64,000 nucleotides of DNA. It comes from Hysterangium stoloniferum (Eukaryota > Basidiomycota > Agaricomycetes > Hysterangiales > Hysterangiaceae). Both the position numbers and the translations under genes were made by a program. The notes under the pieces are model-generated. The model searched no databases. It was not told the DNA's origin and saw only the letters and a program-made list of their open reading frames with translations. The first letter of the stretch is position 1. The number at the start of each line of letters is the position of its first letter. Shown piece by piece: positions 1 through 64,000 of this stretch. The stretch covers positions 124,001 through 188,000 of the forward strand of contig WHVD01000080.1 of assembly GCA_015178975.1 (NCBI GenBank). The letters are read 5' to 3'.

Positions 1-1033
1 CTTCGTTGCCATTGATAAATTGACACGTTACGCTATTACAATACCTACCTTTTTGAACCTTACAGCTGAAGGATTCGCACGAATATTTGTCAAACAGGTA
101 GCAAGCCCCTTCGGACTGCCCTCTCGAATGATATGTGACCGGGATAAGAGATGGACCTGCAGGTTTTGGCGGGAAGTCTGTAAGATCTATGGTACCACCC
201 TTGCGGTATCTTCGGCTCATCATCCTCAAACGGATGGGCAAACGGAGAATATGAACGCGACCATAGAACAGATGCTTCGAGCCTATTGTGCCTCTGCTAA
301 AGAAAGCTGGTCCCAGTGGATTGAGGTAGTTGTTCACGCATACAACTCGACTGTTCACAGTTCCACAAACTACGCCCCAGCCTTCTTATTAATGGGATAC
401 CTCCCAAGAGGAATGTCTCGAGTTCTAGGAGGCGACGAGCCCCTAGTTCCTAGAGAACTATCAGACAGCCCTATGGCCGACCAATGGATCCTTGAGCTAG
501 AAAATCATCGGCAGATGGCGCGGGATTCCATCGCTCGAGCCCAAGAGATTCAAGCACGAGCGTATAACAAGAAGCAAAGACCTGTAGAAGATATCTCTGA
601 GGGAGACTTCATATTGGTGAACCTCCACTCCCTCGAACTGGTGGAAGTCAAGGGAACGGGGAAGAAACTAATACAAAGACGGATTGGACCATTCGAGGTC
701 CTTGAGAAATTGAACTCTTAAGTATTTAGGCTTAAGATTCCCCCAGAGTATCCTATGCATCCAGTCATTAATCGGGAGCATCTGCGGAAATATCAACCCT
801 CTCCTTCCAAGCTAGGTCCGAGACCCCAACTTGAGAACCTAAGAGAGTTGAAATCAGATCACGAAGAATATAAAGTCGAAGCTATTGTTGGACATAGGAA
901 ACAGCGAAATCGTCTGCTATTTAGGGTGCGCTGGAAAGGTTATGGACCCGAGGAGGATTCGTGGTTAAGCAGCACTGACCTTAGAAATGCTCTGGCACTT
1001 TTGAGGGCGTACAAGGCGCTGTTCAACATTTAA
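1..1033 (+). pseudogene. Ty3-A pol 3' end: integrase core and chromodomain, cut by window edge
   Basis: This is the C-terminal part of a Ty3/gypsy polyprotein, coding from base 1. It shows the integrase core (CDRDKRW; SAHHPQTDGQTEN, whose downstream Glu is in the ...EQMLRAY stretch), then the GPFEVLEKLN segment and a C-terminal chromodomain (KVEAIVGHRKQRNRLLFRVR, then WKGYGPEEDSW), which in chromoviruses binds modified histones and directs integration. An in-frame TAA at 719-721 separates integrase from chromodomain. Sister copies read Pro-Gln where this copy reads Ser-stop, so two C->T changes explain it and the frame continues to 1033. The copy continues into the aORF at 1304 on the same strand. 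The 5' part of pol lies outside the window. Confidence 0.9.
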
Positions 1034-1303
1034 CGGGATATATGTGCTCAAGGAATCATCTATTCCCTCTCTTTTGTAACTTCCTTTCAGAAATATCTCA
1101 GTTATTCGCGGACACATTTCCCCAAAACCCGGCCACAATTAATGAATTTTATTTAACGACCAACCGAGCGGAGTTTCAATTCAATATATAAAAAAAAAGT
1201 ACACGTAAATTCGCATAAATTTTCTTTATCTTTCACACCACGTCCTTCACCTATCTACAGCCCTTCCCTCTATCTTCAACTTCACCACTTTTATCGTGCT
1301 ATA
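1034..1303 (+). promoter_or_regulatory. Conserved spacer between pol and aORF, possible internal promoter
   Basis: No ORF. The spacer contains a TATA-like AT run near 1180-1200 (CAATATATAAAAAAAA) about 110 bases upstream of the aORF start. The spacer is recognisably conserved in the other Ty3-A copies (about 17,186-17,380 minus, 62,112-62,304 minus, and a decayed version at 13,020-13,320). Conservation of a non-coding spacer suggests aORF has its own promoter or leader. That is inference. Confidence 0.4.
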
Positions 1304-2033
1304 ATGCTCCCTTTCCAACAAAACAAGCAAGTCCTCCCTAAGTTCAAAAAGGTCCCGCAAGCCCCGACAGCCAGTACATCCACGACCGGTGGGGGATTCA
1401 TCACCCGCATGCCTCGTACAGACAATGTCGAGAGCAATTGGGGTACCCAAGAATCAACCCCCCTGTCGACTTTCTCCTTTGGTGATGAGCCGGGGAAAAA
1501 TACCGGTACGGATTGGAGCAAGCCGTTAGGCCCCTCCATCAGACCGTCATCTGAGGAAGTCGCTGCTAGCATGCGGAAGCAGGAAATGTTCATGGAAGAA
1601 CACAACGCAAGGAGACTCACCCACAAAAGAGAAAGGCGTGCTGAATATAGAAGCCAACAGGAGGTGAGGGGAGCAAGAGAAGGAGTCCCCTCCAAGCAGC
1701 AGCGGCGTGAGTACAGAGCGCAATGCGGAAACAGAGCTTCCGTGCCGATCCTTCCCCCCGTGGGAGAGAAATGGGCCGACTTCACGGAGACCAATGATAA
1801 CGAGGGTGGGACGCCTTGTATTAGGACGACGGGAACCAAGAGCTGGAAGGAGAAGGAGGGTACCATCTTTTACGACTGGGAGCTACTTCGACGCATTAAG
1901 TTGCAACGCATAGTTCTCACCCGAGGGGACGGTCAAACGCTGCCCCAACAAGAAAAGGGATACCGTAGGGGACCAATTGAGTTTTCCTCGGACGAGGATG
2001 AGGAGGAGGACGAGAACAGGAATGGCGTGTATA

Positions 2034-4457
2034 TGTTATGTATTTCTAAGTTTTATCCAATTTTTAAACAATTTCCCCTAACAAATTGCGAAAACAAATA
2101 TTCAAATGTAATTATATTGCGACGATTAAATTGTACAATATTTGTTTGATTTATCTTGAATTTATACAATTTATTTTGTATTTTTATCTAATAAATTGAG
2201 CAAATTATTGAATTTCTACTTTTTATTCTTTTTTGATTAATATGTCGGCGACTCAGCGCTTATTCACAACGCGCGAGTAATCATGTGACATTCACATGAT
2301 ATTTCAAACTCCGACGCCGACAAAACGCGATTTGAAATACTCGCGCATTATCAAGGCGAAATATATATATATTTTTATATTATTATAATAAAATATTATA
2401 TTTATAACTAACTAAAAGTAAATATAATAATTATATAATAATATAAAACCGGCCTGGCGTTTATTACACGGCGCGCGGGAAAATCGTCACAACGAGTGAC
2501 AACCGTCATAACAGGTGACAGTTGTCACAAGGGCGCGCGACGGTCACAGAGGCGCGCGACGGTCACAGAGGCGCGCGACGGTCACAGAGGCGCGCGACGG
2601 TCACAGAGGCGCGCGACGGTCACAGAGGCGCGCGCGACGGTCACAGAGGCGCGCGACGGTCACAGAGGCGCGCGACGGTCACAGAGGCGCGCGACGGTCA
2701 CAGAGGCGCGCGCGACGGTCACAGAGGCGCGCGACGGTCACAGAGGCGCGCGACGGTCACAGAGGCGCGCGACGGTCACAGAGGCGCGCGACGGTCACAG
2801 AGGCGCGCGACGGTCACAGAGGCGCGCGACGGTCACAGAGGCGCGCGACGGTCACAGAGGCGCGCGACGGTCACAGAGGCGCGCGACGGTCACAGAGGCG
2901 CGCGACGGTCACAGAGGCGCGCGACGGTCACAGAGGCGCGCGACGGTCACAGAGGCGCGCGACGGTCACAGAGGCGCGCGACGGTCACAGAGGCGCGCGA
3001 CGGTCACAGAGGCGCGCGACGGTCACAGAGGCGCGCGACGGTCACCGAGGCGCGCGACTGTCACAACGCGTGACAGTCACAAGACGCGAAGGGTGTCATG
3101 CGCGCGCACAGGCGCGAGAGCATATGTCATCATATATGCTACTGCAACAAAAACAGGAAACTCTCTGGAACATTCCAGTGGCTTCCAATGGAACATTAGT
3201 TAATAGGTACTAATATTAGATAGAATATTGTAGAATATTCTATAAAATTCTACAATGTTCCATTATGCCAAGAATATTCTATAGTGTCTTAGAAGTAGTT
3301 AGAACCTTCCACAATGCTCTAGAAAATTCTAGAAAATTCTAAATGACATCACTCCTCCCAGAATGACATCATTAAATCTTCTAGAATCTTCTAAATGTCT
3401 CAGACTAAAATGTATATAAGGAGCTCAGCTCCAGCCTTGAATAAAACCAATCAATCATATCATCACATCAACCCACCACATCTGTGTGTGTCACTGCAGC
3501 AAGCAGGCTACTCCACCCCTATCTGGGCAGTTGGACATCTCATTCCACCTCTATCTGAGCTGTTGGAAACCCTTGCCACCTCTATCAGAGTTGTTGGCCC
3601 AATCAGATCCCTTGTCACCTCAATCTGAGCTGTTGACTGATCTGCTGTTCCCCTGTCACCTCAATCTGAGTTGTTGACTTTTGTTCCCCCTTGCCACTTC
3701 TTAATTGAATAGTTGGCTATCTTTTATATATTATTTCCACTTCAGTTAGATCTGTTGGTTATCAACTAATAATATATAAATAATCTCATACTATAGTCAT
3801 CTCTTAATTGAGTACTGATTATTAGTTTTCCTTACATTTTATTTGTAGTTTAAGACTTCAGTCACCTCTAGTTGAGTAATTTGACTGTTTATTGCATTAC
3901 AAATAATCCTTGTTCTATTGTTCATTCATTGTGAATCAGTAAAGCATATTCACATAAACAAATACTGAGAATATCCTTGCAGAATCCTTAAGACTACATT
4001 AAGATCCTGATAAGTTAATATCACAGTAGACCTTGTAGGTTAGTATAAATAAAGCATATATTAGCCAAATAGTGTTTTATTCTATATCTAATCTTTTGAC
4101 CCGTTTATAAATATTTTTACTGTTTGACAAATAGTATAAAATATATATAAACTAGCTAGCATTGAAGTTAAATCTAGCTTCGGAATCAGTAAATTGTTAT
4201 TCTTATTTTAGTAGTTGTTATCACAGAAAAAGAACAAGCTTGCACAAGCAGCTCTCAAAACCTTCTTTGCGAAGTTGGGTGCATATATTCAAGTAAACTC
4301 TTGACTTCAGGGGTTCTAAGTCCATTTAGACTGCCACTGATTAATATCAAATACTTAAATTATTTTACCTTGTTGTGAATTGAGTATTTGCACATTTTGA
4401 TAGAGCATTGGACTCCTTTTTCGGAAAATAGTATTAAAATAAGGCTAATTCATTACA
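2034..4457. mobile_element. 2.4-kb LTR-like insertion (giant solo LTR or short non-autonomous LTR element)
   Basis: The segment begins TGTTATG and ends CATTACA. It is flanked by a 5-bp duplication GTATA (2029-2033 and 4458-4462) and interrupts the aORF; removing it rejoins the coding sequence. It contains a GC-rich 19-bp minisatellite (about 2530-3062), then AT-rich sequence with a TATA-like TGTATATAAGG near 3410 followed by a possible transcription start region. No gag or pol. The TG...CA ends and 5-bp TSD fit an LTR retrotransposon product. Whether it is a very long solo LTR or a non-autonomous element cannot be decided here. Confidence 0.7.
2530..3062. repeat. 19-bp minisatellite (about 27-28 units)
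   Basis: Tandem copies of GACGGTCACAGAGGCGCGC, near perfect, with a few units lengthened by a CG dinucleotide (near 2630 and 2706) and slight decay at the last unit. Because 19 is not a multiple of 3 and the unit has no stop, all three forward frames are open, giving spurious repetitive ORFs. It lies inside the insertion at 2034-4457. Confidence 0.95.
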
Positions 4458-5667
4458 GTATAGCATCCGATCTCTGGGAGAGGATTGCCATGAAGGGTTC
4501 CTTCTCCCGTCTAAAGTTCGTTTCGTAACCAGTGACCCCAACCAAAGACAAACGCGGAGACCGTCATCCAGAGTATGGAGGGGTCACCGCCCTAGTCAAC
4601 AGTCACTGGAACGCGAACCTTCCACGATTCCGGTCCCACATCTCTCGCCAATGTCAAGGCCCCCTCCCATCCTTCACCCGACACACACTCCCTCTGCCCA
4701 ACGCAAACCTTCCCCGATTCTGGCACCTCGTCTCTCTCCCTCCCCGAAAGCTATACTGGTACCGACCCAACTTCCGCCGTCACGGGGTATCCCTCCCGAC
4801 TCTCCGTATTCATATTGCGTGTCCTTGGGTAGCCCTATCCAGGACCTTCCACCAGAGCGAATGGATGTCGATTTGGACCCCCCTACACCGGACGTCATTG
4901 ATCCCCTGGCAAGCAGAAAGGTGAAGGAGATGCAGAAAGCCACCACTCCTCTCCGAGAACAATCCCCTATTCCCATCCTTGACGGCCCGGTTCCCCTCAC
5001 TGAGCCCGTATCCACAACTTTCTGGATGTGAGTAGCTGTCAACTACCCTTCCGAACAGTTTCCTGTCAGAAGGGTGCTATCAGAGCTCGTGCCAGTACTT
5101 CAGCAACCGGTCCTTCAAGGGAGCCTCAAGGGTTGTCGTGGTCTGGCTCCGTTGTCGGAGATAATGGAGGATTTCTATCTCTCCTTCGAGGATCTCGCAG
5201 AGGGGAAGAACTTTGCACGAGCAGCACAGGAGATTAAACTCTCTATGTTCCGGCACATCATAGTGGAGCTTCACCGTCTGCCCCCAGACTCAGCGAATGT
5301 CCTCTCTATTGCTGGCTTAGTAGATTTACTCGAGGCCCTCGTCCTGACGCCTCCCACAGAGACCACCATGCAACCACATGTTCCTGCCCTACTGCCCGCG
5401 TCTTCGTTTCCCCTCCCCAATGCTCCTCTTCTCACGCGGATTTCCGCTCCGCCGGTTAGTGTCCGCGCAGTCATTCGTTGCAGAGAGAAAGCCTACAGAT
5501 GATGGGCCGACTCCTTGTACAGGAATTCTAGTGATTTGACTCAGGCGAGAATAGCTGAATCCTTCAGAGTAAAAAGGGAACGATGGGGAAACCTCATTTT
5601 GGACCTTGGGGGATCCTCACAGGAAGCTTGGGGCAGCGTCCCAGATGCTCTTCGACACCTAGTATAG

Positions 5668-5692
5668 CACATCCCTTCGAACTGGGGGGCAC
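5668..5692 (+). promoter_or_regulatory. Polypurine tract region next to the 3' LTR
   Basis: The G-run of TGGGGGGCAC directly precedes the LTR start TGTAAAGG. The same G-run plus CAC lies between aORF and LTR in the copies at 14,201 and 57,410 (minus) and, as CTGGGGAGCAC, at about 39,531. Position and conservation fit the plus-strand priming site of reverse transcription. Confidence 0.6.
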
Positions 5693-6332
5693 TGTAAAGG
5701 GTATGCATATATGCATACCTGGACTAAGGAATAATAACCGGATTATAGTACTTTATTATTTACCTTTTATTTTCTTTCTTTATATTCTTTCTATATTTCG
5801 AGCACACCTTGATTTGTAGTTTGAAGCTTTGTGTATACGTATGGGCGCCCTCGGCGCCAAACGAAAGACAACTTTTACCCAGCAGACACCACCTCGTAAC
5901 GACTCAGACGTCGAATAGCGAGAGGTGTCAAGGGTAGTATCTCAGCTACCATAAGGGTAGCATTCTCTAGTCTACTAATAGCCTTTTGGACTCGAACCGC
6001 TAAGGTCGAGTTCCGCTTTCAAGACTTTGCGCTCGTCGACACTGTAGTCGACTCGCGCTACTATTACTCTATCCTAGATACTCAGTCTTTAGCTGAGTAT
6101 CTTACTTATTTCTAGCTACTAGTTGTACCGTAAAAGGTCAACTTATTATCTTACTGTTCTAAGCCATCACGAGCAACTATACAGTTGCTCTTGAGGCGTG
6201 CAGTGCGTTCTTATACTAGTACTAACAGTCTAGTAATCTATAGTATTGTACTGACGGTCAATACTCTCTAATAGTAGTTGAATAAACACTATTCTTCGTA
6301 TATAGAGCGGTCAGAATCCACCACTCTTCACA
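5693..6332 (+). mobile_element. LTR, type C (3' LTR of copy 1)
   Basis: 640 bp from TGTAAAGGGTATGCATATA to CTCTTCACA. It sits next to the polypurine tract of the upstream aORF, so it is the 3' LTR of that element in sense orientation. There is no TSD: its 3' end runs directly into an internal part of a second gag at 6333. It contains a string of short perfect hairpins (see findings), for example GATACTCAG/CTGAGTATC and GAGCAACT/AGTTGCTC. Other type C copies are at 8995, 40,403 and 63,045. Confidence 0.85.
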
Positions 6333-8714
6333 CCAGGTGGCATGAATCTCTTGCGATCAAATGGGAAGAGATGAAGTTTCGTCAAGCTCATCATGATCGC
6401 GAAACTACGATGCAGTACATCCAACCCCAGGTTAAGTTGTATCGGTTCCTCTATGGTTTCCACCAGGATCAGAAGGAGGAAATGCACCATTTAATTTTGA
6501 TCTTACCTACAGAATGGCTCTATTTATTGCAAGGACAACCCATCAACGATATAATGGGGTTGCAAACCTATGCTAATAACTTGCAGGAAGCTCTCATTAA
6601 TGCCTGGAATCAGACCCATCGAGAGCGTTATCAGTTTCAAAAGCCCAGAGTCATGATTGCCAAACAGGAAGAGTTGGATCCCTGGCATGAGGAAGAACAC
6701 TCTAGAGGAATTGACCACACTAATCAAGACCATGTCCTTCTCAGTGAAGCCGAAGATAAAACTGTCACTAGGAGATCTAATGTGAAACAGGGTAAGAAAC
6801 ACGGCAAGTTCTTCTTCGAACGAAGTGACAAGAAAAGTGTCGCTAAACCCCCAAAGGAGTGCTGGATTTGCGGGAGTTTAGAGCATTTTAAGATTGACTG
6901 CCCTCACGCGGGTAGGATGTCGCACTATGTCTCTATTAACAAATGCTCTGTGCAGAACCCAACTGAGGAGGTGGAGGATCAGAGGGCTTATGAAATGGTT
7001 TATGGATTAAGCATACAGGGACAAGTACATAACGTTGATGAGGAATCGATTTTCATTTCTGTCTACCTTCCTCAATCAGAGGACGACGCTGTTTCAAACA
7101 CGAGTTCACCTTCAAATGAGAATGAAGCATCGCAAGTCTATGTTTCTATATCAGACTGTGATTTCATCGAGAAAGGAGATTGGCTAGACGCTCATCGTCA
7201 GAACCGGAAAGGTCTGACTGAGACGGGAGCCTTATCGCGACTTGAAGCTCCTACCATTGAGGAAATCATCAACAAGGAAGTATTTGCGAACCGATCTAAG
7301 GAAATAAGTCAGACCTACATTATAGAAGAACCCTCTGAGTTAGAGGGATCGGAGGAGGAGAACTTCCCCTTCGACCCAGGACAGTTACCCAACCTAATTC
7401 CTTGTAAGGAGTTAGACTCTGAAGTGGACAACGACATTCCGAATGCTTCACCCGAGGTACCTAATGGTAGATGCGTCAGGAGGAACGTCAAACTGGCCGC
7501 AAGAAAGGAAAGCAAAAGACCCAGGGTCCAATACCCTCGATCCAGTCAGCTTATGAAAGAGGATTCGACCATTGTTTACCACAGAAGGGATCCCCCAGGT
7601 GGATACTCCAATATTGGGATCTCAGCATTACATGTCTATGGATGTGTAGGGAGCACAGAAGCCTCTAATCCTATTAAGATCAGGCTGGATGCTGGGGCCG
7701 ACCTCTCCTTAATTTCAGAGGATTTCTATAAGGAGCTAGAGGACCGCCTCAAGCTCAAGCAAGGACTTAAGTTGTGCCTCGTACAGCTTACTGGTAATGC
7801 TAAAGTATTAGGATACGTCAATGTCCCCATTTATCTCGAAGACGACACCAGTATGCTCCCTAAAGTTACCACCGAAATGTACATTGTCCGAGGTATGACC
7901 ATTCCGATTCTTCTCAGAGAGGACTTTCACATGAACTATGAGATTGGGACACTACGAGATCAGCTGTTGGGCTCTAGATTGATTCTACCAGGGAGGGCGG
8001 GGTCTATCCCAGCCAGTTCCTCCAAGGAGCCACAGCCTCTAGCCTTTTCTATTAGCAAGATCCCCTTTGAGGAATTAGCTAATGACTCACCTGAATTGAC
8101 TTCCAAACCAGACAAAGGGGTGTGTACTGAAAGAGTCGCACGGGCCCTCCAGGATTGTACTATAGAACCAGAATCAGCTCAATTAGTACCAATCTTTGTT
8201 GGAGATCTTATCAGTGACCAATGGATAGTCGAAGGAGGTGTCTTGCAGAATGACGATGGGAGTATACTAGCCGCTCCCACCACTGCTATCTCTAGGGAAT
8301 GTGCCATGATGCCTCTCACTAACCCCTCTCTGACCCCAAGAATCATCAGACGAGGGGAAACCGTTGGATTAATTCACGACACGAACAAATGGGCTCAGAC
8401 GCCTAGATCTTTGACTGAGAAGGCATCGATGCAGTCAACAGCAACTAAGATCGCTCACCTCGTATAGAGCCTATCAAGAATAGAAGAGGAGCATGTCCTT
8501 AATCCTCAATCTTCTGGACAGCCCCCAGAATGGGAACTTGCAGACAATTTTGACCCAGCAGGCCCTAAAATGTCAGAGGTTGCCACCACGGAAACATTTC
8601 GTGTGGAGGACCTGCATAAACTGGTTAACTTAGGACCTGACATTCCTACCGACATCTCCTCCCACTTAGTGTCGGTATTGACTAAGAACATCCAAGCCTT
8701 TGGAGTAGACGGGC

Positions 8715-9768
8715 TGTAAGGGCAACCCCTGTAGCCTGCGGTACTCACACTAGGCTAGCAGGAGGGAATCTGAAGATATATTAGAACTAATACATACATA
8801 CAGACAACTACCTAACTCACCTAGCAGGAGGGAATCTGCAGAGAAACAGTCTAAGGAATTCCCCCTGCCAGGTGTGACCCATAGGCACCCAGTAGTCTAA
8901 AAATAACTTTACCTATTACAGAACAGAGGTTCTTCCCACAATGGAATATTACTCCTATGAACTTCTGAAGTTAGTCCTCTACTCTACATATTAGTGTGAA
9001 GAGTCGATTGATTCTGACTGTTCAATATACGAAGTATAGCGTTTATTCAACTACTATTGGCAGGTATTGACCATTCAGTACAATACCGTAGATTACTAGA
9101 CTGGCAGTACTAGCAGGGAGACACGCAATGTGTCACAAGAGCAACTGTACAGTTGCTCTTGACGGCTAGAATGAAAAGATGAAAGAGTTGACCTTCACGG
9201 TACAACTCGTAGCTAGAAGTAAGATAGATAATCAACGAGAAGCTGAGTATCTAAAGTAAGAGATAGTAGTGCGAGTCGACTATAATGTCGACGAGCACAA
9301 GGACCTTAGAGTGGAACTCGACCTTCGCAGTTCGAGTCCAAAGTCTGTTAGTATGTGAGAGAACACTACCTTTATAGGTAGTTGAGATGTTACCCTTGAC
9401 ACCTCTCGCTATTCGATGTCTGGGTCGTTTACGAGGTGGTGTCTGCTGGGTAAAAAGTGTCTATCGTTTGGCGCTGAGAGCGCCCATACGTATACACAAA
9501 GCTTCGAACTACAAAATAAGGGTATGCTCGAAATATAGAAAGAATGTAAATGAAGAAAATAAAAAGTAAATAATAAAGTACTATAATCCAACTATTATTC
9601 CTTAGTCCAATTATGCATATATGCATACCCTTCACAATTAGCCAGAGTGGTTGATATCCACAAGGAGAGGGAGTGTGACAAAGGCAGGGGTTGGACTGTG
9701 GACTCAGGGACTTCAATGAGATGAGAAAATGGTGCTTCCTAGGGTTTGTGACAGAGAGTCCCCTGACA
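8715..9768. mobile_element. Solo LTR, type D, with a nested LTR
   Basis: Begins TGTAAGGGCAACCCC and ends TCCCCTGACA, flanked by CGGGC (8710-8714 and 9769-9773). It splits the pol codons for GVDG|HLGQ. Without the nested type C LTR and its duplication it is about 407 bp. Non-coding. Confidence 0.85.
8995..9636 (-). mobile_element. Solo LTR, type C, nested in LTR D
   Basis: 642 bp with ends TGTGAAGAGTCG and CATACCCTTCACA, in antisense orientation to the 5693 copy. Perfect TSD ATTAG at 8990-8994 and 9637-9641. It keeps the hairpin series, such as GAGCAACT/AGTTGCTC and GTCGAC/GTCGAC. Confidence 0.92.
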
Positions 9769-9824
9769 CGGGCATTTAGGACAAGTAGATGTCAAAGTCA
9801 AAGTCCTATTGAAAGAAGGCGCGC

Positions 9825-10040
9825 TGTAATCCTGTTGTCAATTGGGATCACTGGCAGTCACACAAGTTGACAGGACCACGGTGTATTGTCCAGAGCAGAA
9901 CAAGATACAGGCAAGTGCAGTGTACGGTAAGATCTAAGGTCCTGAAAACTTCCCGGCTACTTATACCGTGCAACATGGTGATTATGTATTCACGTAAAAC
10001 TAAAGGGTCCATGCGTAAGACTGGGGGCACCAGGATTACA
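9825..10040. mobile_element. Small solo LTR (216 bp)
   Basis: Begins TGTAATCCTG and ends CAGGATTACA (10-bp inverted ends). TSD CGCGC at 9820-9824 and 10,041-10,045. It separates pol codons ...LLKEGA| and |QPISMSMFP; both flanks rejoin in frame when it is removed. A family not seen elsewhere in the window. Confidence 0.85.
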
Positions 10041-10635
10041 CGCGCAACCTATTTCAATGTCAATGTTTCCAACCTCCCCAGCTAATAGGAAAGTCATTGA
10101 TGAACAAATGGATACTTGGTTTCAACAGGGAGCAATCGAACCGTCCAAAAGTCCTTGGGGGGTGCCAGCCTTTGTTGTCTATCGCAACGGGAAACTGCAA
10201 GTGGTGATTGACTATAGAAAGTTGAACAGCCTAACAGTTCCTGACAAATTCCCATTGCTATGCCAGTCTGAAATCATGCAAGCGCTTTCAGGATCCAATA
10301 TCTTATCTTCCTTTGATGCACTAGCCAGCTTTACTCAACTTGAAATGTTAGAAGAAGACAAACCGAAGACCACCTTCAGATCCCATCGAGGACTGTGGCA
10401 ATTCAGGAGAATGCCCTTTGGACTTCGTAATGGACCTTCTATATTCCAAAGAGTTATGCAAACTGTACTTGCACCTTACTTATGGATATTCTGCCTAGTT
10501 TATATTGATGACATCGTGATCTTTTCTAAGACATGGGCCGATCATCTAGAGCATTTAGACCAGGTTCTACAAGCCATAATTGCAGTGGGAATCACTCTCT
10601 CGCCTAAAAAGTGCTATATTGGGTATAACTCAAAC

Positions 10636-10742
10636 TCGTTCAATGTGTATTAGACTTAGACAGTCAATACAACTACGTGTCGTACCTAAACGGTCAATAT
10701 TCTTTGTATATAGAACAGTTAGAACTTCCACCACTCTTCACA
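10636..10742 (-). mobile_element. LTR fragment, type B-like
   Basis: About 107 bp matching the TGTGAAGAGTGG end of the type B LTR, in inverted orientation (ends CCACTCTTCACA at 10,742). The other LTR end is missing. Pol domains are lost across the junction (RT on the left, mid-integrase on the right), so this is a recombination or deletion scar rather than a simple insertion. Confidence 0.7.
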
Positions 10743-10885
10743 CTTTGACCCACAGACATGCCTCTCAGACCCTTTGAAGTTATCTAATAACTGGGCTTCC
10801 CCCCTCTGGGGAAGAACCTCATTCTGCAATTTTCATCATGGCTGATAAACTAACACACTTCATTATTTGCAAATCCACTTCCTTA

Positions 10886-11556
10886 CAGCTGTTCCGAGTA
10901 CCTAAGGCGGAGTTCAAAGTTTAAAAAAAAATTCTGCTTTTGACCCACAGACAAATTGTGCTGTATCTCAGGAAAGGGACCCAATTAAGACAAAATATTT
11001 TGGAGTGTGTACTATATAGTATAGATCTATATATTTATGTATATAGTTGGCCTTATGAAATGCTATTTAATATTTAGTGAAATATGAGTGCAATGGCTCC
11101 CCTTCATTAAATTCTTCCTTGATTTGCATATAAGCTGGTAGGACTAATACTATATAATATACCCTAAGCTGTGAGGCTTAATAACATCCTTTGAACAAGT
11201 TGTGCCACTTACTGTATGCACACTTGATAGTGAGTAATATAACTTGTTCAAAGGTAGTATTAGGCCTTACAACTCAGCTGATGTTTAGATACAATACATA
11301 GTATTAATTTCACCAGCGTATATGCAAATATAGAGAGAATTGAATGAAAGGGAACCATTGCAATGATATTTCACTGAATATTAATTAGCCTGTCATAAGG
11401 GCAAATATATACATATATACATAGATCCATACAATATCATACACATAGAATGCTATTATGCCTTAATTGCTACTCATTCTGGAGATATGGCACAATTTGT
11501 CTGTGGTGGGATTTTTTTGAAATTCTGAACTCCGCCTTAGGTACTCGGAACAGCTG
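10886..11556. mobile_element. Foldback MITE, about 671 bp, TA target
   Basis: Starts CAGCTGTTCCGAGTACC and ends with the reverse complement, flanked by TA (10,884-10,885 and 11,557-11,558). The inverted similarity runs almost to the centre (around 11,220): the left arm contains CAACTTGTTCAAA-type, GCATATAAGCTGG-type and GACAAATTGTGC blocks that recur inverted in the right arm. No ORF. TA duplication and CAG ends fit a Tc1/mariner-mobilised non-autonomous element. Confidence 0.8.
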
Positions 11557-11612
11557 TAAGTTTATCAGTGGAAGGGTTCACACAGATCTTCATCAACAAG
11601 GTAGCTACTCCT

Positions 11613-12101
11613 TGACATGAATCAAATTTCACTCAATAAAGTTGAATAAACAATTGAAGAATATTCAACAATATCAAATGCAGATGCCTCATTTGACAAA
11701 GTATTAATTTGCCCTGTTGATAAAGCATGAGGCAAAGATAGGACACAGAGGCTCACAAATAATTAAGTCGAATAAAGGCTTGGAAACGTTCAACAATTAT
11801 GTAATACAGTAAATAATATACAGTAATATAGTACAGGTTTTCTGACTGACTTCCTTTGTTCCTATCATTGCTCTTTTATACTATATATCATTTACCTATG
11901 ATGATAATATGATTGATATCAAAGTGAAATCATCAATGACATTAAACTGAGACAAGTTGAAGATATTCGAGATTGTTGAAGAATAGTCAAATCAGAAGTT
12001 GAGTTGGAAATTGAGTTGGAAATTGAGTCAGAAAGTCGAAGGAATGTTGAAGAAATATTAAATTGAATATTATTGAATTTTGAGTTTGTACATTCGTGAC
12101 A
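11613..12101 (-). mobile_element. Solo LTR, type E
   Basis: 489 bp, TGACATGAATC to CATTCGTGACA, TSD CTCCT (11,608-11,612 and 12,102-12,106), splitting the integrase codons for ...ATP|FGLPL. Its reverse complement matches the LTR at 54,126-56,151 (shared GATGATTTCA and TATAAAAGAGCAATGA-like blocks), which defines a two-copy family. Confidence 0.82.
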
Positions 12102-13019
12102 CTCCTTTTGGACTACCTTTGAGAATAATCTGTGATTGAGACAAAAGATGGACCTGCAAATTTTGGAAGGAAGTCTGTAAGGTGTATGGAAGCACACTTG
12201 CAGTATCATCTTCACATCACCCACAGACTGATGGTCAAACTGAAAATGCTACCACCATCATCAAACAAATGCTGAGAGCTTACTGTGCCTCTTCAAAAGA
12301 AGAATGGTCCAAATGGATTCAAGTAGTGGTTCATGTGTATAATTCAATGGTGCACACTTTGACAAACTACATGCCAACCTTTCTGTTAATGGGATATTTA
12401 CCCAAGGGAATGTCTCACTGCCTAGGAGGAGATGACCCCATAGTCCCTAGAGAATTGTCTGATAGCCCAATGACTGATCAATGGGTTCTTGAATTAGAGA
12501 ACCACCAACAAATGGCCAGGGATTCAATTGCACAGGCCCAGGAAACCCAGGCTCACAGCTATAACAATAAATGGAGACCAGTAGAAGAAATAATGGAAGG
12601 GGACTACATCTTGAATCATCCCCACTCCCTTGAACTCATTGAAGTCAAGGGTGTTGGATGGAAACTCATCCAAAGGTTCATAGGGCCATTTGAAGTCCTA
12701 GAAAAAATCAACCCTCAAGTTTTCTGACTTAGAATTCCTTCCAAATACCAGATGCACCCAGTCATCAACTGAGAGTATCTCAAGAAGTACCACTCCTCTC
12801 CTGAAGAATTTGGACAAAGGACTCAACTTGAGAACCCGAGAGAATTAAACACTCAGGATGAAGAGTATCAGGTCGAAGTGATAGTAGGTCACAAGAAACA
12901 CTGAAATTGATTGCTTTTCTGAGTTTGATAGAAAGAATATGGACCTGAAGAAGATACTGTACTTGGCTAAATAGCAATGACCTCTAAAATTCCCCCACAC
13001 TCCTCATACAAGGCTATTT

Positions 13020-13466
13020 ATGGAATTTAGCTAACCATATGCTCCCTTCTCACAACTGATAGGACTGGTTCCTTCTCCTATATATCAAATAAAAACAAGA
13101 AAAACATTATTCATTCATCCTTTCTCAACCTCTCCTTTTCCCTTCCCCCCCCCCTCGATCTCTTCATATCAGGAAATGAGTGGGGTTTAAATTAATATAA
13201 AAGAAACATAAAATTGCTAAAAATTTTCATAACTCTCTTTACCTCCTTTACCCATCTGCTTATATTCACCATTAACATTTCAACAACCAAGGGTCAACAA
13301 GTCAAATCCAAACTCCCTATCCTAACACACAGGCATATATAGAACTTCAAGCTAATGTAAATGCATGTAAATGAAGATTTCACTTAGTCAAAAAGTAGCA
13401 GAAAAATAAGGAAAAGAGATGGGAAATATAATGTGATGAAACAGTTACATTCCCAGATAGGGGTAC
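13020..13466 (+). other. Decayed pol-aORF spacer and flank, no gene
   Basis: The first 300 bases resemble the conserved spacer (for example a GGGTTTAAATTAATATAAAAGA stretch before an AT-rich run), without a usable aORF afterwards. The last ~130 bases are AT-rich repeat of unclear origin up to the LTR insertion at 13,467. Confidence 0.45.
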
Positions 13467-13569
13467 TGTTAGGATCCCTGTCATTTCAGACCCCCACAAC
13501 CTGTTTTGGACCTAATACTCTTCATCATCTCACTGTTGGAACCCCTGCCCACATTATGACCACCCACAG

Positions 13570-14200
13570 TGTGAAGAGTGGTAGAAGTTCTAACCGTTCT
13601 ATATACGAAGAATATCGACCGTTGAAGTACGATACCACAATGTATTGACTGTCTAAGTCTAATATAGACCGAACGCGTATTGACTACTTAGTTCAATACG
13701 GTAGAGAGAAGTAGCTATCTAAAGTAAGGTAGATAGCTAGAACGAATAAGCAGAATCGACTGGTTAAGTGCAATTCTGGACAACTGCTCGAGTGCAAGTA
13801 GAGTAGTTAGAGAGTCAAATAATAGAGTAGCGTGGATGTAGTCCACGCGAGTTGAGATAAGGATTGAGTTTCGACTGATACAGTTCGAAACTCAGTTTGA
13901 ATGAGTAGCTAAAGCCTGTCTGTGACGGTCGAGATGATACACCAATCACAACTTACAGGACACTAACGGGTGTCTGGGTAAGTCGTGGTTGCGGTGTAAA
14001 AAGTGTCTGAGTTCTAAACTACGGGCGCTAGAATACATAGGTCTGGCGTGTGTGCACCCACAAGAGTCGATGTACCGCATACATAGGTCGTCAAACTAAT
14101 TATAGATATAATAAAAGAGAGAAAATAGAAATAATAAAGGAAATATAGTAAGAGCTCATCCGACTATATTTCCTGAGTGGATTTCGCCATACCTCTCACA
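13570..14200 (-). mobile_element. 3' LTR (type B) of the giant element
   Basis: 631 bp. In element sense it starts TGTGAGAGGTATGG and ends CTCTTCACA. Contains perfect short hairpins: GTATTGA/TCAATAC, TAGCTATCT/AGATAGCTA, GCGTGGA/TCCACGC, GAGTTTCGA/TCGAAACTC. Directly preceded (in sense) by the GGGGGGCAC polypurine tract. Confidence 0.93.
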
Positions 14201-14225
14201 GTGCCCCCCAGGTCGAAGAGCTATG

Positions 14226-17185
14226 TCAAAGAAGATGTCGAAGGATGCTTGGAACTCCTCCCCATGTGTCCTGCGATGAACCCCCAAGGTGTAGGATAGC
14301 GTTGCCCCAGGTGAGACGCTTGGCACGAAAGGAAAGAGCAATGTCCTCCCGCCTCGAAGCATCATTGGCGGATGTCAACCCATCTAGTTTTTGGATCGAC
14401 GAGACCCAACGACCGTAGGCCTTCTGGCGAGTTCGAATTATGGTGCGAACGCGATCAGCGGAAGCGTCAGTTATACGGGCAATGAGAGGGGGTCGAGGGT
14501 GTAGTGATGGCGGGGTAGGAGTGATGAGCGGTGTGGAGCTCATGTCTCCCCCAGAGGGGATTCCTCTCGAGGTGTCCGAATCTGGCAACAGTTGCTCCAA
14601 CAAGTCAATGAGGTCCACTGCAGAGTGGATTGGTGTGTGGTCAGGAAGAACACAAGAAGAGTTGACAAGTAAGGACCGAAACATGGAAAGTTCCACCCGT
14701 TTGATATCCTCCGCTAAACGCAGCTGTTCCTTAGGGTCGTTGACGCATAAATAAAATGCGCTCATGCGGTCCGACAACGTGAGAGACCCGCTATACCCCT
14801 GGATATGCCCTTTAAGAAGGGGGTGCCACAGGGTTGGTCCCAGTCACGTTAATGTGCATCCCACGGTGAAGATGTTGGAGGGGTAATTAATGGACATGCG
14901 CATCCGACTTGACTGGAAGGGACGGGAGGGGCCAGCCGTATCCTCAGAGTGGAGGGGAGAGGACGGCTGTGGCGGGGGGCCGCGAACGGGGTGGGCCAGG
15001 GGGGGGTCCATGACAAGGGGCTCATCAGCCTGAGTATCGGCTCTTCGTTTCCCTTTTGCCTTTTCGCTTAAGGGGGGAGGCTCCTCGAAGGCTTCCATTG
15101 CCGGGGGGGGTTCCTTGGAGACGTCTATGGCTGAGAGAGGCGCTTCGAGGACTTCCTCCATAGGCATTGCAAGAACTTCTGGGATAGGGTGATCAATATC
15201 CATTAATGTATCGTTAGGATGCTGAATGGGGCTTCCCAGAGAAACGCAAGGGGAGTAGGGAGAGGCGGGTAGTGGACTCCGCATTGTCAAGGAAGTGAGG
15301 GGAATGTTAGACACCGCAGGGACCAAAGGCATCGGAGTAGAGTGGGAGGCAACGAGAGGGTCAGGTGACGTACGGAGGGGTGAGATTGGCTGCGGTGCTG
15401 GAGGAGGCTTGGGTATGGATGAGGACGGTGATATAAGAGAATGTCCTGCGAAGGGGAGGGGTAGTGGTATAGGGGGAAGAGAAGGCAGCTCGGAGGATGG
15501 TACAAGACTTCCCGGTAGCTCCGAAAAGGGTGTAAAGCGCTGTAATGTAGGTACGGAAGAGACCGGCGGAGGTGGAGGAAGATGAGAGGAAGTGGATGGG
15601 GTTGCAGAGTCTGCTGGACGATACCCTCTCCAAACTCTGACGGAAGTTGGCAGCTTTCGTCGTTGGTTAGGATCACTCGTGAAGAAGTGAATGTTGTCAG
15701 GGAGTAGGAAACCTTCATGGCAGTCAGCACCAAGGTACTTGCTGTCGTAGGTGGGGTAGCGAGATTGGTCATCCTCCGAGTCAGATGAAAGATCACCGGG
15801 CCCCATCCGGTAGGTCCGTTCCTGAGGTCCACATTGTGAAAGGGGTCTGGGAGGTAATGCAACTCCATCTCCACGTCGCAATGCAATGCTTTGTAATTTG
15901 ATCCTTCGTACTTTGTCCCAATCTGTGAAGAGTGGTAGAAGTTCAGACCGTTCTATATACGAAGAAATGAGTAGAAGAGGAGGATATTGACCTATTCGGT
16001 GCAATATAAGAGAAAGTGAGAGAAAGAGCACGAGATGACGAAGGAGTCAACGAGTGCAATGGTTCGAGTGGAGGCCTCGACTATTACAGTTCGAGGCCAG
16101 AAGTGTTTAGTAGTTCAGATATTGCTACTTATGTAGTAGCTGACACGTTACCCTGATCACCGCTCGTAGTAGACCTAGTTTGTGTCTTTCGAGTGGTGGT
16201 TCTTGGGTTAAAGTGTGTCTGAGTTCCAATTGGTGCTGAGTGCACCCACAAGTATACACAATGCTTTGAACTAATGAAATATGCAATATTCGAAGAATAT
16301 GAAAGATAGAAAAATATGAATAGAATATGTAAAATATAAATAAAATAAAAGGAGTGTTTTACCACAATGAAACTGTGGTAAAAGCATACCCTTCACACAA
16401 TCGTAGAAGGTGACCCCATCTTTCCCTTTCCTACTTTTTTGTCCTACACTCCGAACACATGGCGTGCCCCCGTCGCTGCAATCCATTTCAGCGAAATCTG
16501 TCCATTTATGACCCGAAGGGGGAGCGATGATTGGAGGATTATCGTGCCCTTCCATTTTCCTCCATTCCTGCCGTGTCCGCCTTGAAGGGACATTATCCCT
16601 AGCCCCCATCCTCCGCTGTCCTTCCAAGTACTCCTCTCTCCTCTTCCGTTTAAGCATTTTCAATTCCTCCTGAACCTGCAGGGAGAAAGCCTCAGACTGC
16701 TGTTTCTTTTTGATCTCCTCTTCGGTAGAAGGGAAAATACTACGAGAAGGTGGTGGGGTTTCACTCCATGTTCCCGAGGGAGCCCCCCAAGTATCAGAGG
16801 ACCATGGTGCAGCTTTTGAAACGGAGTCCGTCCGCATAGGATTTGTGGACGATGAGGTCTCCTCCACGTGCTCAACAGTTTCTGTTTGAGGTGATGGGGC
16901 AGAAGGAACTGTAGTTTGAGGTCGAGGTATCCTTTTAAAATTGGGAAATCGGGGTCTGGGAAGAGGAGCGTATGGAGTAAAGGCGGTTCCGTTCCCCGAG
17001 TTGGTGGACGTTCCCACGATGTCGCCCTGCGCAGCGGAGGGTATTGGCAAAGGCGTTCCAGAATTACTCGTGAAGTGCTCAACTTGTTCAGTGCGAGATG
17101 GTGTGGTAGAGGTATTAGTAGGTTGAGGTCACGGTATTCTTTTGAAGTTGGGGAACTTGGGTTTGGGTTGTTGCTCCTGCGACAT
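14226..17185 (-). pseudogene. Ty3-A accessory 3' ORF (aORF), copy in the giant element
   Basis: ATG at 17,185. With the nested LTR (15,924-16,397) removed the frame codes for about 820 residues. Order of regions: N-terminal KFPNFKRIP, which occurs twice; Ser/Thr/Pro-rich stretch; KRKRREEYLEGQRR basic helix; HKWTDFAEMD; VRRIKLQSIALRRGD; SSDSEDDQSRYPTY; GADCHEGFLLPDNIHFFTSD; a long Pro-rich linker; EKAKGKRRAD; then a predicted helical C-terminal domain (EDIKRVELSMFRSLLV, AVDLIDLLEQLLP, IIRTRQKAYGRWVSSIQ) ending LRHLL. Stops at about 17,129-17,131 and 14,844 both replace Arg codons kept in sister copies. No known catalytic motif and no transmembrane segment; function unknown. It could be a second structural or nucleic-acid-binding protein of the element. 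Confidence 0.78.
15924..16397 (-). mobile_element. Solo LTR, type A, nested in aORF
   Basis: 474 bp, TGTGAAGAGTGG to CATACCCTTCACA (element sense on the minus strand), TSD CAATC at 15,919-15,923 and 16,398-16,402. It interrupts aORF between VTFYD and the next residue; the uninterrupted copy at 60,460 reads VTFYNWDKV. Contains hairpins such as GGCCTCGA/TCGAGGCC and GCTACT/AGTAGC. Confidence 0.95.
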
Positions 17186-17380
17186 AGTGTACTGATTAGA
17201 GAGGTTGACGTGGAGGGAAGAGATAGGGGGAATAAAATTTTCTTTAGCGAATTTACGTATTTTATATTAATTTCAAGCTCCGCTCGGTTATTGAAGTGAA
17301 AGGCCGAGGGGGAAGAAAGTGGGGGGGTAGAGCTAGAAGTAGATAAACAGTGTTGTCATCGTAAGGATGTGAAATGATTA

Positions 17381-20300
17381 TTAAATTCGATAAATAGTCT
17401 TGTAAGCTCTAAGAAGAGCGGGAGCATTACGAAGGTCATTGCCGTTTAACCAAGTGTCCTCCTCTGGTCCATATCCTTTCCATCGAACCTGGAAAAGGAG
17501 TCGATTTCAATGCTTTTTGTGCCCTACTATAGCTTCTACTTTGTACTCCTCGTCGTTATGATTGAGTTCTCGAGGGTTCTCGAGTAGCTCCCTGGATCCG
17601 AATTCCTTAGGGGAGAGGTGGTACTTTTTAAGATGGTCTCGATTAATTACTGGATGTAATTGATATTCTGAGGGAATGTGGAGTCAGAAGACTTGAGGAT
17701 TGATCTTTTCCAAGACCTCAAACGGCCCTATCCGTCTTTGTATAAGTTTTCTTCCGGGTCCCTTGGCCTCGACGAGCTTGAGAGAATGGAGATTAATCAG
17801 AACATAATCTCCCTCTGAGATATCTTCCACTAATCTCCATCTCTTGTTGTAACTGCGAGCTTGGGTTTCTTGTGCTCGCGCGATCGAATCCCGCGCCACT
17901 TGTCGGTGATTTTCCAATTCTAAGATCCATTGGTCAGCTACAGGGCTATCCGACAACTCTCTGGGGACCACAGGGTTGTCCCCTCCTAGACAGCTAGACA
18001 TTCCTCTTGGTAAGTAGCCCATCAGCAAAAAGGCTGGTGCATAGCTTGTTGAGCTTTGAACAATTGAATTGTAGGTATGAGCCACTACTTGAGTCCATTT
18101 AGACCATTCCTCCTTCGAAGAGGCGCAGTATGCTCTGAGCATTTGCTCCACAATTGCATTAGCATTCTCTGTTTGACCGTCAGTCTGAGGATGGTGGGAT
18201 GAGGATACCGCAAGGGCACTTCCATATACTTTGCAGACTTCTCTCCAGAACCTACAGGTCCATCTCTTGTCTCGATCACAGATTATCCTTGAAGGCAGGC
18301 CGAAAGGAGCGGCTACTTTATTCATGAAGATTCGTGCGAATCCTTCTGCGGATAGATCTGAAGTAGTGGGTTCACAGATTAAGAAATGCGTGAGTTTATC
18401 CACGGCGATGAAGATGGTGGAATAACCACCCTCTGTAGAAGGAGGCAATCCGGTAATCAGGTCCATCGAGACAACCTCAAACGGCCTTAGGGGTACATCC
18501 ACGGGTCGAAGAGCTCCTTGTCGAGCGGAATGATCAATTTTAGTTTTCTGGCATATGTCGCAGCTGCAAGCGTACGCCACGCAGTCATGCAACATCCTCG
18601 GCCAGAAGAAACGGTCTTTCATCAGATTAAAAAGCCTGTGGCCACCTGCATGAGCTCCTTCGAAAGGATTATCATGTATCAGCTTGAGTATGGTTGTCGT
18701 CATGCTGCTAGGAATGCAGATTTGACTTTTCCAGTCCGAATCTCGAAAGAACAATAGCTTATTCTTGCCGATAAAATAATGCGAAGGAGTGGCTACCATG
18801 TTTGGAGAAACGGGATTGGCGGCGTAATAATTCCTGAAGGCGGGATCTTTCTGGTATCCATTGTGAAGTTCCTTAGCGTAATTCTCATCGATCTCTATAA
18901 GCAATTGTGGATTCGAGAGAGTAAAATCCGCCTCATCAGTCTCATCGTTTCTGGGAAGGTTGTGCAAGTCCCATTTCGTTTGGGGGACCTCCTCGACTGT
19001 TCCGACAGGTTCGACTAACTCGTGATGAGTGAGAAAGACGGCCTTTTCCACTGGTTTGTTCTCCCATAACGTCTCGTTGTCGTTCAGTTATAAGAATCCA
19101 CTATGATTGGTAAGAGATCGTCTCTCGCGGGGCTAGCACAGTCAGGTACTTGAGGAAGTCTAGATAATGGGTCAACGTTGCTGTGTATCCGTCCTGCTCT
19201 ATGTAGGATTTCCAGACCGGGGTATGCAGCGTATACTGCCCCCCATGCGGCCAGTCGACGATTAGTGTTCTCGTAAGATCTGGCCCATTGTAACGCCACA
19301 TGATCAGTGATCAAAAGGATATGTTCTCCCTCGATAAAGGGCTGGAAATGGACCAATCCTTCTTTAGCAGCTAACGCTTCTCGCTCTGTGGCTGAGTAGT
19401 TACATTCCGCTTTCTTGAGCGTACGGCTCCAATAGGTGATAACATGTTCGACTGTGACACTGGTGTCATCAAAATCTGCGGCCCAGGAATCCGTCCAAGT
19501 GAATTCCAGCTCCTTGGTTTTATAACGAGTAACAAAAATGGGGACGTCTCGTGATTGATCGAAAGCTGTCCTTGCTTGGGCATAAATTTTCGTATCCTTG
19601 AGGTCCTTAAGCATCATTTTTTGAATTTGCTGGAGGCAACATCCCAGTGCGAAGTCTGAAGCGTCTGTGTATAACCTATAAGGCATACCGCTCGCAGGGT
19701 GTCCAAGTACTGGAGCAGAACTCAACGCAACTTTGATGTCTTCAAAAGCTCGGGCATGTTCTGAATCCCAATGCCAACCAACACCTTTCTTTAAGAGGTT
19801 GAAAAGTGGAGCAACCATCCAGGAGTAGAATGGTATGTAAGCAGAGAAGTACAGAACCATTCTGAGAAAATGTTGAAGGTCTGCTATCTTAGAAGGCGTG
19901 GCTAATTCCAATATAGCGGCGACTTTTTCTTGATGGGTTGAAAAGCCAAGTCTAGACACTTTATGTCCTAGTAGTAAAATTGAATTATACCCCACGTAGC
20001 ACTTTTTGGGTGAGAGAGTGATTCCCGCTGCAATGATGGCTTGTAGGACCTGGTCCAAATGCTCTAGATGATCGTCCCATGTCTTAGAAAAGATCACGAT
20101 GTCGTCAATATAAACTAGGCAGAATATCCATAAGTAGGGTGCAAGTACAGTTTGCATAACCCTTTGGAATATAGAAGGTCCATTACAAAGTCCAAAGGGC
20201 ATTCTCCGGAATTGCCACATCCTCGATGGGATCTGAAGGCTGTCTTCGGCTTATCTTCCTCTAACATTTCAAGTTGGGTAAAACCAGCTAGTGCATCGAA

Positions 20301-21765
20301 GGAAGATAAGATGTTGGATCCCGAGAGTGCTTGCATGATTTCCGATTGACGTGGCAGCGGAAATTCATCGGGAACCGTTAGGCTGTTCAACTTTCTATAG
20401 TCAATCACTACTCGTGGTTTCCCATTGCAATAGATGACAAAGGCTGGTGCCCCCCAAGGACTCTTGGACGGTTCAATCACTCCCTGTTGGAACCAAGTGT
20501 CCATTTGTTTGTCAATGACTTTCCTATTAGCCGGGGAGGTTGGAAACATTGACATTGAAATAGGTTGTGCGCCATCTTTTAAGGGGACATTGACCTTGAC
20601 ATCTACTTGTCCTAAATGCCCGTCTACTCCAAAAGCTAGGACGTTCTTAGTTAATACTGACTCCAAGTGGGAGGAGACGTCGGTAGGGATGTCAGGACCT
20701 AAATTAACTAGCTTATGCAGATCTTCCGTGCAAAACGTTTCCGTGGTGGCAACTTCTGACGTTTTGGGGCCTGCCGGGTCGAAATCGTCTGCGAATTCCC
20801 GTTCCAGGGGCAGCCCAGAAGATTGAGGATTAAGGACACGTTCCTCTTCTATTCTTGATAGACTTTCGACGAGATGGGCGATCTTGGTTGCCGTCGACTG
20901 CATCGATGCCCTCTCAGTTGAAGATCTAGGAGTCTGGGCCCATTTGTTCGTGTCGTGAATTAATCCAACGGTTTCCCCTCGTATGATGATTCTTGGCGTC
21001 AGAGAGGGATTAGCGAGAGGTATCGCGGTACGTTCCCTAGAGATGGCGGTGGTGGGAGCAGCTAGTATACTCCCATCGTCATTCTGTAAGACAACTCCCT
21101 CGACTATCCATTGGTCACCAATAAGATCTCCTACAAAGATTGGTACTAATTGAGCTGATTCCGGTTCTATAGTACAATCCTGTGAGGCCCGTGCAACTCT
21201 TTCAGTACGCACTCCTTTGTCTGGTTTGGAAGTCAATTCAGACGAGTCATTGGCTAATTCCTCAAAGGGGATCTTGCTAATCGAAAAGGTTAAAGGCTGG
21301 GGCTCCTTGGAAGAACTGGCTGGAATAGATCCTGCTCTCCCAGGCAAAATTAATCTGGAACCCAGCGGTTGGTCTCGCAGTGTCCCGATCTCATAGTTCA
21401 CGTGAAAGTCTTCTCCGAGAAGGATCGGGACAGTCATACCTCAGACAACGTACGTCTCAGCGGTAAATTTGAGGAGTATACCGGTGTCGTCCTCGAGATA
21501 AATGGGGACGTTGACGTATCCTAATACTTTGGCATTACCGGTAAGTTGTACGAGGCGCAGCTTGAGTCCTTGCTTGAGTTTAGGGTGGTCCTCTAGTTCC
21601 TTATAGAAATCTTCCGAGATTAAGGAGAGGTCAGCTCCGGCATCCAGCCTGATTTTAATAGGATTTGAGGCTTCTGAATTCCCTACACGTCCGTAGACGT
21701 GTAATGCTGAAATCCCAATACTGGAATATCCACCCGGAGGGTCCCTTCTGCGATAGATAATAGTC
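17381..21765 (-). pseudogene. Ty3-A protease-RT-RNase H-integrase-chromodomain of the giant element
   Basis: In coding order from 21,765: protease (RLDAGADLSLIS), a TGA (Arg in copy 2) just before 21,437, linker, reverse transcriptase (WGAPAFVIYCNGK; YIDDIVIFSKTW), RNase H (LYTDASDFALGCCL), integrase with HHCC zinc region (GAHAGGHRLF...CSCDIC), core Asp/Asp (SMDLITGLP, CDRDKRW) and the Glu-containing ...ANAIVEQMLRAY, then chromodomain ending at 17,381. Damage: a one-base deletion near 20,220 inside RT, a frameshift near 19,080, TGA at 17,684-17,686 and another stop inside the chromodomain (KKH*N). Gag is read in the same frame upstream of the nested element. Confidence 0.9.
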
Positions 21766-21770
21766 GAATC

Positions 21771-22492
21771 TGTTAAGAACTAGAAACTGACTAATGTCGG
21801 TGGCCGACGGGGGCCGGTCGGAAGGACTTGGCTTCAGCTTATGTGCTGCGCCCTCGCAAATATCCGTAGGTTGTCCTTAAATTTCGGACAGGTGAAGACT
21901 AAATCCTAAGAAGGACCTTTCGGTGAGATACCGATCGGAACCGAAGGACAGGTCAGGTGTCGGGCCAAGGGATCGGGCCGAGAATGGGCGAGCGCACGCG
22001 AAGGCGGAAGGGGGGTTCTTCTAGTATGGGACTGCTACAGATGTATGAGGGTATTCTGAGTCGATATTCTGATTGCCTAGTAACTACAATTACAGCGAGT
22101 TCATATACAAGTAACAGGCATCTAGAAAATACTAATGGGGAGGAGGGCGGAAAACGGCATTAACATTAAGCTTGACTAGGAACAGGAAGTTTATGATTAG
22201 TTCGGAGGCCGATGATAACCAAGAATGGAAATTACGATAAAAGGAAATAGTTCGAGGACTACAAATATAGATAGACATACGTGGAACATAAGATGAGACG
22301 GATCAACATGATGAAAGGGACATATCAAAGCATAACCAGACAGAAAGGCGTAGTCGGGTTTGATTGACCGGAGAGCATACGTCAGCGTCGGGAAACCGAC
22401 GGCTTGCGAAGGGTTGTATTGTCGAAGACGTATAACGAGGGTATTCCATCGGGGACCGTCGGCCTGCGAAGGGTTGCGACACAGTCATAACA
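21771..22492 (-). mobile_element. 3' LTR of the nested chromovirus
   Basis: 722 bp, ends TGTTAAGAAC and CAGTCATAACA as written on the plus strand. Contains the motif GACTTGGCTTCAGCTTATGT (antisense of the LTR), which recurs in LTR types F and H. Colinear with 28,782-29,503 without indels. Confidence 0.95.
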
Positions 22493-22663
22493 GTATCCCC
22501 TTATTTGGCCGAAATCCCAAGGAGGCCGAAAATCTAGATCGTGTACGTAAATCAACGTCGGTTACGGGTTGTGTGTCAGAACGTCATGTGACCGGTAAGA
22601 TTTTCGCATATAAGAAATGGGAAGTTACAAGGCGCTTGACTCTTCATCCTTTCCTCCAAAACA

Positions 22664-23668
22664 ATGTCGTTGAATCCTGGGGCGAAGACCATCCCTGTGA
22701 GGCTGACGGTAACTCCTGCGTCGGGTCCGAGTGGTACGCCGAATGCACAAGAACGTCGTCGCCAACTCGAGGCGAGGAAAAAGGCACGCGAGGAGGAGGA
22801 ACGAAAGGAGATGGAGGAGCTGAAAGCGATTGAGGTGGCCGAGGCGGAGGAGAAGAGACGGGTGGAGGTGGAAGCTACGCGCAAGCGTCGGGAGGCTGAA
22901 CTTGCGAGGAAAAAACAGCAGGAGGCCGGTCGGGCCCGAGAGGAGGAGGCGAGAAAGAAACGAGAAGGGAAGGTAAGTTAGGAGAAGTATCACACTGCGA
23001 ATCTCTACTAATGTTCTCTTCTCAGCGAAAGGCAGTATCACCGTCGGTCTCCGATGAAGAGGACGAGGAAGACGAGGATGAGGCTGCAGGGCCTTCGAGC
23101 CCGAAGGTGTTTTATGCATATATATATTTTTTTTGTTACTGACTTTTAGTGATAGAGACAAAAAGGAGTCCCCAAGGCGGGGCCTGAAAACGATCCTAGG
23201 TGTAACCGCTGCACTGCTCGGAACCGAGCTTGCCATCCTCGGGCGAACGGTCGGGGCCGCACATGTCAAGAGTGTGCGGGTCAAAAACTTGGTTGTACCT
23301 ATCCGGGGGCCGACGTGGGTGCGATCTACGGGGAGCGCCAGACAGATGCGATGGAGGAACAAAACCGCCTTATGCGGTTGTACTTCTCGGAGACCACTCG
23401 GTGGTGAAACGAGTCTCTGCGACAGCAGGGGCTCCTTCAAGAGCAAATGCGACTGCTGGGGGTGGCTATTGGAGAACAGACAGCCATGTTACAGTGGGTC
23501 GGGGGGCAGCTCGAGCAGTACCTCGAGCTGCCTAGTTCGGACGAAGTTGAGCCGGTTAGGACTTTGGAGGAAACTGGAGGGAAGGGAATATCGGTTGCCG
23601 TTGGTAAAGCACGAGCTTCGGAGGCCGAGGAGGAAGGGGAAGTAGTAGAGGGTACTTTGGATAGTTAA
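22664..23668 (+). CDS. Antisense accessory gene of the nested element: coiled-coil plus Zn(II)2Cys6 zinc-cluster protein (one stop)
   Basis: Likely exons 22,664-22,972, 23,026-23,106 and 23,156-23,668. The introns of 53 and 49 bp have GTAAGT/CAG and GTGTTT/TAG borders and both are phase 0. The first exon gives an E/K/R-rich coiled coil, exon 2 an acidic SDEEDEEDEDEAA stretch. Exon 3 opens with the six cysteines of a GAL4-type binuclear zinc cluster (CX2CX6CX10CX2CX6C: CNRC, then Cys at +7, CQEC, Cys at +7), ending with an EVVEGTLDS tail. Proteins of this class normally bind DNA as dimers in the nucleus. A TATAAG at about 22,609-22,614 lies 50 bp upstream. An in-frame TGA at 23,405-23,407 (probably TGG originally) truncates the product after the zinc cluster unless it is missed splicing. 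The gene runs opposite to gag-pol, between the chromodomain and the 3' LTR. Confidence 0.78.
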
Positions 23669-23787
23669 CAAAAATAATAATTGATTTAATCCTCTTTTTT
23701 TTTTTGAAAGCGTGAAGAAAATTGAAAACATCAACTAGTGGGACTTGGTGTTTGAGGAATCGGAGGCCGTCGGTTACCGTGTGAAGA

Positions 23788-26700
23788 CTAAAGAGAGTCT
23801 AAAGGACCGGGTTTGTTCGGATACGTTTGATGGAAAACTAAAACAATTTCCGATGCATTGCCAAGTTCGGTGGCTAGAATCCAGGAAGTTTCTTCATCTG
23901 TACCTTCATAGCCAGTCCATTTGACCAAATAAAGTAACTTGCACGATCGCCTGCGATTGTCGATCTTGGAGTCTAGGATTTCCGATATTTCAAATTCGGG
24001 TTCCCCGTCGATGATCACGGGTGGGGGTGGTGGTTGTATGCGATCGGGTATACTGTTAGCAACACAAGGTTCTAACATGGATACATGAAATACCGGGTGT
24101 ACTGCACGCATGTTGTTGGGGAGCCGAAGCGTCCATGAAAGCGTGCCGGCTTGTGCTATAACTTCAAAAGGACCTAAATATTTTTCAGAGAGCTTCTTAG
24201 AAGGTCTAGTAGTTCGGAAAAACTCGGCTTTAATGAATACTCAGTCTCCGATCTTGAAATCAGGAGGTGGAAGTCGGTTTTTATCCGCAGACCGTTGGTA
24301 TCGTTCTTGAGCCATTGCGATAGTTTTACGAAGTTCTTGATGTAGCTCGTCAAGGTTTGTAACAAAGTCTTGAGCACGGGCGGATGCGAGATCGCGTTCC
24401 GGGTGGATTGCGATGTTGGGGTTGTAACCTTTATTTGCGAAGAAAGGCGAAATGCCAGTAGTGGCATTCGGTGCGTTGTTGTATGCGAATTCGGCCAGTG
24501 GTAGTAGTGATTTCCAATTGTCCTGTTGATAGTTGCAATAGACACGGATGTATTGCTCCAAAGTTTGATTCATGCGTTCGGTTTGTCCATCACCTTCCGG
24601 GTGATAGCCCGAAGTGAAATGTAGCTTCATGTCTAGTGCTTTTCCAAGTGACCTAAAGAAGTGAGAGACAAACTCGGATCCGCGATCGGATGTGACATGC
24701 GACGGAACGCCATGCTTGGAGAATACGTGGGTGATGAATAATTCAGCTAACTGTACAGATGTTATCGTGTCATATGTTGGGATGAAAATACTTTGCTTTG
24801 AGAGCCGATCCACAACAACTAGGATTGCTGTGTGACCTTCGGATGCCGGTAGGTGCTCAATAAAATCCATCGAAATCGAGTTCCAGGGTTTTTCCGGTAT
24901 CGGTAATTGTTTGAGTAGGCCATATGGTTTGTGTCGCTGTGATTTAGAGCGTAAACACGTAGTACAAGATTTACAATAGTGCTTAACAAAATCTCGGATG
25001 CCGGGCCATGTATATTCTCTTCTAATGAGTGAAAGGGTCTTATTGAGGCCGAAATGTCCCGAGATTGGGTGGTCGTGTTTATGTTGTAGGATTCGCAGCC
25101 GAAGGGTGTCGGAATCCGGTACATAAATGCGATTGTCAAGTCTAATGAAACCTTGTGAGTCTAATAACCATCGGGGTTGATCGGGGTCGGACGGGTTATC
25201 GAGGTGTGCTTTGGTGACTGGGTCTAATGGAATTGCCGATAGTATGTCTTGATGTAACTTTTCGGTATCCATAAGGATAACACTTCGCAAGACTGGATGA
25301 ATGAGGTAAGTGGCTCGGATAGATGCGGACAGTTGTTCCGATGAAAACATAGGTTTGAAATTATGCGGATTAACTGTGGCGTAGTCGCTACTCCCCTCTT
25401 TAGGATAGATGTCCCATCGTCTAGTCATAGCGTCGGGTTTTCCACCAAGGCGGCCGGGACGGAAACGAATTACCATGTTGAAAGTGGAGAGGTATTCGGA
25501 CCATCGAGCTTGTCGACGGGTGAGAAGTTTTGTGGTTGAAAAGTAAACTAAATTCTTGTGGTCTGTAATAACATCTACCGGATGGGCCGAGCCTTCCAAA
25601 TAATGTCGCCATGTCTTGAAAGCTTCAAATATTGTGAGTAATTCCTTATCGTGAACGTCATAGTTGAGTTCAGGCGCCGAAAATGTGCGAGACAGAAAAG
25701 CCACTGGGTGTACTTCACCATCGGTGTCCAGAATGGACAATATCGCGGCAAGCGCATAGTCCAAAGCATCAGTTTCCACGATGAGTTGAACGTCGGGTTT
25801 CCAGTGCGACAAAATAGGGGCAGACGTAAAGGCACTTTTCAATTCCTGAAATGCCGATCGGCATTCTTCGGAGAAATTCCACGGGGTGTCTTTGCGAGTA
25901 AGACGAGTGAGCAGAACGGTAATTTTTGAGTAATTGTGAATGAAACGACGATAAAAATTGGCAAAGCCTAAAAAGGACTGAATATCTTTAACCTTTCGGG
26001 GTTCCGGCCAATCTTGAATGACTTGAATTTTAGAGTCGTCCATGCGGAGACCGTCGGGTTCCATCATGAAGCCTAAGTATTCAACCGTGTCGACATCAAA
26101 AGAACATTTTTTACCATTCGCAAAAAGACCATGTTTTCGGAGTCTTCGGAGGACTTCACGGACGTGTTCATCATGAAGTGTAGGGTCTTCGGAGAAGATG
26201 AGGATGTCGTCTAGGTACACAATGACAAAGACGTCAAGGAGGTCGGAAAAGACGTCGTTGATAAAACATTGAAAGACCGACGGAGCGTTGGTGAGGCCGA
26301 AAGGCATCACTAACCATTCAAAGGAGCCATAGCGAGTGCGAAAAGCTGTTTTCCATTCGTCACCTTCGGCGATCTGAACCAAATGATAGGCGTGTTTGAG
26401 ATCTATCTTTGTATAAATTCGGGCCTTCCGAGGGGCGTCGAGTAAATCGGAGATTAGTGGTAATGGGTACTTGTCTTTTCGAGTAATCGCGTTTAGTCCT
26501 CGAAAGTCAACGCAAAGTCGAAGGGAACCGTCTTTTTTCCGAACGAATAGGACAGGGGCTCCATAGGGAGACTTTGAGGGTCGGATAAAACCTATAGCCA
26601 AATGTTCGTCCAAGAAATCTCGGATAGCTGATAATTTGGACTGCGAGAGAGGATAAACTGGGCCTAGGGGCGGATGTGAACCATCTTCAATATCAATTTT

Positions 26701-27443
26701 CAAATCGTAAGGCCTGTGAGGGGCAAGTCGATTGGCTTTTTGTTTACTGAAGACATCTGCAAATTCATGGTATTTTTTAGGAACACCTTCTAAATCTGGG
26801 ATTGGTTCGGTCACCGGGGATGCAAAGCGACCGGTGACTTCGTCAACTTTAAGATTGACTGTAAATGCTCGGGAGCCGTCCAACTTGATGGCTCTCATAA
26901 AAGCTGCGGCGTTTATTAGAGAGACGGGCGGCAGAGAGCTCGGATTTGCCACGGGGGCCGGAGGTGCTGTAGAGGCCATATTTGCCGAAACAGGCAGAAG
27001 TGGACCAGTCGTATCGGGTGCCGACGGGGTTTGGAAATGGATACTGCCCAATACCCAATCAATCAACGGATTATAGCGGGTGAGCCAGTTATGTCCTAGA
27101 ACCACGGAGCAACTCGAGTCCAACTGTGTTACAAAAAACGTAACTGTCTGAAAGGTTCCACACGGGAACCAAAGTCGGAGTTCGCAGGCTTGCGAGATTA
27201 CGGAGTTTGAGGTACCATCAAAAAGTCGGAGCGGAATCGGATCTATTGCATAGGTTTTCAACTGTTTTTTTCGGGAAAAACTTGTATCTATAAAACAATG
27301 GGTTGAACCTGCCGAGAGATTCCGAAGTAAGATTTATGAACAAAGAATTAGGATCATACAGGGCGGATGCGTTAAGATGACAATTTTCTGGTGTGCGAGG
27401 AGATTCAACGCAACTCTCCAACCGCACGGAATCCAGAGAGTTG
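23788..27443 (-). pseudogene. pol polyprotein of the nested chromovirus (one stop codon)
   Basis: Reads protease, RT, RNase H, integrase, chromodomain. The protease active-site region near 27,300 reads LSAGSTHCFID, where family members usually have DSGST or DSGAT. RT has KSPYGAPVLFVRKKDGSLR, MPFGLTNAPSVFQ and YLDDILIFSE. RNase H has ETDALDYALAAIL. Integrase has HFGLNKT and CTTC, catalytic SMDF, TSDRG and QTERMNQTLEQY. A TGA at 24,241-24,243 follows FKIGD; the same frame continues VFIKAEFF, so TGG->TGA is the likely cause. The chromodomain (LYLVKWTGYEGTDEETSW) ends at 23,788. The pol frame overlaps or closely follows gag in a different frame, suggesting frameshift expression. Otherwise uninterrupted over more than 1,100 codons. 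Confidence 0.9.
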
Positions 27444-27444
27444 C

Positions 27445-28743
27445 TTAATCTTTTTTCGACTCGGCAGCCGGCTTGGCCGGTTGTGAGGTCATGGCCGTAT
27501 TGGCCGATCGGGCTTTTGTGGCTTTTGGGCATGCGGCGACTCGGTGTCCGGGATCTGCACACAACAAACAAAGGTTGTTGTCCATTCGGCGTTGCTTTTC
27601 CTGTGGTAGGAGCTTGCCATCGGAGCCGAGTTTGCCAGTTAAGTCGGGTTTGTCTTTGTCTTGAGACTTATTCGACTGTTTGCCCTTGCCTTTTTTGTCG
27701 TTAGACCCTTTGTTTTCGGACTTCTTATCGGAAGTCGAGTTGCCAGTTATATTGGTGTTTTGGTTACCAGACTTGTTGGCATTCTTGTTGTCCGATGATT
27801 TTTTGTCCGACGGGTTTTCGCGACTGATTTCCGAACGTCGTTCCCAGTATCGAGCATCTGCGTTTTGGGCTTTCAGGCGCATGAGAGGGAGGGTTTTCGG
27901 CTTGCCGGTCTCTCCTTTGGAAACTTCGTCTTTGAGGCGAGACGGAAGGCCGGAGTAAAACTGGTATCGGAGGGCCGAATCGCCCCAGTCGCAACACGTG
28001 GCGAGGTTGTTGAACTGGACGATATAATCAGTGATGCGCTGAGTGTCTTTCATTTTGAGATTAGAAAGCGCGGTTTCTGCATCGCCGGTTTGGTCGTAGG
28101 GGCCGAAGTTGGTTTCGAGTTCCTCGACAAAGGCATCCCAATCGTGGAACCAATCGGGGTTTTCAGAGGTGAGGCCAGAAAATGCGGGTTCGAACCAGGC
28201 TGCTGCGGAATCCTTAAGGTAAGAGAGTGCGAAGTTTACCTTTCGGTCATCCGTTGCGAATGCAGCCGGGTGGTCCCGAAAGTTGAATCGACATTGCATA
28301 AGAAATGTCGGCAATTTCTTCGGGTTTGAGCCAGTGAATGGCTCGGGTTTGTTGACTCGGGTTTGCCCAGGTTCCTTTTCCTTGATATTGCTTTTAAGGA
28401 ATTCGTTAAGGGATCCCAGAGTACCTGAAAACAATTCCCATGTCTCTTCAGGGTCGAGGGCTGGTTTCTTTTTCGTGGACTTCTTGGAGCCACTAGCTTG
28501 AGGTTGGTCGCCATCCTCGGGTTCGTGTTCCGAAACTGGTTGATTGTTAATTTCCTCAGTTGCTTCGGGGTCGGTTGCTTCGGTTACTTCTTCAGCATCG
28601 CCGGTAATCTCCACAAAGCGAGATTCTTCGGAGGTTTCTGGTAGCGGGGTTCTCTGAGTAGCTCGGGCTGTATACAGGAAAGGAGACTTGAGAGTGAAAG
28701 ATTCTGCTTCGCCGCTAGGCTTGGCATTTTTCCTCGGAGGCAT
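27445..28743 (-). CDS. gag of the nested chromovirus
   Basis: 432 residues, intact. Starts MPPRKNAKPSGEAESF, followed by an acidic region, then the retrotransposon capsid-like domain (FLMQCRFNFRDHPAAF, ALSYLKDSAAAWFEPAF), and a C-terminal CCHC zinc knuckle (CLLCADPGHRVAAC) in a Lys/Ser/Asn-rich tail. It forms virus-like particles and binds genomic RNA in this family. ATG lies 39 bp inside the 5' LTR boundary, so the leader is very short. No PBS starting with TGG is obvious right after the LTR, so priming may be unusual. Confidence 0.9.
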   Translation of the reverse strand: MPPRKNAKPSGEAESFTLKSPFLYTARATQRTPLPETSEESRFVEITGDAEEVTEATDPEATEEINNQPVSEHEPEDGDQPQASGSKKSTKKKPALDPEETWELFSGTLGSLNEFLKSNIKEKEPGQTRVNKPEPFTGSNPKKLPTFLMQCRFNFRDHPAAFATDDRKVNFALSYLKDSAAAWFEPAFSGLTSENPDWFHDWDAFVEELETNFGPYDQTGDAETALSNLKMKDTQRITDYIVQFNNLATCCDWGDSALRYQFYSGLPSRLKDEVSKGETGKPKTLPLMRLKAQNADARYWERRSEISRENPSDKKSSDNKNANKSGNQNTNITGNSTSDKKSENKGSNDKKGKGKQSNKSQDKDKPDLTGKLGSDGKLLPQEKQRRMDNNLCLLCADPGHRVAACPKATKARSANTAMTSQPAKPAAESKKD

Positions 28744-28781
28744 GATTAGACGGAAAATGCAAGTGTAAAATCAGAATATAC

Positions 28782-29503
28782 TGTTAAGAACTAGAAACTG
28801 ACTAATGTCGGTGGCCGACGGGGGCCGATCGGAAGGACTTGGCTTCAGCTTATGTGCTGCGCCCTCACAAATATCTGTAGGTTGTCCTTAAATTTCAGAC
28901 AGGCGAAGACTAAATCCTAAGAAGGACCTTTCGGTGAGATACCGATCGGAACCGAAGGACAGGTCAGGTGTCGGGCCAAGGGATCGGGCCGAGAATGGGC
29001 GAGCGCACGTGAAGGTGGAAGGGGGGTTCTTCTAGTATGGGACTGCTACAGACGTATGAGGGTATTCTGAGTCAATATTCTGATTGCCTAGTAACTACAA
29101 TTACAGCGAGTTCATATACAAGTAACAGGTGTCTAGAAAATACTAATGGGGAGGAGGGCGGAAAACGGCATTAACATTAAGCTTGACTAGGAACAGGAAG
29201 TTTATGATTAGTTTGGAGGCCGATGATAACCGAAAATGGAAATTACGATAAAAGGAAATAGTTTGAGGACTACAAATATAGATAGACATATGTGGAACAT
29301 AAGATGAGACGGATCAACATGATGAAAGGGACATATCAAAGCATAACCAGACAGAAAGGCGTAGTCGGGTTTGATTGACCGGAGAGCATACATCAGCGTC
29401 GGGAAACCGATGGCTTGCGAAGGGTTGTATTGTCGAAGACGTATAACGAGGGTATTCCATTGGGGACCGTCGGCCTGCGAAGGGTTGCGACACAGTCGTA
29501 ACA
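28782..29503 (-). mobile_element. 5' LTR of the nested chromovirus
   Basis: 722 bp and colinear with 21,771-22,492. About 20 substitutions by eye, all transitions, almost all CG versus TG/CA. Confidence 0.95.
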
Positions 29504-29508
29504 GAATC

Positions 29509-32500
29509 CTCTTTCATAAGTCGACTGGATCGGGGGTATTGAATTCTAGGTCTTTTGCTTTCTTTTCTTGCAGCCAGTTTGATGTCCCTCCTGATACGTC
29601 TACCGTTAGGTACTTTGGGAGCGTTCAAAATAGAGTTGTCCGCTTCAGAGTCTGACTCATCGCAAGGAATTAAGTCGGGTAATTGCCCTGGGTCGAAGGG
29701 GAAGCTCTCCTCCTCTGATCCCTCTGACTCAGAGGGGTCTTCTATGATGTAGGTCTGACTTATTTCCTTAGATCGGTTCGCAAATGTGTCCTCGTCGACG
29801 ATTTCCTCAATGGTGGGAGGTTCAGGTCGCGATAAAACTCTCGTCTCAGTCAGACCTTCACGGTTCTGACAATGAGCGTCTAGCCAGTCTCCTTTCTCGA
29901 GAAAATCATGGTCTGATATAGAAACATAAACTTGCGATGTCTCATTCTCATTCGAGGATGCTTTCACATCTGAAACGATGTTGTCCTCTGGCTGAGGAAG
30001 GTAGACAGAAATGAAAATTGATTCCTCATCAATGTTATGTACTTGTCCCTGTACACTTAATCCATAAACCATTTCATAAGCCCTTTGATCCTCCGCCTCC
30101 TCCATTGGGTTCTGCGCGGAGCACTTGTTAATAGAGACATAGTGTGATATCCTGCCTGCATGGGGGCAGTCGATCTTGAAATGCTCTAAGCTCCCACAAA
30201 TCCAACACTCCTTTGGAGGCTTGGCGATGCTTTTCTTGTCACTTCGTTTGAAAAAGAACTTGCCGTGTTTCTTACCCTGCTTAGCGTTCGATCTCCTAGG
30301 GACGGTTTTATCCTCGAGTTCGCCGAGGAGGGTGTGGCTTCGATTAGTGGAGTCGATTTTTCCAGAGTGCTCCTCCTCATGCCAGGGATCCGACTCAGCT
30401 TGCTCGGCGATCATGACTCTGGGTTTCTGAAACTGATAATGTTCTCGATGTGTTTGAACCCAAGCATTAATCAGAGCCTCTTGTAAATTGTTCGCGTAAG
30501 TCTGTAGGCTCATGATGTCGTCGATAGGTTGTCCCTGTAGAAGATAAAGCCATTCTGTGGGTAGTGTCAGGATAAGTCTGTGTGTTTCATCCTTCCGGTT
30601 TTGGTGGAATCCGTACAAGAATCGATAGAGCTTGACCCTTCGGTGAATGTAATGAACGGGTGTCTCATGATTGTGACCGGCCTGTCAAAATTTCATGGCT
30701 TCCCATTCTAGAGCCAAGGATTCGCACCAACGGGTTCCAAGTAATCCTTCTATGATGCCCCAAAGAAACGATCCGTGAGATCGACTAAACTCAGTGCGAT
30801 GTTCACGGTCTAGGGTGCTCCACCAGATCTTAGCACCGCCAGTGAGTTGTCTTGGCAGAGCGACTCCCAACAATGTACTCATGGAGTCAGATCTCCGAGA
30901 GGCTCATAATATCCATGATGTAATCCAATGCCTTGGATTGAGTCCCATCGTATTCGGGAAGGTCTGACCATTTGATCTTGATGTCGTTGGTGTTAAGAGC
31001 AATCCTTTTATCCTTAGGTAAGTCATCGATAGGCGCGCTGGCTCGAGGTTGCATCGGAGTTCAAAAGGGAGAGTTAGGTACTCTACCGTGACGCCCCCCA
31101 CGTCCCGAATTCCCTCCATAGCTTGAGGTACTAGAACTCCCAGATGAATTACTAGGAGGTCCTCCTGATGGCAAAAAGGGGTTGGAGGAGATCGGCAGGG
31201 AATGGCGAGGATCGACTGGATTCAGCGATCCTCGACCAGCAACCTGACCAGCTATACCCTCGGTGAATGCAGTGGAGAAAGACGGTCGACCCCTGTTGGC
31301 GACTGATCGATATCTAGTCATAGTTGGTTCATCACCCATGTTCGTATTGCCAGGGGTTCGTTTGAACGTGACGTGAGAGCGGTGACTTTCCTGATGGGGG
31401 GTAGGGCTAGGTTCCGTCGCGATCCCTCTCTCGATTTTGACCGTATTCAAAGGTCGACGAGGTTGAGGCTGATAGAGGGGGATGCATATTTCCATTCCTT
31501 TTTCCTGAAGACGTTCCGCCACCTGCATCCTCATGTCAGACGGGAAGTCTTGCAAAATAATGGGACGATTGAGTGAATGAAGGAAACGAATGTCGGGAGA
31601 GCCATTCAGGGTACGAACAAACGAACTTGTTGTGGAGATGGACGAATCGGGTACCTGGATGGAATCACCATAAGGGTAAAGCACTTCCAAAACCATCTTA
31701 TCGAGTCTTCTCTGATTTCGCCTTAACCGACCCCTTAAAGTGAAATATGCAAACGAAGAATTCCGAGTAATCCCGTTAAAAGACTCCTCCAGCATCCGAA
31801 TGTATATATACTGGTAGTCAACTTTGGGGACGATGTGATCCCCACCGAGTAGGACGTGAAGGATTTGTAACGTGTCATCATGCGTGTGGAGCGCGTTGAG
31901 GAATGAAGAGAACACCTCTTCTTCAAGAACCGTCCTCTCTCCTTCCATAACAGAAGTAACTTCACTCGACCATTCGGGAATCGAGCGAGTCAAGTCCTCA
32001 AGGGTTCCAGGTCATAGGAATAGATCCTGTGCCGATAAAATAGCCTGATAACGACCTAACCAGACTGCTACAGTCACTGGTAAAAGGGGGTAGTCCGTAT
32101 TGTACTCCTCCACAAAGGGAGTAACCTGATCCGTAGAAATTTGGTCGGCGTAGTACGCATCCCATTGTAAGTTGATGGGCTAGGTGTAAATCATATGACC
32201 CCTAAAGAATTGCTTAAGGATGACCTGTTTAGGCGGGAACAAGAGAACGGGTTCAGAAGCACGGGTAATTTCAACCTTAGCTCCGGGGACATTCAACTGC
32301 TCAGTTGATGGATGTTCTTCTCGTGGACTTGGAGGGGCATCCATTGACGGTCCAGCTACTGCTTCGACGGGACTTCCGGGAGGAGCTGGTTTTTGAAAAG
32401 TCAACGAAGACTTCCTCATGGTGACGTTACGGGGTGGTTCCAGACTTGCAGGTCTTTGACGAGGTTTTGAACTACTCGGGGTCACAGAGGATCTCGGCGT

Positions 32501-32521
32501 TTGGTTCTTGCCAGTGGTCAT
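29509..32521 (-). pseudogene. gag of the giant Ty3-A element
   Basis: ATG at 32,521 (MTTGKNQTPRSSVTPSSSK). Continues through a Pro/Ser-rich N-terminus, a helical gag region (VWLGRYQAILSAQDLFL, LFGGAKIWW-type region at 30,880), and the zinc knuckle (CWICGSLEHFKIDC) at about 30,180, to the insertion site of the nested element at 29,509. Stops at 32,180 (CAG->TAG), about 32,014, 31,061 and 30,685 (all consistent with CGA->TGA or C->T), plus one frameshift near 30,895. The upstream ~600 residues are missing in copy 2, so this is the only full-length gag in the window. Confidence 0.85.
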
Positions 32522-32597
32522 TTACATGTTTAGAATTTGATAGTTAAAATAAATGTTTTTCTTCGTAGGGAAAGAGCGGTCCAGCCCGGATCACCAC
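32522..32597 (-). promoter_or_regulatory. Ty3-A leader with putative primer-binding site
   Basis: Immediately after the 5' LTR the element reads GTGGTGATCCGGGCTGG. A TGG-starting stretch here is typical of a site complementary to a tRNA 3' CCA end; the tRNA is not identified. The same sequence, decayed, sits next to another LTR at 40,213-40,284. Confidence 0.5.
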
Positions 32598-33228
32598 TGT
32601 GAAGAGTGGTAGAAGTTCTAACCGTTCTATATACGAAGAATATCGACCGTTGAAGTACGATACCACGATGTATTGACTGTCTAAGTCTAATACGGACTGA
32701 ACACGTATTGACTACTTAGTTCAATACGGTAGAGAGAAGTAGCTATCTAAAGTAAGGTAGATAGCTAGAACGAATAAGCAGAATCGACTGGTTAAGTGCA
32801 ATTCTGGACAACTGCTTGAGTGCAAGTAGAGTAGTTAGAGAGTCAAATAATAGAGTAGCGTGGATGTAGTCCACGCGAGTTGAGATAAGGATTGAGTTTC
32901 GACTGATACAGTTCGAAACTCAGTTTGAATGAGTAGCTAAAGCCTGTCTGTGACGGTCGAGACGATACACCAATCACAACTTACAGGACACTAACGGGTG
33001 TCTGGGTAAGTCGTGGTTGCGGTGTAAAAAGTGTCTGAGTTCTAAACTACGGGCGCTAGAATACATAGGTCTGGCGTGTGTGTGCCCACAAGAGTCGATG
33101 TACCACATACATAGGTCGTCGAACTAATTATAGATATAATAAAAGAGAGAAAATAGAAATAATAAAGGAAATATAGTAAGAGCTCATCCGACTATATTTC
33201 CTGAGTGGATTTCGCCATACCTCTCACA
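32598..33228 (-). mobile_element. 5' LTR (type B) of the giant element
   Basis: 631 bp and colinear with 13,570-14,200, with 11 differences by eye, every one a transition at a CpG. Right flank CACAG is the matching TSD. Confidence 0.93.
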
Positions 33229-33869
33229 CACAGCACCCCTGACACCTGTTTCATTATAGTGTTGACCCTTTTAGTTTCCCATTCTGTCTCCATTCCATTC
33301 ACTCTCCTGTCACCATCTCCCTGTACACATCTCAATTGCCATCTCAGACCCCTTTTAGTATTACTTAGTACTTTACATTTTAGTCTCCCCACCTTGTCAT
33401 CATCAACTCCCTATGATCTGTTTTACCTTTCACTTTTTTGATCAGCCCTCTGGTCACCCATCTCATTGTAATATAAAACCTTCTTCATATACATATACTA
33501 TATCTCTTCAGTTCAAAAATTGCTAGTGCTCAGTCTCTTTCCTCCCTTCTCAATACCCTCAAAGATGTTCTTCAGCAAGCTGTGAACTCTTACCTTATGA
33601 CTCTTAGTATTTTGGCACACTGGTCAATTGAGTTAAGTGTTGATCTTTGCCTTTATTGTGCTATCCACTCTGTTTGAAATACCAGAGCACCATAACATTT
33701 TGTATGAGGGTGCAATACATAAGTTGAAGCCAAGCTCCATTATGTTTATAGAGTCAGACCTCCCAACTAATACAATTTCTATTGTCAGCCTCCTGATTAG
33801 CTCATTTCATATCATTGGCCCCCTGACTTGAGCCCTCCTTCCCCTGTTTGCTTAGATCTTAACAGGTAC

Positions 33870-34790
33870 CCCTCACAAAGTGTCAGGGTGTCACAGGGAG
33901 TGACACTGTGGTTGGGGGTACCAATGGTGGGATGTTGGAGAGGGGGAAAATGACTAGGATCCTAACAAGGAGTACAGTTGTCAATGAGTGAGTACTGGGT
34001 CTCCCAACTCTATCACATTGCCTATTCTTGGACTTCCCAGGTTATCCACATCCCTCTGTCCAAAGTTAGACCCAACAATCTTGCAAAGGTGCAGCACATA
34101 ATTGCAAGCTGAAGCCAAGTCCTATCCATTTCCAGAACATCTGTGGGTTTTCCCTGGATATCTGCCTGTAAGCCCAAGGTTAACAAAATATATCAAAAAA
34201 TATATTAAAATAAGTATATTAGATGTCCCTAAGAAAAGAGGTGTGAGGAGGAGGAAAGATTATGCCCACTCCCTCACACTTAGGCCCCACCCCCCTGGAT
34301 ATCAGCTAAGTGTTGATTACTTTTGTTTGAGATGTACTTCTTGTCTGTTTTGAAATACCAGACCATCCAGATAGTTTGTGTGAGGGTGCAATACATACAT
34401 TGAAGCCAAGCTCCACTTGTCTTTAGCACTGGACCTCCCAGTTAAGTATATACATACATATAGTCCTTCTGGTCCTCTGCCCAAGTCCCCTTGGTCTCCC
34501 AACACCTTAACATTGACCTTGAGAACACCCTCATTTCACAAATCCCTTTTATCTACCATCTTTCTAAAAAAAAATGGCTATGCTTTTTACAGTTGTCAAA
34601 GACTCACCATACAATGTATTGGAATAGACATTACCATTCCCATCTTTGCCCACAGCCAACTATACACTATCATTTCTCATATATGTACAACATGGCATGC
34701 AAGAATTCTTCTCTCACACAACAAAATATACACCAACAATATTGTATGTGACACGTCATGTCTTTTCTCCCTTGTAAGTTCCACCCATTG
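33870..34790. repeat. Decayed LTR fragments (type F and relatives)
   Basis: AT-rich and CpG-poor. 33,870-33,967 is the inverted 5' end of a type F LTR (ends GGATCCTAACA). About 34,080-34,135 and 34,310-34,450 carry the shared LTR motif (GCTGAAGCCAAGTCC, GTGTGAGGGTGCAATACATA). No ORF of interest. Confidence 0.6.
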
Positions 34791-36610
34791 TGCCCATTAT
34801 GGACTGCTTGCTTCGTGGAGTTTGCCACGGCCCGGGTCTTCTTTGTGGCAAGATTGATGGGTTCGGTTATCAGCCTGCATGCAGTTCGAGAATGGATCTA
34901 ATGCCACGTGAAATTTTGGCGTACTTGCCAATCTTAAATGAATTAAACCCTGAAAGATACCATGTCTGCAGTAGGCGAGAGCCCCAACAAGTTTCGAATA
35001 TATCTAATCCTGTTACATACAGATAACTGTAATAAAAAACTGAATGAATTTGAAAATTCGAGTGTATTCGACGTGAGCAACTCGCTCCAGGTCTTCCCTT
35101 CAATGAGTTCCGCGTGGTACCTTTCTCAAAGAAGTCGATCCTGCGGCTAGTGTAAATTGCCCGTCGTTCGCCAGCACTATTGGAAGAAGTTGTCGAACCA
35201 AGTGGGGACATTCTAAATGCATCTTATTGGCGTTCACATGAAGATATTTCCTTCCGTCTCGGAGCGAGTTATCGGATAACTTGTGACTCCCTCGAATACT
35301 ACTTAGTATACTGAAATGTACCACAACCGTGTGCGTGCATGCATGGCGTTGAATAGATGAAAACATCAGATATGCTAAGTTCGGATGCTAGTTATTCGAC
35401 TGATTCTGTGATATTAATAGCACAGGTTTGCCAGCATTAAGTAAGTACGTTTCGTGGTAAGTATCAACAAGTCCGCGCCGAGTATAATATTAATTGCCTT
35501 CGACTTGGCGTAATGTTTCGCGGTATGTGTTGGTGTTTGAGGAATGAATAGCGCACGCGTTGACATCACCATGCTGTGGGGCGTAGTAGCTATAGAGCCT
35601 GAGCTGACGACTTGACGTTAGTAACCATTCCGACAGCGGTTCGCATGGCTGAGATAGTCTGGTCAGAGGGCAGTTAAAGGGATGACGACAAGTTAATCAC
35701 TAACGTCCGTCAATGGTAGTAGATTCATCATAAAAATGGGGAGCTTGGATCTTCCGGCCATGGTCAGGGCCTAAAGTAATAATAGCGCATGGGGGGTGAG
35801 TGCTAGGAAAGGCTGTGGGGTACACTTTTCTTGGCACGTGTTCCTGGAGGCTTAGCGCTTGACATGCGCTCGAGCTTCTTGACCTTTTAGGTGAGCCATG
35901 GGGGTGTCGACAAACAGGTGTTAATTTGCCCTCAAGGCAAGTCGGGATCAAATGACTTGATGAATCTGGGGATGACAGATTGTGGCTGATAATCGGCACA
36001 TAATTACTTCAACTTAAGGCACTTGATTATGATCAGAGGTACATGATGATTGAACGTTCAGCCTTGGAGGTCAGTGCTAGTACTTCCTTGGACGATTTCC
36101 GGAAGCTAGGTCACCAGGAGTAGATATCTATATGAACGAGCGTTTAATAGACTGGACATTCGAATTGACCTGATACCAACATGAAACGCGCATTGAGGGC
36201 GCAACCTCATTAGGCGATGCTCACCATTTATTCAACCGATCTCGATAAACCAGGCGATCATCGATGATCAGCCACTGTGGAATCTTCTAAATAATCTCGA
36301 TTTCCTTGAAATAAAGCATGCAACCAGCCCGTACTATATAGTATATACGTTAAACCCTACACTTTCAAGTCAGGTTTCCTCGACCGCTACCCGCAGGAAT
36401 GAGTCCAATTTACGAAAACAAGTTAGTTATGACGCCTTTCAGTCTCTAGTAATGAAATAAATAAAAATTATTTTTTGTTTGGCCCCAAGCACCCGGCACT
36501 TCGTGATTGGTGCACACCCCTCGCCTTCTTAGATCTTTTATCTTAGCTGCTATATACAGCAATGCTCCCTCATCCCAGAGTTTTTCCTAGCACCTTTTCT
36601 TCTTACCCCC
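34791..36610. other. Apparently unique intergenic DNA
   Basis: Normal CpG content and no resemblance to the repeats elsewhere in the window. Short ORFs on both strands (for example 34,870-35,211 minus and 35,700-35,999 minus) have no recognisable motif or splice logic. A TATATA-type box near 36,551 lies about 60 bases before the gene at 36,611. Confidence 0.5.
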
Positions 36611-39013
36611 ATGTCCCTCCCACAAGCTGAGTGGCCTGCTCATCCACCAGCTGTCTGGCCTACCAAGCAGCATTCACCGTGTGCCCAAAGTGTAAAGGCT
36701 CTCCCCGTCACACCTATGGATGGTCTCACAGACCGTACCGCGAAGCGCGCCTCGTTCTCGTCACTGTCTTTGAATCGATTCTCCTTGCATAAGGGAAGAT
36801 CAAAGACTCAAGAGCAACCGCCCCCCTTACCTACAAAGGCCTCTGTCGCCCCACAGAATAAATTCGGTAAAAAAACGACCACCACCGGGAGTCTTAGGGC
36901 AGTCTACAAGAGATCGAGTGGAGTCGAGGAAATACTTGTCAACTCAAGTAGATGGACGTAAGTGCATACATGGTTGGGAGCCCATCCATACCGCTCAACA
37001 GTGTCACTAGGTCATCTCCGTCGACCCCTCGCAGCCCAACACGCGTCGTCCATTCTGCGAGCTCATCTCAGAGTCACCATCCTAATCCCATCCAATCTCC
37101 AACTAGAACCCTAGTTTCGCCCCCGCCCGCCATCAAACAACCACGCTCCTTCTTCAAGCGAATGACTGATCGTTTAACACGCTCTCGACCAAGTCTCCAA
37201 GAGGATTATAAGAAAAATAAAACGAAAGATAGTCCAGGGGAGCAGAGCCCAACGTCTCAAGTCGCCCAGACCATTGGAACATCGATAATTAAAATTCCTG
37301 CATCTCCGTCTTCGCCATCACTTCTCCAAACCCCACATTCTCCAGCCCTTCCTTCCCCACGACGCTCTCACCCGCCCCCGCCATCCCCACACCCACCCCC
37401 CACACATGCACTTCCCCCAACTCCTACACACGCACTTCCCCCAACTCCCACAGCGCATCACCTGTCCCTAACGTCCCCTAATCCTTCGATTCCTGTTACA
37501 TCAATTCTCCCTTCAATGAACAACAAGACACATACACGGAAATCGCGTCCGACTGCGATCCAGATTCCGAGGGGGGACACAGAGCATGCCACAACTACCC
37601 CGGGAGATCCAAGTTATAACCTTCCCTACTCCGCAAATAACTCTCGGTTTCCGCGAGATATCACGGTCACTCCACGCTCGTCCATGGCAACCTTGCGCCC
37701 CACCACTCTCGTTTCCACACCAATTCAGGACACGCGCGATCCATTGCCATTGTCATTCCCTCTTCCTCCATTGTCTCCCCCGGTAAATACCGAAAGTCCA
37801 CGAAAAAGTTGCTTCTCCCCTTCCCGCTCATTAGCCTCACCAAGCTCTGCCACGGTACGCCGAACATCCTCTGCCCGTATTGGTGCGCCATCAGGCAGTC
37901 CAATCACACCACGAAGAAAAGCTGAATCCGCTCGTGGTGGAGAAGCAATTGACAAGGGTCTCGATATACCAAGGAGGTTGCCGAAACCGTTGGGACGAGT
38001 GCAACTTGTTCAAGAAACGAACAGAATTGTCCCTCCGCCTCATGTGAGCTCTCATGTCAGGGCTGACTCGGATACATTGGCAGATATAGACCTGCAGATG
38101 GCTATGGAAATACATAGTCAGACTATCTCTCAACCTAGCGACCTTGTTCTCCGAAAACAGACACCACCTCCCCACAGCGAATCACTCTCCCTCGCAGAGA
38201 CGCGTGCTCAACGACGGATTCAGAATCATCTTCTTATGCTACCTGCAGAGATAAGGGGTATCGAACGAGCTGATTCACCGACAATTCCAGGCGCTGATAT
38301 GTGTGTGGAGGGAGTCGAGCAGGCTGCGCAATCTCCGGGTCTAGCCCAGTCTAGCCATCAAATCTCTTATGTAGGAGAATTTCAAACGAGTCAGCCAAAA
38401 ACGCCAAATTCCAAACGCGATGTAAACCGCAGCAATATCTCCATTTCACGTTTTGTTGAAACTCCGGTTACATCTTCCTCAGATGATGAGGGACATTTGA
38501 AGGTTGACCGGTGGCTTGCGGGGAGCCCAACAGATACAGAGAAGTCCATTTCGACAACTGCATCATTGAATGCGTGGCGCGGCACAATGGGTGATAGGGA
38601 TGGAGAAGAGGACATAATACCTGTGATCGAACACGTGGCTTTGGAGATTGCGGAGAGGGCTGCTGATAGCATACTAATGAGAAAAGGTGAAGAGGCCAGA
38701 AAGCGCAGAAGTTTATTCAGTAAAAAAGAAAGGCACGTTGTGAGTAATATCTCCTCGATGTGAGATCGCGAATTATTTACTAATTCAGGTTACGTTAGAC
38801 CTTGACCATATCACCACCTGCTTGAGCTATGGTCTCCGTAAGTCACTACGATCATCCTCCTCAGTTTCTTTCTCCAACAACTCCGGACCGTTACTTGTCC
38901 TCGTTCTATACAGTCACATTCTTTTACTGTTTTTAGTTCATATCACCAACGCACTCCTTACTCTTCGACATTCTTTCATCCTCATTGTCAAAGCATATAT
39001 AGCTTTAACTTAA
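36611..39013 (+). CDS. Serine/proline-rich hypothetical protein, spliced
   Basis: Proposed exons 36,611-36,957, 37,011-38,739 and 38,789-39,013. Intron 1 (53 bp) has GTAAGT...TAG and keeps phase across ...RWT|SSPSTPR. Intron 2 (49 bp) has GTGAGT...CTAAT...CAG. The protein is about 766 residues, mostly disordered: Ser/Pro-rich with short tandem ALPPTPTH-like repeats near the middle, a basic KQPRSFFKRMTDRLTRSRPS patch, many SP/TP sites, and a more structured C-terminal part (IPVIEHVALEIAERAADSIL). I do not recognise the family. The last exon could instead splice at GTAAGT near 38,834, so the hydrophobic tail (LLVLVLYSHILLLFLV) is doubtful. It sits alone between repeat blocks. Confidence 0.6.
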
Positions 39014-39149
39014 TTACTTGTACTTTCCCCCGTGTGCTGTATGTAAGGCCGCGTACAGAAGAGATATCATTCAATTGATACCAACTTTGTTGAGTTAGTT
39101 TGAGAGCATGAGGTCCAATCAGGGCCAACAGTGTGCCGAGCGCATGGGT

Positions 39150-39541
39150 CGTAACACTATCACTCTCACCAATCTTGTCAACATACTCAAAGGGTTACTG
39201 CCAATGACATTCAAACAGACCCTTATGAAAGAACCACAGATGGTGACACTCCCCAACAACCCTTCCCCTGTCTTCTTTCATGACTAGCTGATACATCCCA
39301 TCATTAGGATATGACAGAAAGCTTATGGTCATTGGGTATCTATGGTACACAAAGCAGACCAATTGCCTCCCAACTTTGCATGACCTTAAAATCTGCAAGA
39401 TCATAGGGCCACTTCATAACAAATGAGAGGAATGGGGACAAGCGATCTTACAACTAGGAGGTTCTGACAAGGAAGTGTGGGGTGGAGTCCCTGGCAGACT
39501 ACAGGATTTTGCATAACATAGCTCTTTGGACTGGGGAGCAC
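39150..39541 (+). pseudogene. Remnant of an aORF C-terminus and polypurine tract
   Basis: In-frame similarity to the end of aORF (EEWGQAILQLGGSDKEVWGGVPGRLQDF against WGNAILHLGGSSQDTWGGVP), with stops, followed by CTGGGGAGCAC before an LTR start. A fourth, degraded Ty3-A 3' end, CpG-poor. Confidence 0.6.
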
Positions 39542-40212
39542 TATGAAGGATAGACTGCAAATAGTGCAATATTCTATAGGGGAATTGAGTATCATTCTTG
39601 TTTAACATTTTATTTATATTTTTACATATTTTATCCTTCACTTAAAATACAAGATATATCTTGTATTTAGTAGTATGAAGGTCCATGTGTGTTTGTGGGC
39701 ATATGAGTGCCTGACAACCACTACCTGCACAATGCAAGTATTGGTTTGGGATTCTGTCTCAATACAACTGCATCACTGCTCTTTACATCTCAACAGTAAG
39801 CAAAACTTTGCACTGAAATAGTTGAAGTTTGCTTGCTACTACTCAACTCATCTCTAAGGTTAATACATACTTTGCACAATAGAATACATCTGATAAAGCT
39901 ATTCCATTCCTTTTTCATAGTAGCAACTTTTCCCTCAAAACCCTCTTAATTCTACAAGCAGTTCCCCAATTGCACCTCTAAATTGATCTCTGTTCTGGCT
40001 ACCATCAGTCTGATCACACCTTAAGGTCAATCCCCTTTCTTACTACTCATCTCATCAATCACACCTTGAGAGCCAATCTTACTTCTATCATGTTAGATTA
40101 TCAGACTATTATATTACTTAGCTATTACTATTCTAATAGTCAATATTATCATCACACTGTTATAAGTCAATTTTGCTCACACATTGAGTGGTAATTTACT
40201 TGACTCTTCACA
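39542..40212 (+). mobile_element. LTR, type G (3' LTR of the remnant)
   Basis: About 671 bp from TATGAAGG (TGTGAAGG mutated) next to the polypurine tract, to TGACTCTTCACA. CpG-poor. A fragment of the same type in inverse orientation lies at about 56,289-56,326. Confidence 0.65.
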
Positions 40213-40402
40213 GGTAGAGCTTCTTTTTGTTGTTAAAAAAGAATTTTCTTTATAGGAAAAGAATGGTCTGGCCTGGATCACCACTGTGAAGAGTTGTAGT
40301 AATTCCAACCATTCAATATATAAAGAGTATTGACCTTCTAGGTATAATATGGGTGTACATATATTGACTATCAAAGTACAATACAAGTGTAAGGACTGTT
40401 AG
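40213..40402 (-). mobile_element. Ty3-A leader plus start of a 5' LTR, decayed and split
   Basis: 40,213-40,284 matches the leader next to the giant element's 5' LTR (CCTGGATCACCAC before TGTGAAGAG). 40,285-40,402 is the beginning of an LTR that resumes at 41,049 after the nested type C LTR. It lies head-to-head with the 3' LTR at 39,542-40,212, so a rearrangement lies at 40,212/40,213. Confidence 0.55.
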
Positions 40403-41043
40403 TGTGAAGAGTCGATAGATTCTGACCACTCAATATACAAAGAATAGTGTTTATTCAACTACTATTAGAAAGTATTGACCGTTCAGTACAATACTATAGA
40501 TTACTAGACTGATAGTACTAGTATAGGGATGCACTACATGTCACAAGAGCAATTGTACAGTTGCTCGTGATGACTAGAACAAGAGAATAGAAGAGTTGAC
40601 CTTTACGGTACAACTGGTAGCTAGAAGTAAGATAGATAATCAGTGAAAGACTGAATATCTAGGGTGGAGAGATAGCAGCGTGAGTTGACTACAGTGTCGA
40701 TGAGCACAGAGTCTTGAGAGTGGAACTCGACCTTTGTGGTTCGAGTCCAAATACTATTAGTATGCAAGAAGACACTACCTTTATGGGTAGCTGAGATATT
40801 ACCCTTGACACCTCTCGCTATTTGACATCTGAGTCGTTACAAGGTGGTGTCTGCTGGGTAAAAAGGTGTCTGTCATTTGACGCCGAGAGCACCCATAGAT
40901 ATACACAAGGCTTCGAACTAAGAAATAAGGGTATGCTCGAAAGATATAGAGAATTAGAGAAAAGAAATAAAAACTAGATAATAAAGTACTATAATATGTC
41001 TATTATTCCACAGTCCAATCATGATATATGCATACCCTTCACA
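40403..41043 (-). mobile_element. Solo LTR, type C
   Basis: 641 bp, TGTGAAGAGTCG to CATACCCTTCACA, perfect TSD GTTAG (40,398-40,402 and 41,044-41,048). Nested in the decayed LTR around it. Confidence 0.92.
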
Positions 41044-41048
41044 GTTAG

Positions 41049-42092
41049 TTGTTAAGCAACTGTATAGTATCTGGAGGTGACTAGACTAAAGAAAATGGAA
41101 TTGATCTTAACAGTACAATTCCAGATGAAATGAGTCCAATGAAATGGGGTAAGGGTAGGAGACAGTTTACAAAAGGAATAGAGGGATGTGAGGAAGTATT
41201 GATAGTGATAAGCAAGTTTGAGTGATGTATTCTAAGCTTTGACTGTAAAGTGCAAAGCTGAGAGATAAGTATTGTAGTTCTAAGATGGCTGAGATAATGT
41301 TAAGATCTAAGCAAGAGATTGGGAGGAGGCTCTATTTCAGGGAGCTGACAATAGAGATCATACTAGTTGGGGGGTCTGACTCTATAAAATGGGTGGAGCT
41401 TGGCTTTAACTTATGTATGTGTTGCACCCTCATACAAACTGTTGAGGTGCTCTGGTATTTCAAACAGAGCGGATAGTACAATAAGAACTAAGGACAACAC
41501 TTAGCTTACTTGACTGGGGGGCTGACATACTAAGAGTTGTAACATAGAGGGTCACAGCTTGCTGATGACACCTTAGAAGGTATTAGGGAGGGAGTAAATA
41601 GACTGAAGACTAAATGGGGGCAATCTAAGTCAATATTAGAACTGAGGAGTAGTAGCATACCATACATACATATTAGGAACTTTATACAAAAGTGTAACAG
41701 ATGAGTGGGAGCTGATCAAGGAAGTGGGAAACAGTGACAGGTCAAGGAAGTACAGGAAAGGGCAAGGATCAGACTAAAACTATATGCAATGTGGTAAAAG
41801 CATTCTAGGGGGTATGAGGTGGCAAAATATTATTTACAAGTAGAATGGGCAATGGGAGAGTGTTGGGACAGAGATGGAATGATGAAAGGGAAAAACCATA
41901 TTGACACAAGTGTCAGGGTGCTACTATGGGTGGTGATACTATGGTCAGGGGTATTGATAGTGGGATGCTGGAAGATGGGGAGAGTAGAATTGTTAGAAAT
42001 GGGAAAATACAATATCTATAAGTGACAGACTGCTATAAGACCCAGGTTTGCCATCACAAGTTGGCATCAGAAGTCCATATATATATATGTAT
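41049..42092. repeat. Decayed LTR sequence including an inverted type F LTR
   Basis: 41,049-41,297 continues the LTR begun at 40,285. From 41,298 (TGTTAAGATCTAAGC) to about 42,030 the sequence resembles the reverse complement of the type F LTR at 33,234-33,864 (shared TATGTGTTGCACCCTCATAC block), without an intact far end. No gene. Confidence 0.55.
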
Positions 42093-42290
42093 GTACAGTG
42101 GGGGACAAAACTGTTCCAATGATTTTTTATATGTTAAAGAATGTTGAATAACTCACTAAGTACTTGACCAATTGACCTGAAATTTTTAATTTAGGTAGTC
42201 ATATATGTTGGCTATATATCCTAAGAATTATATGACATAAGCATTGTTTGTCATCAAACTATAAATCAAATCCATCATATATATATAATC
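42093..42290. mobile_element. Terminal fragment of a Tc1-like element
   Basis: TA followed by CAGTGGGGGACAAAACTG and about 180 bp similar to the left inverted repeat of the element at 58,660-60,260 (shared ATTGACCTGAAATTT-like and TATGACATAAGCATTG blocks). The rest is missing. Confidence 0.7.
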
Positions 42291-42328
42291 CATCATACAT
42301 GCATATGTACATATAACACTAGACTATA

Positions 42329-42410
42329 GATCCAGTAGCTCAGTGGTTAAGAGCACCTGCATATACATAAAGAAGCCAGGAGGTCCTTGGTTCAATCCCA
42401 AGCTGGGTGA
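42329..42410 (+). tRNA. tRNA-like gene, anticodon not assigned
   Basis: Internal promoter boxes are present: A box TAGCTCAGTGGTTAAGAGC and B box GGTTCAATCCC. The T stem CTTGG/CCAAG is perfect, the D stem GCTC/GAGC is perfect, and the acceptor GATCCAG pairs with CTGGGTG at six of seven positions. A run of six T follows at 42,415-42,420 as a pol III terminator. The anticodon arm is CCTG/CAGG with about 17 bases between, implying a very short intron or a degenerate arm. It may be a tRNA pseudogene or a SINE head, as it lies in repeats. Confidence 0.5.
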
Positions 42411-42450
42411 ATTCTTTTTTATACCTTTAACAAGAATGAGGTTGTGGGGG

Positions 42451-43263
42451 TGTTAGAGTACGTATACAATGGGTTTCTGGAGAAACCCACGGAATATCCG
42501 GTAGGACTTGGCTTCAGCTTATAGGCTGTGCCCTCACAAGATCGTGTTGTCCAATTTCAGACAGGCAGACGGGAATCCCGGGGAGTCCAGGCAGGGTTCA
42601 TGGGTCGAGGGATTGTAGGGCAGAGGTCATGGGTCGAGAGGTTGTGAGTCAAGATAGATAATAGAGATAGATGCGCCGGAGCCTGTGGGCTCCAACTAGT
42701 GTGAGCAGTGTGATTCAAGTAGAAGTTTAGAGTGGAAAATGTATTAGATTACTGGGGGGAATCTAAGCTGATTTTCTAACTGGATTGTATTGTACAACAT
42801 CTGCCAGACTATATAGACCGTGGAATGAATGACATACCAAATCCAGTAATAATGAAATGAAACTAGCAAAACATAAAACAAGAATAGTAAACACCAAATT
42901 TGGTGTTAGGAATGGGACAGAACAGAGTGGAGTCTGAATTGTGATAAATCATAAACCATAATGGGAAACAGAGCAGGAGCGGAGTCCAAATCGTGACAGG
43001 TCATTTGACTAGAACGGGAATGGGGCTCAGTTAGAGGGGTGATGGGTTTTCTGAGTGGGGTCCGGTGACTGATGTGTGGGATGAGGTCAGATATAGATGG
43101 GGACGGAGTCCGGTGGGTATTCTGGTGATTGATACACAACATAACAAAGTTGAACGTAGACAAGTCTGATGTACAGAGTCTGGCAGGAATTCCAGTAAAC
43201 TGACTAGGGTGTGGGTGCGTATAGGTTAGTGCCTGGAGTCCGGCAGGAATTCCGGTTGTAACA
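42451..43263 (-). mobile_element. Solo LTR, type H, copy 1
   Basis: 813 bp, TGTTAGAGTACG to GGTTGTAACA, flanked by GGGGG on both sides (TSD, low complexity). Carries GGACTTGGCTTCAGCTTATA, shared with the LTRs of the nested chromovirus, whose orientation sets the strand. Confidence 0.75.
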
Positions 43264-44242
43264 GGGGGGCCAAATGACTGGGATCCTCATAGACAATTTC
43301 CCAATCACAGCTTGCAGTAGATACTCAAGTGATGTCTTTGGTAAATTGTGGTTTCAGGTAAAGTGTCTTGTTTGACACTTAGGGTGTCTACTAGTATATA
43401 CATATGCATGTGTCTATATGTCTATGAGTGTCTACACACCTACAGGTATACTGTACATAGACCTTCAAACAATTAATAGGAGATATTCAATGAATATTTC
43501 AAAAAAATAAAAGGAAATACATATAATGCATAAAAAAAACAAAAAAATTGGAAATTATAGTAGTAGTGCAAGTTCTTAGAAACTTAGCCCTATCTCTCAC
43601 ACCAATGATGTCTTGAAGAGGATTAAGTAAAAGAGTAGGATAGTCCTGTTATGATCTTTACTTGAAGTACTCTGTGAGTCATTTAGATTAACTGCATGCA
43701 GTCTTATTTCATTACAGAGTCCTTGTCCTAGATCCAAGTTCTGAAGAAGCATCAATGGGACTCCAGGTTTCAAATGCAATAGTGACAATCTGTTAGGATC
43801 CTCATCTTTTTGGACTCCCACAGCTTGTTTTCACTCTGACAAACCTCTGGTATCCCATTATTGGTGCCACTGACTGTGACATCATTGCCCTTAGCATCCC
43901 AACACCTGGTTTACTATAGATTACCTTTTTAATTATTCCATTCTACTCCTATCCTGACACTTTCCCACTATTTGTTCTATGGATACACATTATTTACCAT
44001 CTCAAACTGTTTTTAGTATTCTACTATTACTTTGCATTTAGTTTCTATTGTCCCTCCATCCTATCACTTGCTTCTTTTGATCCATTTGCCTTTTTACCTC
44101 CATGATTAGTTTTCCAATCATCTGTCATTTTAGTATATAACTCTCATCCTGTATGCTATAGTTCTTCAGTTCAAATATTGACTTACATAAGTTCCCAGCA
44201 GGAGAGCTAGCATTCATCCTTTGAATAACAACTATTCCAACT
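43264..44242. repeat. Repeat mosaic with start of a type F LTR
   Basis: 43,300-43,590 is AT-rich and LTR-like (ends in TCTCACACC). About 43,600-43,796 resembles 53,770-53,900 (shared AAGTACTCTGTGAG). At 43,797 a type F LTR starts (TGTTAGGATCC) and runs to the type H insertion. No gene. Confidence 0.5.
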
Positions 44243-45123
44243 TGTTAAGAGTCATGTGCAGAGCTTATCGGAGGGTTTCTGGAGAAACCCGTGGGAAAGC
44301 CAGTAGGACTTGGCTTCAGCTTATAGGCTGCACCCTGGTGAGATTGTCTTGTCCAATTTCAGATGGGCAGACGGGAATCCCGGGGAGTCTGGGAGGGGTT
44401 CGTGGGTTGAGAGGTCGAGGAGTCAACTGTGGGAATCCCACGGAAGTCAAGGGGTTGGGCAGAGATAAATCGGGGGTCAAGATAGATAGATCGGAGGTCA
44501 AGTGATAGATAGGTCAGAGCCTGTGGGCTCCAATGAGGTAAAGCAGTGTGTTTCAAAGAGGAGATTAGAGCGGAAACTATACTTGAGATTACTGGGGAGA
44601 ATCTAAGCTGATTTTCTGACTGGATTGTACATATGTACATACAACATCTGCCAGACTATATAGACTGTGGAATGTATAACATATCAAATCCAGTAATAAT
44701 GAAAACTAAACTAGCAAACATGAAATGAGACAAGTAAACACCAAACTTGGTATTAGGAATGGAACAGAGTGGAGTGGAGTCCAAATCATGACAGGTCATT
44801 AAACCATAATGGGAATGGGGTGGGAGCAGAGTCTGAATTGTGACAGGTCATTTGACCATAATGGGAATGGGGCTCAGTTAGAGAGCTGTCGGATTTTCCA
44901 TATGGGGTCCGGTGACTGGTGTGTGGGACAGAGTCAGAGATAGACAGGAGCGGAGTCTGGTGGGTATTCCGATGACTGATACATGGAGTGATGAAGGTCG
45001 AGCATGGATAGGTCTGATGTCCAGAGTCCAGCAGGTATTCTGGTAAACTGATAATTGGTGTGTGTAGGATGCAGGTGCATATAAGTTAGTACCTGGAGTC
45101 TGGCAGGATTTCTGGTCATAACA
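44243..45123 (-). mobile_element. Solo LTR, type H, copy 2
   Basis: 881 bp, TGTTAAGAGTCATG to CTGGTCATAACA, perfect TSD CAACT (44,238-44,242 and 45,124-45,128). Confidence 0.85.
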
Positions 45124-45128
45124 CAACT

Positions 45129-45307
45129 ACAAAACAATTGCTATTTGAACTGCATTGTTGGCAGTTTTCAGTCAGGCTAGGGTTTGCTATGACTATCAAT
45201 AAGTCATAGGGTCAATCTTTAAAATTAGTTGGATTGGATCTACATACTCCTGTATTCTTACATGGACAGTTTTACATTGGTGTTTCAAGAGGGACAAATT
45301 GGGGAAG
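45129..45307. repeat. Repeat shared with 53.5 kb
   Basis: Matches 53,510-53,680 in direct orientation (TATCAATAAGTCA, GACAAATTGGGGAAG). Interrupted by the type H LTR at 45,308; resumes at 46,067. Confidence 0.55.
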
Positions 45308-46061
45308 TGTTAAGGGTGTATACATGGAGGGTTTCTGGAGAAATCCGGTAAGACTTGGCTTTAGCTTATAGGCTGCACCCTCGGGAGATCGTGTGGTCCA
45401 ATTTCAAACGGGCAGACGGGAATCCTGGGGAGTTCAGGTGGAGTTCGTAGGTCGAGAGGTTGTGGGTCGAGAGGTTGTGGGTCGAGAGGTTGGGGAGTCA
45501 AGATAGATAAGTCAGAGGTTGAGTGAGAGATGCGTCGGAGCCCATGGGCTCTGACTAATGAGAGCGGTGTAATTCAAAGAGGAGTTTAGAGCAGAAAATG
45601 TACTGGATTACTGGGGAGAATCTAATCTGATTTTCTAACTGGATTGTATGTACAACATCTGCCAGACTATATAGACTGTGGAATGAATAACATACCAAAT
45701 CCAGTAATAATGAAAATGAAACTAGCAAACATAAAATGAGATAAGTAAACACCAAACTTGGTGTTAGGAAAGGGACGGAATGGGGCAGAGTCTGAATTGT
45801 GACAGGTCATAAAACCATAATGGGAACAGAGCGGGAGTGGAGTCCGAATCGTGACAGGTCATTTGACTATAATGGGAACAGGGCTCAGTTAGAGGGATGA
45901 TGGGTTTTCCGAGCGGGGTCTGGTGACTGATGTGTGGGACAGAGTCAGACATAGATAGGGATGGAGTCCAGCAGGTATTCCAGTGACTGATACATGAAGT
46001 AATGAAGTCAAATGTGGACAAGTCTGACATACAGAGTCTGGCAGGAATTCTGGTCATAACA
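45308..46061 (-). mobile_element. Solo LTR, type H, copy 3
   Basis: 754 bp, TGTTAAGGGTGTAT to CTGGTCATAACA, perfect TSD GGAAG (45,303-45,307 and 46,062-46,066). Confidence 0.87.
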
Positions 46062-46088
46062 GGAAGAGTGAAAATCCTACTCCATGAC

Positions 46089-46562
46089 TGTGAAGAGTGG
46101 CAGAAGTTCTGACCGTTCTATATACGAAGAAATAAGTAGAAAGGAAGGATATTGACCTATTCGGTGCAATATAAGAGAAAGTGAGAGAAAGAGCACGAGA
46201 TGACGAATGAGTCAACGAGTGCAATGGTTCGAGTGGAGGCCTCGACTATTACAGTTCGAGGCCAGAAGTGTTCAGTAGTTCAGATAATGCTACCTAAGTG
46301 GTAGCTGACACGTTACCCTGATCACCGCTTGTAGTAGACCTAGTTTATGTCTTATGAGTGGTGGTTCTTGGGTTAAAGTGTGTCTGAGTTCTAATTGGTG
46401 CTGAGTGCACCCACAAGTATACACAATGCTTTGAACTAATGAAATATGCAATATTCGAAGAATGTGAAAGATAGTAAAATATGAATAGAATATGTAAAAT
46501 ATAAATGAAATAAAAGGAGTGTTTTACCACAATGAAACTGTGGTAAAAGCATACTCCTCACA
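46089..46562 (-). mobile_element. Solo LTR, type A
   Basis: 474 bp, TGTGAAGAGTGG to CATACTCCTCACA, perfect TSD ATGAC (46,084-46,088 and 46,563-46,567). Same length as the copies at 15,924 and 56,804. Confidence 0.93.
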
Positions 46563-46567
46563 ATGAC

Positions 46568-46800
46568 ACTGATATGACTGCAAATGTAATGTTTAAGGAT
46601 GTTATTATTGATCCATGAGTAAGTATTCAGCAAGATTTCAAAAGGAGACTGACTTATGTCTTTTAGATTCAGTGAATTCACAAGAGTATATAATTGTATA
46701 TAATTATAAATAATTAATGAACTTTAATCACTTTAAAATAAGTTTCTCTGAATTAGATGACATGCCTTAATAAATACTTAAAATTGTTGATACAGAGTAA
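46568..46800. repeat. Repeat, inverted relative to 53.3-53.5 kb
   Basis: The reverse complement of this stretch matches 53,325-53,560 (TCTAATTCAGA, CTAAAAGACAT, GAATACTTACT blocks). No coding potential. Confidence 0.6.
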
Positions 46801-46955
46801 AGTTGTGGGGTGGGGTAGTGGGGTGTGGGGGCTTTGCCCCCCACGGGTCATACATAGCCAACTATAACCCGCTTCTTTAATCACACGTGATCGCTATTTT
46901 TAATTCTATTTGTCATCATGTCTTTTTTTATCAGTAGGCCTGCCAGTTAGCCAAT

Positions 46956-49080
46956 ATGCCTCGTCGTAAGCCTGCATCATCAAAACATCGCAAGGCCGAG
47001 TTACAGTTTAAACGTGCTGTGAAACGAGGCGACATCCCGGCACCCCCCCCACAACTCAAGTTATCTCGGGGAAAGAAGCTATCTCGTCGCGAGATCGTGG
47101 GTGGCTCAGCCATCACAAAGGCTAGAAGAGATCCTTCTTTCAACCATCTCCAATCAACCTTTCTCAAAGTTGAACCATTATTCTTGGCAGCCTCGAAAGT
47201 TATCGCGTCTACGGTGCTGTTAACTCGACCATTACCCCCAGAAATTGCAGCTTTAAGCGTCGACGACGTTGGTTTATCTACAAATGATAAGTTTGGAAGT
47301 CAATTGACGTGTCCGAAACGACCCAAATGGCGATTTGACATGGCAAAGAAAGAAGTTGAAGCGAACGAGGAGGCCATATATCAAAAATGGTTAGTGGAGA
47401 TCGATGACACTATCGGTGCATGGCGCGCATCCAGGGGCATACCATCATCAGCGACTCAAGAGGCTTCAACTACCAGAGATTTACCTCTTTCAAACAAAAA
47501 TGACCTTCTTGGGTCACCTACCTATTATGAACGTAATATCGAAGTATGGCGTCAATTATGGCGAGTTTCCGAAATGTCTGATATAATCCTGCTTCTTCTC
47601 GACTCACGCTGTCCCGCACTTCATTTCCCGCCTTCTTTACAAGTATATTTCGAAGCACTGAGGCAATCTCGACCTCTGATTATCGTCCTTACCAAGTCTG
47701 ATTTAGTTCCTCCCTCATATACAGCCGCGTGGTCAGCTTGGCTTAGAGATCACTACCCTTCAGCTCGTGTAGTCAAGGTTGAAAGCTATTGCGAACAGAA
47801 TCCGCATTCAGAGCGGAAAGGACAAGGGCAGCGGAAGAAATTCAAACCTGAGATGAAACCCGATGATTTACTGGAGCTTGTGGAGGCTTTGAAGGCTGCT
47901 CACGAGGAGTTGATCACGCCACCCGAGAGGATTAGAAATAATGCGGAGAAACTTCAAAACTGGAAGCCCAGCGTCCGTCGAACAGTCGAATGGACAGCCA
48001 TAAATGGTGGTCATGCTCATGTTGAAATAGAGGAGGGCCAAGAATATTTAACGGTGGGTCTTGTGGGTGAGTCCAACTCTCTTGTCCACAAGTTCGTGTT
48101 TCATCCTTATTAAGGCCAGCCCAATGTTGGCAAATCTTCCCTTTTGAACGCGCTGTTTGGCACACATAAAGTCAAGGCATCTCGGACACCTGGAAAGGTT
48201 TATTTCGTCTCGTCAGCCTGTTTATTCCCATGAGTTGACATCATTGTATAGACAAAACATTTTCAGACACTGTTCTGGACGCCTCATATTAGATTTGTAG
48301 ACTGCCCAGGTCTGGTGATGCCGAATCTGGTACCGATGGAGTTGCAAGTAAATCATACACACGCCGGTTTCTGTCCTTCGCGAGTGATTACTGACCAGCA
48401 TATCAGGTTCTTGGTGGTATTCTGCCCATTTCTCAAATACCGTCAATACCGTCTTGTATTCATTACGCCCTTTGCTTATTACCTCTGGAACAAATTTTGC
48501 ATCTGACCCATCCCGCTGAGACTGAAGCCCTTGTTGAGGACAAGCGGACATGGCGAGGAAACAGAACCTCGAAACTCGAAACTGTAGACCGGGGAGGCTG
48601 GACTGCAATGGATGTACTTGTCGCATATGCGAATCAGAAAGGATGGGTGACGGCCAAAGCTGGTAGATCAGATGTAAATCGCGCCGGAAATGCTCGTAAG
48701 TTCTTCTGCTCTGGGTTTTATGATAATTCTCACGATGGATGTTCTTAGTGTTGAGGTTTCTTGCAGAAGGAAAAATTCGTTGGGCATTTTGGCCACCTGA
48801 CACGCCGCTAATGGAGAACATTATGCACGGCCATGGCATCTGGCTCGGTATTCCAATTGAAGACAATGGGATCGTAGAAGAGGATGGGGTTAGTGATGCG
48901 AGTAGCGAGTCAGGTTCCGAAGAGGAGGGGAAAAGTTCAGATGAAACTAGCAGTAATAATGACTCAGGAATTGAAGAGGAGGATGTGAGTAACTCTACTG
49001 TTACAACAGGGCAAGGTCGATTTATTGCGTTGCTTTTGGACGAACCCCCGGGAAGTTCTGAGGATGAGGTGTCTTGTTGA
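46956..49080 (+). CDS. GNL1: GNL1/HSR1-type circularly permuted GTPase
   Basis: Exons 46,956-48,066, 48,115-48,197, 48,252-48,347, 48,407-48,695 and 48,767-49,080 give 630 residues, close to the human GNL1 length. The N-terminus MPRRKPASSKHRKAEL is basic and typical of the family. The GTPase motifs are permuted: DSRCP at about 216 and G4 TKSDL at about 246 come before the P-loop GQPNVGKSS at about 371-379 and G3 DCPGL at about 415, with SRTPG between. A VLGGILPISQIPS segment follows, and an acidic Glu/Ser-rich tail closes the protein. The family is nucleolar/nuclear and linked to ribosome biogenesis or cell-cycle control. All four introns (48-71 bp) obey GT-AG and restore conserved motifs. 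The gene is convergent with SPT7, with 287 bp between the stop codons. Confidence 0.92.
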
Positions 49081-49367
49081 TGCGGGACAAGTAAATTGCA
49101 TAATATACGTCTACCCACATTTAGATTTAGGCATCACAACCCGGATAGTTGTATCCTAGAAATATGATTGCACCACATTGAGTTGGTTTGACAGCAAAGG
49201 TACAGCGTTTGTCAATTACATACATAGCAGAGCAGAGACTGATCAAAAGCGAGAAAAAAATGTGGGTTGTATCTAGCAAACGGTATCTAGCAACCGATGT
49301 GAAGAGTTAGAAAGGAAACGGCAATAACCCCGAAAGAAAAAGAAATGAAGAATATAGTCTAAAACTA

Positions 49368-52300
49368 TCACGCTGATGCAATGATTGCTGGAGGCACGTC
49401 TGGCGGTTTCGCGCCATTAACGGTTTTTTTACTCCCAGATGGTTTTAATTTCTTTTTCAGAGCGATGCCATTGACTCCCGCATTAACCAGATTGTCATCA
49501 ACCCCATCGTCCGCTGGGTCATCCTTGGATTTCTTCTTTTTGGGATCCTTCTTCTTCGTTGCTGCCTCAACATTCTTATCGAAATTACTCTTGTGCTCCG
49601 GATGAACTTCCTTGGTCTTTCCCTTCTTCTTGTTCGCTGAAGATGACGGATTCGAAACGATGATCTGGCCGAGCGGTCCGAGCTTTGATCTCGTTGTGGG
49701 GGGAGGGTCGTCGGGCAGGATGTGATGTGAGGAGGTTTGCAAAGACGAAGGGTGCATGGAAGAAGATTTATCTGGAGTGGATTGACGAGCGGCGAAGATA
49801 GTAGTAGCAGGCACATCTAATGATGGACGAGTAGATGCTGAGAGGGCCGTGAAGCGCTCTTGGTAGAAGCCCTTAAGCAGACCGATCTGAGCATCCACTT
49901 TGGAGTGGTCAAGGGGTATGAATGCAGGTGGGTGAGGGAAAGGTGGTGGAGGCTCGCCAGCATGTGCCCTAATATCGTAGCCATTCATCAAATGGAGTCT
50001 CAGGAGGAACATAATATAACATACCGGTCTGGAGCTGTACGATCCTCAACCCCGGATTTGCCGTTCCAGAGTCGCTTCGGGATGGACAGACTTTTTAACC
50101 CAAATTCGGCTTCAATGCCAAGCTCTCTAAGTCCCAAGAAGTCTTCGCCACCGCCCAGAATGTCAGCAAGTCCACCGCTAGGTGAACATCTGGGTTAATA
50201 CCGGTAATTTTAGAGACAATATCCACGTACGATGCGAAATGGTCAGCGTCATCGCCTTCCTCGAATATGCCTTCATCGTTAAGCACCTCCACGGAAGTCT
50301 GGAAAAAAACGTGAATATCGTGTCACACTGGCGAATCGGAAAGATTCTCACGACTTCGCGGTACGCTCCCACTAGTTTCTTCTCCAAATCACCAAGTCGG
50401 CCACCGTATCGCACAACGTCATCCTTTATGTATCGCTCGAGGTCTTGTATTTCCGATACGCCACCTTCGAATAGGGTATGCAAAATGATTTCCTAATGTT
50501 AAAATCTGATCAGCCAGGCCAGACGGAGCACATGATGTCTAAAACGTACCTCGGCGGACATAGCCGTTGCATATTTGTCAGATAAAAACCTGATAGTTCG
50601 TCCTACATTCTGAAAGTATTCCGATGTAACGCTTGTTAGAACATTCAGAGCAACGGATGAGGTCCCTGATATATTCTTAGTAACCGATTCGAGAAATGGG
50701 AGGGGATGTCTTGCCTTGGAACCCCGCATGTTGCAGAACTTTACCCCCCATCCAACTGAGGCACGCATCTGCAGCGGGTTGATCGACTTCCCCTTGCACT
50801 TTCCACCCCTTTTCCTGTATAACTAACTCATCTTGAACCTCATGTTCACTTAATGGATCGGGCGCAGGGATAGTTGCAGGATTAGTTGAATCGGCATTCG
50901 CATTTAAGGCAACAAACTTCGCGTGCGTACGTCGGATACGATTGAGAGTCGCGATGTTGTCATTCATCAAGTTTAGGAGCGCCTTAGCGGGACCGCAACC
51001 CCCAGAACTGCAGATGATTATGACAACATGGACATTACACTTCTTTAGGAAGACATACCTGCGCTTGCGCTTTGTGATGTTCGTTCCAGCGGGACGTAAG
51101 CGGGGTCCTTTTCCCCCTCTCTTCTTTCTTTCCTTTATACTATGAAACTGAGGAAGAGATGGTAATCCGCCCATAAATAGGGAGTTGCTGCGCGCAGCAT
51201 CCCACCATAAATCTAACAAGTCCTCCTGCAAATCATCACGAACGGGGCCAGTAGAACCCGATTGTGCTAAAGATTCCATTAGTCTTAGACGCTTCCGATG
51301 ATCGTGGGCACCTAAGGAGCTGCACATAACATTAATTGGTACCTGCTCGCGTGTTTTGAATATTAAAAAACACTCACCGTTTGCGTTTAAGGTGTCTGTC
51401 AGGTGAATCTTCAACCTGAGTATTCCTTCCATCTCCAGTCTGTTCCTCGTCATCAACCTCCATTGTGTCGTCTGCAATAACCTGGAGCCGTTGTACAAGA
51501 GGTTCCTTCCCCTTGCCTTGACTTTCAAATGCCATCATTGGGAGCAAGTCAGTTTCATCGAGGGTGCCCTCCAACGTTCGCTGTAGTTCTTGATCAAGCT
51601 GAATAAACAGGTTCATAGAGGCCGGTGTCCGTACGAGGGCCGGTTGCTCTGCAAAAGCAACAGGGGCTGGAATTGCCGGCGAAGACGCCTTGGATGATAA
51701 GGGACGGCCAGAAACGGAACGCGGCGACTTGGTGTAGGATGGTCCTGGTGTATTGGGTGTCACTGCGGCCTGAGGGGTGACTGGGTCTGGCGTCGGCATG
51801 TAGACTACAGTAGTTATTAAAGTTAACAATACATTAAAAATGGTTGTTTACCTCGAGATAACTTCATCCCGTTTATAACCCCATTCACTTTAGGAGGCTT
51901 ATAAGGTGATGCACGAGACGAAGCCGAGGAAGGCGGTGCGGACGGCGTAGGCAAACCATTGATTGTAATCTGGTCTGGGCGATCCGATACATGCGCAAGG
52001 AGATGCTCTGCTTTTCGCTTCAAGCGTGTAGCACATCCCCTGAGTATATGGTCCTATGGGATCATATGAGTGTGTACTACACGATGTGTAAGGTCTCGTA
52101 CTGGTCCACTATTATACTTGAAACAATTCTTCCAGATGAGATTTAAATCGGCTGCAAACTCCTCTTTGGTATTATACTTTCGGGCCTTAACGTTCTTCAG
52201 CATAGTTGCCAAATCCATTGGATGTTTAATAACTACATAACAGAAAGGTCTTTGTAGAGAGTTCCCTTTGACAATATAAAAAAACATACCTTCATAATAA

Positions 52301-52874
52301 TCAGGATAATCAACCCTGGAGACGGGTTTGAGAAATGCCTCTGCATCTCGACTATCCTGTTAGTTTGTTAAAATGTAAGCGGAGGGATAATGACGCGTGT
52401 GGCGCGCGCATACTGGGGTAACTGTACGGAGTTCAAGCAGGACACTCTCAAGGCTAGCATAGAATGAGTCGGCCGCCTTCGCATCGTGAGACTGGATCCG
52501 CACAGACAAAATATTAATTAAGTGTCTGCAAACACGAAATCAAGGAGAAACTGACTCTAACGTCACTGACTGAGGATAACAGTAGTTTAAGATCTGCCTC
52601 CGGAAGAGATGCCCTCAAATGGCTTTCGCTTATAGTCTTTAGTAAGTTCTGAGAGGTACGATATGTGAAAATGTGGATGCACTAAAGTTGAGCTTGGATG
52701 ACCTACATTCATCGCTGTGCATGCTGCTCTAAACGAACAGACAGTGTGGTTGTACTCGGCAGTTTCCGTATCGGCGTCTATTGTATTTGGAGACTTAAAG
52801 CTTGAATCGACAGACACTTCACTGGTGCCTTTCAAAATGAGAGTTTCTTTGCTTAATGGGATTACAATGGGGAA
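49368..52874 (-). CDS. SPT7: SAGA complex subunit Spt7-like, bromodomain and histone-fold protein (5' end unresolved)
   Basis: Exons (minus): 52,874-52,707, 52,648-52,556, 52,491-52,414, 52,356-52,290, 52,232-52,102, 52,053-51,852, 51,804-51,378, 51,319-51,059, 51,007-50,715, 50,665-50,550, 50,492-50,352, 50,298-50,231, 50,177-50,025, 49,968-49,368; 932 residues in one frame. The bromodomain spans FLKPVSRVDYPDYYE, VIKHPMDLATMLKNVK, NLIWKNCFKYNS. A histone-fold/BTP-like segment follows (EIILHTLFEGGVSEIQDLER), then the Spt7 signature FLGLRELGIEAEFGL and a Lys-rich tail. Spt7 scaffolds SAGA and pairs with Taf10. The intron after 50,715 uses a GC donor (CAAG|GCAAGA). No in-frame ATG exists at the start of the first exon, so a further 5' exon must lie upstream or has been lost; repeats begin at about 53,325. 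Confidence 0.9.
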
Positions 52875-53324
52875 CTGAATACATTAAAGGGAAGTGCCAG
52901 TATGGTCTGTAAGCCTATGTCGTATAATATATACACAATGGAACGATGCATATATGGAACTTGTTAAAGAGGGACTCCTTGTCCTCCTAGGTAGCTATTA
53001 TATTAATCGGCATCGTGGGGTTTCGCTTGATCAAACTGCATGCGCTTTGAAGCTGACCTGCTCCAGCAGCTTGGACAGCTTGAGTCGAGCTAGCTAGATC
53101 CAGATCAACTCCTCACAGTACACACCACAAATATGTAAACTAATAAATGTGAACAACTACAATTATGTTTGTTCCATAATATAGTGCCTGCAGCCACCTC
53201 TTTTCTCCAACACGTCGAGTCTACAAAAAAAGCCTCTTGCATCAGCTAAGTTGAGTCTTGGATCTACAAAGGGTGAACCCATTGGGACCAAGTCCCCCAC
53301 ATACATATCCCACAACTTGTCTCT
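52875..53324. other. Possible 5' region of SPT7
   Basis: The acceptor TTAATGTATTCAG at 52,875 implies an intron extending this way, but I cannot identify a convincing first exon. ATGs at about 53,042, 53,012 and 52,952 (minus) give only very short frames. Nothing else recognised. Confidence 0.35.
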
Positions 53325-54125
53325 GTATCAACAATTCTAAGTATTTATCAGAGCATGTGATCTAATTCAGAAACTTGATTAAATTTTATTATTTATTTAT
53401 AATTCTATACATTTATATACTTTTTGAAATCATTGAACCTAAAAGACATGGGTAAACAGTCTCTCTTTGCAACTGGGCCTGAATACTTACTTATGAGTCA
53501 CTAATAATGTCCTTAAACACTACATTAGCAGATTGGCTCAGGTAATATAACTATCAATAAGTCAGAGGTCAATCACTGAAATAGTTGGATTGACACCTGC
53601 ATACTCCTGTTTTCTCACATGTACGGTTTTACATATGTATATGTATTGATGCTTCAAGAGAAACAAATTGGGGAAGAATGAAAATACTGTTCCAAGAGAG
53701 ATATGACTGAACACTTCTGGCAATACAATTCAGATCTCAATTGTTTTATAGTTGAAATAGTTGTTATTTAAGGGATAAATGCCAGCTCTATGATCTTCAC
53801 TCAAAGTACTCTGTGAGACATTTGTATCAATCACAGCCTTGTTCCATTATGACAGGTATTATTTCAGGCACTCCAAACATCCTTCCATGATCATTATTCA
53901 TCCAGCATCCTGACAGTAGTCCCCCTGATTGTGGCATCTTTGCTGGTAGTGCCTCAATACTTGATCACATAAATTTTGTATTGCCTTCTATGACCATGTG
54001 TGAAGGTCCATTTCCAGAAACTCTTCAGAGTATTTTCTAAATATATTATCAGTTTCTGAACCATGTTTTGGACTAGTGTTAGGATCCAGAATCCACCAGA
54101 ACCTGATCCTCATCTCTCAAGTACC
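53325..54125. repeat. Repeat block and start of a type F LTR
   Basis: 53,325-53,560 is matched inverted at 46,568-46,800, and 53,560-53,700 is matched direct at 45,190-45,307. 53,770-53,900 resembles 43,620-43,740. A type F LTR start (TGTTAGGATCC) lies at about 54,075 and is cut by the next LTR. No ORF of interest. Confidence 0.55.
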
Positions 54126-54287
54126 TGTCACAACCGTCACAAGTCACAACATTGTCACAAACAATATTCAACAACTTTTCGACACATTGAATTCGACTCG
54201 ACAAACCCGAACATTATTCAACAACAATTGAATCTCTTTTGATATGTCTCATTTCGATGTCATGTATGATTTCATTATTAGTTCATA

Positions 54288-55889
54288 CAGTAGGCAACAA
54301 AACCCTTACAATGTTTTGTACTTTTTGAAAGACATGGCTATTCCTCCAGAAATAAATTCTGTAAAATGCCAAAAATATTATGTAATATACTTCAACATCA
54401 TACCTTCCAGAAATGCACAGCCACAAGGCACCACATCCTTATTTGGTAAGTCCACATCACACACAAACCAATAGCTCATTGTAAGGGTTTTGTTGCACAC
54501 ATTTTTAAAGTTCAAAATGGGTCCTAGTCACATGACTTTGTTTATAAAGTTCAACAAAGTCATGTGACCACTCTTCCTCAATGTATATAAGATGAAAGCA
54601 ACCAGTTGGAATCCCACAATCACCCTACTCACAATGAAAAAGCTCTCCTCCAGCCAAATCCAACATGTTCTTACTCTACTTGACTCTGGCATTTCTGGAG
54701 CTCAAATATGTTACCAAACTCATCTCAGCAGTGCCACCATCAGTTGTATTCACTCTGAGCATCACCCTGACCTCCCCAAATGCTCTGGTGGCCATCCTAC
54801 AAAGCTTACCACAGCCAATATTGCCTATGCTAGAAGAATAATTGGCATGGGGAAGGTTGATAATGCCACACAGGCAACCAAGAAACTTATAGACATCATC
54901 AACACTCCTATTACTTCACAAACAGTGCATCACCACCTCAAAACCATAGGCATGAGGGCTGTGGTAAAGAGAAAAAGGCCACTTCTCAAATCTCATTATT
55001 GGAAATCTCAATTGGAGTTTGCAGAAAGGCATTTGGAATGGACCCTGGAGGACTGGAAGAGGGTCATATGGTCTGATGAGACTAAGATTAATAGGCTGGG
55101 ATCAGATGGAAGGAAAAATGTGTGGAAAAATGTGAGTGAGAGGTTAAATGATAGGTTAGTAGAGGGAACAGTCAAGTTTGGAGGAGAAAACCTGATGATG
55201 TGGGGATGCATAGGCTGGGCTGGGGTTGGGTTTGCAACCAAAATTGATGGGAGGATGGATGCTGAGATTTATGTGGAGATCCTGGATGATGAACTCCAGC
55301 AAACCCTCAAATATTACAACAACACAGTGGCTGATGTTATGTTTCAACAAGACAATGACCCCAAACACAGCAGCAACAAGGCCCAGAAATGGTTTAATGA
55401 CCATGATGTTACAGTCCTCAAGTGGCCTGCACAATCTCCTGACATGAATCCTATTGAACATCTGTGGAATCATGTCAAAAAGAAGCTGGGGGAGTATGAA
55501 CAGCCTGCAAATAGTGTTCATGAACTATGGGAGAGGGTGCAGAAGGTGTGGGAAGAGATTCCAAAGGAGGAGTGTCAGAAGCTTATTGAGAGTATGCCTA
55601 GAAGACTTGCAGCAGTGATTAGAGCAAAGGGGGGCCATACTAAATACTAATTTCTTGTAATAATAGTCTCAAAATAGTGTGCAACAAAACCCTTACAATG
55701 AGCTATTGGTTTGTGTGTGATGTGGACATACCAAATAAGGACATGGTGCCTTGTGGCTGTGCCTTTCTGGAAGGTATGATGTTGAAGTATATTACATAAT
55801 ATTTTCAGCAATTTACAGAATTTACTTCTGGAGGAATAGCCATGTCTTTCAAAAAGTGCAAAACATTGTAAGGGTTTTGTTGCCTACTG
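54288..55889 (+). mobile_element. Tc1/mariner element, complete (1,602 bp)
   Basis: TA duplication at 54,286-54,287 and 55,890-55,891; ends CAGTAGGCAACAAAACCC and its complement. The inverted repeats are about 220 bp long (54,288 to about 54,510 and about 55,670 to 55,889). The outer GCAACAAAACCCTTACAATG recurs in inverted orientation at the inner edge of each repeat (about 54,478-54,500). Contains one intact transposase gene. Confidence 0.92.
54592..55650 (+). CDS. Tc1-like transposase, DD34E, intact
   Basis: 352 residues if started at 54,592; the internal Met at 54,634 (MKKLSSSQIQHVLTLL) is the more family-like start. An N-terminal helix-turn-helix region binds the inverted repeats (ISGAQICYQTHLSSATI). 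The catalytic triad is Asp162 (WSDETKI), Asp254 (FQQDNDPKH) and Glu289 (NPIEHLW), with 34 residues between the last two, the DD34E spacing of Tc1. Also GGENLMMWGCI and WPAQSPDMN. No stop or frameshift, and both inverted repeats are present, so the element could be active or recently active. It cuts and pastes DNA at TA sites. Confidence 0.93.
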   Translation: MKATSWNPTITLLTMKKLSSSQIQHVLTLLDSGISGAQICYQTHLSSATISCIHSEHHPDLPKCSGGHPTKLTTANIAYARRIIGMGKVDNATQATKKLIDIINTPITSQTVHHHLKTIGMRAVVKRKRPLLKSHYWKSQLEFAERHLEWTLEDWKRVIWSDETKINRLGSDGRKNVWKNVSERLNDRLVEGTVKFGGENLMMWGCIGWAGVGFATKIDGRMDAEIYVEILDDELQQTLKYYNNTVADVMFQQDNDPKHSSNKAQKWFNDHDVTVLKWPAQSPDMNPIEHLWNHVKKKLGEYEQPANSVHELWERVQKVWEEIPKEECQKLIESMPRRLAAVIRAKGGHTKY

Positions 55890-56151
55890 TAACATAGTCA
55901 TAACAATACGAAGAAAAGCATAAAAAGGCTATGAAAGGAGCAAGGGAACTCAGTCGAAATATCTGTAAATTAGTGATACTAGTAATCTATCTTGTCATAA
56001 CTTCTTTGACAAATACTTCTGTGAGTTCTCACGACTGGTAATAGCCTCTTACTTCATCGACAGGGCGAATATATACTTTGTCGAATGAGGCTTTCGAGTT
56101 CAATTAGTAGAATATTATTCGACTTTATTGAAGAATAATCAATTTGTGACA

Positions 56152-56326
56152 GCACCCTTCAACTCAGTTCCCAGTTAGATATTCCATCCTCAACTAGATG
56201 CCTCATCTTATGACCCAGAGTTCTGACCTATCAGACTCCACCCTTTAACAGCTAACTTCTCCAAGTGTCCTTGGTTGTTATCTTGTTAGTGTGAAGAGTT
56301 GAGTAAATTACCACTCAATGTACAAG
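56152..56326. repeat. Decayed LTR sequence
   Basis: CpG-poor continuation of the type F-like LTR interrupted at 54,126, then about 38 bp of a type G LTR start (TGTGAAGAGTTGAGTAAATT) directly before the type B LTR at 56,327. No gene. Confidence 0.45.
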
Positions 56327-57409
56327 TGTGAAGAGTGGTGGAAGTTCTAACTGTTCTATATACAAAGAATATCGACCGTTTAGGTACGACACAAAGATAT
56401 ATTGACTACTTAGTTCAATACAGTTGAGTGAAATAGCTATCTAAAGTAGAGTAGAGAGCTAAAATGAATAAAGGGAATTGACTGTTAAGTATGATTCCGA
56501 ATGACTGCTCAAGTATAGAAGAGAGTAACGAGAGAGTTGAATAATAGAGTAGCATGGATGTAGTCCGCGCGGATTGAGATATAGATGGAGTTTCAACTGA
56601 TACAGTTCGAAACTCTGATTGCATAGATAGTTAAAGCCTGTATGTGACAGTCGAGACGATACCCCAATCACAACTTACAGGACACTAACGGGTGTCTGGA
56701 TAAGTCATGGTTGTGGGGTAAAAAGTGTCTGAGTTCTAACTACAGGTGCTAGAATACATAAGCCTGGCATGTATGCGCCCACAAGAGTTAATGTACCGCA
56801 TACTGTGAGGAGTATGCTTTTACCACAGTATCATTGTGGTAAAACACTCCTTTTATTTCATTTATATTTTACATATTCTATTCATATTTTTCTATCTTTC
56901 ATATTCTTCGAATATTGCATATTTCATTAGTTCGAAGCATTGTGTATACTTGTGGGTGCACTCAGCACCAATTAGAACTCAGACACACTTTAACCCAAGA
57001 ACCACCACTCGTAAGACACAAACTAGGTCTACTACGAGCGGTGATCAGGGTAACGTGTCAGCTACCATATAGGTAGCATTATCTGAACTACTGAACACTT
57101 CTGGCCTTGAACTATAACAGTCGAGGCCTCCACTCGAACCATCGCACTCATTGACTCCTTCGTCATCTCGTGCTCTTTCTCTCACTTCCTCTTATATTGC
57201 ATCGAATAGGTCAATATCCTTCCTTTCTACTCATTTCTTCGTATATAGAACGGTCAGAACTTCTGCCACTCTTCACACATACACAGGTCATTGAACTAAA
57301 TATAAGTGTATAATAAAATAGAGAGAAAGTAGAAATAATAATGGAAATATAGTACATATAAGCTCATCCAGACTATATTTCCTGAGTATATTTCACTGTA
57401 CCTCTCACA
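56327..57409 (-). mobile_element. 3' LTR (type B) of the third Ty3-A copy
   Basis: TGTGAAGAGTGG to CCTCTCACA, about 604 bp once the nested type A LTR and its duplication are removed. It adjoins the polypurine tract GGGAGGCAC and aORF on the right exactly as at 14,200, so it is the 3' LTR of a minus-strand element that runs off the window end. Confidence 0.87.
56804..57277 (+). mobile_element. Solo LTR, type A, nested in LTR B
   Basis: 474 bp, TGTGAGGAGTATGC to CCACTCTTCACA in sense orientation, perfect TSD CATAC (56,799-56,803 and 57,278-57,282). Confidence 0.94.
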
Positions 57410-58659
57410 GTGCCTCCCAGGTCAAAGAGCTATGTCAAAGAAGGTGTTGAAGGATGCTTGGAACTCCTCCCCATGTGTCCTGCGAGGAACCTCCGAGATG
57501 CAGGATAGTGTTTTCCCAGGCGAGACACTTGGCACAAAAGGAAAGGGCAATGTCTTCCTGCTTCAAAACGTCAGTGGTGGATGTCAACCCATCCAGTTTC
57601 TGGATTGAAGAGACCCAACAGCCATAGGTCTCTGGCACATTTGAATAATGGCGCAAACACGATCAGCAGAGGCATCAGTAATATGGGTGATGAGAGGAGG
57701 CCGAGGTGTAGTGATGGTGGGGCAGGAGTGAGAAGAGGTGTGCAGCCCGCATCTCCACCAGAGGGAAGTCCTCCCGAGGGGTCGGAATCCGACAACAGTT
57801 GCTCCAACAGATCAACTAGGTCCACAGCCGAGTGGACCAGTGTGTGCTCAGAAAGGACACAAGAGGAGTCAACAAGCAGGGACTGGAACATGGAGAGCTC
57901 AACCCATTCGATATCCTCTGCTAAACGCAGCTGTTCCTTAGGGTCATTGACACATAAGTAAAAGGTACTCATGCGATCTGACAGTGTGAGAGACCCACTA
58001 TACCCTTGGATATACTTTTTAGGAAGGGGGTGCCGCAAGGTTGGCACCAGGCGTGTTAATGTGTGTCCCACAGTGAAAATGTCAGAGGGGTAGTTAATGG
58101 ACACCCACATCCAACTGGTCTATAAGAAATGAGCTGAGTCGGCCGTGTCTCGAGAGTGAGGGGGAGAGGGCAGCTGTGGTGGGGGGCGGGAAATGGGGTC
58201 TGCCAGGAAAGGGTCAATGGCAAGGAGCTCATCAACCTGAACATCAGCTTTCCACTTCCCCTTCGCTTTTTCACTTAAGGGGGGAGGCTCCTCAAAGACT
58301 TCCATGGCTGGGGGAGGTTCCTTGAAGACCTCCATGGCGTGAGGGGGGGTTCCTCGAAGACATCCATGGCTGAGGGGGGTGCCTCAAGGACTTCCTCCAT
58401 GACTGAGGAAGGCGCCGCGAGGATTTCCTGGATAGGGTAATCGACATCCATCAATGTAACATTGGGTTGATGAATGGGGCTCCCCAGGGAAACACAAGGT
58501 GAGCAAGGAGAGACGGGAGGTGGGCTCCACACTGGCAGGAGAACAAGGGAAGTGTCCAACACCACAGGAGGTGATGACAAGGGGGTCAGGGGATGTGCGG
58601 GGGGGGTGGGGTTGGCTGCGGTGTCAGAGAGGGCTTGGGTGTGGGTGAGGGCAGTGGTA

Positions 58660-60260
58660 CAGTGAGGGACAAAACCCTTCCAATGATTTTTAGTTGTGCA
58701 AAGATCCTTGAATAACTCAAGAACCACTGTAGATACAGATCTGAAATTTGGGGTTTGGTTAGGTCTATATGTTATCTATATGCCCTTAAAATATTATGAC
58801 ATAAGCATTGGTATTTCCCACACTATAAACAAAACACTAATAAAATCACATTGGAAGGGTTTTGTCCCTGGTATAAAAAGAACACAAATCAAACAATCTA
58901 GTACTTGGTATAGCCTCTCTTGGCCTTCAAAACAGCCTCATCCCTTCTAGGAATACTCTCTATCAAGTTCTGACAAGTAGAGGCAGGGGTATTCTCCCAC
59001 TCTGTCTGAACCCTCTCCCACAACTCATGAATACTCTTGGGTGCCACTTCATACTCTCCCAACGTCCTTTTGAGGTAATACCAGAGGTGTTCAATTGGAT
59101 TATGGTCATCAGACTGAGGTGGCTATACCATAACCATAAATCCATTGTCTTTGAACCAATTAATGGCCTTTGTGCTCTTGTATTTAATATCATTGTCCTG
59201 CTGAAAGACCACATCTTCTGTGTTCTTGCTATAATACTCCACAGTTGCTTGAAGTTCATCTTCCAAAATGCTACCATAAAGGTCAGCATCCATTCTCCCA
59301 TTAATCTTGGTGGAATATCCTGGGCCTTCCCACAACATACAGCTCCACAACATCAGATTTCCTCCCCCAAACCTGACTGTACACTTGACCAGCCTACCAC
59401 TGAGCCCCTCTCCTGTCCTTTTCCACATCTAGTTCCTCCCATATGACCCCAAACAGTTGATTTTTGTCTCATCTGACCAAACAACCCTCTTCCAATCATC
59501 CACAGTCCAGTCCTTGTGTGCCAGAGTAAAGTTCATCCTTGCCTTCCTATACCTCTTATTGAGTAAAGGCCTTTTTCTCTTCACATAGCCCTCATTTCAG
59601 CCTTCTTGAATGCCCTATGAACAGTTCTAACTGAAATAGACTCTCCAGTCATATCTTGAATGGTTTAATGACCTCAGTGGCATTTTCAGCCTTTTGAGAA
59701 GTGACTTGTTGAATAGAATAATGAATATCTGAGGAGGAAAGCTTGCATAAACAGCCACCAGATGAGTTGGCAAGATGAGCAATGGGTAGAATGAATTCTG
59801 GATATAGTGGACAGATCCTTGCCAGTGATTTCAGAGATCTGAGGAGCAGACTTGCCCTTATTGAGAAAAGTGAGAATATGGCTAAGCTGAGGAGGAGTAA
59901 GAGCCTTCATGGTGTAGAATGTTGAGCTATGGGGATGTTTTTGGATTGGAAAGTAAACAGATGTATATATATATAATTTTGACAGGTCAGATGATTTTTA
60001 TTTGCACTTATTTGCATATAAACAATATGGTTATATGTTAATCATGTGACAGGGACAAAACCTTTCCAATGCAGTTTAATTAGTATTCTATTTATAGTGT
60101 GGGAAATACTGATGCTTATGTAATAATACTTTAATGGTAAATAGACAATATATAGATCTAACCACTCCCCAAATCTTAGGTCTGTAGCTACAGTGGTTCT
60201 TGAGTTATTCAAGAATCTTTGCACAACTAAAAATCATTGGAAGAGTTTTGTCCCTCACTG
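58660..60260 (-). mobile_element. Tc1-like element, dead (1,601 bp)
   Basis: Flanking TA at 58,658-58,659 and 60,261-60,262; ends CAGTGAGGGACAAAACCC and its complement. Inverted repeats are about 210 bp, each with the outer GGGACAAAACCCTTCCAATG repeated in inverted orientation at the inner edge (about 58,850-58,875 and 60,050-60,075). Transposase fragments on the minus strand (59,910-58,963) include MKALTPPQLSHILTFL, FQQDNDIKY and NPIEHLWYYLKR, with stops and frameshifts between. Confidence 0.9.
58963..59910 (-). pseudogene. Tc1-like transposase remnant
   Basis: N-terminal HTH fragment 59,910-59,780, then a decayed centre, then GGGNLMLWSCMLWEG, FQQDNDIKYKSTKAINWF and NPIEHLW...SIPRRDEAVLKAKRG across two frames. 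The second Asp and the Glu of the triad remain, but the gene cannot be translated through. Confidence 0.88.
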
Positions 60261-61457
60261 TATGAGGGAAGATCCTGTGGGGGGGAGGGGCAACAGTATG
60301 GGGGGAAGAGAAGGCAGGTTGGTAGATGGTTCAAGGGTGTAAAGCGCTGCAGTGAGGGCATGGAAGAAACGGATGGAGGTGGAGGGGAGTGGAGCTGGAT
60401 GGCATTGTAGGGTCAGTTGGACAATACCCCCTCCAAACTCTGACAGAAGTCAGCAGTTTTCATTGTTGATTAGGGTCACTTGTGAAGAAGTGAATGTTAT
60501 CTGGAAGCAAAAAACCTTCGTGGCAATCAGTGCCGAGGTACTTGCCGTCGTAGGTGGGGTAGCGTGATTGGTCATCCTCCAAATCAGATGAGAAGTCGAT
60601 AGGTCCCATCCGGTAGATTCGTTCCTGAGGCCCACATTGGTAAGGAGGTCTGGGAGGTAGTGTAACTCTGTCCCCACGTCGCAATGGAATGCTTTGTAGC
60701 TTGATCCTCCATACTTTGTCCCAATTGTAAAAGGTGACCCCATCTTTTCCTTTTTTGCTTTTCTGTTCTACACTCCGAACACATAGCATGCCCCTGTCAC
60801 TGCAATCTGTCTCAGCGAAATCCGTCCATTTATGGCCCTGGGGGGGAGTGATGGTTGAAGGGTTGTTGTTTCCTTCCATTCTCCTCCATTTCTGTTGTGT
60901 CCACCTTGAGGGGATATAATCCCTAGCACTCATCTTTCACTGTCCTTCTAAGTACTCCTCCCTCCTCTTCCTCTTGAGTGTTTTCAATTCCTCCTGAACC
61001 TGTGGGGAGAAAGCCTCAGACTGCCATTTTTTCCTAATTTCCTCCTCGGTGGAAAAAAAGATACTATGAGGGGGTGGGGGGATTTCACTCCATGTTCCCA
61101 AGGGAGCCCCCCAAGTACCAGAGGATAGGGGCATGGCTTCTGGAATGGGGTCCATCTGCATAGGGTATGTGGATGAAGAGGCTTCCCCCAGGTACTCAAC
61201 AATTTCTGTTCGAGATGGTGGGGGAGGAGGAACCATTGTTTGGGGTCGAAGTATCCTTTTGAAGTTGGGGAGTCGGGGTCTGGGAGACGGAGTATATGGA
61301 GTGAAAGTAGTGCTGCTTCCCAAGTTGGTGGAGGTGCCTGCCATGTTGTCCTGCGAGGTGGAGTGCATTGACAATGGCATCCCAGAATTGTGTACAGTGC
61401 TCGATGTTTTCAATACAAGACAACGTGGTAGAAGTATTAATAGGTTGGGGTTGCGGT

Positions 61458-62056
61458 TATGAAGAGTGGTGGAAGTTCTAACCATTCTATATACGAAGAA
61501 TATTGACCGTTTAGGTACAACACGTAGTTGTATTGACTACTTAGTTCAATATGTTTGAGCGAAGTAGCTATCTAAAGTAGAGTAGAGAGTTAAAACGAAT
61601 AAAGGGAATTGACCATTAGGTGCGATTCCGAAAGACTGCTCGAGTGTAGAAAAGAGTAATGAGAGTCGAATAATGGAGTAGCGTGGATGTGGTCCACACA
61701 GATTGAGATATAGGTGGAGTTTTGACTGGTACAGTTCGAAACTCTGATTGTGTAGATAGTTGAAGCCCATCTGTGATGGTCGAGACGATACCCCAATCAC
61801 AACTTACGGGACACTAACTGGGTGTCTGGGTAAGTCATGGTTGCAGGGTAAAAAGTGTCTGAGTTTAAACTATGGGCGCTAGAATACATAAGTCTGACAT
61901 GTATGTGCCCACAAGAGTCGATGTACCGCATCCATAGGTCATCAAACTAATTATAAGTGTATAATAAAATAGAGAGAGAGTAGAAATAATAAAGGAAATA
62001 TAGTATGAGCTCATCCAGACTATATTTCCTGAGTATATTTTGCCATACCTCTCACA
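61458..62056 (-). mobile_element. Solo LTR, type B, nested in aORF
   Basis: About 599 bp, first base pair mutated (TATGAAGAG for TGTGAAGAG), ends CCTCTCACA. Flanks GCGGT and GTGGT are a TSD with one transition; the uninterrupted sequence at 17,122 supports the site. Confidence 0.85.
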
Positions 62057-62304
62057 GTGGTATTCTTTTGAAGTTGGGGAATTTGGGTTTGGGTTGTTGG
62101 TCTTGCGACATAGTGTACTGATTTGAGAGTTTGACATGGAGGGAAGAGATAGGGGGATAAAATTTTCTTTAGTGGATTTACGTATTTTATATTAATTTCA
62201 AGCTCCACTTGGTTATTGAGGTGAAAGGCCGAGGGGGATGAATAGTGAGGAGTAGAGTTAAAGTAAATAAACAGTGTTGTCATCATGAAAAGGTGAAATG
62301 ATCA

Positions 62305-63870
62305 TTAGATTCGATAAATAGTTTTGTAAGCTCTGAGAAGAGTGGGGGCATTACAAAGGTCGTTGCCATTTAACCAGGTGTCCTCTTCCAGTCCATACCC
62401 TTTCCATCGAACTTGGAAGAGGAGTCAATTTCGATGCTTTTTGTGTCCTACTATAGTTCCTACTTCATACTCCTTGTCATTACAGTCTAGTTCCTGAGGA
62501 TTCTCGAGTAGCTCCCTTGATCCGAATTCCTTGGGGGAGAGATGGTACTTTTTAAGATGGTCTCAGTTGATCACTGGGTGTAGTTGATATTCTGAGGGAA
62601 CGCAGAGTCGAAAGACTTGAGGATTGATCTTCTCCAAGACTTCGAATGGTCCTATCCATCTTTGTATAAGTTTCCTCCCAGGTCCCTTGGCTTTGACAAG
62701 CTCGAGGGAATGGGGATTGATTAGAACATAATCTCCTTCTGAGATATCTTCCACTGATCTCCTTTTCTTATTGTAGCTGTGAGCTTGCATTTCTTGTGCT
62801 CGCACAATCGAATCCCACACCACCTGTCAATGGTTTTCCAATTCTAGAATCCATTGGTCGGCTAAAGGGCTATCTGACAATTTTCTGGGAACCACGGGGT
62901 CATCCCCTCCTAGGCAGCGAGACATTCCTCTCGGTAGGTATCCCATCAGTAAAAAGGCTGGTGTGTAACTTGTCAAACTCTGAACCGTCAAATTGTAGGT
63001 ATGAGCCACCACCTGAGTCCATTTAGACCATTCCTCTTTCAAAGTGTAAAGGGTATGCATATATGCATACCTGGACTAAGGAATAATAACTGGATTATAG
63101 TACTTTATTATTTACCTTTTATTTTCTTTCTTTATATTCTTTCTATATTTCGAGCACACCTTGATTTTGTAGTTCAAAGCTTTGTGTATACGTATGGGCG
63201 CTCTTGGCGCCAAAAGAGACAGACAACTTTTACCCAGCAGACACCACCTCGTAAACGACCCAGATGTCGAATAGCGAGAGGTGTCAAGGGTAACGTTTCA
63301 ACTACCTTTAAAAGGTAGTATTCTCTTGCATACTAACGTACTTCGGACTCGAACCGTGAAGGTCGAGTTCCAATCTAAGGTCTTTGCGCTAGTCGACATT
63401 ATAGTCGACTCGCGCTATTATTTCTTTACTCTAGATATTCAACTTCGCGTTGATTATCTACTTTACATCTAGCTGCGAGTTGTACGGTGAAGGTCAACTC
63501 TTTATTCTTTCATTCTAGCCGTCAAGAGCAACTGTACAGCTGCTCTTGTGATGCATAGCGTGTCTTCTTACTAGTACAGCTTGTCTAGTAATCTACGGTA
63601 TTGTACTGTACGGTCAATATCTGCTAATAGTAGTTGAATAGACACTATACTTCGTATATCGAACGGTCAGAATCTATCGACTCTTCACACAAAGAAGCAC
63701 AGTATGCTCTGAGCATTTGCTCGACAATGGCATTGGCGTTCTCTGTTTGACTGTCAGTTTGAGGATGATGAGACGAGGATACTGCGAGGGTGCTTCCATA
63801 TACTTTGCAGACCTCTCTCCAGAACCTACAGGTCCATCTCTTGTCTCGATCACAGATTATCCTTGAGGGT
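62305..63870 (-). pseudogene. Ty3-A integrase and chromodomain, third copy
   Basis: From 63,870: CDRDKRWTCRFW region and QTENANAIVEQML, then the type C LTR (63,045-63,689), then EEWSKWTQVVAHTYN, GYLPRGMSRCLGGDD, GRKLIQRWIGPFEVLEKIN, and a chromodomain with stops ending near 62,305. The N-terminal integrase is cut by another LTR at 63,871. Confidence 0.82.
63045..63689 (+). mobile_element. Solo LTR, type C
   Basis: 645 bp, TGTAAAGGGTATGC to GACTCTTCACA, perfect TSD CAAAG (63,040-63,044 and 63,690-63,694). Nested in the third integrase. Confidence 0.94.
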
Positions 63871-64000
63871 AAGTGTGAAGAGTGGTGGAAGTTCTAACTG
63901 TTCTATATACGAAGAATATCGACTGTTTAGGTACGACACGTAGTCGTGTTGACTGTCTAAGTCTAATACACACTGAATGAGTATTGGCTATTTAGTTCAA
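63871..64000 (-). mobile_element. Type B LTR, cut by the window end
   Basis: Starts TGTGAAGAGTGGTGG inside the integrase sequence (after ...CCTTGAGGGTAAG) and runs off the window. Its far end and TSD are not visible. Confidence 0.75.

Follow-up and report, generated by a model that had tools for sequence, protein, structure and literature searches.

Genes carried antisense to gag-pol are known from plant Ty3-gypsy retrotransposons of the Retand/Grande type, in which additional ORFs (TRP28 and others) lie between pol and the 3' LTR in most copies, and for these DNA binding has been predicted and a regulatory role proposed (Vicient 2025, PMC11963269). The main text of that paper does not contain the word 'intron', and the portion covered here does not mention module exchange. 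A comparable layout exists in HTLV-1 and its relatives, where HBZ is antisense, has a spliced form, is expressed from the 3' LTR and encodes a nuclear protein of transcription-factor type that reduces 5' LTR transcription (Romerio 2023, PMC10186651). Basidiomycete chromoviruses have been described as gag-pol elements with a chromodomain (Novikova 2010, PMC2864245), and in the main text of that study, its figure apart, the words 'antisense' and 'zinc' are absent, though such a gene may have been sighted before. In bdelloid rotifers, extra ORFs of LTR elements are shared or exchanged between retroelement types, but these are of other kinds (DEDDy, GDSL and others) and 'antisense' appears once, for small RNAs (PMC5408684, in the part considered). 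Word searches of the main texts of 'LTR Retrotransposons in Fungi' (PMC3248453) and of a Laccaria survey (PMC3411680) returned neither 'antisense' nor 'zinc', and among the papers listed by a literature search, no title or abstract opening described a fungal LTR element with a zinc-cluster gene in antisense.

We analysed a 64-kb window of Hysterangium stoloniferum contig WHVD01000080.1 (genome 111 Mb, 554 contigs), the window being the whole stretch of DNA examined, within which a chromovirus carries an antisense gene. Domain matches in this genome to the class II peroxidase extension (7), hydrophobin (18) and DUF6533 (at least 150) are those of an Agaricomycete. As in Retand/Grande, this gene lies between pol and the 3' LTR in most copies, both at the places sampled and among the 150 matches listed, whereas the plant elements belong to a non-chromovirus lineage and have TRP28 (PF04195). 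The fungal protein of the window matches no Pfam family at E up to 1 (searched as exon 1, exon 3 before and exon 3 after the TGA described below), and thus shows neither TRP28 nor a bZIP in these segments. Its likeness to HBZ, a bZIP protein from a retrovirus of people, concerns position and layout, with no homology claimed and the expression of the fungal gene predicted; the fungal protein itself appears to be Zn2Cys6-like. The features of the locus are as follows.

21,766-21,770, no strand: target-site duplication GAATC, left copy
21,771-22,492, minus: 3' LTR, 722 bp
22,343-22,492, minus: distal U3, where a difference between classes A and B goes with the antisense gene
22,493-22,663, plus: upstream region of the antisense gene, with a polypurine tract (other strand, by eye), class-shared islands and ATATAA
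22,511-22,539, plus: island common to classes A and B
22,584-22,592, plus: island common to classes A and B, TCATGTGAC
22,609-22,614, plus: ATATAA
22,664-22,972, plus: exon 1, 103 codons, with a conserved N-terminus and a long charged stretch (coiled-coil-like, by eye)
22,973-23,025, plus: intron 1, 53 nt, GTAAGT...CAG, branch-like CTAAT, phase 0
23,026-23,106, plus: exon 2, 27 codons, acidic
23,107-23,155, plus: intron 2, 49 nt, GT...AG, branch-like CTGAC, variable TA/T run, phase 0
23,156-23,668, plus: exon 3, with a basic stretch, a six-cysteine Zn2Cys6-like cluster, a helical stretch, an acidic tail and the stop TAA
23,788-24,240, minus: end of pol, Tf2-1-like SH3 and chromodomain, in frame with the preceding ORF
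24,241-27,333, minus: pol, with RT, RNase H, integrase and a weak protease match at its start (stop-to-stop frame)
27,445-28,743, minus: gag
28,782-29,503, minus: 5' LTR
29,504-29,508, no strand: target-site duplication GAATC, right copy

The element at 21,771-29,503 has the termini TGTTA...TAACA with GAATC duplicated on both sides, and a Pfam search of its minus strand gave gag, RT, RNase H, integrase and chromodomain in order between the LTRs, which identifies it as a Ty3/gypsy chromovirus and bears out the earlier note on this DNA, made from the sequence alone, in which a complete element had been called here. Its two LTRs are 20 transitions apart, 16 of these at CpG, with 0 transversions, and such all-transition, mostly CpG differences are the expected outcome of methylated-CpG decay. 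In the window copy an in-frame stop at 24,241-24,243 cuts the SH3/chromodomain end off pol; among the 150 relatives listed, 10 have 1302-residue open frames at the chromodomain, five of them class A and five class B (defined below). The chromovirus is itself a nested insertion: around it lies an older Ty3-like element, decayed and in minus orientation, whose LTR-like direct repeats (13,567-14,017 and 32,595-33,045) are 98-100% identical in the reported pieces. Two open minus-strand frames of the outer element between integrase and LTR, 14,844-16,046 (400 residues) and 16,271-17,128 (285), match no Pfam family at E 0.001 and are possibly extra genes of that element. Elsewhere in the window, a tandem array of ~19-nt units (2,431-3,141) overlaps a 253-residue open frame.

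The antisense gene comprises three exons and 300 codons on the plus strand, and in the window it is broken by one early TGA (23,405-23,407). We compared it at 40 genome places including the window's own (L001-L030 and L041-L050; L031-L040 duplicate these), a non-random sample of the best 30 exon-3 matches, one being the window, and 10 from a more divergent part of the list. Four further places (L068-L071) were picked from matches to a diagnostic pattern of the gene, giving 44 sampled places in total. Counts of splice sites and starts leave out three copies in which exon 1 is absent or interrupted, and two without exon 2. The start ATG was present in 36/37 copies, as was ATATAA 5' of it; intron 1 retained its GT donor in 36/37 and its AG acceptor in 37/37, and intron 2 retained both donor and acceptor in 38/38. 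Exon length was a multiple of three in 27/37 copies for exon 1 and in 36/38 for exon 2, while intron 2 occurred in nine lengths covering all three phases (15, 13 and 10 copies). No intron-less copy was found among the 37 and 38 copies examined for introns 1 and 2, respectively, which fits the earlier argument that the introns cannot be explained by passage through the sense RNA. What had been read from the single copy held up: a gene opposite gag-pol between the chromodomain and the 3' LTR (22,664-23,668), a TATA-like box, two phase-0 introns, a charged stretch of coiled-coil appearance and a TGA that truncates the product 3' of the zinc cluster, whose last cysteine ends at 23,296.

The gene accompanies the element throughout the genome. 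Its diagnostic pattern had 242 exact matches genome-wide and its reversed control 0. An exon-3 match lay within 3 kb of 116 of the 150 chromodomains listed, always in antisense order (0 in the other order), and inspection by eye of the remaining 34 showed an exon-1 match in antisense order at 17 and a pattern match at three more (C2, C23 and C152), leaving 14 with none among the matches listed. At all 40 compared places the pol-end side adjoins the antisense gene in the window's order, and LTR DNA falls within the fetched stretch at 36 of them. Across the 44 sampled places, window included, chromodomain DNA lies beside the gene in 43 and in the expected antisense order in 42, with L069 and L070 showing the usual order; in L068 chromodomain and gene are on the same strand, which is a local rearrangement in an old copy, and L071 has LTR pieces but no chromodomain within the fetched stretch. 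Within this genome, searching for homologues between pol and LTR of other elements, a check proposed in the earlier note, was positive, and the outcome that it had named as counting against its reading, homologues existing only as ordinary host genes, was not seen at the sampled places. The antisense gene is a real, regular component of this chromovirus family.

A tree of the gene, built without L018, L019 and L048, fell into 27 rows of class A and 10 of class B, and support for this split was 100/100. We left four incomplete or interrupted copies (L018, L019, L042 and L048) out of the codon analysis, and in the coding check of 36 copies a further 10 were frameshifted in exon 1 or 2, leaving 26. 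Eight of these (L001, L004, L005, L011, L012, L021, L030 and L050) were intact, defined as having the ATG, no stop, no frameshift and an end at most 7 nt from the homologous stop, and both classes are represented among them. Four intact class A-class B pairs gave dN of 0.22-0.25 and dS of 1.7-2.2, the latter near saturation, with dN/dS of 0.11-0.13; for the 41-codon cluster segment of the same pairs dN/dS was 0.00-0.07, with dS saturated. A one-ratio codon model, from which six of the 26 copies were also left out, estimated a ratio of 0.28 with 20 copies in the set and of 0.37 with the 18 class A copies alone, values that include decay after insertion. Copies with a frameshifted exon 3 had high ratios (0.51 for L025-L004), and the near-identical pair L030-L050 gave 1.22 on very few changes. 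The low ratio between classes, a comparison that had been suggested from the outset, indicates purifying selection on the protein, and since the gene lies outside the pol frames, which end at 23,788, this selection is not borrowed from gag-pol. The protein of the antisense gene is under long-term purifying selection.

These results bear on two readings in which the protein would matter little. That the frame is a chance opening in decaying repeats, and no gene at all, might be argued from the stops or frameshifts in many copies, but it is contradicted by the retention of splice sites, frame and cysteines and by low dN/dS between two versions, and we regard it as barely conceivable. It is also very improbable that the active product is the antisense RNA, acting in copy-number or silencing control with the ORF secondary: the antisense position and the ATATAA kept upstream would suit such an RNA, whereas the between-class ratio and the kept splice sites point to a selected protein, in a stretch free of overlap with pol.

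By eye, the protein runs from a conserved N-terminus through charged, acidic and basic stretches to the six-cysteine cluster, a helical stretch and an acidic tail. The cluster, 23,201-23,296 from first to last Cys, has the motif C-X2-C-X6-C-X10-C-X2-C-X6-C, and all six cysteines are invariant in 22/22 aligned copies including the window, as are 15 other residues. Zn(II)2Cys6 domains (PF00172) follow the rule C-X2-C-X6-C-X5-12-C-X2-C-X6-8-C, which the spacing of 2-6-10-2-6 satisfies. PF00172 matched 13 of the 22 copies at E up to 10 (best E 0.014), below the Pfam gathering cut-off. An hhalign comparison with Zn_clus segments of the same genome, limited to the 11 of 16 that had five or more Cys and lacked a stop, gave a probability of 79%, and its score was equalled in 0/100 full column shuffles and 2/100 cysteine-keeping shuffles. 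A PDB sequence search returned three weak matches, the best an unrelated carboxylase (E 0.19) and the second the Zn2Cys6 factor LEU3 (E 0.49) with cysteines in register, while a single-sequence structure model was poor (pLDDT 57). We call the protein Zn2Cys6-like because the motif fits but the profile matches are weak. The earlier note's claim of a full GAL4-type cluster thus stands for the motif and its six cysteines, and not for a Pfam assignment of the window copy. With GAL4/LEU3 the protein shares, beyond the cysteine spacing, a helical stretch after the cluster and an acidic tail; unlike them it falls below the Pfam cut-off, has a long charged stretch before the cluster and is borne by a retrotransposon. 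Between Cys 2 and Cys 3, class A has ARNRA and class B KRGRT and variants, a difference that would fit different specificities.

A search of genome contigs, in a set without other fungal genomes, gave no relative of the gene, and we rejected as chance an IMG/VR match (L051, 35%) that shares the word NGRGRTCQ and lacks the six-cysteine spacing in the matching frame. Within the H. stoloniferum genome, Pfam Zn_clus has 42 matches, none of which, by eye, shares a place with the 150 antisense-gene copies listed, and no closer host relative outside elements was found among the best 150 candidates of each search. Zn_clus matches lie close together at G000:C56 and G000:C115, perhaps as tandem cysteine-rich host genes. 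An ordinary host transcription-factor gene might have been captured by the element, to be carried as a passenger or kept for the host. A host origin would suit both the introns and the fungal type of the cluster, and the 42 matches show that ordinary genes of this type exist in the genome; however, none of the 44 sampled places holds a copy clearly free of element DNA (L071 having LTR pieces only), and for a passenger in a family with 242 pattern matches dN/dS of 0.11-0.13 at dS above 1.7 is unexpected. We consider a passenger, or a gene kept for the host, improbable, while as the origin of the element's gene capture from the host may or may not have occurred.

The two classes of the gene do not follow the rest of the element. 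Between the window and L050 (C203), a class B copy, identity is 97% in the 800-bp integrase end and 97.3% in another 2.5 kb of pol, compared with 96.9% between two class A copies, but it falls to 68% in the antisense gene, 63% in distal U3 and 86% in the chromodomain part. L050 and three class A copies differ at a dS of 0.03-0.04 for integrase, 0.48-0.52 for the chromodomain section and 1.7-1.8 for the antisense gene. With L021, its fourth class A partner, integrase dS is 0.45 in an unusual section; L021 against three others gives 0.41-0.46 with dN/dS of 0.42-0.48, unlike other A-B pairs and from a gappy alignment. When another class B copy, at C509, was compared with the window in seven pol blocks of 400 columns, the first two gave 46-48% identity and the other five 87-93%.

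Trees agree with these comparisons. The gene sorts by class, as does distal U3 with the upstream region (U3d tree, without L018, L019, L041 and L048; class split 92/99, not starred), and integrase does not. In the integrase tree (without L021, L022, L041 and L048) a class B clade was rejected (AU p 0.0008) and L030 and L050 were nested in a class A group (98/95). The classes are nonetheless not fully mixed there, as the class label needs just 4 changes, a number as low in at most 1/500 shuffles. A class B clade was not rejected in the LTRa tree (AU p 0.205; without L018, L019, L023, L041, L047 and L048). Sliding identity placed the block edges at ~22,270-22,340 and ~24,000-24,120. With integrase near-identical and gene, U3 and chromodomain divergent, the cassette has changed hands as a block in these copies: in the copies sampled, chromodomain, antisense gene and distal U3 moved together between near-identical backbones. 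A template switch in integrase combined with intermolecular strong-stop transfer during reverse transcription could produce such edges. The linkage of the gene with U3 and chromodomain is not absolute, since the decayed recombinant L022 combines a class A gene with class B-type U3 and chromodomain, and adjacency alone can account for the linkage of gene and U3.

Taking these observations together, we think it somewhat likely that the antisense gene encodes a Zn2Cys6-like regulator of the element's own transcription, a role suggested by sequence features. A TATA promoter of its own, next to the 3' LTR, would drive transcription of the gene opposite gag-pol, and the transcript would be spliced twice to yield a protein of ~300 residues. 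This protein would most likely enter the nucleus, bind DNA in the U3/antisense-promoter region of the element and tune its transcription up or down. In the 5' LTR, distal U3 is placed upstream of where sense transcription begins, and in the 3' LTR it adjoins the antisense promoter, so one regulator could serve both.

It is possible, though unlikely, that the protein instead acts away from the element's promoter, on host genes, to the element's benefit or against silencing, or in particle, nuclear-import or integration steps with the chromodomain. The chromodomain does belong to the same exchanged block as the gene, CGG/CCG triplets show no enrichment in distal U3 and the upstream region (z 0.0), and the canonical base-contacting residue, which we take to be Lys18 of GAL4, has no counterpart in the cluster. 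For TCGG/CCGA the LTR does show enrichment (z 4.6), but so does gag-pol (z 8.4), and a pair of 30-nt repeats 60 bp apart in U3 is not kept in the relatives compared. Against action elsewhere, the six conserved cysteines, basic stretch and acidic tail suit a DNA-binding regulator better than a particle protein, and in the U3d tree distal U3 and the region upstream of the gene follow the gene's classes. Returning to a regulator of the element's own transcription, we offer a rather doubtful extension: chromodomain, antisense regulator and distal U3 would make up a portable module of control that exists in at least two types, with each regulator acting on U3 of its own type. Retrotransposons that otherwise hardly differ would then fall into something like immunity or compatibility groups, and template switching in reverse transcription would reassort the types.

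For HTLV-type retroviruses antisense regulatory genes are well established, and for plant retrotransposons they are suspected; the chromovirus of H. stoloniferum would add a fungal case, apparently independent of these, in which introns are conserved and purifying selection is clear. The exchange of modules between classes A and B is a natural experiment in which near-identical pol is joined to different control cassettes, making the function of such genes testable. The fungal case would point to an antisense nuclear regulator next to the 3' LTR as a solution that LTR elements have reached repeatedly.
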